From positions 1 through 33,792 of the IMG/VR virus record IMGVR_UViG_3300010334_000157: 33,792 nt of DNA. One strand, given 5' to 3'. Below, one piece after another: positions 1-33,792 of the stretch (position 1 is its first letter; the number at the start of each line of letters is the position of its first letter). The stretch comes from a virus. The position numbers and the translations under genes are program-made. The notes beneath the pieces are model-generated. The model was not told the DNA's origin, searched no databases, and worked only from the letters and a program-made list of their open reading frames with translations.

Positions 1-771
1 ATCAATGCCCTCCTCGGCAGCGCCACGGTCACCAACACAGCCAACACCTCTTCGGGTTTTGGTCTGAACAACACCACCTCCTCGGTTGCCCTCCCAGGCG
101 CCTATTCCATGACTGCCGCCATCAGCGGGACAACCCTTACGGTTTCCGCTGTTAGCTCTGGCACCATTGGGATCGGCACCCTGATTCAGGGAGCAAACGT
201 CTCCAATGGCACCTACGTCATTGGTCTGGGTACGGGAACCGGCACAACGGGAACCTACACGGTCAACAACTCGCAGACCGCAGCCTCTGGCACCATTGCC
301 GGGGTTGGTCAGCAGGTTGCCGTGGATTACGTTTCCAGCGGAACAGCGGCAAACTCGTCCCTGACGATTGCCAAGATCCGCGAGGCCAAGCGTATCCTTG
401 ACCTCAACGAGGCCCCTGCAGAAGACCGCATCCTTGTGGTCAGCGCCAAGGAAATCGCTGATCTGCTCGGAACCACCGAAGTGACAAGCAACCTCTTCAA
501 CAGCGTCCGCGCTCTCGTTGATGGGGATGTCAACCACTTCCTTGGTTTCAACGTCATCCGCACCGAGCTTCTGCCGGTTGCATCGAGCATCCGTTCGTGC
601 ATCGCATACCAGAAGAACAGCGCGGTGTTCGTTGATGGTGGCAAGAAGAGCTACATGGACGTTCTGCCCACGCAGAGCCACGCCCTGCAGATCCGCAGCA
701 CGGCAGTCATTGGTGCTTCCCGTCTCCTGGAAAACGGAGTCGTGAAGATTTCCTGCGACACCACCAAGTAA
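1..771 (+). CDS. Major capsid protein, C-terminal part (5' end outside window), with inserted Gly/Thr-rich module
   Basis: The frame is open from base 1 with no stop before TAA at 769-771, so this is the 3' part of a longer gene and not a gene starting at the internal ATG at 109. The last ~150 residues (KIREAKRILDLNEAP, RILVVSAKEIADLLG, HFLGFNVIRTELLP, YMDVLPTQSHALQIRST) look like the capsid protein family of podoviruses: a backbone helix, then a domain ending in a conserved membrane-like beta strand region. Residues ~36-100 of the visible part are different: a GTTLTVSAVSSGTIGIGTLI...GTGTGTTGTYTVNNSQT module seen repeatedly in phage fibres and surface proteins. It separates the segment ending VALPG from the capsid sequence QQVAVDY, so it looks like an insertion into the capsid fold. 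Its place just upstream of adaptor and nozzle genes fits a capsid gene. Family call is from recognition, not alignment. Confidence 0.75.
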   Translation: MNALLGSATVTNTANTSSGFGLNNTTSSVALPGAYSMTAAISGTTLTVSAVSSGTIGIGTLIQGANVSNGTYVIGLGTGTGTTGTYTVNNSQTAASGTIAGVGQQVAVDYVSSGTAANSSLTIAKIREAKRILDLNEAPAEDRILVVSAKEIADLLGTTEVTSNLFNSVRALVDGDVNHFLGFNVIRTELLPVASSIRSCIAYQKNSAVFVDGGKKSYMDVLPTQSHALQIRSTAVIGASRLLENGVVKISCDTTK

Positions 772-784
772 GTATTCACAAGTC

Positions 785-826
785 GGGGGTGGGGCTGCGC
801 TAACTGCGGCCTCACCCCTTTCTTTT
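785..826 (+). terminator. Rho-independent-type hairpin terminator after the capsid gene
   Basis: Bases 786-799 (GGGGTGGGGCTGCG) can pair with 804-818 (CTGCGGCCTCACCCC) through a nearly uninterrupted GC-rich stem with a few G-T pairs and a CTAA loop. The stem is followed directly by TTTCTTTT. It lies 14 bases after the capsid stop and 19 bases before the adaptor ATG. A terminator here would separate high capsid expression from the tail genes. Seen in sequence; termination itself is inferred. Confidence 0.7.
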
Positions 827-844
827 AACATTTTCTAAAAGCCA

Positions 845-1435
845 ATGGATTCCACGACCATCTGCAACCTGGCACTCGCAAAAATTGGCGATCAGATGAT
901 CATGTCCTTGGACGATCCGAGCTTGGAGTCTCGGTTCTGTAAACTCTTTTACTCCCCCACCCTTGCCGCCCTCCTGCGTACCCATCAATGGAATTGGGCC
1001 ACCGGAATGGCGCAACTGGCGCAATCCGCCACCCCTCCTGACTTTGATTGGGATTACGCTTACCAACTGCCTTCCGACTTTGCCCGATTACTGACCTTCA
1101 ATGCTTTCAAAAGCAATGAACCCAACGTGGAATTTGATATCATTGGCGACAAGTTGATGACCGATGAAAGCACCGGCTACATCACTTACATCAAGGACAT
1201 CGTGGACCCCAATCTCTTTGACCCTATCTTTGTGGAGGTTCTAGCGCTTTCCATTGCCTCAAAACTTGCAAAGCCCCTTGGCGGGAGCATGGACATCAAG
1301 CAACGCTTGGAGCAGGACTTAAAGCAACTACTAGGTGAGGCCCGTCGCATTGATGCCGCAGACGGTTATCCGCGCCGCAAGCCTGCCTGGATTAACTCGG
1401 ATCTCGTTAAGAGTCGATATAGCGGAATCTACTAA
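845..1435 (+). CDS. Tail adaptor protein, T7 gp11-like (tail tubular protein A)
   Basis: A 196-residue protein, the usual size of T7-like gp11 adaptors, which form a ring under the portal and join it to the nozzle. The N-terminus TTICNLALAKIGDQMI is the hallmark of this family, followed by a mostly helical body with FYSPTLAALLRTHQWNWAT and the conserved YAYQLPSDFARLL segment, then a C-terminal helix region ending in SRYSGIY. The ATG at 845 follows the hairpin terminator, with no Shine-Dalgarno sequence before it. The stop TAA overlaps the next ATG by one base (TAATG), so translation is probably coupled to the nozzle gene. The order capsid, adaptor, nozzle is the T7 order. Confidence 0.85.
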   Translation: MDSTTICNLALAKIGDQMIMSLDDPSLESRFCKLFYSPTLAALLRTHQWNWATGMAQLAQSATPPDFDWDYAYQLPSDFARLLTFNAFKSNEPNVEFDIIGDKLMTDESTGYITYIKDIVDPNLFDPIFVEVLALSIASKLAKPLGGSMDIKQRLEQDLKQLLGEARRIDAADGYPRRKPAWINSDLVKSRYSGIY

Positions 1436-3843
1436 TGATCAGTCAACTGATCTCTAGTTTTAACTCCGGGGAATGGTCTCCCTACCTTGAGTCGCGTACC
1501 AACCTTGAGAAGTACCGCAACTCCTGCAAGACGCTGGAGAATTTTATCATTACCCCTTACGGCCCAGCCAATCGAAGGGCCGGCACCGCATATTTGGGAG
1601 ATGCCAAGGTATCTTCCACCCGCTGTCGCTTGATTGGGTTAAACCTCTCGGACTCCAACCATGTCGTCATGGAGTTGGGAGTTGGCTACATCCGTTTTTG
1701 GAAAGATGGCGCACTCATCAAGTCTGGTGGATCAGCAGTTGAAGCTGTCCAAGTGGATTATACCAACACGGCAACCGGCTCTACCCCCGTTCACCCTTAC
1801 CAAGAAGCAGACCTGCGAACCGTCCAAGTCTGCCAAATTAACAACCTTGCATACTTTACTCACCCATCTTATCCGCCGCAACGTCTGTCCCGCATTTCGG
1901 ATACTTCTTGGACGATTGGCGAAGTTCCTTTTGGAGACACCTCCATCAAAAACAATTGGGCGCCCATGCTGGATCAAAACGTCACCACGACGACGATCAC
2001 GCCTTCTGCGACAACGGGATCGGCAATAACACTCACGGCATCAACTGGAGTTTTCCAAAGTGGTCATGTTGGCGCCTATTACGAGTTAGCCCACCCCAAT
2101 CCGACAACCTACATCAGTCAGAACATTGATTCCACAAATGCAACCAGCGGAACCATCAAGATCCTTGGAAAATGGTCTCTCCAGACTTTTGGAACATGGA
2201 CGGCAGTCGTGGACTTGCAGGCTTCCATTGACGGGGGGACTACTTACAAGACCGTCCGTACCTACAAGAGTGTCAGCGATTACAACGCTACCTCCAGCGG
2301 AGAAGAGCAAGTAGAAACACTATTCCGTTTAGTTGTCAGCGGGTTTGTATCGGGAAGCACCAACCCCAGGGTCATGCTTTCTCCCCTTGATCCCACCCTC
2401 AAGGGGCTTGTCCGCATCACCGGCTACACAAGCTCAACCGTAGTCACGGCAAAGGTTTTAAAAACCCTTGGAGGCACCGGCGCAACAACCCAATGGAGGG
2501 AGGGAGCATTCTCTTCCATTCAAGGATACCCTGCAGCAGTCGCCCTTCACGATAGCCGCATCATCTTTGCCGGCACCTCCAGCAACCCGTCTTCTTTGTG
2601 GGGGTCGTATGTGAACGATTTCCAGAACTTTAAGCAGGGAGCCTACGATGCTGATAGTTGGTTCTTCACCTTGGCCTCAACCACGGGGGGTCAAATCCAA
2701 TGGCTTGTTTCCAAGTCGGCACTACTAATTGGAACTACCCTTGATGAGTGGTCCATGTCGGCAAGCGACCAGACAAGGCCAATCACCCCCACCAACGTCA
2801 ATGTGCGGCAGCAGTCCCACTACGGGTCATCCAATGTAGGGGCGCAAATCATCAACGACACAATCCTCTACATCCAGCGCATGAGTCGCAAGATCAGGGA
2901 GCTTATTTATACCTGGGCAAGTGAGAGTTGGGTATCCAACGATGTTACCGCCCTTGCCGAACATACGACACGCACCAACATTTTAGAAACCGCTTACCAA
3001 AGAGTCCCTGACGCAATTTTGTGGTTTGTACGAGGGGACGGGCAACTTGTTTCCATGACCTACGAGCGTGAGCAGCAAGTGGTGGGATACGCCCGTCATA
3101 TCACCGATGGGTTGGTGGAGTCGGTTGCCACCATTAACGGAACCAATGCAGAGGATGAGGTCTGGTTGCTGGTTAATCGAACCATCAACGGATCAACCAA
3201 GCGCTATATTGAACGCTTTGACTTGGGTATGCGTGATGCCCTAGACACCGCAGACAAGGCAAATTGGTGGTATGTTGATGCCGGCGTCCCAAAAACATAC
3301 TCAACGGCTACCGCAACCATCACGGGACTATCCCATCTTGAAGGCAAAGCAGTTTCGGTATGGGGTGGCGTCACCTACACCGATCCCGCTACCTCCCAAA
3401 GCATCACAACTTATGGCGTGATTCCTGCAATTGTCGGAACGGTTGTTACAAGTGGGCAAATCACTCTTCAAACGCCGGTCAATAAAGCCATTATTGGCCT
3501 GCCATTCACCTCCAAACTTGTTCCGCAACGGGTGGACACCAACCTTGCAGATGGCACCTCCCAAGGCCGGCGGATGCGTATCCCCCGAATTAACCTCAAG
3601 GTCTATCAATCCACAGGAGGAGAGATTTCCACCGATGGCGTGAACTGGAACCCCCTGGTATCCCGATACTTGACCGATGACATGGATGATTCTCCCCCAG
3701 TACTCAATGGCTTTGAACGGGCCTACGCTTCCTCTAATTGGGCCGATGGCGTGGACATTTATGTCCGCCAAACCCAACCCGTCCCCCTAACTATTGCCGC
3801 CCTTGTCGTGAATTTTGAGGTCAGCGAGGCCACGCAGAGCTAA
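1435..3843 (+). CDS. Tail nozzle protein, T7 gp12-like (tail tubular protein B)
   Basis: An 802-residue protein of typical gp12 length. The N-terminus is diagnostic: SSFNSGEWSPYLESRTNLEKY, then LENFIITPYGPANRRAGTAYL, the conserved opening of podovirus nozzle proteins. The middle contains PAAVALHDSRIIFAGTSSNPSSLWGSY and LLIGTTLDEWSMSA, also typical of this family's beta-propeller core. About residues 180-350 are Thr/Ser-rich beta structure that may be an insertion. The C-terminus (RMRIPRINLKVYQSTGGEIS, near residues 710-730) is the usual last beta domain. The product should form the hexameric tube through which DNA leaves the virion. Its ATG overlaps the adaptor stop, so the two are coupled; a short intergenic gap with a possible promoter follows. 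Confidence 0.87.
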   Translation: MISQLISSFNSGEWSPYLESRTNLEKYRNSCKTLENFIITPYGPANRRAGTAYLGDAKVSSTRCRLIGLNLSDSNHVVMELGVGYIRFWKDGALIKSGGSAVEAVQVDYTNTATGSTPVHPYQEADLRTVQVCQINNLAYFTHPSYPPQRLSRISDTSWTIGEVPFGDTSIKNNWAPMLDQNVTTTTITPSATTGSAITLTASTGVFQSGHVGAYYELAHPNPTTYISQNIDSTNATSGTIKILGKWSLQTFGTWTAVVDLQASIDGGTTYKTVRTYKSVSDYNATSSGEEQVETLFRLVVSGFVSGSTNPRVMLSPLDPTLKGLVRITGYTSSTVVTAKVLKTLGGTGATTQWREGAFSSIQGYPAAVALHDSRIIFAGTSSNPSSLWGSYVNDFQNFKQGAYDADSWFFTLASTTGGQIQWLVSKSALLIGTTLDEWSMSASDQTRPITPTNVNVRQQSHYGSSNVGAQIINDTILYIQRMSRKIRELIYTWASESWVSNDVTALAEHTTRTNILETAYQRVPDAILWFVRGDGQLVSMTYEREQQVVGYARHITDGLVESVATINGTNAEDEVWLLVNRTINGSTKRYIERFDLGMRDALDTADKANWWYVDAGVPKTYSTATATITGLSHLEGKAVSVWGGVTYTDPATSQSITTYGVIPAIVGTVVTSGQITLQTPVNKAIIGLPFTSKLVPQRVDTNLADGTSQGRRMRIPRINLKVYQSTGGEISTDGVNWNPLVSRYLTDDMDDSPPVLNGFERAYASSNWADGVDIYVRQTQPVPLTIAALVVNFEVSEATQS

Positions 3844-3848
3844 CATCC

Positions 3849-3877
3849 TTGCTTTTTCTCTTTAATTCGCATACGAA
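3849..3877 (+). promoter_or_regulatory. Possible promoter before the cupin-like gene
   Basis: TTGCTT (3849-3854), a 17-base gap, then TACGAA (3872-3877). The following ATG at 3889 is only 12 bases past the -10-like box, so a transcript from it would have almost no leader. It is one of a set of similar sites in this genome (see findings). The -35 match is moderate and the -10 match weak, so this is a candidate only. Confidence 0.35.
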
Positions 3878-3888
3878 ATAACTCTTAA

Positions 3889-4338
3889 ATGGATCTTGCT
3901 AACATTAATAATAAAGAGGCGCAGGACTTCGTGGAGTCTATTGTTGCCCAATGTCCGCAAGTAGAACTGCCCCTTGAGCATATCTTTACCCCCAATCTTT
4001 ATACCAGGGTCATTCATATGCCGGCGGGTACAATTGTTTGCTCTAGGGTCCACAAATTTGATTCCCCATTTTTTCTGATGGAAGGGCGCTGCTCTTTGGT
4101 AGATCAAGACGGCAATCGAGTTGAGCTAGTGGCACCCCATATTGGAATTACCAAAGCTGGCACCCGCAGAACAATCCTTGTCCATGAGAACACGGTCTGG
4201 GCCGGTTGTTTTGTAACGCAGGAAACAGATCCCGACACGATTACCGACATCTTTACTCACGCTGCTGATGAAGCCCTTCTTCCAAAAGGATTTCAGCAGG
4301 CTTGCTACGAAAGGAAGACCCTTCCATGCGCTTCTTAA
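3889..4338 (+). CDS. Cupin-like small virion-region protein
   Basis: A 149-residue protein lying between the nozzle and the first ejection protein, the slot used by gp13 in T7. The sequence shows a run of short beta strands with the look of a cupin/RmlC barrel: VIHMPAGTIVCSRVHKFDSPFFLMEGRCSLVD, then VELVAPHIGITKAGTRRTILVHENTVWAGCFVT. The pattern hydrophobic strand, PAG turn, H-x-F, L-x-EG, then P-H...KAGT-R matches cupin motif spacing, with His candidates at H47, H54 and H98. An enzyme activity cannot be assigned; similar genes at this position are common in podoviruses and may help virion assembly. The start has no Shine-Dalgarno and sits just after a promoter-like site. Confidence 0.6.
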   Translation: MDLANINNKEAQDFVESIVAQCPQVELPLEHIFTPNLYTRVIHMPAGTIVCSRVHKFDSPFFLMEGRCSLVDQDGNRVELVAPHIGITKAGTRRTILVHENTVWAGCFVTQETDPDTITDIFTHAADEALLPKGFQQACYERKTLPCAS

Positions 4339-5207
4339 TTCCTCCTCAGACTCTAGCAGAGGACAAGTGGAGGCAGATGCCCGTTTATGAGGTTTTTGCT
4401 GTCGTTGCCGTGGCCGGTGGTGCGGCAGCAGTTGGTGGGACTGCTGGAGTATTGGCAATAGGAGGCGCCGAAATTGCAGTCGGTGGCGCTCTTTATAGTG
4501 GAATATCTTCCTCACAAGCACAGGCAGCTAACGCCCGTCTTGGAAAAGCAAGCGCTCAAGCTCAAGGTCAGATTGCAAGGTACCAAAACCAACTCAACTA
4601 CAAGGTGGCAATGGCGCAGAGCCAGCAACACGCCAACAATGCTGCCGTTCTCCATAACTACGCCCGGTCACAGGAAAGGCAAGGGTTTGAGCAAATAAAT
4701 CGCTCCTACGAGCAGGAACAAGCAGCAACAAGCCAAGTGGAAGCCGCATACGGAGCAAGTGGCATAGCCGGGGATACTGGTTCCCCCCTTATGGTAGAAG
4801 CCCACAACGCAGGAATGGCGCAACTTGCCCGGATGGATTCTGCCTACAAAACCAACCTTTCGGCATTGGACACCGATTGGAAAGGAACTCTTGAGACTTA
4901 TCAAAGCCAGGTGCAGGCCGAACTTGCCCATCAATACGAATATGGCGCTGCGGTTGCCGATTGGCAGTCAGGCGCAATGGCAAATGCGGCATACAACAAC
5001 GCCATGCAGGAGGCCAACAACACGGCAACTGCTGGGTACATAAGCGCAACAGGAAGCCTCTTGAGTGCCGCCGGTGGATTTATGAAGCCAAGCACAAGCA
5101 ATATGACTTCTTCTTGGAACCAACAAAACCTTGCCGGCGCTAGTGCTTCTACAATTCCAAACTCTGGATACCAGATGCAGAATTTATCGTTTCGACCAAT
5201 TTCCTAA
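4326..5207 (+). CDS. Internal virion (ejection) protein, T7 gp14-like
   Basis: About 293 residues from ATG 4326. Residues ~20-60 are a Gly/Ala-rich hydrophobic stretch (VFAVVAVAGGAAAVGG, VLAIGGAEIAVGGALY) that could cross a membrane. A long Ala/Gln-rich helix follows, with the YGASGIAGDTGSPLMV segment seen in gp14-like ejection proteins. Such proteins leave the particle during infection and form a pore in the outer membrane. The start at 4326 overlaps the upstream gene by 13 bases with AAGGAAG upstream; an alternative ATG at 4377 has GGAGG four bases before it and would begin right at the hydrophobic part. A TTG at 4302 is possible but less likely. The stop is followed three bases later by the next ATG. 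Confidence 0.75.
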   Translation: MRFLIPPQTLAEDKWRQMPVYEVFAVVAVAGGAAAVGGTAGVLAIGGAEIAVGGALYSGISSSQAQAANARLGKASAQAQGQIARYQNQLNYKVAMAQSQQHANNAAVLHNYARSQERQGFEQINRSYEQEQAATSQVEAAYGASGIAGDTGSPLMVEAHNAGMAQLARMDSAYKTNLSALDTDWKGTLETYQSQVQAELAHQYEYGAAVADWQSGAMANAAYNNAMQEANNTATAGYISATGSLLSAAGGFMKPSTSNMTSSWNQQNLAGASASTIPNSGYQMQNLSFRPIS

Positions 5208-5210
5208 CTT

Positions 5211-7133
5211 ATGGCACAGATCCCTTTAAGCCAGATTCCAAATGCGCCTGACCTTTCTTCAATGGCGGCACCGCAAGTCAACAATGTCAGTTTGTCCAAA
5301 GTGGATTTTAGTGGAGAAAGGGCGGCAGTTGCCCGTGGATATGAATCGGCTAAACAGGACCCTCGTAGTGCCGGTCTTGTTGGAGCATCCGTTTCCGAAG
5401 CGGGACAAGGAGTATACAAAGCCGCAAAGACCCTTGCCGACAAACAGCAAGAGCTAAACGACAATGCAGCATGGGCGGAGTTCTCAACGAATTATGCAGT
5501 TAAAAGAGAAGATTTCCTACAATCTCTTGATCAATCTCGCCCAGAAACATGGAGGGGGGCAGACAATGAGTTTCAAGCAAAGGTTGCGAACCCCGCATGG
5601 CAAGCCCTTCCTGTATCTGTCCAGCAGAAGTATTATCCAAGTTTCTTAAAACTGACTTCTGAAGATCAGGTAAGACTTGGGCATTCCGCCTTTCAGGCAA
5701 AGGTTGCCGGCGACTTGGTTAAGCAAGGAACACAAGTTGACTTTTTGCTTGAGTCTGGAAAATACAAAGATGCCAAGAAAGCCCTTGAGGGAATGCGCGT
5801 TGGTCTTTCATCAGAGCAATACGAAACGAAATTAAGCAAAATCAATACAGAGGAGCAGCTTGGTTATGTAAATAAAGACATTGCTTTGAGGCCCGATGAT
5901 TGGAGTGCATATCTTTCTGATTTGTACGCAAAAGACGAGCAGATCCCTGGGTCTCCCAACATTTCAAAAGATCAGATACCAAAGTTGATTCAACACGCAA
6001 ATAATGTTTCCAAAGTTCAGCAAGACCAAAATTACGGAAGTATTTCTAGTGACATCAATTCTGGAAATCTCAAGTCGTTTGTTGATGTAGAAAAAGACCC
6101 AAGGTTTCAAAAGATCAAAGACGAAAAGTATAAAGCATCTTTACGGGATTCTATTGCAGATAGGAATCTCAATACTCCGCAAGGAGACGCTTACTCCAAG
6201 GATGCCATGCTGAAAGTTAAGGGATACCCAAATACCGATGACCCTGCTACCGAGGCAATGGAGATCAGGAGGTATAACAACGAAAATGTTCCTTCAATTT
6301 TTCGTGATGCCATCAACAAGGCTCTTGATTCCAAAATTGCAGAAATGGCATCCAATAATGGAAGACTCAAACCAGAGACCGAGCTAATTCAGTACGGAGT
6401 GCAAAGGCTATCGGTTGCCCGTGATGGCGGGGTTTTTGGAAAGTTTTACTCTGATGCAGACGTTAAAAAAGATACTTCTGGAGTGTTGGCCAAGGCCAAC
6501 ATTGAAGTCATGAAATTGATGGAGGATGTAGAAACCACCCTCCGCAACTCTGGCGTCAAGACCCGCGCAGAGGCCGACAAAGTGATTGAGACGGCAACTG
6601 CCGCAGGAAGGGCAAAGCAAGCCGCTGGAGACCTTGGCAATCAGAAAGGGTGGCTTGATTTCCTCAATAGCAAAAAAGCCGAGGTAGATAGACGCCCGGA
6701 CTTTTTGAAAACAGGATTAAGTCCGCAGGCTTCCAATGGTGGGTTTACGCCTATTGGTGACAAGTCATGGTCTGTAACTTCTTACGGATACCCTGGGGAT
6801 ACGACTCCAGACAAGAATAGCAGCGCCGGCATAGGGGCATTTACTAAGCACCTTACACGCGACAGTTTTGGAACAAGCTACGATGTTGAGGAAAAATTAC
6901 GACAAGCGGGAGTCAAGCCAGGGGAAAAAGTTAATTTCAAGTTATCCAATGGTCAGGTCGTGACAAAGGTCTGGCATGATCGAGGCGCAACCCCAGAACA
7001 GGCAAGAAAAATGGGGCTTCGTAATTACTACGGAAGAGTTGACTTGTACTCTCCAGATTCTCCTCACGAATTGGCAAAGCAAGGCGTCAAGGTTGTAGCC
7101 TTCAAGCGCTACACCGAGAACGGGCAGGGATAA
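5211..7133 (+). CDS. Internal virion (ejection) protein, T7 gp15-like, with C-terminal beta-barrel-like domain
   Basis: A 640-residue mostly helical protein in the gp15 position between gp14-like and gp16-like genes. The first ~500 residues are charged helices (YKAAKTLADKQQELNDNAAWAEFS, FLLESGKYKDAKKALEGM), as expected for a tube-forming ejection protein. The last ~125 residues differ: VTSYGYPGDTTPDKNSSAGIGAF, VEEKLRQAGVKPGEKVNFKLSNGQ, TKVWHDRGA, YYGRVDLYSP. This alternation of short strands with a GRVDLYSP end resembles a double-psi beta-barrel, the fold of RlpA-like and some cell-wall enzymes. That suggests peptidoglycan contact or cleavage during entry, but this is inference from pattern only. 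The stop lies one base from the end of the convergent minus-strand gene. Confidence 0.7.
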   Translation: MAQIPLSQIPNAPDLSSMAAPQVNNVSLSKVDFSGERAAVARGYESAKQDPRSAGLVGASVSEAGQGVYKAAKTLADKQQELNDNAAWAEFSTNYAVKREDFLQSLDQSRPETWRGADNEFQAKVANPAWQALPVSVQQKYYPSFLKLTSEDQVRLGHSAFQAKVAGDLVKQGTQVDFLLESGKYKDAKKALEGMRVGLSSEQYETKLSKINTEEQLGYVNKDIALRPDDWSAYLSDLYAKDEQIPGSPNISKDQIPKLIQHANNVSKVQQDQNYGSISSDINSGNLKSFVDVEKDPRFQKIKDEKYKASLRDSIADRNLNTPQGDAYSKDAMLKVKGYPNTDDPATEAMEIRRYNNENVPSIFRDAINKALDSKIAEMASNNGRLKPETELIQYGVQRLSVARDGGVFGKFYSDADVKKDTSGVLAKANIEVMKLMEDVETTLRNSGVKTRAEADKVIETATAAGRAKQAAGDLGNQKGWLDFLNSKKAEVDRRPDFLKTGLSPQASNGGFTPIGDKSWSVTSYGYPGDTTPDKNSSAGIGAFTKHLTRDSFGTSYDVEEKLRQAGVKPGEKVNFKLSNGQVVTKVWHDRGATPEQARKMGLRNYYGRVDLYSPDSPHELAKQGVKVVAFKRYTENGQG

Positions 7134-7134
7134 C

Positions 7135-7365
7135 CTACTTGTAGGTCAGCACCGAGGCAGCTTCCCCACTTGGAAGGGTGACTATTGAGTAGTCTACCTT
7201 TTCTGGCTTGCAAGCCCCTGAATTAATAGAGGTCAAATCTATATGTGGAGTGTAAGATGGGGCTTTTTCCGCTTCTTTACGAGCCTCATCAGCAGTAATA
7301 AAAGGCTCCCTTGCAAGCGCACTTCCCGCCATCAGCATTGCAATGAGTAACGTCATGGTTTTCAT
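7135..7365 (-). CDS. Small exported protein, the only minus-strand gene (moron-like)
   Basis: A 76-residue ORF on the minus strand, wedged between two ejection genes and ending one base from the upstream gene's stop. The N-terminus MKTMTLLIAMLMAGSALA then RE is a textbook Sec signal peptide: two-residue basic start, hydrophobic core and an AxA cleavage site after residue 18. The mature part is ~58 residues, hydrophilic, with one Cys (GACKPEK) and a strand-rich end VDYSIVTLPSGEAASVLTY. A TTGACT box lies 35 bases before its ATG, so it seems to have its own promoter. A self-contained inverted gene inside a virion operon is the usual form of a moron, a gene that may act in the host envelope (for example superinfection exclusion). 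No family was recognised. Confidence 0.65.
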   Translation of the reverse strand: MKTMTLLIAMLMAGSALAREPFITADEARKEAEKAPSYTPHIDLTSINSGACKPEKVDYSIVTLPSGEAASVLTYK

Positions 7366-7371
7366 GCAATA

Positions 7372-7400
7372 AGCATCGTTCCGTTAACAAATTGAGTCAA
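7372..7400 (-). promoter_or_regulatory. Possible promoter for the minus-strand exported protein
   Basis: On the minus strand, TTGACT (7400 down to 7395) is a five-of-six match to the -35 consensus, 35 bases before the ATG at 7365. With a 17-base gap the -10 position reads GATGCT (7377-7372), a poor match. It lies back to back with a + strand candidate promoter at 7414. Confidence 0.35.
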
Positions 7401-7413
7401 CCCCCTTTTCAGA

Positions 7414-7441
7414 TTGCTTTTGTCTGGAGTGATGTTAGTAA
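7414..7441 (+). promoter_or_regulatory. Possible promoter before the giant virion protein gene
   Basis: TTGCTT (7414-7419), 16 bases, TAGTAA (7436-7441), with ATG at 7453 twelve bases later. The region also contains ATGTTAGTAAGTTAGG, a GTTAG-type repeat seen in other intergenic regions here. No Shine-Dalgarno is present before the ATG. Candidate only. Confidence 0.35.
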
Positions 7442-7452
7442 GTTAGGTTTTC

Positions 7453-10400
7453 ATGCCTCCAGAAGAACTAACTTCCTCATCGCCTGCTACCCCCCAGGAG
7501 GATTCTGCGTTTTTAACCTCTCCAATACCGGCCCCAGATCAAGCGCCCGAATTTGCTGACAGAATCTTGCTTGACCAAAACCTTGAGCAACCTTCTATGG
7601 CGGATCGTATTGCCGTAGACGAGGAAGAAAACAAGAAATTGCGACTAGAAAATGATCGCAAAAGAATGAAGGAAGTTGACCTTTTATCCAAGGTTTTGCC
7701 AGACACAAAAAGCCAGACAAAAGAAATGTCAGGCATCCAGACGCAGGCCAATGCGTTGATTGATCCAAAACTCTACACCGACATGACGGTGAACTGGAGG
7801 GCAACAGCATCCCTCATGGGTAAACCCTTGGACGAGTTGGACGCTACTCAGTACGAGGATTACAAATCCCAAGTTGCCGTGTTGCTCAATAGGCCGGCAC
7901 CCAAATCGGAGAGTGAGTACCGATCCATGCTCTCGGATTATTTTGTCAAAGAGAAGGGCAAGGATACGGCACTTAATGAGCTTTATGGCAATATCGTCCT
8001 AAAGGCTTTCCAAGATACCGGCATGGGCAAGAACCGAGCCTTGGTTGGGCTACCTACCGACTATGTGAAAGAATGGGAAGCCAAGCACAAAGACCTAATT
8101 GATGGAGATACCGGCTACCATGCACAGGCAAACCAAGTCTACAATCAAACCCTCAAGGATATTGATTCCATCCGAGGCAAGGGCGCCGAGACGTTTTCTG
8201 CTCTCATGGATTTTACCCAAGGCAAAACCGATGGCGAAAGAATCGCCCAGGTAGCCGAGCATCTTGCCTCATCAACGCCAGAGGAAAGGCAAAAGGTATA
8301 CCGTTATGTGGGACTTGCCGCAGAAGCGGGTCACATTGACAAGGGTGCGCTTGAGCAATTTGCAATCAACATGGGCCAGTCATTCACTCGTGGATTTGAT
8401 TTTGTGCCGCAGGCAACCCTTCAAGGTCAGGAGGACGCTTTCATTGAAATGCGCGACACCCTAGCCACGGGCAAGGTCTGGCTAAAGAAAGCGGAAGGAA
8501 CCCCTACCCTCAACGATGTTTATAGGCCCTCGCAGGGCGCAGTCGGCTCGGCTGCAAACATTAACCTGACCGGGCGTGAGGCAACCCCCGAAGAAGTAGC
8601 AACCCTTAAAGCGCAAGCAGAGAATGGGCTAAAAACTTTTGGGGTGATCCGAGAGCTTCGCAATGTCGCAAAAACCGATGTGGACCCGATTAGACCCGTT
8701 TTTGACAATTCCGCTATTGAGCGAGGCGCTTATGGTTTAGCCAGTTCCATTGGTATCATGGCGCCCGTTGCCCTCAACCCTGTTTTGGGAATGATGGCGT
8801 ACCAAGCGCAGGAGTTTGACCGCATCATGCTAGAAAACCCTGGCATGAGCAGAAATGCAGCCAAAGGACTTTCCTATCTGGAGGGCGCCGGGAATGCCGC
8901 CTTGGATCGCCTCCAGTTGGGGGCTATCAACGGAAAGCTCCCTGTCTTCGGTGGACTCCTTAATGGCATCAAAAACAACGGTATCCGCAGGGTACTGACC
9001 ACCGTAGGCGTGGAGGTGCTGGAGCAGAACTTGCAGGAGGGCGCGCAGGATCTTATTGCCCCGCTTGCCGAAACAATGGCGGCAGCACTCCGCGAGGATA
9101 TGCCTGACAAGGATTTTGGCGCTTTGATGAAGGATTACATTGGCGGCAGGGCAGAGACCTTTTTTGCCGTGCTTCCCCTAGCCCTCCTTGGTGGAGGCAT
9201 TGGGACGTATCGAGACCTCAAGAACCCGGCAATGCAAATGGCGGATAGGCGCTTGCAAGAAGCAGGGTTTGGGCCGTCACAAAGGGATTACATTAACCAA
9301 GCCGAATCACTTGAGGAAAAAGCCTCACGCATTGAGCAAGAGTGGACCAAGCGCAGCGAGACAGACATCACCGCAGGGAAAGAACTCCTAGCGGCATCTA
9401 TTTCCGAGGCCAAGCAGTCAAAAGCCGGCGACACCGTGGAAGTCAATACCAAGGCGGACGGCACAAACGAGTGGATTGTGCGTGACCCTGCCGGCAAGGA
9501 AGTTGCCCGTGTAGCAAACGAAGAGGAGGCAGTCACGATCATTGCAGACCGAGGATCAGCGGAGATCCGTAGTCAGGCCAATGTCGTTGCCGACTTGCTA
9601 GATTCCGATTGGAGAAAGGACAAACTCCCAAACTTTGAAGCGCAGTTTGGAGGTGAAGTTACCCCGGAGCAGTTGCTCAAGGATGCCGAGGCCAATGGTG
9701 ACGCAAAACTTGTTGAGGCTATCAAGGCAAGCATTGAGGCGCACGGCAACGATCCCGCCGAGTTAGCCAAGCTGCGAGTCCTTGGAGAGAGTCGCATCAC
9801 CCCTTATGCCGAGGGTCAATACAAGGCACTCATTAAGCTGAACGAGGGTTACACGGCACAGGACGCCTTTGAGGAACTTACCCATAGCATCTTTGACATC
9901 GACATTGCCGAGGGTCGCATCACCAAGGAGCAGGCCCGTGCGTGGGTCAGTCAGACTACTGCCGCCGGCGTTGCCAAATACAAGTTTGGAACAGATGCCG
10001 AGGTGCGCGAGAGCATGGCGCAGATTGCCCAGGACTTCGCCCGTAACAAGATTGACCAGACCAACCTCCCCTCCTCTTTCGTTGCATTCCTCAAGAAACT
10101 CTACACCGAGTTTGTGGAGTTCATGCGTCGAGCCAAGCTGCTAGATCAGGCATTCAAGGACGGCAAGATTGACGCCGAGTTTGAACGCTACCTCAAGGGC
10201 AAGATCGGCTTGAGTGATGCCACCATGATTGAACACGAAGTCAACAGGATTGAGGGAGAGCAGGGCGAAACCTCCTTCTCCATCCGCGCCCGCGACGAGG
10301 CATACGATTCCGCAATAAAGGCAGGAGGTGTAGATGCCTTTAAGGGAAAATTACAAAGTGCTGTTTCATCCCTGCCAGACCCCATAGAAGACGAAATTGG

Positions 10401-13400
10401 CTTTTATATCAAAAAAGGAAGTGTTGAAGGATTGGTGGAAAGTTTCTTTATGCCTGCGTTTAGGGCATTAGGAGCATTTGTAGATTGGCACAATGCGAAG
10501 ACAGGCAGTCAATACATCACCATAAAAATACCAACGGAGAACGAAACCTATAAGGATGCAGTAGAAAACTGGGGGGATTTAGAGGAACACAAGATCACTA
10601 TACGAGACCATAATGTTTCCCCGTTCCGAGCAAGGGAGTTTGGTTCACCTACCAAGGTGATTCAAGTGGATGATTTTAAGACAAAAGAAAATGTGCTTAA
10701 AGCGGCAACTCGTTTGTCCGATCATCTCGCGGGTATTCTAGAACCATATCGTGAATATCTTTCAGAAAAAGCAAACTCCGATGCCATTTCTGACATCGGA
10801 GCTGCTGGAATCAAGACCCCCACTAAAGGGGAAGCGGATAAATCCAGTATAACCCGTGAAGGGCAAGGGAGAGGAAGTGCGCTTACAAGTGAAAATCTCA
10901 CCGAATCCTCCCCAGATGTCAACACCTCCTTTTCCATCCAATCCCAAGAGCAGATTGATCGCGTCAACAAGGCCGTGTCAGACACAACGCAGTTTGCCGA
11001 AGGGCGCATGGCACTCTATGAGAAGGCCAAAGAGCGCTTTAAAGCAGTCCTCGCAGAGAATAAAGACATCCTAGACGCACTCAAGGAAGGCGGCGCATTG
11101 CCAGAGAAGATTCGCAGGGCAAAGCTCATCCAGGGCATTGCCGAGCTAGAAGTCATCCTTCGTCAACTCCCGGCAGAAGTGCGCGGCAAGGTGGGAGGAT
11201 TTGGGGTCCTTGCCCGTGGAGGCACCGGCGACATTTTCCTAGCCAATTTTTTCAAGGATCGAGTCAGGATGATTGACGATGAGCTTGAGAAGTATCTCTC
11301 CAAGGAATACGACGATGAGCTTTACAGAGTCTTTGAGAGGTCAAAACCCAAAAAGGATAAGCCCGGAGAAAAGCCCAAAGGTATCGGAGATGAGATACAG
11401 GCTCTTTTTGCACAACTTAAAGAGGCCCGTAAATATACCCCCGAAAAGCTAGAGTCAGAAATTGCCAAACTGGAAACCGAGCTTGATCAGGTTGAGAGAT
11501 CGGAAGCCCACGGTTGGGATGAGATCCAAGAAAAAGCCAAGGAAGAGGCTCGGCTTATCCAAACGATCAATCTTATTTCAAAGGTAGGCGCATGGGACCC
11601 CAAGTATTCGGCAAAAACTAAAACCGATGGGTCAACATCCATTGTCAAAGTCTACAACGGGAAAACTTCCAATGAAAAAGCCGATGCCATCAAGTCACTT
11701 AAAAGCGCCTGGGCAAGAGGATATGCAGATTTTCAGTTAAAGAAAATCAAGGAACGAGAAGAAAGGGAGGCAATACAGTCTTCCATGAAGACTGCAACCA
11801 ACAAGGCAGGAACAGAAGCAGAGCGTATCCAAAAGCAGTTAAGCGAGATGGGCATGAAAGATGGTTGGGGCAAATCCATCTATGACCTTTCCAGTTTTGA
11901 CCAAGTGATAAACTTGATTTTCGGAGACAACTCGGAAATTGCCAATGAGCTTACCGATGTCCAGCGCAAGGCAGAGAACCAGAAAGAAGACAACCTCCAG
12001 CGCAAATACGAGGAAGTAGAGAATCTATTTACCAAACTGGCCGGCAGCACCCTCAAGGGGAAGCAACTCCAATACGACATGATGCAGCCCTCTATTAAGC
12101 TAGAAGGTCAATATAAGGGCATTGAGTTATCACAAATGGCGGCAATCTCGGACATCATGATGTGGAATCAGGAAGACGGGCGCCGGCATATGGAGGGGCG
12201 TTACGACGAGAACGGCAAGCCCATTTCCAAATGGCACTACACGCAGGAGTTTGTGGATTTCCTAGAGAAGAATCTAACGCCAGAAGCACGGGTCGTAATG
12301 GACTTCCTGCTGAAAAAATACGCCGAGGAACACCCAGAAATTAACAAGGTCTACAAACCCTTAAACGGCATAAGCCTGGTTAGCATTGAAAACTACGCAC
12401 CGCTATCGGTGACGCCTCAACAGCAGAAGTCTGGGCAAATGGTAGACCCTACCACTGGGCAATCCTTTAGTTCCGCAACCATTACGCCTCGATCCCTCTT
12501 AACCCGTGGAACTTCAATTGCCCAACCCAACATCACGGTTGACGCAGTTCAAAAGTATTTGTCGCATACACGCCAGATGGAGCATTGGAAGGCTTTTGCT
12601 CCTGTTATGACAAAATACGGAACCGCTTTGAGAAACCGAGATGTCTTGGATTCCATTGAGGCCAAAGCAGGAAAGGCCGGGAGAACCGCAATCACCAACT
12701 GGCTAGATTACATGACTGCCGGCGGGGTCAGGGAAGCAGGAGCAAGCCTGTGGACAAACAAGATGGTAAACGATGTCATGGGACGAGCCGCGCAAATCGC
12801 CCTCTTTGGTCGTGCAGGAACCATCCTGCTACAGTCCACGCAGCTTGCTGCCGCAAGTGCCGTCATGCCTCACAGGGCCTACATGGTCAGATTGTCCAAA
12901 CTCCTTACTGGGAACCTTGGTTGGAAAGACGCCATCAAATCGGACTACATCCAACGCCGAATTAAACAGATGCCAGTTGTGGAACAGCAGGCTATGCAGG
13001 AACTAGCAACCGCTAGACCGAGCAGGGTTATGGAGATCCAACGCTTTTTGGGAAATACTCTATCTGCTGCTGATGGTCTCTTTACGGCAGGAACCTTTGC
13101 AATGGTATATGATTACCAACTCTCGCAGGCCAAAGAGAATGGGATGACCGGCAAGGAGGCCGAGGATTTTGCTTTGAACGAAACAGAACGTATCAGCGAT
13201 AGGATTGCTCAACCTACCCGCGCAGGGGCTAGGTCTATGTGGGAGCTAACCGCAACGGCACCCGCTGCAAGGCTTGCGTTTTCCTTTGCTTCCGAATCTC
13301 GAAAGAACTTTTCACTTCTGGCTTATGCAAAAGCAACGGACGGGATTTTCTCCGCCAGGTTTTTGAGGGCGGCAACCTACACGATAATTCTATCGGGGAT

Positions 13401-13818
13401 TTTAAGCTCCCTTGCCCGGAACGCATGGAAGGACTTGAAGGATGATAGCGACGACGAGTGGTTTGACGAAAAGCATTGGGGGTGGAAGCGACTGCTAATG
13501 ATGTCAGCAACAGACCCTCTTAATGGCATCCCCCTAGTGGGATCATCTGCTCAAGAAGCGGCATTGCACCTTGGCGGGGTTTACTACCAGAACGACAATC
13601 TGTTATCGCTCAACAAAGCGGCATCCACGGCAAGGCAACTTCCTAAATACTGGGAAGGAGACTGGACAAGTAATCAGGCAATGAGAGATGTTGACACCAT
13701 CCTTTCTGTTGCTGGCATGGCAAACCAAAACATTGCCGCTTACGCTTCGCTATCCCATTTAGCAAATGACGCTTTTGGAGTAGCTAAAAACATCAAGAAA
13801 GCAGTAACTGGAGAGTGA
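7453..13818 (+). CDS. Giant polyvalent internal virion protein in the T7 gp16 position
   Basis: A 2,121-residue protein, longer than T7 gp16 (about 1,300). Synteny (after gp14/gp15-like genes, before the tail fibre) makes it the large ejection protein. Regions seen: a charged N-terminus; hydrophobic GLASSIGIMAPVALNP near residues 425-440; FEELTH at ~806-811, which resembles an HExxH site with the first His replaced by Glu; a TSFSI motif at 940-944 and again at 1158-1162; a long charged coiled-coil region ~1170-1500; and a C-terminal helical domain with WTNKMVNDVMGRAAQIALFG and GRAGTILLQSTQLAAAS (~1760-1810) and RISDRIAQPTRAGARSMWEL (~1910), typical of large polyvalent phage proteins. Such proteins enter the cell with the DNA. 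I see no lytic transglycosylase motif that I would trust. The ~210 residues between the two TSFSI motifs look more AT-rich than their flanks. Confidence 0.7.
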   Translation: MPPEELTSSSPATPQEDSAFLTSPIPAPDQAPEFADRILLDQNLEQPSMADRIAVDEEENKKLRLENDRKRMKEVDLLSKVLPDTKSQTKEMSGIQTQANALIDPKLYTDMTVNWRATASLMGKPLDELDATQYEDYKSQVAVLLNRPAPKSESEYRSMLSDYFVKEKGKDTALNELYGNIVLKAFQDTGMGKNRALVGLPTDYVKEWEAKHKDLIDGDTGYHAQANQVYNQTLKDIDSIRGKGAETFSALMDFTQGKTDGERIAQVAEHLASSTPEERQKVYRYVGLAAEAGHIDKGALEQFAINMGQSFTRGFDFVPQATLQGQEDAFIEMRDTLATGKVWLKKAEGTPTLNDVYRPSQGAVGSAANINLTGREATPEEVATLKAQAENGLKTFGVIRELRNVAKTDVDPIRPVFDNSAIERGAYGLASSIGIMAPVALNPVLGMMAYQAQEFDRIMLENPGMSRNAAKGLSYLEGAGNAALDRLQLGAINGKLPVFGGLLNGIKNNGIRRVLTTVGVEVLEQNLQEGAQDLIAPLAETMAAALREDMPDKDFGALMKDYIGGRAETFFAVLPLALLGGGIGTYRDLKNPAMQMADRRLQEAGFGPSQRDYINQAESLEEKASRIEQEWTKRSETDITAGKELLAASISEAKQSKAGDTVEVNTKADGTNEWIVRDPAGKEVARVANEEEAVTIIADRGSAEIRSQANVVADLLDSDWRKDKLPNFEAQFGGEVTPEQLLKDAEANGDAKLVEAIKASIEAHGNDPAELAKLRVLGESRITPYAEGQYKALIKLNEGYTAQDAFEELTHSIFDIDIAEGRITKEQARAWVSQTTAAGVAKYKFGTDAEVRESMAQIAQDFARNKIDQTNLPSSFVAFLKKLYTEFVEFMRRAKLLDQAFKDGKIDAEFERYLKGKIGLSDATMIEHEVNRIEGEQGETSFSIRARDEAYDSAIKAGGVDAFKGKLQSAVSSLPDPIEDEIGFYIKKGSVEGLVESFFMPAFRALGAFVDWHNAKTGSQYITIKIPTENETYKDAVENWGDLEEHKITIRDHNVSPFRAREFGSPTKVIQVDDFKTKENVLKAATRLSDHLAGILEPYREYLSEKANSDAISDIGAAGIKTPTKGEADKSSITREGQGRGSALTSENLTESSPDVNTSFSIQSQEQIDRVNKAVSDTTQFAEGRMALYEKAKERFKAVLAENKDILDALKEGGALPEKIRRAKLIQGIAELEVILRQLPAEVRGKVGGFGVLARGGTGDIFLANFFKDRVRMIDDELEKYLSKEYDDELYRVFERSKPKKDKPGEKPKGIGDEIQALFAQLKEARKYTPEKLESEIAKLETELDQVERSEAHGWDEIQEKAKEEARLIQTINLISKVGAWDPKYSAKTKTDGSTSIVKVYNGKTSNEKADAIKSLKSAWARGYADFQLKKIKEREEREAIQSSMKTATNKAGTEAERIQKQLSEMGMKDGWGKSIYDLSSFDQVINLIFGDNSEIANELTDVQRKAENQKEDNLQRKYEEVENLFTKLAGSTLKGKQLQYDMMQPSIKLEGQYKGIELSQMAAISDIMMWNQEDGRRHMEGRYDENGKPISKWHYTQEFVDFLEKNLTPEARVVMDFLLKKYAEEHPEINKVYKPLNGISLVSIENYAPLSVTPQQQKSGQMVDPTTGQSFSSATITPRSLLTRGTSIAQPNITVDAVQKYLSHTRQMEHWKAFAPVMTKYGTALRNRDVLDSIEAKAGKAGRTAITNWLDYMTAGGVREAGASLWTNKMVNDVMGRAAQIALFGRAGTILLQSTQLAAASAVMPHRAYMVRLSKLLTGNLGWKDAIKSDYIQRRIKQMPVVEQQAMQELATARPSRVMEIQRFLGNTLSAADGLFTAGTFAMVYDYQLSQAKENGMTGKEAEDFALNETERISDRIAQPTRAGARSMWELTATAPAARLAFSFASESRKNFSLLAYAKATDGIFSARFLRAATYTIILSGILSSLARNAWKDLKDDSDDEWFDEKHWGWKRLLMMSATDPLNGIPLVGSSAQEAALHLGGVYYQNDNLLSLNKAASTARQLPKYWEGDWTSNQAMRDVDTILSVAGMANQNIAAYASLSHLANDAFGVAKNIKKAVTGE

Positions 13819-13831
13819 TCTAACATTCCGC

Positions 13832-13860
13832 TTGCCACGTTAGTTACTGCACGTTAGTAG
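13832..13860 (+). promoter_or_regulatory. Possible promoter before the tail fibre gene
   Basis: TTGCCA (13832-13837), 17 bases, TAGTAG (13855-13860), with the ATG at 13869 only eight bases later. The box belongs to CTTGCCA, which is repeated at the same distance before 18171 and 32488. GTTAGT occurs twice in the gap (13839 and 13853). Confidence 0.4.
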
Positions 13861-13868
13861 TAGCGGCA

Positions 13869-14798
13869 ATGTCTGTATCGACCACCGCAACAAGTCAGTC
13901 TTTTACTTCCACGGGAGGAACTACCTATCCGATTACTGCTTTTTCGTTTTTTGATTCTACAGAATTGTTGGTCGTTAAAAAGAGTGGCGGGGTATCCACA
14001 ACCCTTGTTTTGGGGACGGATTACTCTGTTACAGGAGGGGCCGGCAGCACCGGGAACGTCATCACGACAACCGCTATCCCTTCTGGAGTCACGCTGATTG
14101 TCAGTCGGGTAACGAGCAAAACACAACTGACCTCTTACACTACTGGGGATCGATTCCCAGCCTCGGCCCAAGAAAAGGCGTTGGATCGCCTAACCATGAT
14201 TGCCCAGGAGAATGGTCAAAACTCCATTCCCAATACGACAACGACTTCTGGGTCGGCGCCATTTGTTCTTGGTATTAGTGACGCCGGCGGCACTCCATAT
14301 TGGGTATCTCAAACGGCATCAAGCATTGCCGATGGCGCAATTACAACAGCAAAAATTGCAAATGCCGCAATCACTCCTGCAAAACTCTCTTCAAATGGTA
14401 ACATTACTTGGGATGCTACTGGAAACATAACGGCCCCTAGCTTTATTGGTTCAACTACGGCAACGGCAGTCGCCTCTGGTTCTGTGACTCCTGCCGGCCT
14501 TGCTGGATCGGTTGGTGCAAATGCCTGGGTCAGCAAAACTGCCAATTACACGGCAGTTATTGGAGATCGCATTGAGGCTGATACCTCCTCATCCGCATTT
14601 ACGATCACGCTCCCTGCCTCTCCTACCCTCGGCAGTATGATCACTTTTGCTGACGCAGCACGAACTTGGGCAACCAACAATTTAACGGTTGCTCGTAACG
14701 GAAACACGATTGAAGCATTGAGCGAGGATCTTGTCTGCAATGTTTCGGGCAAGCGTATCGCAGCAGTCTATAACGGAAGCACCTGGAGGATATACTAA
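13869..14798 (+). CDS. Tail fibre protein with T7-type N-terminal attachment domain
   Basis: A 309-residue protein. Residues 1-120 match the T7 tail-fibre N-terminal domain that binds the tail: TSTGGTTYPITAFSFFDSTELLVV, LVLGTDYSVTGGAGSTGNVI, LIVSRVTSKTQLTSYTTGDRFPA and ALDRLTMIAQE are all family hallmarks. The middle has the IADGAITTAKIANAAITPAKL repeat common in fibre shafts. The C-terminal ~90 residues (YTAVIGDRIEADTSS, FTITLPASPTLGSMITF) form a compact beta domain ending in VYNGSTWRIY, seen in many fibres. It is shorter than T7 gp17, and the receptor-binding part may be supplied by the next gene, which starts in an overlapping TAATG. Confidence 0.8.
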   Translation: MSVSTTATSQSFTSTGGTTYPITAFSFFDSTELLVVKKSGGVSTTLVLGTDYSVTGGAGSTGNVITTTAIPSGVTLIVSRVTSKTQLTSYTTGDRFPASAQEKALDRLTMIAQENGQNSIPNTTTTSGSAPFVLGISDAGGTPYWVSQTASSIADGAITTAKIANAAITPAKLSSNGNITWDATGNITAPSFIGSTTATAVASGSVTPAGLAGSVGANAWVSKTANYTAVIGDRIEADTSSSAFTITLPASPTLGSMITFADAARTWATNNLTVARNGNTIEALSEDLVCNVSGKRIAAVYNGSTWRIY

Positions 14799-15349
14799 TG
14801 AATTTATCAACATTAATTGGAGGAGCAAACCCCTACTTGGAATTTGCATGGTTGACTTCTCCAAGCACGACCTATCAAGGAATCACAGGAAATGCATTTA
14901 TTGTTTTAACTTTGGACACCAAAATTATCGACGCAGGCAACAATGGAGACATTGGTTCTGGTACCGGCATTACTGGAACCAATACGGGGCTAACCGTAGC
15001 GGGTAACCAAATTGCCTTGAAGGCGGGAACTTATTATTTTACTGCGGATGTACCGTATGCTCCAACATACAATACTTATACGGGAACAGAAAAAGCTATT
15101 TTTTCACTCTATAATTTTACCGACTCCACTTATGTCACTCGAACTCACAAGTTTTGGACTTATGGTTCTCAAGCAGATTTTCACTTGGAACTGCAGGGTC
15201 AGTTTATAATTTCAAGTGCAAAAGTCTTTCAATTAAAACTTGGCAACAATGAAGGTGGAATAGTTGGTAGTGCTGGAAACCCTACAATGACAGCAGGGGG
15301 TTCCAGCGATGACCAAAGGACAACAATAAAACTTTGGAAACTTGCATAA
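14798..15349 (+). CDS. Jelly-roll-like tail adhesin (candidate receptor-binding protein)
   Basis: A 183-residue protein directly after and overlapping the tail fibre gene, with GGAGGA seven bases before its ATG. It has the strand pattern of a C1q/TNF-type jelly roll: NQIALKAGTYYFTADVPY, KAIFSLYNFTDSTYV, ADFHLELQGQFIISSAKVFQLKLGN, TTIKLWKLA. Proteins of this shape often form the trimeric tip of phage fibres. The likely role is host contact, working with the short fibre made by the gene before it. The fold call is by eye and no close family was identified. Confidence 0.55.
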   Translation: MNLSTLIGGANPYLEFAWLTSPSTTYQGITGNAFIVLTLDTKIIDAGNNGDIGSGTGITGTNTGLTVAGNQIALKAGTYYFTADVPYAPTYNTYTGTEKAIFSLYNFTDSTYVTRTHKFWTYGSQADFHLELQGQFIISSAKVFQLKLGNNEGGIVGSAGNPTMTAGGSSDDQRTTIKLWKLA

Positions 15350-15351
15350 TT

Positions 15352-15537
15352 ATGACTAAAGAAGAACTACTCAAAACCATTTGGGGACTGGCTTGTGCCA
15401 ATCTCGGCTACCCCGTTTGTAATGCTTACTTCTATCGTGAAGAGGGAGTACCCCAAAAAGTCACCGACAAAGCTATCACCGCAGAATGCGAGCGCATTCT
15501 AGCCGAGCCTCCTCCCATTCCATCTTTAGCACCATGA
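15352..15537 (+). CDS. Small hypothetical protein in the tail operon
   Basis: A 61-residue ORF starting at ATG 15352, two bases after the preceding stop; an in-frame TTG at 15334 is less likely. It begins MTKEELLKTIWGLACANLGYP, an amphipathic helix, and ends with a Pro-rich tail EPPPIPSLAP. The stop overlaps the next ATG (ATGA), so it lies inside a coupled chain of short tail-region genes. No function recognised. Confidence 0.6.
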   Translation: MTKEELLKTIWGLACANLGYPVCNAYFYREEGVPQKVTDKAITAECERILAEPPPIPSLAP

Positions 15538-15701
15538 CCGAGCCGACTTGCGAAGCATCCCTAGAGGCTACCGACTCGCTGTCTATTGAGACGCACCCAG
15601 ATGACGTCTGGATTGCTTGGAATGTAGAAAAAAACAAACCCACCGGCAATCCTATTCAAAAAGCGTTTGTGAAACTCATTGATCGTATCATCTCCCTTTA
15701 A
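15534..15701 (+). CDS. Small hypothetical protein in the tail operon
   Basis: A 55-residue ORF beginning with the ATG of an ATGA overlap at 15534. The sequence is acidic at first (MTEPTCEASLEATDSLSIETHPDD) and ends in a basic, hydrophobic helix (IQKAFVKLIDRIISL). The start was chosen for the overlap instead of an earlier in-frame codon at 15486. No family recognised. Confidence 0.55.
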   Translation: MTEPTCEASLEATDSLSIETHPDDVWIAWNVEKNKPTGNPIQKAFVKLIDRIISL

Positions 15702-15718
15702 CCTCAACCCCCACCTCC

Positions 15719-15832
15719 ATGACCATTACCTCCGTTGTCACCCAGGGATCTACCAACCGCACTATCTCCACCTATTCGCAGGAGGGCGGATCTTCTCCTA
15801 CTGGGGTAAATGCCGACCCTTCCCGTGAATGA
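15719..15832 (+). CDS. Tiny 37-residue protein in the tail operon
   Basis: A short ORF of 37 codons with ATG at 15719 and TGA at 15830-15832. It reads MTITSVVTQGSTNRTIST then a Ser/Gly-rich end, a composition like the surrounding tail proteins. Support comes from the architecture: it fills the gap between two genes and its stop overlaps the next ATG as ATGA, the same coupling used along this operon. It could be a structural peptide or a translational bridge. Confidence 0.5.
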   Translation: MTITSVVTQGSTNRTISTYSQEGGSSPTGVNADPSRE

Positions 15833-16215
15833 GCATCCTAAACGACCCATACGTCCGTAAGCCGGCTATTCGCTGGACTGCCGGCGCAGCCCTCCCATCT
15901 GGGGAAGGGCAGGGTCGTTCTATGCCGCTACTGGTGGATGACACAACGGGTCGCCTGTTAGTTGATCTGCCTCCCTATTCGGACCCCAACACGACCAATG
16001 GTCTCCTTCATTCAATTGAAGCAGACATCCAGGCTCCGTTGCAGATCAAGTTACCTGGTCTCAACATAGAACCCTACGATTACATTTCTCTCTCCTACAC
16101 GGGTTCCAACCTAACCGGTGTTGTCTACAAGACGGGAGGTGCCTCTGGCTCAACGATTGCAACACTCACGCTTGCATACAGCGGTTCAAATCTTGTCTCG
16201 GTAACCAAGTCCTAG
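15829..16215 (+). CDS. Small tail-associated beta protein
   Basis: A 128-residue protein. The first half, DPYVRKPAIRWTAGAALPSGEGQG, SMPLLVDDTTGRLLVDLP, is followed by a compact strand-rich end, IEPYDYISLSYTGSNLTGVVYKTGG and TIATLTLAYSGSNLVSVTKS. That end occurs in many small phage tail-region proteins, where its role is not known. It is coupled by ATGA to the tiny gene before it, and the fibre-like gene starts one base after its stop. Confidence 0.6.
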   Translation: MSILNDPYVRKPAIRWTAGAALPSGEGQGRSMPLLVDDTTGRLLVDLPPYSDPNTTNGLLHSIEADIQAPLQIKLPGLNIEPYDYISLSYTGSNLTGVVYKTGGASGSTIATLTLAYSGSNLVSVTKS

Positions 16216-16216
16216 C

Positions 16217-17464
16217 ATGGGCTACCAATTTAACCCGCTAACAGGGAATTTAGATTTAGTTGGGGGAGGTGGAGGGAACCCGTTTAATCAAGACCTTAAC
16301 ACAACGGATGCCCCGACATTTACGGGCGAATACATTACGGGATCTGGAAAGTTTGCCATTACGTCTCCAAATGAAAGCTACGGGCAAATCCAAGTTATTA
16401 ACCCCAACGAGGGTGAGGCATCTGTCATTCTTGCCAATAACGCTTACGGTGCGGGTGGACCTATAACCTCTAACTCCGGCACGGATCACGTTTGGGCGTT
16501 TGGAGTCGGGACTTTCGGAGTTGATGCGTCTCATTTCACTATTGGAAATCTTACCAACTCGGCAGTTTTTGATTGCGACCCAAATGGAAACCTTGAAATT
16601 GCTGGGTCTTTTACTGCTGTTGATATTTCTGCAACTGGTAATGTTACAGCCCAAGGCACAGTCAACGGAACAAACATTGGAACTGCTGCGGCTAAATCAG
16701 TACCCACTTCGGGTAACGCTACCTCAACCCAAGTCGTTCTTGGATCGGATACTCGATTAACAGACAGCAGGACACCCACCGCGCATACCCACCCTTTATC
16801 TGCCCTTACCCAATCCTCTGCAACTACAGGGCAAGTCGCAACATGGAATGGAACAACTTGGGCCGCAGCCACTCCGGCAAGTTCAACCGATGCCTCGGCA
16901 CTGACTTCTGGAACGCTTGCCGATGCTAGGCTTTCCAGCAATGTAACATTGCTGACGAGCGCACAAACACTGACCAACAAAACACTAACGACACCAAATG
17001 TTGGCAATGGTAGCACCAATGCCATTCTAACCGCTTACACGGCAAATATACTTTCCGTTGCCAACTCAACAACCGCTTGCGGTTTTTCAATTTTCAATAC
17101 CCGCACCGATGCTTCCAATTATGAGGCTGGCATCTTTGATTTTACCACCAACGCCAATTCTTTGACGATTGGCACGACCAAGGCAGGAACCGGAACCGCA
17201 AGGCGAGTGCGTATCAATTCAGCAGAGCAGATTGACTTTTATTGCACGGACACGAGTCGGATGTTCCAAGTTTCAACGTCTGCCGTGACTGCTTTCAATG
17301 CTTTTGGCTTTCAATGGTTTTCTTCGGCATCAGACCCTACGACATCATCAACTCCATTTTCAAACGGGTCTTCCTATTGTGCAGTCTATAAGAACACGAC
17401 CTCTGGAATTGTCAGTCTATGGGTTCGTGACGGTTCAACTATGAAAAAAATAGCACTCGTATGA
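16217..17464 (+). CDS. Second tail fibre-like protein
   Basis: A 415-residue Thr/Ser/Asn-rich protein. The N-terminus MGYQFNPLTGNLDLVGGGGG is a known opening of phage tail fibre proteins. The shaft contains TRLTDSRTPTAHTHPLSALTQSS, a HTH-containing repeat known from fibre shafts, and DARLSSNVTLLTSAQTLTNKTL, also typical. The C-terminus GSSYCAVYKNTTSGIVSLWVRDGSTMKKIALV is a common end module. Together with the T7-type fibre it gives the virion at least two fibre proteins; how this one attaches is not visible since it lacks the T7 N-domain. Its stop overlaps the next start (ATGATGA). Confidence 0.7.
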   Translation: MGYQFNPLTGNLDLVGGGGGNPFNQDLNTTDAPTFTGEYITGSGKFAITSPNESYGQIQVINPNEGEASVILANNAYGAGGPITSNSGTDHVWAFGVGTFGVDASHFTIGNLTNSAVFDCDPNGNLEIAGSFTAVDISATGNVTAQGTVNGTNIGTAAAKSVPTSGNATSTQVVLGSDTRLTDSRTPTAHTHPLSALTQSSATTGQVATWNGTTWAAATPASSTDASALTSGTLADARLSSNVTLLTSAQTLTNKTLTTPNVGNGSTNAILTAYTANILSVANSTTACGFSIFNTRTDASNYEAGIFDFTTNANSLTIGTTKAGTGTARRVRINSAEQIDFYCTDTSRMFQVSTSAVTAFNAFGFQWFSSASDPTTSSTPFSNGSSYCAVYKNTTSGIVSLWVRDGSTMKKIALV

Positions 17465-17619
17465 TGACACCAGAACAAGCACTCCAGATTGTCTCCGATG
17501 CCCTTCAACCAGCAATGCAGGGACGCATTACCCGTGCTGGCTATGTTGCCATTGAGGATGCAATCCAAGTTCTTACCAAAGCACTCCAACCCACCACCGA
17601 CCATGATACTAAATCTTGA
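17461..17619 (+). CDS. Small hypothetical protein
   Basis: A 52-residue ORF starting at the first ATG of ATGATGA at the end of the fibre gene (17464 is an equally good start). It reads as one soluble helical protein: TPEQALQIVSDALQPAMQG, then YVAIEDAIQVLTKALQ. The last 17 bases overlap the next gene. No family recognised; small helical proteins between fibre and lysis genes are common. Confidence 0.5.
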   Translation: MMTPEQALQIVSDALQPAMQGRITRAGYVAIEDAIQVLTKALQPTTDHDTKS

Positions 17620-17779
17620 TTTTACCCCAGAACAACTTCGCGGGATTGCTGCTGCCCGTGCTACCTATAACTCCTCCCTGCCCGAAGACTCCGCCGACCA
17701 AAAAAATACCGATGAGGCGTATCTGACTTTTGTCATCCTCTCTGCCTGTGACTCCTACGCAAATCAATATCCTGCGTAA
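17603..17779 (+). CDS. Small hypothetical protein
   Basis: A 58-residue ORF from ATG 17603, chosen over the far upstream in-frame codon at 17489 because that would overlap the previous gene entirely. It contains LDFTPEQLRGIAAARATYNSSLP and a C-terminal helix AYLTFVILSACDSYANQY, a pattern seen in small phage tail-region proteins. Its stop TAA overlaps the next ATG (TAATG). Confidence 0.55.
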   Translation: MILNLDFTPEQLRGIAAARATYNSSLPEDSADQKNTDEAYLTFVILSACDSYANQYPA

Positions 17780-18120
17780 TGAGGGAGAAGATCGCCATAT
17801 GGAAAGCAAGGCTGAAGGAATTGGAGGTCCAGTATAATATCTGGAAGGCCCAGGCTGAAGCGCTATGGCGCGACCGAGAGGTGATTAAAACCGAGTTCCG
17901 CATATTGATGGCGGCATTTCCCATTGCTTGCAAGGTGGTGCATGAACTGGACTCAACGGAGTTTTTTGGCCCGACTCGTACCCAAATTGCCTTCCAACGG
18001 GTCAGGTACGAGTTGACCCTAAAAGGTTTTAAAGCCGATGACATTACCGGGGGATGTACCTTTATTGCCGTCAGTTTAGCCTATTTCTACGCCATTAAAG
18101 GAATAGGAAAAGTCGCCTAG
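17779..18120 (+). CDS. Small helical protein with hydrophobic C-terminus, start of lysis region
   Basis: A 113-residue protein. The first ~45 residues are a charged helix with coiled-coil look (KIAIWKARLKELEVQYNIWKAQAEALW). The C-terminal 25 residues (CTFIAVSLAYFYAIKGIGKVA) are hydrophobic and could insert in a membrane. It might be a tail-anchored lysis helper, but no family was recognised. It is coupled to the previous gene by TAATG and followed by a 50-base gap with a promoter-like site. Confidence 0.5.
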   Translation: MREKIAIWKARLKELEVQYNIWKAQAEALWRDREVIKTEFRILMAAFPIACKVVHELDSTEFFGPTRTQIAFQRVRYELTLKGFKADDITGGCTFIAVSLAYFYAIKGIGKVA

Positions 18121-18134
18121 AATAGTAGTTTATC

Positions 18135-18163
18135 TTGCCAACTTAACATCTGTCATGTAGACG
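18135..18163 (+). promoter_or_regulatory. Possible promoter of the lysis genes
   Basis: TTGCCA (18135-18140), 17 bases, TAGACG (18158-18163), with ATG at 18171 seven bases later. It is part of CTTGCCA, shared with the sites before 13869 and 32488. The stretch GATGTTAAATG covering the start codon recurs at 29389-29399, where no gene starts. Confidence 0.4.
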
Positions 18164-18170
18164 ATGTTAA

Positions 18171-18449
18171 ATGTCTGATTCCGCCGCCCTCCCCCACCCT
18201 GTTACATTGACCCTTTCGGGGGTCGGTGCTTGTGCCGGTGCGGTTGCTCTTCTTACCTATTTTACTGTGTATTCGGTCCTGCCAAAACGCATGGACATGG
18301 TAGAGGAAAACAACAAAGTTCAAGATGTTAAAATATCCGAAATTCAACAAGACGCAGCCCAGAGACGCGAGATGTTAGCCGCAGCGCTTGCCACCCTTCA
18401 GCAGATTGACCAGAGAACACAGAGGATAGAACAGCACATACTAAAATAA
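18171..18449 (+). CDS. Single-TM small membrane protein of the lysis cassette
   Basis: A 92-residue protein with a short N-terminal segment, one hydrophobic helix at about residues 11-37 (TLSGVGACAGAVALLTYFTV) and then a ~50-residue charged coiled coil (VQDVKISEIQQDAAQRREML, LATLQQIDQRTQRIEQHI). The layout, one TM followed by a coiled coil next to a holin and an endolysin, fits a holin-like or i-spanin-like lysis protein; a Rz1-type lipoprotein partner was not seen. Promoter-like DNA lies directly before its ATG. Confidence 0.6.
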   Translation: MSDSAALPHPVTLTLSGVGACAGAVALLTYFTVYSVLPKRMDMVEENNKVQDVKISEIQQDAAQRREMLAAALATLQQIDQRTQRIEQHILK

Positions 18450-18453
18450 CATT

Positions 18454-18867
18454 ATGCTTTGGGATATTCCCCAGATGGTCACGACGATAGGAGGCATCGT
18501 CAACAAGCTCGTTCCTGATCGTGATATTCAGATCAAGATTCAAGCCGAAATTGAAAAGCAACTCATTGCTGTTGAGGCCGATCAGTTATCCGGGCAACGA
18601 GAGATAAATAAGATTGAAGCCTCGTCCCCTTCTCTGTTTGTGGCAGGGTGGCGCCCTGCCTGCGGATGGGTGGGAGCATTCGGTCTGGCATGGCAGTTTG
18701 TCATCGCGCCAATGGCAACATGGATTGCAACTCTGGCAGGCAGTCACATTGCCCTGCCGGTCTTGCCGTCTAGCGACCTTCTGAACTTGGTTTTTGCCCT
18801 CCTTGGAATTGGAGGACTTCGATCTTTTGACAAGTGGAAGGGTACTGAAACTCGTTCAGTAAAATGA
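18454..18867 (+). CDS. Holin of the 3-TM (GTA-type) family
   Basis: A 137-residue protein. A charged N-terminal helix (RDIQIKIQAEIEKQLIAVEA) leads to the hallmark SLFVAGWRPACGWVGAFGLAW, then hydrophobic segments FVIAPMATWIATLAG and LLNLVFALLGIGGL ending in RSFDKWKGT. This matches the 3-TM holin family known from gene transfer agents and many phages: it opens the inner membrane for the endolysin. The endolysin gene overlaps its stop as ATGA, as expected for a holin/endolysin pair. Confidence 0.82.
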   Translation: MLWDIPQMVTTIGGIVNKLVPDRDIQIKIQAEIEKQLIAVEADQLSGQREINKIEASSPSLFVAGWRPACGWVGAFGLAWQFVIAPMATWIATLAGSHIALPVLPSSDLLNLVFALLGIGGLRSFDKWKGTETRSVK

Positions 18868-19433
18868 AAGTCCAAGACCTCCTCAACGCCGCAAGTGAGG
18901 AGTCTGCCGCTTTTAAGAAGTGGTTTGCTTTTTGCCTAGAGTGGGAGGTTGAGACTGACCATGCCGGCAATATCCGAGCCGAGGAACTAAACGATGGCGG
19001 GGGCGTAACCATAGCGGGCTTAACGACGGCCCACGACAAGATCCCTAGACAAGTGGAGGACATCACTCCTACCGAAATCGTGGACAAATACCACGACAAC
19101 TACTGGAGGCCAGCAGAGGGCTTGCCGTCCCTCTTAATCCCCATCATGGCAAACTACTTCCTCAATATGGGCAAGAAGGCCCCCACCCGCCTCCTGCAAC
19201 GATCCCTGCAAGACTACGGGGAGGGCGGAGAGGTAGTCATTGACGGCATTATGGGCGAAAAAACCCGCGCTGCTTGTTTCCGAGTCTACCCCATTGAAGA
19301 CCTTGCCCGGTCTGTAATTGCCAAAGCCGAGCGCCATTATGAAGCAATCGCCGTTGGCGGGGGCAAAGAACGATTCCTCCAAGGATGGATCAACCGCAAC
19401 AACGCCCTTGCCCAAACTTTCCTACCCGCATGA
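18864..19433 (+). CDS. Endolysin, GH108-type N-acetylmuramidase with peptidoglycan-binding C-terminus
   Basis: A 189-residue protein, the usual length of the family. The N-terminal catalytic part shows FCLEWEVETDHAGN then NDGGGVTIAGLT, the counterpart of the family's E-G-G...D-P-G-G-x-T-x-x-G-I/L-T; Glu26 or Glu28 is the likely catalytic acid, though the usual EGG is changed to EWE. The second half (ANYFLNMGKKAPTRLLQRSL, VVIDGIMGEKTRAAC) is the peptidoglycan-binding domain that goes with GH108 in phage lysozymes. It should cut the glycan strands of the cell wall at the end of infection. No signal peptide is seen, so export depends on the holin encoded just before it. Confidence 0.85.
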   Translation: MKVQDLLNAASEESAAFKKWFAFCLEWEVETDHAGNIRAEELNDGGGVTIAGLTTAHDKIPRQVEDITPTEIVDKYHDNYWRPAEGLPSLLIPIMANYFLNMGKKAPTRLLQRSLQDYGEGGEVVIDGIMGEKTRAACFRVYPIEDLARSVIAKAERHYEAIAVGGGKERFLQGWINRNNALAQTFLPA

Positions 19434-19747
19434 CCCCAGAACAAGATGCCAACGAGATATGGGAATCCGCCGCAGCCAAAGGCATTGCCAAGTATCTCAA
19501 AGGGCAGACCGAGCATAAAACCGCATTCTGGTCTGCTGGCGCCGGTTGGTATGCCGCCGAACTAGAAAACGAAACCCTAGACCTTGTGAGTTACTTCCAC
19601 CATCTCCGCAACCGAATCCAAGCTATCAGCGCCTTGGCTCAAATGATGGAGGCCGAAGAAATAAGCCTCCGAGACGCAGCTACCCTTCTCAAAGACCTTT
19701 CCAACTCTCACCCCCCCAGATCCCGTCACAAACACTCTGCCGATTAA
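19430..19747 (+). CDS. Small helical protein, possibly MazG/NTP-pyrophosphohydrolase-like
   Basis: A 105-residue protein from ATG 19430, which overlaps the endolysin stop as ATGA. The core GAGWYAAELENETLDLVSYFHHLRNRI has the E-x-x-D pattern on a helix that is reminiscent of small all-alpha NTP pyrophosphohydrolase-like phage proteins, but the full set of acidic motifs is not visible. Assignment is tentative; it could equally be an unrelated helical protein. The metallophosphoesterase gene starts directly after its stop. Confidence 0.5.
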   Translation: MTPEQDANEIWESAAAKGIAKYLKGQTEHKTAFWSAGAGWYAAELENETLDLVSYFHHLRNRIQAISALAQMMEAEEISLRDAATLLKDLSNSHPPRSRHKHSAD

Positions 19748-20500
19748 ATGGCAAATATCACCCACAAGTGGAAGCGACTGCTTGCCGTTTCGTGCAGTCA
19801 CGCCAAGTACGTTGACAAGGATGCCTGGAAGACGGTTCTAGCGTTCAAGGATCAGTTTGTACCCTCACTTTGCCTTCACTTGGGTGATTTTATTGACCTT
19901 ACCGGGATGCTTGGCAACGGAGCAGGGTCAGGAGCGCACGGGGAGGAAATCGCCCCAGACGTTGATACGGGCCTCACCCATCTCCGAGAACTACGACCCA
20001 ATATCGTCCTTGCCGGCAACCACGAGGATCGAGCCTACAAGCTCCGCGAAAGCAAACGAGCCGATACCGCCTATGCCGCCCACAAGATTTGTGAGGGTAT
20101 TGAGAAAGCCTGCCAGGGCATCAAAGCCCGATTCCTGCCCTACGATGGCATAGAACAACTCTACCGAGTTGCCGACATAGGGTTCACCCACGGCACTTGC
20201 TACGGGGAATCCGCAACCCGTGACATGGCAGAGGAATACTGCGATCACGAAATGCGAAAAATCGTATTTGGACATACCCACAAGGTTGCCATGCAGTCCG
20301 CCCGAACCAAGAACGGCGGCACAGGGTACAATATCGGCACCCTAACGGCCCGTAATGCCCTTGGATACGCAAAGACCCGCAGATCCACCTTTGCGTGGAC
20401 CCAAGCGTTTCTATGGGGCGAATACTGCGAAAGCCTCAATCAAAGCTCACTCCACATAACCCAACGCAACCACAACGACCAATGGCGACTGCCCATCTAA
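19748..20500 (+). CDS. Calcineurin-like metallophosphoesterase
   Basis: A 250-residue protein with the motifs of the metallophosphoesterase superfamily: CLHLGDFID (residues 42-50, GD motif), VLAGNHEDR (87-95, GNHE), GFTHG (145-149) and VFGHTHK (173-179, GHTH). These bind two metal ions and cleave phosphoesters. The first motif, normally D-x-H, reads SCSH (15-18), so the metal-bridging Asp is replaced by Cys. The protein may have reduced or changed activity. The substrate is unknown; phage members are thought to act on nucleotides or nucleic acids. It starts one base after the previous stop. Confidence 0.82.
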   Translation: MANITHKWKRLLAVSCSHAKYVDKDAWKTVLAFKDQFVPSLCLHLGDFIDLTGMLGNGAGSGAHGEEIAPDVDTGLTHLRELRPNIVLAGNHEDRAYKLRESKRADTAYAAHKICEGIEKACQGIKARFLPYDGIEQLYRVADIGFTHGTCYGESATRDMAEEYCDHEMRKIVFGHTHKVAMQSARTKNGGTGYNIGTLTARNALGYAKTRRSTFAWTQAFLWGEYCESLNQSSLHITQRNHNDQWRLPI

Positions 20501-20793
20501 CCAAACCCAAAGCGGAAATGACCCTCAACGATTGGGCGTCTGTCCTTTCCAAAGCAGGCAAGGGAATCCCCGACCAAGTACCACCCGGATTTAAATTGGC
20601 GGAAGACATAGCTAGGGAAACGGGTCGAGGGCTTTCCCAAACTGGCAAGTATTTGCGGGAAGCGAGGCGCCTGGGACTTGTTGAGGAACAAAAATTCAAA
20701 GTGGATACCGGCACAAAACTCTATCCCACCCCCCATTACCGAATCATTCCTCAAAATGAAAACGACCCTTGTAGAGCGAAAACTCAAAAGTAA
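20482..20793 (+). CDS. Winged-helix DNA-binding-like protein
   Basis: A 103-residue protein from ATG 20482, overlapping the metallophosphoesterase by 19 bases; an upstream in-frame codon at 20395 is unlikely. The region MTLNDWASVLSK, then FKLAEDIARETGRGLSQTGKYLREARRLGLVEEQ followed by a short beta hairpin (KLYPTPHYRII) has the helix-turn-helix plus wing layout of MarR/DeoR-like folds. It is likely a regulator or DNA-binding helper. The next gene overlaps it by 38 bases. Confidence 0.6.
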   Translation: MATAHLTKPKAEMTLNDWASVLSKAGKGIPDQVPPGFKLAEDIARETGRGLSQTGKYLREARRLGLVEEQKFKVDTGTKLYPTPHYRIIPQNENDPCRAKTQK

Positions 20794-21097
20794 CGCGGGA
20801 TTGGCGTTTGTTGGAGTGAAGGGCAAGCCCATTGCGATTGACCCTCGCTTGACGCCCAAGGCTCGACTCGTAACCTTGGTTCATGAGGTTTGCCACCATG
20901 TCAACTACGAGTGGCAGCTAGAAGAGGTTTACGGGTTTACCAGCGAAGAGGAGGAGGATTTCACTACAGACTTGGGCAAGGCCGTTGCCAAGGCGTTATG
21001 GCGCGACGGGTGGCGTCGGTGCCAGGGGGAAAGCATGGACGAAACACCCCCCAGAATTCAGTACCGAGCAGCAAGTTGGTACGACGAAAAAGCGTGA
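20756..21097 (+). CDS. Zinc metallopeptidase-like protein (HExxH), phage SprT/ImmA-like family
   Basis: A 113-residue protein from ATG 20756. It carries IAIDPRLTPKARLVTLVHEVCHH: HEVCH is an HExxH zinc-binding helix, followed by EEEDFTTDLGKAVAKALWRDGWRRC, the usual end of a short phage metallopeptidase-like family. A third ligand is probably the Glu in the second helix. Its overlap with a winged-helix gene recalls ImmA-type peptidases that cut phage repressors, but this link is inference. Activity and target are unknown. An AT-rich control region follows. Confidence 0.7.
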   Translation: MKTTLVERKLKSNAGLAFVGVKGKPIAIDPRLTPKARLVTLVHEVCHHVNYEWQLEEVYGFTSEEEEDFTTDLGKAVAKALWRDGWRRCQGESMDETPPRIQYRAASWYDEKA

Positions 21098-21107
21098 TTC
21101 ACATTAC

Positions 21108-21135
21108 TTCATAAGACATTCACAATAGTTATAAT
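21108..21135 (+). promoter_or_regulatory. Possible promoter with perfect -10 box
   Basis: TATAAT at 21130-21135 matches the -10 consensus exactly; TTCATA at 21108-21113 lies 16 bases upstream as a weak -35. If used, the transcript would have a leader of about 105 bases before the ATG at 21247. Confidence 0.4.
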
Positions 21136-21212
21136 AAGTAAAACATCTATTACATTAACATTAAATTAAGATGCCCAATATACTCTGTTGTTTGCATTTA
21201 TTGAAAAGGCTG

Positions 21213-21241
21213 TTGACAGGATTCAATATGGGGCGAGGGTT
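21213..21241 (+). promoter_or_regulatory. Possible promoter directly before the 21247 gene
   Basis: TTGACA at 21213-21218 is a perfect -35 consensus, 34 bases before the ATG at 21247. With a 17-base gap the -10 position reads AGGGTT (21236-21241), a poor match. The distance to the start codon is the same as at the other promoter-like sites here. Confidence 0.35.
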
Positions 21242-21246
21242 GTTGC

Positions 21247-21696
21247 ATGAACGTTAACGCTTTTGTGCGCGGAAATACTGTGGTTGCCAAAATCGGAACC
21301 GATACAAAATTGTGGAGCTACTTCCGCATAACCAGCAGGCAAGGATGGTGGATCACCCTAAAACCCCTCACTTCCGTAGAGGTAGATGGAAAGTGGGTTC
21401 CAGGTGAACCAGACCCTGCAAAGAAAACCATTCGCCGGCTTGTTTCCAACGCTTATGGAGGCGAGCAAGTTGGTGGGCTTGTGGTCAACGGAATGGCCCT
21501 GGGATTGCACCTTTACCGAAAAGCAAAAGGCGGCAAAAGAACCGGCGCTGGAAGAAAGCCTGGAGTTGCCAAAGGCCGCACAATGATCACCCGTTCTATT
21601 GCCATGAACAAAGCAAGTTGGGAAAAGCTCGATGTCCTCCGAGGCGACCAAGCGCGAGGTGCTTTTATCGCTAAAGCCTTGCAACTATCAGAGTAA
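21247..21696 (+). CDS. Putative small DNA-binding protein with ribbon-helix-helix-like C-terminus
   Basis: A 149-residue basic protein. The first half is strand-rich with several Trp (KLWSYFRITSRQGWWITLKPL). A basic linker GGKRTGAGRKPGVAKGR leads into MITRSIAMNKASWEKLDVLRGDQARGAFIAKALQL, with the strand-helix-helix layout of ribbon-helix-helix proteins. First gene after the AT-rich control region, so an early regulator is plausible. It has no Shine-Dalgarno sequence. The DNA after it (21697-21842) is AT-rich and holds another promoter-like site. Confidence 0.6.
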   Translation: MNVNAFVRGNTVVAKIGTDTKLWSYFRITSRQGWWITLKPLTSVEVDGKWVPGEPDPAKKTIRRLVSNAYGGEQVGGLVVNGMALGLHLYRKAKGGKRTGAGRKPGVAKGRTMITRSIAMNKASWEKLDVLRGDQARGAFIAKALQLSE

Positions 21697-21726
21697 AAGT
21701 TTTTTTATAAAAGTTTTAAAAAAATG

Positions 21727-21754
21727 TTGACCCTCTAATTGAAAGTTGTAGTCT
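21727..21754 (+). promoter_or_regulatory. Possible promoter in the AT-rich gap before the RHH gene
   Basis: TTGACC (21727-21732), 16 bases, TAGTCT (21749-21754), about 90 bases before the ATG at 21843. AAAAGTTTT occurs twice just upstream (around 21695-21717) in a T/A-rich tract that could ease DNA opening or end transcription of the previous gene. The rest of the 146-base gap shows no gene. Confidence 0.35.
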
Positions 21755-21842
21755 GCCGTAAGCAATCCGCTTATTTGAGGCATATGTGCGTTGGCAATAT
21801 ATGTCATGAATAGTGGGAGCTACAAACCTAACCCACAACAAC

Positions 21843-22007
21843 ATGACGAAAACAAAAAAGGTTACAATCGCGGTCTCCGTTGACCCGGCTCTGTTTGAAG
21901 CAATTAAAACGCAGGCTTCGGTCCATGACCGACCCGTCTCCAACTATGTGCGGAGCATATTGAAAATGATTCATGGGGAGAAAGTTGAAGAGGAAACGGA
22001 GTCATAA
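21843..22007 (+). CDS. Small ribbon-helix-helix (Arc/MetJ-type) protein
   Basis: A 54-residue protein from ATG 21843; an in-frame GTG at 21813 would add ten residues. KKVTIAVSVDPALFEAIKTQA then VSNYVRSILKMI is the classical strand, helix, turn, helix pattern of RHH repressors, with a basic start and an acidic tail EKVEEETES. Such proteins bind DNA as dimers through the strand. It probably regulates phage transcription or copy control, consistent with the AT-rich DNA just upstream. Confidence 0.7.
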   Translation: MTKTKKVTIAVSVDPALFEAIKTQASVHDRPVSNYVRSILKMIHGEKVEEETES

Positions 22008-22041
22008 ATAAACCCGTAATCATACGCAACATTTTAAACCC

Positions 22042-22122
22042 ATGACCTCCATAGATTTCATCTGCGCCTCTGGCCTTTTCGGAATGCTGGTGATGGCAGT
22101 TGTCGCAACTCGCTTCAAATGA
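22042..22122 (+). CDS. Tiny 26-residue membrane protein
   Basis: A 26-codon ORF from ATG 22042 to TGA 22120-22122. The product is essentially one hydrophobic helix, FICASGLFGMLVMAVVAT, ending in RFK, a topology expected of a small membrane peptide. Its stop overlaps the next tiny ORF's ATG (ATGA). The overlap and composition favour a real gene, but such short ORFs are uncertain. Confidence 0.45.
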   Translation: MTSIDFICASGLFGMLVMAVVATRFK

Positions 22123-22220
22123 TCCGCGCATTCCTATCCCACATTCGCTCGTACTTGGCAGCGCATAACCCCGAACGGCGCCCCTCGTACATGACCTACA
22201 ACACGTTTTTAAGCCGTTAG
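22119..22220 (+). CDS. Tiny 33-residue basic protein
   Basis: A 33-codon ORF coupled by ATGA to the tiny membrane protein. It reads MIRAFLSHIRSYLAAHNPE then RRPSYMTYNTFLSR, basic with an amphipathic first half. No family recognised. Support rests only on the overlap and lack of other genes here. Confidence 0.35.
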   Translation: MIRAFLSHIRSYLAAHNPERRPSYMTYNTFLSR

Positions 22221-22229
22221 TCGTTAGTC
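22216..22229 (+). repeat. Tandem repeat of GTTAGTC
   Basis: GTTAGTC occurs twice in direct tandem, starting in the last codons of the tiny ORF and running into the gap before 22264. GTTAGT also occurs twice before the tail fibre gene and once each before 7453 and 32488. Confidence 0.6.
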
Positions 22230-22263
22230 CAACCCAAACAAAACAACAGAAAACATACCGAAC

Positions 22264-22395
22264 ATGAACTACACCACCCTGCTCCTCTCGCTAGGAGTCG
22301 TTATATCCGCATTCTTTCTGGGTCGCGTCAGCGCCCGTCTGGATGACAACAACAACATGAAGGCCACCTCCTTGCAGGGAGATGACCTTCGGTAG
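22264..22395 (+). CDS. Small 43-residue membrane protein
   Basis: A 43-codon ORF from ATG 22264 to TAG 22393-22395. Residues 4-20 (TTLLLSLGVVISAFFLG) form one TM helix, followed by a short hydrophilic tail. The leader is A/C-rich with no Shine-Dalgarno. It may be a small membrane protein acting early in infection; no family is recognised. Confidence 0.45.
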   Translation: MNYTTLLLSLGVVISAFFLGRVSARLDDNNNMKATSLQGDDLR

Positions 22396-22428
22396 CCCGG
22401 GAGTGAACCGTCAAGAACACCCAAAGCA

Positions 22429-23247
22429 ATGAATAACCAGACCGCACTTGTGGTCAAGCAAGAGGTTCCCTTCAGCGATATGGAACGCATGGCCCAGGCC
22501 ATTTCAAAAAGTGGTCTCTTCGGCATCAAGTCACCTGATCAGGCAGTTGCCCTGATGCTTGTGGCGCAGTCCGAGGGACGGCACCCCGCATCCGTTGCAA
22601 GCGAGTTTGACATCATCCAGGGGCGCCCTGCTCTCAAGAGTCAGGCGGCACTTGCGAGGTTCCAGCAGGCCGGCGGCAAGATCCAATGGCTAGTTAGAAA
22701 CGACAACGAGTGCGCGGCAGAGTTTCAACACCCTGCTGGAGGCACCCTCCAAGTCTCATGGACTATGGAAAGGGCCAATGCCGCTGGTCTCACCGGCAAG
22801 CAGACTTGGAAGCAGTACCCAACTGCCATGCTGTCGGCCAGGACGGTTGCCGAGGGCGTCAGGGCGGTCTTTCCTGCTTGTCTAAACGGAGTGTACCTAG
22901 CCGAGGAGGTGCAGGACTTTGATACCCGCCCCGCTACTGGCAAGTTTCAAGCGGTCAAGGCGTCTCTTCCCCCGATTAAGGAAGAGGTGATTGAGCAGGA
23001 GGTGGTTCAACTCATTGAGACGCCAAAGCCAGAAAAAGAAGACCCGCTTGAGGCTATCTACGAGCTTGCCGAGAACGACAAGGTTTCCGAGGAGCAGATC
23101 GTCGGCTTCCTTCGATCCAAGGACGCAATCAACTCCGAGGTTGAGTACCTAGCCGACATCAAGCCGGCAATCCTACGCCGCCTCAAGAAGTCATGGCCTC
23201 AAGTCATTGCCTTCGCAGTCGGCGCCAGCATGGAGGAGGCAGCATGA
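22429..23247 (+). CDS. recT: RecT-family single-strand annealing protein
   Basis: A 272-residue protein. The N-terminal two thirds contain the RecT-type core: MAQAISKSGLFGIKSPDQAV, LMLVAQSEGRHPAS, FDIIQGRPALKSQAALARFQ, WKQYPTAMLSARTVAEGVR and the closing GVYLAEEVQDF. These are conserved in phage annealases that coat and pair single strands at recombination or replication ends. The C-terminal ~90 residues are acidic and helical, as in relatives. The partner nuclease is encoded two genes on. The following gene starts in the ATGA overlap with a strong Shine-Dalgarno (GGAGGAGG). Confidence 0.85.
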   Translation: MNNQTALVVKQEVPFSDMERMAQAISKSGLFGIKSPDQAVALMLVAQSEGRHPASVASEFDIIQGRPALKSQAALARFQQAGGKIQWLVRNDNECAAEFQHPAGGTLQVSWTMERANAAGLTGKQTWKQYPTAMLSARTVAEGVRAVFPACLNGVYLAEEVQDFDTRPATGKFQAVKASLPPIKEEVIEQEVVQLIETPKPEKEDPLEAIYELAENDKVSEEQIVGFLRSKDAINSEVEYLADIKPAILRRLKKSWPQVIAFAVGASMEEAA

Positions 23248-23729
23248 GCGACTCAAACATCAAGTTTGTATTGGCTAAAACCAATATCCCTGACGGTCAA
23301 CTTCAGAAGCAACTCGACAAAGAGTTTGATGAAAATCTTTCAACCGAAATGGTGCGACTAATGCCTAAAAAGCATGGTGCATCTGTTGAGGCACAAGAGA
23401 CCCTAGTTCAAAGGGCTAAAGAAGCCTGTGAAGCCATTGAGTATCTTGCAAGTCACCAAAAAAAGTCTTGGTTTGATGTTGAAGAGGCAATCAATGCACA
23501 GATTGCTTCTTTAAGGTCAAAGCGTTCAATCGCAGAGTTTGAAAACAAGCAACTCCTGACTGCTCTTGGAGATGTTCGTCGATTCTTTTTTGACGATAAA
23601 CACCAAGAGGAAGTTAAGCGCCTATCAGAGTTTGTAGAGGTTTGTGAACGGCTTCAGAAACTTCAGACAAGCGGTTTCTTAAATGCCGTTGCCGATACAA
23701 TCTTGAAGTTGGAAGGAGGTGCAGCATGA
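23244..23729 (+). CDS. Unknown helical protein between RecT and nuclease
   Basis: A 161-residue protein starting at ATG 23244, preceded by GGAGGAGG and overlapping the recT stop. It is charged and mostly helical, with coiled-coil parts (SVEAQETLVQRAKEACEAIE, KRSIAEFENKQLLTALGDVR, EEVKRLSEFVEVCERLQKLQ). No motif was recognised. Its position inside the annealase/nuclease pair, coupled on both sides by ATGA, suggests a role in the same recombination step, such as a clamp or inhibitor, but this is context only. Confidence 0.6.
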   Translation: MSDSNIKFVLAKTNIPDGQLQKQLDKEFDENLSTEMVRLMPKKHGASVEAQETLVQRAKEACEAIEYLASHQKKSWFDVEEAINAQIASLRSKRSIAEFENKQLLTALGDVRRFFFDDKHQEEVKRLSEFVEVCERLQKLQTSGFLNAVADTILKLEGGAA

Positions 23730-24787
23730 AGAAAAACCTTACTCCTAACGAGAGGCAACTTGTTAAAGCGGTTCACGGGATTGGGCACCATGCCACCCTT
23801 TCCCCGTCAAAGTTGGACAAGCTCAACGAGTGCCTTCACTTTGAGGGCAAGCCTGCCGGACCTGCCGCAAAGCGTGGAACAGAAAAGATCCATGAACCTC
23901 TTGCTGATGCCTTTGAGCGCAACGAAAAGCCAACTGACCCTTTGCTTGCAAGGGCATGGGATCGAGCCAGAAAATACATTGTCAGGGTTGATGCCGTTGA
24001 GGAGAAGCTACAACTGCTTGATGACAATTTAGAGCAAGTCACCTTTGGTACTGCTGACCTTTATGGTCGCAGCGAAGGTGGAATGCTTGTCTTGGTGGAT
24101 TGGAAATCCGGGTCACAACCGGCCTCTTCCTACTATCACCAAATGGCGGCATACGCCTTGATGCTCATGGAGCAGGAGGACGAGGAGTCTTGCGAGGCAG
24201 TCATTGTTCCTGTTGATGACGATGAGAACGAGGCTTATTCAATAGGTTTTACAAGGGAGTCGGCAGCGGAAGTTGTCTGGCCCCTTATTGCAAGGATTAA
24301 GGCCAAAGCTGAAAATCCCCGCGAGAACCAGTTCTGCAACTGGTGCGCAAAGCGGAAGGAGTGTCCTGTCTGGACCATGCCGGCAAGTGAGGCAATCACG
24401 CCTGTTAGGGAGAAGCTCCTTTTCACCCAGGAGGATGCCGCCATCCGCCCCGAAGCCTATATGGATGCCTTTAAGAAACTTGAGGGCATCTTTGAAGATT
24501 GGGGCATCAAGGAGGCGTTGAAGCAGAAGCTAGAATCAGGCATTGCTGTCCCCGGTTGGAAGGTTCAGACCCGCAAGGGAACGCAGTCTGTTGCAGATGT
24601 TGAGGCAGTCCTGCGGGATGTCGTTAAGGAGGTTGGTTTTACCAAGGCTGCGCAGTTTGTAAAAATTGACGCAACCAAGATGGTCAAGGCCTGGGAGGGA
24701 TTTACCAAGAATCCCCTCCCCGTTGAGCTTGTCACCGGCGAAGGAACTACGGCACTTGTGCAGGACAAGAAGGGGGTGGCTAAATGA
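23726..24787 (+). CDS. Cas4/RecB-type PD-(D/E)XK exonuclease with predicted Fe-S cluster
   Basis: A 353-residue protein with a strong Shine-Dalgarno (AAGGAGG) and an ATGA overlap. The nuclease core shows GTADLYG (Asp111), LVLVDWKSG (Asp125, Lys127) and QMAAYALML (Gln139, Tyr143), the RecB motifs. Four Cys fit a 4Fe-4S staple as in Cas4, AddB and Exo5: Cys36 near the N-terminus and Cys204, Cys207, Cys213 (FCNWCAKRKECP). Such enzymes resect DNA ends and give single strands to RecT. The last ~130 residues (QSVADVEAVLRDVV) are a helical C-terminal region as in phage DUF2800-like proteins. Nuclease activity is inferred from motifs. Confidence 0.83.
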   Translation: MKKNLTPNERQLVKAVHGIGHHATLSPSKLDKLNECLHFEGKPAGPAAKRGTEKIHEPLADAFERNEKPTDPLLARAWDRARKYIVRVDAVEEKLQLLDDNLEQVTFGTADLYGRSEGGMLVLVDWKSGSQPASSYYHQMAAYALMLMEQEDEESCEAVIVPVDDDENEAYSIGFTRESAAEVVWPLIARIKAKAENPRENQFCNWCAKRKECPVWTMPASEAITPVREKLLFTQEDAAIRPEAYMDAFKKLEGIFEDWGIKEALKQKLESGIAVPGWKVQTRKGTQSVADVEAVLRDVVKEVGFTKAAQFVKIDATKMVKAWEGFTKNPLPVELVTGEGTTALVQDKKGVAK

Positions 24788-25017
24788 GTGCATCCCAAAA
24801 TGAGGCGATCCTAGAGGCGCTTCTCTCTGGTCAGAAACTCACGGCACTTGAGGCATTAAACCAGCACGGGTGCCTGCGCCTAGCCGCAAGGATTCACGAC
24901 CTCCGCAAGCAAGGTCACGACATCTACGAGGAGACCGTCACCCATAACGCGAAGCGTTATAGCCGGTACTACATACCGTCATGGAGCCTCAACCAAGGGG
25001 AGCTTGTTCTCGCATGA
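24784..25017 (+). CDS. Small helix-turn-helix protein
   Basis: A 77-residue protein beginning in the ATGA overlap with the nuclease. NEAILEALLSGQKLTALEAL then GCLRLAARIHDLRKQGHDIYEE is a helix-turn-helix of the small phage HTH type in which G-x-x-R-L-x-x-R-I-x-x-L is the recognition part, followed by a short wing (RYSRYYIPSW). Likely a DNA-binding accessory or regulator. Its stop overlaps the methyltransferase start. Confidence 0.7.
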   Translation: MSASQNEAILEALLSGQKLTALEALNQHGCLRLAARIHDLRKQGHDIYEETVTHNAKRYSRYYIPSWSLNQGELVLA

Positions 25018-26729
25018 GCCATGTGGATTCTACCCCTGCAATTAACACGGTTGAATGGTTCTTTGGGTATGGTGGAAACCATCTCGGACTTAAACGATGC
25101 CTCCCAAATCTGCGCCTCGTCGCTGCTTGTGAGATCGAAGAGTTCGCAATCGAAAACCTTCTTGCGAAAATGGAAAACGGATGGGTGGAGGCGGCTCCCA
25201 TTTGGTCGGATTGCCGCGCCTTCCCATGGGAACCATTCGTTGATCGAATTGACCTTTTTGTCGCTTCCTATCCATGCCAACCATTTTCTGCCGCAGGAAA
25301 GCGTGGAGGAGCAGATGACCCCAGACACCTCTGGCCCGTTGTCCTCAACTGGATATTACGAGTCAGACCTCTTTGCGTCTTCTGCGAGAACGTCGAAGGT
25401 CACGTTTCGTTGGGACTCTCCACAGTCATCAGCGATTTGGAAGAAGCGGGTTACCGAACGTCGTGGGGCATATTTAGCGCGAGTGAAGTCGGCGCTCCTC
25501 ATCAACGCAAGCGGGTATTCATCATGGCCCACCGCAAATGCGAGGGATTGGAAGGATGGAGACAGAGAATGCAACCAGAGAGCTTTGGATGCAGGTCATC
25601 AAAACACATTAGCGAGGGCAGCAACTTGTTGGCCCACGCCATGTGCAATGGAGGCGCAGAAGGCAGGGAGGTACGACAAGGGGCAGATGGGCCAAAGTCT
25701 ATCTGGAATGGCGAATCGTGGGGAACTTGGCCTAGCCGACCAGGGCAACCGCAATACGAGTGGGAGCCGCCAAGAGTCGTGGCTAACTCCAAAGAGCCGG
25801 GATTACCGAGGAGTGGAGAATCACATTCTTCGGAATGGCAAGAACATCCGAGCGACGGGTCAGGTATTCTCGGTGGGTCTTCCGACTCAAGCAATGATGG
25901 AGGAGCAGAAATCATGGGCGACTCCAAACACAATGGATTGCCTTCCTCCGAAATCTCCAGAGGCATTAGCGAGGAATCTGAAGAAGGGGGGATGCAGGAA
26001 CTTGAGGGAGGATGTCGTTTATCGAGTGGGAACTTGGGCGACTCCGAGGGCGGGTGCAACGGACAACTCCCGTCCCAACAACAAGGGTGGGATACCATTG
26101 GGCGACCAATGCAGGAGGGAGGGGAAGTGGGCGACCCCACAGGCACGGGATTACAAGTCGGGAGAGGATTTGGAATCCTGGAGCAAGAGGGCGGAGTTTC
26201 AGAAACAGAAGGGAGTCAACCTTCACCTTCCATTGAGCAGCCAATCAATTCATGTGGAGAAATCGCAGGGCAAGCTGAACCCTCGCTGGGTGGAAACCCT
26301 AATGGGACTACCTGTGGGGTGGGTCATGCCGAGTTGCGTGAACCCAATCACTCCTATAGCGGAGCCGATGCAGAGCATGGGGCAACAGAATTGGAACACT
26401 CCGAATGTGATGGATACCATAACTCCAACACGGGATCTGACAAAGACTCCCATGAAGGGTCATTGGGGGAAGTCAATGAACACAGGGAAGCTGTCGGAGC
26501 AAGTTATGCAGACTGGGGGCAACTGGATGACACCAGAGGCGCAGAACAGCACAGGATACCAAGTCAGCAATGGCAAGAAGATCCTGCGCCTTGGGAGTCA
26601 AGTGATGGACACCTCTACGTCTCCTGTGACAACCGAACCGACGAACTCCGACTCCTCGGAAATGGAGTTGTTCCAGCAACAGCAGAACTCGCTTTCAGAA
26701 CTCTCTGGGAGGAACTGACCAATGAGTAA
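25014..26729 (+). CDS. DNA cytosine-5 methyltransferase with very long low-complexity insert
   Basis: A 571-residue protein from ATG 25014 (ATGA overlap). It has canonical C5-methyltransferase motifs: FFGYGGNHLGLKR (I, residues 16-28), SYPCQPFSAAG (IV, catalytic Cys88), FCENVEG (VI, 123-129), EVGAPHQRKRVFI (VIII, 158-170) and LLGNGVVPATAELAFR (X, ~547-562). It should methylate cytosine in a specific site and protect phage DNA. The stretch between VIII and X is ~380 residues, far longer than usual, and Gly/Ser/Glu-rich with repeats such as VANSKEPGLP, GDSKHNGLPSS, GDSEGG. A second frame (+1) is open through the same DNA from 25021 to 26718 and looks more protein-like there. The gene's stop overlaps the next start. 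Confidence 0.75.
   Translation: MSHVDSTPAINTVEWFFGYGGNHLGLKRCLPNLRLVAACEIEEFAIENLLAKMENGWVEAAPIWSDCRAFPWEPFVDRIDLFVASYPCQPFSAAGKRGGADDPRHLWPVVLNWILRVRPLCVFCENVEGHVSLGLSTVISDLEEAGYRTSWGIFSASEVGAPHQRKRVFIMAHRKCEGLEGWRQRMQPESFGCRSSKHISEGSNLLAHAMCNGGAEGREVRQGADGPKSIWNGESWGTWPSRPGQPQYEWEPPRVVANSKEPGLPRSGESHSSEWQEHPSDGSGILGGSSDSSNDGGAEIMGDSKHNGLPSSEISRGISEESEEGGMQELEGGCRLSSGNLGDSEGGCNGQLPSQQQGWDTIGRPMQEGGEVGDPTGTGLQVGRGFGILEQEGGVSETEGSQPSPSIEQPINSCGEIAGQAEPSLGGNPNGTTCGVGHAELREPNHSYSGADAEHGATELEHSECDGYHNSNTGSDKDSHEGSLGEVNEHREAVGASYADWGQLDDTRGAEQHRIPSQQWQEDPAPWESSDGHLYVSCDNRTDELRLLGNGVVPATAELAFRTLWEELTNE
25021..26718 (+). CDS. Overlapping 565-codon ORF in the +1 frame of the methyltransferase, with W-x-T-P repeats
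   Basis: An ORF whose ATG lies seven bases after the methyltransferase ATG and whose stop lies eleven bases before the other stop. About residues 165-510 look like real protein: eight Trp boxes, WPTA at 25525, WPTP 25630, WLTP 25780, WATP 25915, 26035 and 26128, WNTP 26392, WMTP 26524, often followed by x-x-x-D (SRDYRG, NTMD, ARDYKSG), and the segment LNPRWVETLMGLPVGW at 26275-26322. I know these motifs from phage proteins linked to cytosine methyltransferases. The first ~160 residues, opposite motifs I-VI, look less ordered. Either it is an expressed overlapping gene or target-recognition part, or it is a shadow kept open by the other frame's bias. Expression is unproven. Confidence 0.4.
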   Translation: MWILPLQLTRLNGSLGMVETISDLNDASQICASSLLVRSKSSQSKTFLRKWKTDGWRRLPFGRIAAPSHGNHSLIELTFLSLPIHANHFLPQESVEEQMTPDTSGPLSSTGYYESDLFASSARTSKVTFRWDSPQSSAIWKKRVTERRGAYLARVKSALLINASGYSSWPTANARDWKDGDRECNQRALDAGHQNTLARAATCWPTPCAMEAQKAGRYDKGQMGQSLSGMANRGELGLADQGNRNTSGSRQESWLTPKSRDYRGVENHILRNGKNIRATGQVFSVGLPTQAMMEEQKSWATPNTMDCLPPKSPEALARNLKKGGCRNLREDVVYRVGTWATPRAGATDNSRPNNKGGIPLGDQCRREGKWATPQARDYKSGEDLESWSKRAEFQKQKGVNLHLPLSSQSIHVEKSQGKLNPRWVETLMGLPVGWVMPSCVNPITPIAEPMQSMGQQNWNTPNVMDTITPTRDLTKTPMKGHWGKSMNTGKLSEQVMQTGGNWMTPEAQNSTGYQVSNGKKILRLGSQVMDTSTSPVTTEPTNSDSSEMELFQQQQNSLSELSGRN

Positions 26730-26922
26730 CCGACTAAAAGCCTATTTTGACAAAGAGCAAGTGCCGGCGGCAGCGCCGAGCTTTCCGAAGCCAGACCTCA
26801 CCATCATGGGTCTTTACGCCTTGATCCACGAAATGGAGCAGGACCGGCGTGAATTGCAGCAGGCTCTTGATGACCAGATCGCAGAGGTGGCCCGTCTCAA
26901 TCAACTCCTCTCTGGACAATGA
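26722..26922 (+). CDS. Small hypothetical coiled-coil protein
   Basis: A 66-residue ORF whose ATG overlaps the methyltransferase stop by eight bases. Its C-terminal half is a coiled coil (MGLYALIHEMEQDRRELQQAL then DDQIAEVARLNQLL); the start is Pro-rich. No family recognised. Its stop overlaps the next ATG as ATGA. Confidence 0.55.
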   Translation: MSNRLKAYFDKEQVPAAAPSFPKPDLTIMGLYALIHEMEQDRRELQQALDDQIAEVARLNQLLSGQ

Positions 26923-27236
26923 AAAAGCGCAAGCCTCTTACCCTGGCGCAAAAGCAAACCAAGAAGGAATTAGCAGTCCTTCGTAAGCGCACCCCGGAAG
27001 AATGGGTTGAGCGTATCAACGCCCTGCCCACCGAGATCATACCCCATGCGGCTCGACTCGTCTGGTGGGATTGGTTTGCCCTGCGGATGGTTTCCAAGCG
27101 GTGGCCCCATTTGGACGCTTTTCTCAAGTTCAACACGCAGGAGGTGGAATTTACCCCCTTGTGCGAGGCGCTCATCACTCTTGGCTACCCGGATGGGATA
27201 GCCAGAAACCGTGCAGACAACCCCCAATCGCATTAA
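26919..27236 (+). CDS. Small hypothetical basic protein
   Basis: A 105-residue protein with a Lys/Arg-rich N-terminus (MKKRKPLTLAQKQTKKELAVL), then Trp-rich helices (LVWWDWFALRMVSKRWPHLD) and an end FTPLCEALITLGYPDGIARN. It might bind nucleic acid through the basic arm, but no domain is recognised. It belongs to a row of short genes between the methyltransferase and the replication protein. Confidence 0.55.
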   Translation: MKKRKPLTLAQKQTKKELAVLRKRTPEEWVERINALPTEIIPHAARLVWWDWFALRMVSKRWPHLDAFLKFNTQEVEFTPLCEALITLGYPDGIARNRADNPQSH

Positions 27237-27238
27237 CC

Positions 27239-27544
27239 ATGAGCAATTCAAATCAAGACCCCCTCTGGCTGCAACGCTGGAAAACGGAAGGCATTCGATA
27301 CCTTGGCAAGGATGATAATGGACATATTGACCACCTGGACCGTTGGCATCAGGCGTACAAGGCAGGGAATGCCGACGGGTATACTGAAGGCCGGCACGAG
27401 GCTACCGAGTTAGCCGTTGGTCTCCTCTATCATCAGTACCAGCACCTCAAGACCTTCCACGGCAAGGAAGACGAGCGCTGCCTGCTACTCAAAAACGCCA
27501 TTCTTGAGATCCGCCACGCCCAGGCAGAGGAGATGGACCAATGA
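27239..27544 (+). CDS. Small hypothetical helical protein
   Basis: A 101-residue ORF from ATG 27239, two bases after the preceding stop; earlier in-frame codons are inside the upstream gene. It is polar with many His (HIDHLDRWHQAYKAGN, LLYHQYQHLKTFH, EIRHAQAEEMDQ). No motif recognised. Coupled by ATGA to the next gene. Confidence 0.5.
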   Translation: MSNSNQDPLWLQRWKTEGIRYLGKDDNGHIDHLDRWHQAYKAGNADGYTEGRHEATELAVGLLYHQYQHLKTFHGKEDERCLLLKNAILEIRHAQAEEMDQ

Positions 27545-27849
27545 GTGAGGAGCGTCCACCAGCATCAATTAACGGCAAACCGAACCCAGCTTACAGGGTT
27601 TGGTATAGCCAATCCGAGCAAGGCAAGGCCGTAAAGAAGCGGTATGCCCAATCTGCCAAAGGAAAAGAATGCCAAAGGCGATTTTACAAGAGCGCAAAGG
27701 GTCAGATTGCATGGCGTAAGGCTAGGGAAAAAAGAATCCAAAAAGACCCCATTTCTTATGTTGATAAGATGGTAACTCACCTCAAATTTGCCGGCGCCTA
27801 CAACGATTACCAAAACGATGATTTTGACATGGGAGGGCAGTATGAATAG
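27541..27849 (+). CDS. Small basic repeat protein
   Basis: A 102-residue protein with three consecutive copies of a ~13-residue basic unit: YSQSEQGKAVKKR, YAQSAKGKECQRR, FYKSAKGQIAWRK. Each has Y/F, S, G-K/Q and a run of Lys/Arg. Such S-x-x-GK repeats occur in short phage proteins and suggest nucleic-acid contact. The C-terminus is acidic (YNDYQNDDFDMGG). It overlaps the resolvase-like gene by eight bases. Confidence 0.55.
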   Translation: MSEERPPASINGKPNPAYRVWYSQSEQGKAVKKRYAQSAKGKECQRRFYKSAKGQIAWRKAREKRIQKDPISYVDKMVTHLKFAGAYNDYQNDDFDMGGQYE

Positions 27850-28201
27850 CAGAGCCAAGGGGTGCCGAGGAGAACGCGAATGGCGCGATATGCTGCGAGA
27901 GGCAGGCTTCCTTAAAGCCCGTCGAGGGCAGCAGTTTTCTGGAGGAAGTGAATCTCCAGATGTCGTTTGCGAAGAACTACCTACCATACATTTTGAAGTA
28001 AAGAGAGTAGAAACAGGCAACCCCTATAACTGGCATGACCAGGCAAGGGTAGATGCCGGCTCAAAGACCCCTGTAGTCGTTCACAAGCGCAATGGTCGAA
28101 AGTGGCTTGTCATTATGTCTGGGGAGGATTGGTTGGAGATGATCAAGGATACTGACTTGGTTCATCAAATTGACGACACAGAAATTAAAAGGGCCTACTA
28201 A
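27842..28201 (+). CDS. PD-(D/E)XK nuclease, Holliday-junction-resolvase-like
   Basis: A 119-residue protein from ATG 27842 with KGCRGEREWRDMLREAGF (Glu11), SESPDVVC (Asp40) and HFEVKRVE (Glu52, Lys54): the E, D, E-x-K set of PD-(D/E)XK nucleases in the spacing of archaeal Hjc-type and phage resolvase-like proteins (G-x-x-x-E-R-E; ARRGQQ; S-P-D; F-E-V-K). The likely role is cutting branched DNA from recombination or replication before packaging. The later part VVVHKRNGRKWLVIMS completes the fold. It precedes the replication protein gene with no gap. Confidence 0.75.
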   Translation: MNSRAKGCRGEREWRDMLREAGFLKARRGQQFSGGSESPDVVCEELPTIHFEVKRVETGNPYNWHDQARVDAGSKTPVVVHKRNGRKWLVIMSGEDWLEMIKDTDLVHQIDDTEIKRAY

Positions 28202-29137
28202 ATGAACCACTACCCTCACCACATTGGCGACTTCAACAACGGGACCCGACACCTTACTCGGATTGAAAGGTCAATTTATCGAGACTTGATTGAACTCTAC
28301 TACGACACCGAAGCTGCCCTACCCTCCGATATTGATGTTCTCGCCAGGCGCATCATTGCTCGTAGCGAGGAGGAGAGAACGGCACTTGTTTCCATTTTGA
28401 GTGAGTTTTTTACTCTTGATGAAGGTGCCTACAAGCATACTCGATGCGACGAAGAGATAGCTGCCTATCAGTCTCGCGTGGAGTCTGCTCGTAGCAACGG
28501 ACAGAGAGGAGGGCGCCCTTCAAAACCCAGTCGGTTAGCAAAAATAACCGACTCGGTTAATTCCGCTAACCCAGCAATAACCGGATGCAAAGCTAACCAG
28601 AACCAGAACCAGAACCAATATATACCCCCTACCCCCAAGGGGGATGAGAAACGCATCTGTCACGAACCAGTCACGAATCGTGACCTAGAGAAGAAAGAGA
28701 AGACAAGAATAGAGGAGAAAGAACAAGACTTCCTAGCATTCTGGCAGGCATACCCTCGCAAGACCGGCAAAGGTGCAGCATGGAAATCTTGGAAGAATGC
28801 CTCCTTGCCCAAACTGGAGGTGATCCTCAACGCAATCCGTAAAGCCCGTCAGTCCCCGGATTGGCAAAAGGAACGAGGCGCTTTTATCCCCCATCCCGCT
28901 ACATGGCTAAATCAGGCACGTTGGGAGGACGAGGGCATTGATTACGCTGCTTTGGCAGGAAAACGCGATACAAGGCATCCCTCGGCTCAAGAAAGGCCCA
29001 TTCAGGTAGACGAGCAGGATGCCCTTTCATGGCTAGAGGATAATTACTCGGTTTCGGATCGAACCATCACCTTCAAGGAATGGCCCAAGGACATTCAGTC
29101 TCAATACCTCAACTCCAAGCAACTCCAAGCGGCATGA
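28202..29137 (+). CDS. Replication initiation-like protein (DUF1376/YdaU type)
   Basis: A 311-residue protein. HHIGDFNNGTRHLTRIERSIY then DLIELYYDTEAALPSDID is the opening of the DUF1376 (YdaU-like) domain found in phage replication proteins. A linker with NQNQNQNQ and a highly charged segment (EKKEKTRIEEKEQ) follows. The C-terminal domain FLAFWQAYPRKTGKGAAWKSW and GAFIPHPATWLNQARWED is the usual DNA-binding end of these proteins, similar to a primosome component. It probably recruits the host helicase at the phage origin. No phage polymerase is visible, which fits host-dependent replication. It starts directly after the previous stop. Confidence 0.8.
   Translation: MNHYPHHIGDFNNGTRHLTRIERSIYRDLIELYYDTEAALPSDIDVLARRIIARSEEERTALVSILSEFFTLDEGAYKHTRCDEEIAAYQSRVESARSNGQRGGRPSKPSRLAKITDSVNSANPAITGCKANQNQNQNQYIPPTPKGDEKRICHEPVTNRDLEKKEKTRIEEKEQDFLAFWQAYPRKTGKGAAWKSWKNASLPKLEVILNAIRKARQSPDWQKERGAFIPHPATWLNQARWEDEGIDYAALAGKRDTRHPSAQERPIQVDEQDALSWLEDNYSVSDRTITFKEWPKDIQSQYLNSKQLQAA
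28595..28617 (+). repeat. Hexanucleotide AACCAG repeat in the replication gene
   Basis: Nearly four copies of AACCAG encode the NQNQNQNQ linker of the replication protein. Replication slippage could lengthen or shorten the linker by two residues at a time without changing the frame. Confidence 0.75.
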
Positions 29138-29364
29138 TGTTTGAAAGACCAACGCCAATGACCATAAAGCCAACAACTCCAATAATGGTTAACAGAATAC
29201 TGAAAAAGGGTGCGTTTTTTATTATCACTACTGAATACATGACGACATTTAAGCACCCACCAGCAAAAACAAGAGTTAAATCAAGGAACAAGGCGTTGGC
29301 TTATCTTGATTTTGACAGAGAACACCTTTTAAGCCACGCAACAGAATGGGCAAAGTATCTGTAG
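29134..29364 (+). CDS. Small hypothetical protein
   Basis: A 76-residue ORF starting in ATGATG at the end of the replication gene (29134 or 29137). Basic, with a hydrophobic stretch GAFFIITTEYMTTF and an end LDFDREHLLSHATEWAKYL. The DNA looks more AT-rich than in the flanking genes. Nothing recognised. The 92 bases after it (29365-29456) hold no gene that I can support; they contain GATGTTAAATG, also found at the 18171 start. Confidence 0.5.
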   Translation: MMFERPTPMTIKPTTPIMVNRILKKGAFFIITTEYMTTFKHPPAKTRVKSRNKALAYLDFDREHLLSHATEWAKYL

Positions 29365-29456
29365 CCATTAACCAAATCAGCTAGACATCTGATGTTAAAT
29401 GCTTTAATTCGGGAATTGATTCTAACCACCTAACAACTCAAACCGTCAAGACAAAA

Positions 29457-29618
29457 ATGGGAGTTCAGAAGCCAAGAAGCCAGGGCAAAGGAGATGGGCG
29501 TCGAGATAATTTTAAAGCCTTCTCGGATAACCTTGCCTCCATAAAACCCAGAGACAACCCCCTCACCGGGAAACTCTTTTTAAAAAAAGCCAATCGAACC
29601 GTTGTCAAATATGGCTAA
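29457..29618 (+). CDS. Small basic protein just before the small terminase
   Basis: A 53-codon ORF from ATG 29457 to TAA 29616-29618, overlapping the next gene's start by eight bases. It is Lys/Arg-rich (MGVQKPRSQGKGDGRRDNF, LTGKLFLKKANRTVVKYG). The overlap matches the style of the other genes here, and it fills what would otherwise be a gap. A DNA-binding role in packaging is possible but not shown. Confidence 0.5.
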   Translation: MGVQKPRSQGKGDGRRDNFKAFSDNLASIKPRDNPLTGKLFLKKANRTVVKYG

Positions 29619-30096
29619 AAAACAAAAAGCCCTTGCCGTTATAGAACCCAAGCTGCCGGCGAAGCGGGGCCGGCCTTCTCTCTATTCTGAAGAACTTGCC
29701 GATCATATCTGTTCTCGCCTTGCCAAAGGAGAATCGCTTCTTTCCATTTGCTCCGACGACAAGATGCCTTGTCATAGCGCAGTCAGGGCATGGGCGGTTG
29801 ATGATTATCATGGTTTTTATGCCAAATATGCGCGCGCTAGAGACATTGGATTAGAACATCACGCTGAACTGATCCTCAAACTGGCAGATGAAATCCGCCC
29901 AGGGCAGAGGACTGTCTCCAAGGCTACCGGCATGGAGGTTACAGAGTTGGATCAGGTAGAGCGCAGCAAACTCCAGATCGATGCTCGGAAGTGGTATCTC
30001 TCAAAAATTGCACCCAAACGCTACGGGGACAAGTTGGAGGTAGATCAGACAATAAAAATTCAACCCGTTACCTATTTAGGTGGAAACGCCAACTGA
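29611..30096 (+). CDS. Terminase small subunit
   Basis: A 161-residue protein from ATG 29611; a TTG at 29602 would add three residues. KRGRPSLYSEELADHICSRLAKGESLLSIC then SAVRAWAVDDYHGFYAKYARARD is the helix-turn-helix part of phage small terminases, followed by the oligomerisation helix and KLQIDARKWYLSKIAPKRYGDK, a hallmark of this family. It recognises the phage DNA and feeds it to the large subunit, whose gene overlaps its end by 17 bases. Confidence 0.85.
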   Translation: MAKKQKALAVIEPKLPAKRGRPSLYSEELADHICSRLAKGESLLSICSDDKMPCHSAVRAWAVDDYHGFYAKYARARDIGLEHHAELILKLADEIRPGQRTVSKATGMEVTELDQVERSKLQIDARKWYLSKIAPKRYGDKLEVDQTIKIQPVTYLGGNAN

Positions 30097-31393
30097 TCGC
30101 CCTGCCGTAGTGGTCAGGCCACGCAAGCAGTTCAGAAAGTACCTGGAGCGCAAGCAAAGGTGGGCCTGCCTTATCTGTCATCGAAGGGCCGGCAAGACTG
30201 TTGCCTGTATGCAGGATTTGATTTTAAGGGCGCAGAATGATCCTCGATTAGACCCTCCTCGCCGGTATGCCTACATTGCCCCGACAAGGGATCAGGCCAA
30301 GGATGTCGCCTGGGCAATGCTCAAGAGGTTTGTGCAATCCTACCCGGATACCAAAATCAACGAGGCGGATTTGACCGTGACCTTTGCCAATGGAGCAAAT
30401 ATCCGCCTCTACTCTGGCGAAAACTACGACCGCATGAGAGGGCTTTATTTTGATCACGTCATCTTGGATGAGTTTGGGGACTTGGACCCTACGGCATGGC
30501 AGGCAGTCGTGAGGCCGGCGCTATCGGATTACAATGGAGGGGCAACCATGATTGGCACTCCCAAGGGAAGAAACGGATTCTGGAGGCTATGGGAGGCAGC
30601 GTTAAAAGACCCTGATTGGTTCACCTTGATCCTAAAGGCAAGTGAGTCTGGCATCCTTGACGAAAAAGAAATTGCAGACATCAAGCGCGGGACGCCGACT
30701 CATATCTTTGAGCAAGAGTTTGAATGTTCCTTTGATGTTGGACGCCCTGGGGCAATCTATTCCAAGTCACTTTCCGAGGCTCGGAACCAGCGCAGGGTAT
30801 CTAATGACATCCTCTGGTTCAAAGAGGCCCCAGTCTATACCTCCTTTGACGTAGGCGCCCCCCTCAACCAACGCTGCTGGATCTGGCAAATGGTATCAGA
30901 TCGTTTGATCTTCCTTGAGGCCCTGTCAGGAGGAGATGATTGCAAGACGCCGGCGGATTGGGCAGGTAGGCTTGCCCAGAAGCAGTACCGATATGGGGCG
31001 CACTTTATTCCCCATGATGCCGCTACCGAGAACGGAGGGCTATGGCAGGAAGCCCTCAAGCTAGGGGGTTTAGCCAATGTGGTGCCGGTACCTCGTCAGA
31101 TGTCAGTCTGGGATGGCATCAACCTTGCCTTGGATGCTTTCCCACGCATCAGTTTCAACGAAGACGGGTGCAAGGAGGGCATTGATTCACTTGATGCCTA
31201 TCACTCCAAAGAAGAACGTGATGGGGTCACTATCAAGAACGTCCCGGTACACGATTGGTCATCCCACGGGGCAGACTCATTCTCTCTAGCTCATCAGGCA
31301 ATCAAAGCCGGCCTTGTCGTGGATCGAACTGCTATCCCACGCAGAACACGACCAATGGGCAGGCCAGAGGTTATCATGGGGTTTAGAGGATGA
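30080..31393 (+). CDS. Terminase large subunit (packaging ATPase/nuclease)
   Basis: A 437-residue protein. Walker A reads CHRRAGKT (residues 33-40), Walker B VILDEF (127-132), followed by the coupling region MIGTPKGRNGFWRLW. The C-terminal nuclease part shows YTSFDVGAPLNQRCWIW (first Asp), FIPHDAATENGG and VHDWSSHGADSFS (last Asp), as in the RNase H-like nuclease of large terminases. It pumps DNA into the prohead and cuts it. The start must be GTG at 30080 (or GTG 30110), because the first ATG would fall after Walker A. The order small terminase, large terminase, then portal further on is usual. Confidence 0.9.
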   Translation: METPTDRPAVVVRPRKQFRKYLERKQRWACLICHRRAGKTVACMQDLILRAQNDPRLDPPRRYAYIAPTRDQAKDVAWAMLKRFVQSYPDTKINEADLTVTFANGANIRLYSGENYDRMRGLYFDHVILDEFGDLDPTAWQAVVRPALSDYNGGATMIGTPKGRNGFWRLWEAALKDPDWFTLILKASESGILDEKEIADIKRGTPTHIFEQEFECSFDVGRPGAIYSKSLSEARNQRRVSNDILWFKEAPVYTSFDVGAPLNQRCWIWQMVSDRLIFLEALSGGDDCKTPADWAGRLAQKQYRYGAHFIPHDAATENGGLWQEALKLGGLANVVPVPRQMSVWDGINLALDAFPRISFNEDGCKEGIDSLDAYHSKEERDGVTIKNVPVHDWSSHGADSFSLAHQAIKAGLVVDRTAIPRRTRPMGRPEVIMGFRG

Positions 31394-31821
31394 TCTATGG
31401 ACCTTTCTGGTGGATCACTAAAGATGGAGACGAAGTATGCGCCGACCTCTTCTCACGGCACTATAGTAAAATCCACTACAAAGACGGACGCAGACCCAAA
31501 CTCTTTTGCGGACCCGGAGAAAAAATTGTCTTACGAACATGGGAAGGAGACGCCCTATTTGTTTGGAGAAAGTTCAAGGATGACTCTGGTCAGTCTGGAG
31601 TCAACTGCTCCATCTTCCGAAACGAAAGCGCGCATCAAAGTAGTGAGCTTATCAGACAGGCAGACGCCATTGCTGATGCAGTCTGGCCTAATCAAAGGCA
31701 TTATACCTATGTCAATGCGCCGAAAGTCAGGTCAGCAAACCCTGGATATTGTTACAAACTAGCAGGGTGGAAGCGTTGTGGCATCACTAAAATCAACAAA
31801 CTCCTTATTTTTGAACGTTAA
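31390..31821 (+). CDS. Conserved phage protein, possibly GNAT/Mom-like
   Basis: A 143-residue protein in an ATGA overlap with the large terminase. The sequence is highly patterned: LFSRHYSKIHYKDGRR, LFCGPGEKIVLRT, ALFVWRKFKDDSGQSGVNCSIFRNES, SSELIRQADAIADAVWP, YTYVNAPKVRSANPGYCYKLAGWKRCGIT. I know this as a recurrent phage family of unknown role. The last part, Y-x-Y-V...NPG-x-x-Y-x-x-AGW-x-x-x-G, resembles the end of GNAT-fold proteins such as the Mom DNA-modification enzymes (R..Y-x-x-AGW-x-x-G). That link is inference from pattern. If right, it would be a second DNA-modification gene beside the methyltransferase. Confidence 0.6.
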   Translation: MIYGPFWWITKDGDEVCADLFSRHYSKIHYKDGRRPKLFCGPGEKIVLRTWEGDALFVWRKFKDDSGQSGVNCSIFRNESAHQSSELIRQADAIADAVWPNQRHYTYVNAPKVRSANPGYCYKLAGWKRCGITKINKLLIFER

Positions 31822-31849
31822 TGTTCACAAACCCTTTAAATCTGAACAT
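31821..31849. repeat. Inverted repeat ATGTTCA / TGAACAT
   Basis: Perfect 7-base arms at 31821-31827 and 31843-31849 with a 15-base AT-rich spacer, in the 57-base gap after the GNAT-like gene. TGTTCA appears again near 31863. It could be an operator for a dimeric regulator; the loop is long for a terminator and no T-run follows. Confidence 0.5.
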
Positions 31850-31878
31850 GAGGTCATCAACGTGTTCACGGCATTGAC

Positions 31879-32109
31879 ATGACACCCGCAGATATGCCAA
31901 CGCCTACAGAACACCAATTACTTGAAACTATCTTTGAGAAATGCGTCATTCGACGCGGCAAGGGCAGGCAAATTGACTGCAAGCTAGGACTCTGGGGCGT
32001 TGGATCTAGGGATAAAGACTCATTAGAACGCAATGCCCGTCACTACTGGATTCAGTATTACCGTGATGGTGAGTATGACAAAATCCTAGGCAGCAATGAC
32101 GCCAGTTGA
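31879..32109 (+). CDS. Small hypothetical protein
   Basis: A 76-residue ORF with a mixed helical/charged sequence, EHQLLETIFEKCVIRRGKGR then QIDCKLGLWGVGSRDKDSLERNARHYWIQYY. It is basic in the middle and may bind nucleic acid; no family was recognised. Overlaps the next gene by 14 bases. Confidence 0.55.
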   Translation: MTPADMPTPTEHQLLETIFEKCVIRRGKGRQIDCKLGLWGVGSRDKDSLERNARHYWIQYYRDGEYDKILGSNDAS

Positions 32110-32446
32110 GATAGCAGCAGCAGTCTACAGCAAGGAGCCTTGCAAACGCACCTTTGCCGAGGATCTTGAAGCTCACCTACTCAATGGTCATGTTCACTCT
32201 ACCGATCAGTATTTCATCATGGGTAGGAAAGTTAGGAGTGGCGCCGACTACGCAGACATCATCAACCCATACGTTAAGCACGACAACCCGGACTGCTGGT
32301 TAGTCTGGTTATATGCCGGCAACATGAGGAAGGCTTTTGAAGCGGCAGATGTCCAACTCCCAATGGTCGCATTTGAGAAAAGAAACCGGCTAAAGTTTTA
32401 CTCTTGGGATGTTATACGCAAAAGAACAGAACGATTCTTTGCATAA
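32096..32446 (+). CDS. Small hypothetical protein
   Basis: A 116-residue protein: MTPVEIAAAVYSKEPCKRTF, EAHLLNGHVHSTDQYFIMGR, NPDCWLVWLYAGNMRKAFE, NRLKFYSWDVIRKRTERFF. It has a mixed alpha/beta pattern with no known motif. Phage genomes often carry this kind of gene between terminase and portal, and it may help packaging or regulation. A 41-base gap with a promoter-like site follows. Confidence 0.55.
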   Translation: MTPVEIAAAVYSKEPCKRTFAEDLEAHLLNGHVHSTDQYFIMGRKVRSGADYADIINPYVKHDNPDCWLVWLYAGNMRKAFEAADVQLPMVAFEKRNRLKFYSWDVIRKRTERFFA

Positions 32447-32452
32447 TTCCTC

Positions 32453-32481
32453 TTGCCAAGTTAGTAGGCGGATGTTAATTC
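32453..32481 (+). promoter_or_regulatory. Possible promoter of the portal/capsid operon
   Basis: TTGCCA (32453-32458), 17 bases, TAATTC (32476-32481), with ATG at 32488 six bases later. The CTTGCCA box is shared with the sites before 13869 and 18171. The gap also contains GTTAGTA. Such a promoter would start the head genes, which end at the hairpin terminator at 785-826 if the genome is circular or repeated. Confidence 0.4.
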
Positions 32482-32487
32482 CGCTAA

Positions 32488-32850
32488 ATGCTTTCCAGAT
32501 TAGAAGCCTTTTTTGATGATTTAGTTTCGGCGCTTACGCCCGAATTGGCACTTGCCGGTGGGATTCCCGCACCCAAAGAGAACATTGATAAAAAGCCCAC
32601 CCTGGCGCTCAACAAGGGTGGCGGGTCTCCACCACCACCCCCGCCTCCAGCAATTAACATCCCTCCGCCTCCGCCTCCTCCACCTCCACCACCACCACCA
32701 CCGACGGCCTCTAGCCAAGACGTTGCTGCTCAACAGCAGTCTGCTCTTCAAAACAATGCTGGTCGATTTGGATACAAGGCGTCTCTCATGCAGGGGGCTA
32801 ACACCTCATCCAATAGTGCTACCGGCAGCGGTTCGCTTCTCGGATCGTAA
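32488..32850 (+). CDS. Polyproline small protein before the portal
   Basis: A 120-residue protein. It starts with a hydrophobic/acidic helix (LSRLEAFFDDLVSALTPELAL), then has seven prolines in a row, a short AINI spacer and fourteen more prolines, and ends in a Ser/Ala/Gly-rich tail with FGYKASLMQGANTSS and GSGSLLGS. The tail resembles the common small protein that lies next to podovirus portals. Long Pro runs form a rigid rod and slow ribosomes, needing EF-P. It overlaps the portal start (TAATG), so a slow-down here could tune portal translation. Role unknown. Confidence 0.65.
   Translation: MLSRLEAFFDDLVSALTPELALAGGIPAPKENIDKKPTLALNKGGGSPPPPPPPAINIPPPPPPPPPPPPPPTASSQDVAAQQQSALQNNAGRFGYKASLMQGANTSSNSATGSGSLLGS
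32629..32703 (+). repeat. CCN (proline codon) repeat tract
   Basis: Seven CCN codons (32629-32649), four other codons, then fourteen CCN codons (32662-32703), mostly CCA and CCT. The tract has almost no G on the + strand and may vary in length by slippage in steps of three without a frameshift. Confidence 0.8.
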
Positions 32851-33792
32851 TGGCAAAGAAAGACGCTGTTGCCGAGGTGGTTGATACCCCCAAGGGCAAA
32901 TCCAATACCGAGCTAGGCGCCGGGATTGTTTCCCGTTGGTCGCGTCTAGAGGCAGACCGGAATTACTGGATGAGTATGTGGCAACAGATTGCCGAGCTTG
33001 TGATGCCTCGCAAGAGTTACATCCTAGCAACGACCATCACGCCCAACTCGGAGCGTGAGGCCCGTCTATATGACTCCACAGGAGTCAGGGCGAACCAAGT
33101 GCTTGCCGCCGGTTGCATGAGTTACATTACGCCCGCCGACTCGCGTTGGTGCAGTTTCACGGCCCCAGAAGCCATTGAGGATGGGGATGGGGTGCAGGAA
33201 TACTTTGCAGAGGTCACCGAAATTGTCATGGAGACGCTTGCCCGGAGCAACTTCCATCAGGCAATCCACGAATTGTACCTGGATCGAGGATGCTTCGGCA
33301 CCGCAGTCCTTTTTGTTGAGCCTGGAGAAAACCTTCCCATCACCTTCACCAATGTGGATGTCGGCACATTCTGCATTTCCGACAACTACGAGGGGTATGT
33401 GGACACCATGTTCCGCCGCATGGAAATGACCGCACGACAGATTGTGCAGCAGTTTGGCATTGAAAACGTCTCTGATGGCGTCCGCAACTGCTACAATCAA
33501 GACAACGGCAAAGGCATGGACGAGAAATTCCATGTCATCCATGCGGTCTATCCGCGTGATGAAGGGAGCCGGGACAAGAAAAAGTACGATGGTCCCAACA
33601 AGCCCATTGCCTCCTGCTACGTTGAAGAGAAAGGCCGGCATATTTTGCGTGAGAGTGGCTATGACGAGTTGCCATTCATGGCAACACGTTACCTCAAGTG
33701 GCAGAAGTCCCCCTACGGATGGTCTCCATCTTGGACTGCCATGCCTGATTTGCGTCAGTTGAATTTCCTTCAGAAACAGATGGATGCGTTGG
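32850..33792 (+). CDS. Portal (head-to-tail connecting) protein, N-terminal part
   Basis: The frame is open from ATG 32850 (TAATG overlap) to the end of the window, 314 codons, so the gene is cut. The visible part matches podovirus head-tail connectors: RWSRLEADRNYWMSMWQQIAELVMPRK, LYDSTGVRANQVLAAGCMSYITPADSRWCSF, HELYLDRGCFGTAVLFVE, MTARQIVQQFG and PFMATRYLKWQKSPYGWSPS, then the start of the conserved LNFLQKQMDAL. The portal is the 12-fold ring for DNA packaging and ejection. The usual length is ~500-550 residues, so about 200 are missing. Scaffold and the capsid N-terminus would follow. Confidence 0.88.
   Translation, partial: MAKKDAVAEVVDTPKGKSNTELGAGIVSRWSRLEADRNYWMSMWQQIAELVMPRKSYILATTITPNSEREARLYDSTGVRANQVLAAGCMSYITPADSRWCSFTAPEAIEDGDGVQEYFAEVTEIVMETLARSNFHQAIHELYLDRGCFGTAVLFVEPGENLPITFTNVDVGTFCISDNYEGYVDTMFRRMEMTARQIVQQFGIENVSDGVRNCYNQDNGKGMDEKFHVIHAVYPRDEGSRDKKKYDGPNKPIASCYVEEKGRHILRESGYDELPFMATRYLKWQKSPYGWSPSWTAMPDLRQLNFLQKQMDAL

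Follow-up and report, generated by a model that had tools for sequence, protein, structure and literature searches.

The cytosine-5 DNA methyltransferase locus described here very probably encodes, in two nested reading frames (A and B) of the same DNA, the alpha and beta subunits of a single enzyme. It lies in a viral genome fragment, IMG/VR record IMGVR_UViG_3300010334_000157, of which positions 1 to 33,792 were analysed (33,792 nt, hereafter the window). The DNA itself displays the split of domains between the frames, a conserved relation of one frame to the other, selection against stop codons in both, and an exchange of amino acid constraint between them along the gene. Frame A (alpha) would provide the AdoMet-binding and catalytic domain, with motifs I to VIII and X, and frame B (beta) the target-recognition modules and motif IX. 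One message would give two proteins, with ribosomes initiating at two codons seven bases apart, and the chains would then assemble, A giving the large domain and B the small, DNA-reading domain of an enzyme predicted to methylate DNA. Selection at the protein level would act on each frame mainly over its own domain, the remainder being kept mainly stop-free so that the chain can be completed.

The features of the locus are listed in Table 1. No stop interrupts frame A between ATG 24981 or ATG 25014 and the stop at 26729, the upstream in-frame ATG and an in-frame GTG at 25023 being alternative starts, and frame B runs without a stop from ATG 25021 to a stop at 26718. Both long frames had been described in an earlier note on this DNA, as had the presence in frame A of methyltransferase motifs I, IV, VI, VIII and X in that order, and the two descriptions were borne out. 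In any other gene of the window the longest +1 open run was at most 128 codons. The TGA of the upstream ORF overlaps the ATG of frame A at 25014. The methyltransferase sits within a recombination/replication block (22429-29137) that includes a RecT-like annealing protein, an exonuclease, a RusA-like resolvase and a primosomal protein.

Table 1. Features of the nested methyltransferase locus, with positions given in the window.
Feature	Position	Strand	Remarks
Upstream ORF, 77 aa	24784-25017	+	phrog_4973 (unknown function); same frame as B
Frame A, putative alpha subunit of cytosine-5 DNA methyltransferase, 571 aa	25014-26729	+	PF00145, phrog_363, PDB profile match
Start cassette ATGAGCCATGTG	25014-25025	+	A ATG 25014, B ATG 25021, alternative A GTG 25023
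Frame B (+1), putative beta subunit, 565 aa	25021-26718	+	recognition modules and motif IX; phrog_1008
Frame A motifs I to VIII, catalytic domain	25050-25532	+	motif positions; omega A 0.34
Frame A motif I	25050-25091	+	
Frame A motif IV (PCQ)	25272-25289	+	
Frame A motif VI (ENV)	25386-25400	+	
Frame B helix SSAIWKKRVTERRGAYLARVKSA, overlapping A just before motif VIII	25426-25494	+	A synonymous divergence 0.34 of expectation; model
Frame A motif VIII	25491-25532	+	
Frame B module 1 (WPTA...)	25525-25629	+	
Frame A Gly/Ser/Glu-rich link, VIII to X	25542-26624	+	stop-free, nearly unconstrained as protein
Frame B module 2 (WPTP...)	25630-25779	+	
Frame B module 3 (WLTP...)	25780-25914	+	identical in L004
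Frame B module 4 (WATP...)	25915-26034	+	identical in L004
Frame B module 5 (WATP...)	26035-26127	+	identical in L004
Frame B module 6 (WATP...)	26128-26274	+	
Frame B motif IX, LNPRWVETLMGLPVGW	26275-26322	+	
Frame B, two more WxTP modules past motif IX	26392-26600 (end approximate)	+	WNTP 26392, WMTP 26524
Frame A motif X, DELRLLGNGVVPATAELAF	26640-26696	+	

Frame A matched PF00145 (E 2.3e-30) over residues 22-190 only (profile positions 2-167 of 324) and phrog_363 (E 1e-52), and its profile matched residues 7-179 of M.HhaI in the PDB. The Pfam and PDB matches both stop after motif VIII. Motifs I, IV, VI and VIII are ordered in one chain, consistent with membership of PF00145, while the recognition region and motif IX that belong between VIII and X are absent from frame A and present in frame B. 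Inside the link that occupies this position in A, RPGQPQYEWEPPR is a conserved stretch (25737-25775). Over 25737-25793 conservation is high in both readings of the DNA, for RPGQPQYEWEPPRVVANS in A and for the NTSGSRQESWLTP region in B; the GQPQYEWEPPR block of split relatives is instead located right before motif X.

Frame B matched the phrog_1008 family, labelled 'DNA methyltransferase', with an E value of 3.3e-32. Its LNPRWVETLMGLPVGW block, noticed previously, was found where expected, and among 23 relatives L-N-P-x-W is invariant and MGL..GW nearly so; the block LNPxWVExLMGLPxGW is what motif IX ought to resemble. The DNA of motif VIII does read as KSALLINASGYSSWPT in frame B, at 25486-25533 and not, as first given, at 25482-25530. 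Exactly eight W-x-T-P/A boxes were counted, the number claimed before, and the supposed linkage of the ANS/GDS repeats of A with the WxTP boxes of B also held, there being one DNA repeat with two readings; in frame A the boxes read MAHRK, LAHAM, VANSK, MGDSK, LGDSE, VGDPT, LEHSE and LDDTR. The modules that carry these boxes, six before motif IX and two after it, may bind target DNA, perhaps at several sites. A position downstream of motif IX is unusual for a recognition module, and a WMTP-type module after motif IX occurs also in two relatives, L007 and L011. To the earlier account are added the motif IX of B and the near absence of amino acid constraint on the Gly/Ser-rich middle of A. AlphaFold2 gave a pLDDT of 58.6 for a compact B (L123, 58 sequences) and of 56.5 for a single-chain relative (L335), with low confidence in the recognition part of each; the best-predicted helix of the frame B model was SSAIWKKRVTERRGAYLARVKSA (pLDDT 80-90).

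In two relatives, gp76 of the mycobacteriophage Rita (L196) and a gene of a Pelosinus MAG (L335), both halves are found in one frame and on one chain, which comprises motifs I-VIII, LLPTP/WPTP modules, LAPAFSEWMMGWPAGW or LNPDWVECLMGFPIGW, and motif X. The match of both proteins to phrog_363, the A family, covers their whole length, and that to phrog_1008, the B family, covers residues 196-388 (Rita gp76, E 2e-61) or 189-400 (L335, E 7e-25). Profile-profile alignment placed A on the N-half of the single-chain relatives (E 6e-58) and B on their C-half, with modules, IX and X (E 5e-20), the LNPRWVETLMGLPVGW of frame B aligning with LAPAFSEWMMGWPAGW of the single-chain enzymes. These relatives and alignments support the target-recognition content that had been proposed for B. 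A single hhalign run (A1 versus A6) aligned motif X alone and was set aside. Another locus, L031, was considered as a natural fusion and rejected, as it is without motif VIII and looks rearranged; it was replaced by L335 and Rita gp76. Over the catalytic half of the single-frame Pelosinus gene there is an open +1 frame of 164 codons (L335:2417-2909), perhaps a relic of an earlier nested layout.

Frame B might instead be translated as a separate overprinted protein that is no subunit of the methyltransferase, such as a factor that binds DNA or counteracts restriction. Consistent with this, it had no Pfam, NCBIfam or PADLOC match, and its profile had no sequence match in the PDB. This reading is nevertheless considered quite improbable, because these modules and motif IX stand between VIII and X in the single-chain relatives too, and A has neither a motif IX of its own nor a matched recognition region.

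When synonymous codons were permuted with the A protein and its codons fixed, 8.5 B stops were expected in this gene, or about 11 with the codon usage of the window's other genes, and the observed B open run of 566 codons was reached by none of 20,000 permutations; in the comparison with codon-shuffled A that the earlier note had proposed, B therefore exceeds its controls. Stops in B across homologs, which that note had regarded as telling against dual coding, numbered 0 versus 103 ± 8 expected over motifs I-VIII of 22 homologs, with the +2 frame at expectation. Among 36 representatives of less than 75% identity, selected by frame A only, the +1 frame was fully open over motifs I-VIII in 31 versus 1.5 expected, and the +2 control was at chance. 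Not fully open were L143, which has a single stop, and L027-L030, where B starts later and its frame has stops only in the DNA ahead of that start. Over the recognition region of 146 loci, with the B protein and its codons fixed, there were 2 A-frame stops versus 850 ± 21 expected, and 1325 in the third frame versus 1284 expected, slightly above; in all such counts the loci are partly non-independent, since homologs share ancestry. Stops are avoided, then, in A and in B, and not in the third frame.

Substitution rates, taken from independent close pairs, gave the same picture. A-synonymous changes that create a B stop occurred at 0.003/0.008 per site (transitions/transversions) versus about 0.07/0.06 for others, and B-synonymous changes that create an A stop at 0.008/0.009 per site versus 0.06-0.14 for others. 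This is a depletion of about 7- to 26-fold over motifs I-VIII and of 7- to 17-fold over the recognition region, and no comparable depletion of stop-making changes was seen for the third frame in the same pairs.

Constraint on amino acids, a per-frame comparison likewise suggested beforehand, swaps between the frames. Over the recognition region omega B was 0.30 and omega A 1.19, and over motifs I-VIII omega A was 0.34 (0.31-0.37). The corresponding omega B of 0.82 (0.75-0.88) is weak evidence of constraint because omega was obtained by simple counting, with a baseline that varies with codon position and is not exactly 1 (+2 control 1.76). Silent divergence in A was uneven, amounting to 0.34 of expectation under the best-predicted B helix, 0.6-0.7 under other helices, and 1.4-1.8 where B is predicted to be disordered, and the N half of B is therefore partly constrained as a protein and the middle of A hardly. 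When conservative and radical changes in B were compared over motifs I-VIII, no clear signal emerged. The similarity of B among relatives relative to codon-permuted controls was dropped as proof of amino acid selection, since similarity in the +2 frame rises too, through shared ancestry.

These patterns bear on a second alternative, a programmed frameshift, in which translation would begin at the A start, move +1 into B near motif VIII and return before motif X to yield an ordinary single chain. A chain composed of A (I-VIII), B (modules, IX) and A (X) would be a canonical enzyme, and the single-chain relatives have exactly such a domain order, yet we regard the mechanism as most unlikely. Two shifts would be required in most loci, since frame A holds motif X in 154 of the 163 viral relatives. 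A frameshift gene has to stay open only where each frame is used, and no selection is predicted on B before VIII or on the middle of A, but both are strongly kept open. B also has a conserved start 2-7 nt from that of A in the relatives examined, and in the late-starting L027-L030 the confinement of B stops to the DNA upstream of the B start again speaks for a start of its own. Of the earlier suggestion of a target-recognition part reached by frameshifting, the recognition part is supported, while a frameshift as the only mechanism leaves unexplained the openness of B ahead of the recognition region and of A throughout it, and the start codon that each frame retains; separate initiation is most likely how B is reached. 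A shadow frame, held open merely by the composition and repeats of frame A, deserves hardly any credence: the middle of A is of low complexity and WxTP and GDS/ANS are a single DNA repeat in two frames, but B is better conserved there than A, the permutations and the 22 homologs lead one to expect many B stops where none is found, in single-chain methyltransferases it is the C-terminal half that B matches, and strong stop avoidance in both frames with none in the third excludes this option and supports true dual coding, the remaining one of the three raised earlier.

Among the start pairs of the nested subunits, ATGTGGA, in which the B ATG is followed two bases later by an A GTG, was found in 98 of 160 loci, and in 52 of these 98 the GTG is the first possible A start after an A-frame stop. 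In another layout, ATGACATGG, the A ATG lies five bases past that of B, and in the layout of the window, ATGAGCCATGTGG, it lies seven bases ahead. The nearest GGAG in the window is 18 nt from the ATG of B, so that initiation of B would depend on coupling with either A or the upstream gene; termination-reinitiation at the TGA of the upstream ORF could supply both starts. In some relatives (L027, L029, L030, L193, L296, L336, L348 and others) the start of B lies within the A gene, and B often begins with M...EQLTLF, which looks like the beta-clamp-binding pentapeptide (QL[SD]LF). Such a clamp-like motif was found in the first ~120 B residues of 16 of 70 genome loci, in 13 of them within the first 16 residues, and it overlaps the TIDLIS of A, ahead of motif IV.

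Among 166 distinct viral loci, the +1 frame is where motif IX lies in 163, and in 158 of the set B has no stop from the point at which the A domain begins. Motif X is in frame B in nine of the 163 viral relatives and in four genome relatives besides. Bacterial and archaeal genome loci, which were picked by the peptide LNPxWVExLM alone and hence without bias on the frame of A, had the +1 arrangement in 70 of 72 cases, with one single-frame locus and one odd. For the +1 frame of phage N15, similar sequence was present in 210 phage records. Hundreds of loci in viruses and prophages apparently share the nested arrangement, often with only one frame annotated. Among annotated phages, Rita and CheeseTouch show the single-frame layout, Thanksgivukkah (78/77) and Upyo (54/53) a split layout with overlap or gap, and the remainder are nested, with both frames annotated in Paenibacillus phage Bloom, A alone in N15 (gene 58) and C75C1, and B alone in Pseudomonas phage phPA-G. 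In the latter (VB_PaD_phPA-G, L197, 1439-2167) B is entered as 'hypothetical protein' and the A methyltransferase over the same DNA is unannotated. In N15 gene 58 (L195:1592-2317) it is the nested +1 frame that is unannotated, with a motif IX, GQLNPHHSRWLMGLPVEWA, and a match to phrog_1008 (E 1.6e-28). Both frames are annotated as methyltransferases in Paenibacillus larvae phages, for which two such genes have been listed, their overlap not being remarked on (PMC6070908).

In L004 the catalytic domain is only 52% identical to that of the window, yet modules 3, 4 and 5 are identical. The number of modules per B ranges from 0 to 8 among relatives, with a median length of 40 aa, and near-identical modules are shared by loci whose catalytic domains are 48-58% identical; of 324 near-identical module pairs, 227 occupy differing ordinal positions. 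We put forward tentatively, as an idea falling somewhat short of probable, that these loci form a widespread viral class in which beta consists of as many as eight exchangeable recognition modules in shuffled succession, where swaps of segments open in two frames would change or add specificities, and overlapping AUG and GUG codons would be served by one ribosome-binding site. The multispecific methyltransferases of the phages SPR, phi3T and rho11s (see Behrens 1987, as cited in PMC4081073) carry tandem exchangeable recognition modules of ~40 residues between VIII and IX. Tandem exchangeable modules of ~40 aa are likewise found in the window family; those enzymes, however, are single-frame and single-chain, whereas the window has two frames, two modules after motif IX, and a specificity that is putative.

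Methyltransferases of two chains provide the closest comparisons. The small-chain gene of M.EcoHK31I is encoded in another frame, inside the large-chain gene. Like M.EcoHK31I (and M.EaeI), the window has motifs I-VIII and X on A and motif IX on a second chain. In M.EcoHK31I motifs I-VIII and X are on the larger chain and IX on the smaller second chain, and the predicted recognition domain was placed in the large chain (PMC3404938), whereas the modules of the window are in frame B and constrained there. Further differences from M.EcoHK31I are that B is about as long as A (565 versus 571 aa) and starts 7 nt from it, and that there are here up to eight repeat modules, in a layout found in many viral and prophage lineages. 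M.AquI and other split enzymes have motifs I-VIII on one chain and the recognition part with IX on the other (PMC3404938), X being on the latter as well. The nine viral and four genome relatives with motif X in frame B have this M.AquI layout, but frame A holds the motif X of the window, and the overlap of its two genes is almost complete. The ShiLan domain is an HNH endonuclease that an insertion within a phage methylase encodes in another frame (PMC11855218); it too is a second frame inside a phage methylase gene, but one that represents the homing nuclease of an insertion element and not an enzyme subunit. The PHROG families 363 and 1008, both labelled DNA methyltransferase, match A and B, and their labels are silent on the shared stretch of DNA and on the complementary halves. 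What distinguishes the window from the two-chain enzymes is the recognition part in B, the near-complete overlap of 565 codons, the paired starts and the very wide viral spread. No earlier account of nested methyltransferase frames in phages was found in the open-access literature, of which coverage was incomplete.

Provided that A and B are both translated, many entries for a 'DNA methyltransferase' in phages and prophages would give only half of the enzyme, the missing recognition half being an unannotated +1 frame of the same DNA. This would mislead enzyme cloning, the prediction of phage-protected sites, and gene callers that forbid long overlaps. The locus is also a long same-strand overlap in which two frames trade places as the carrier of constraint, and since single-frame, split and nested forms all occur among its relatives, one can trace stepwise how an overlapping gene arose.
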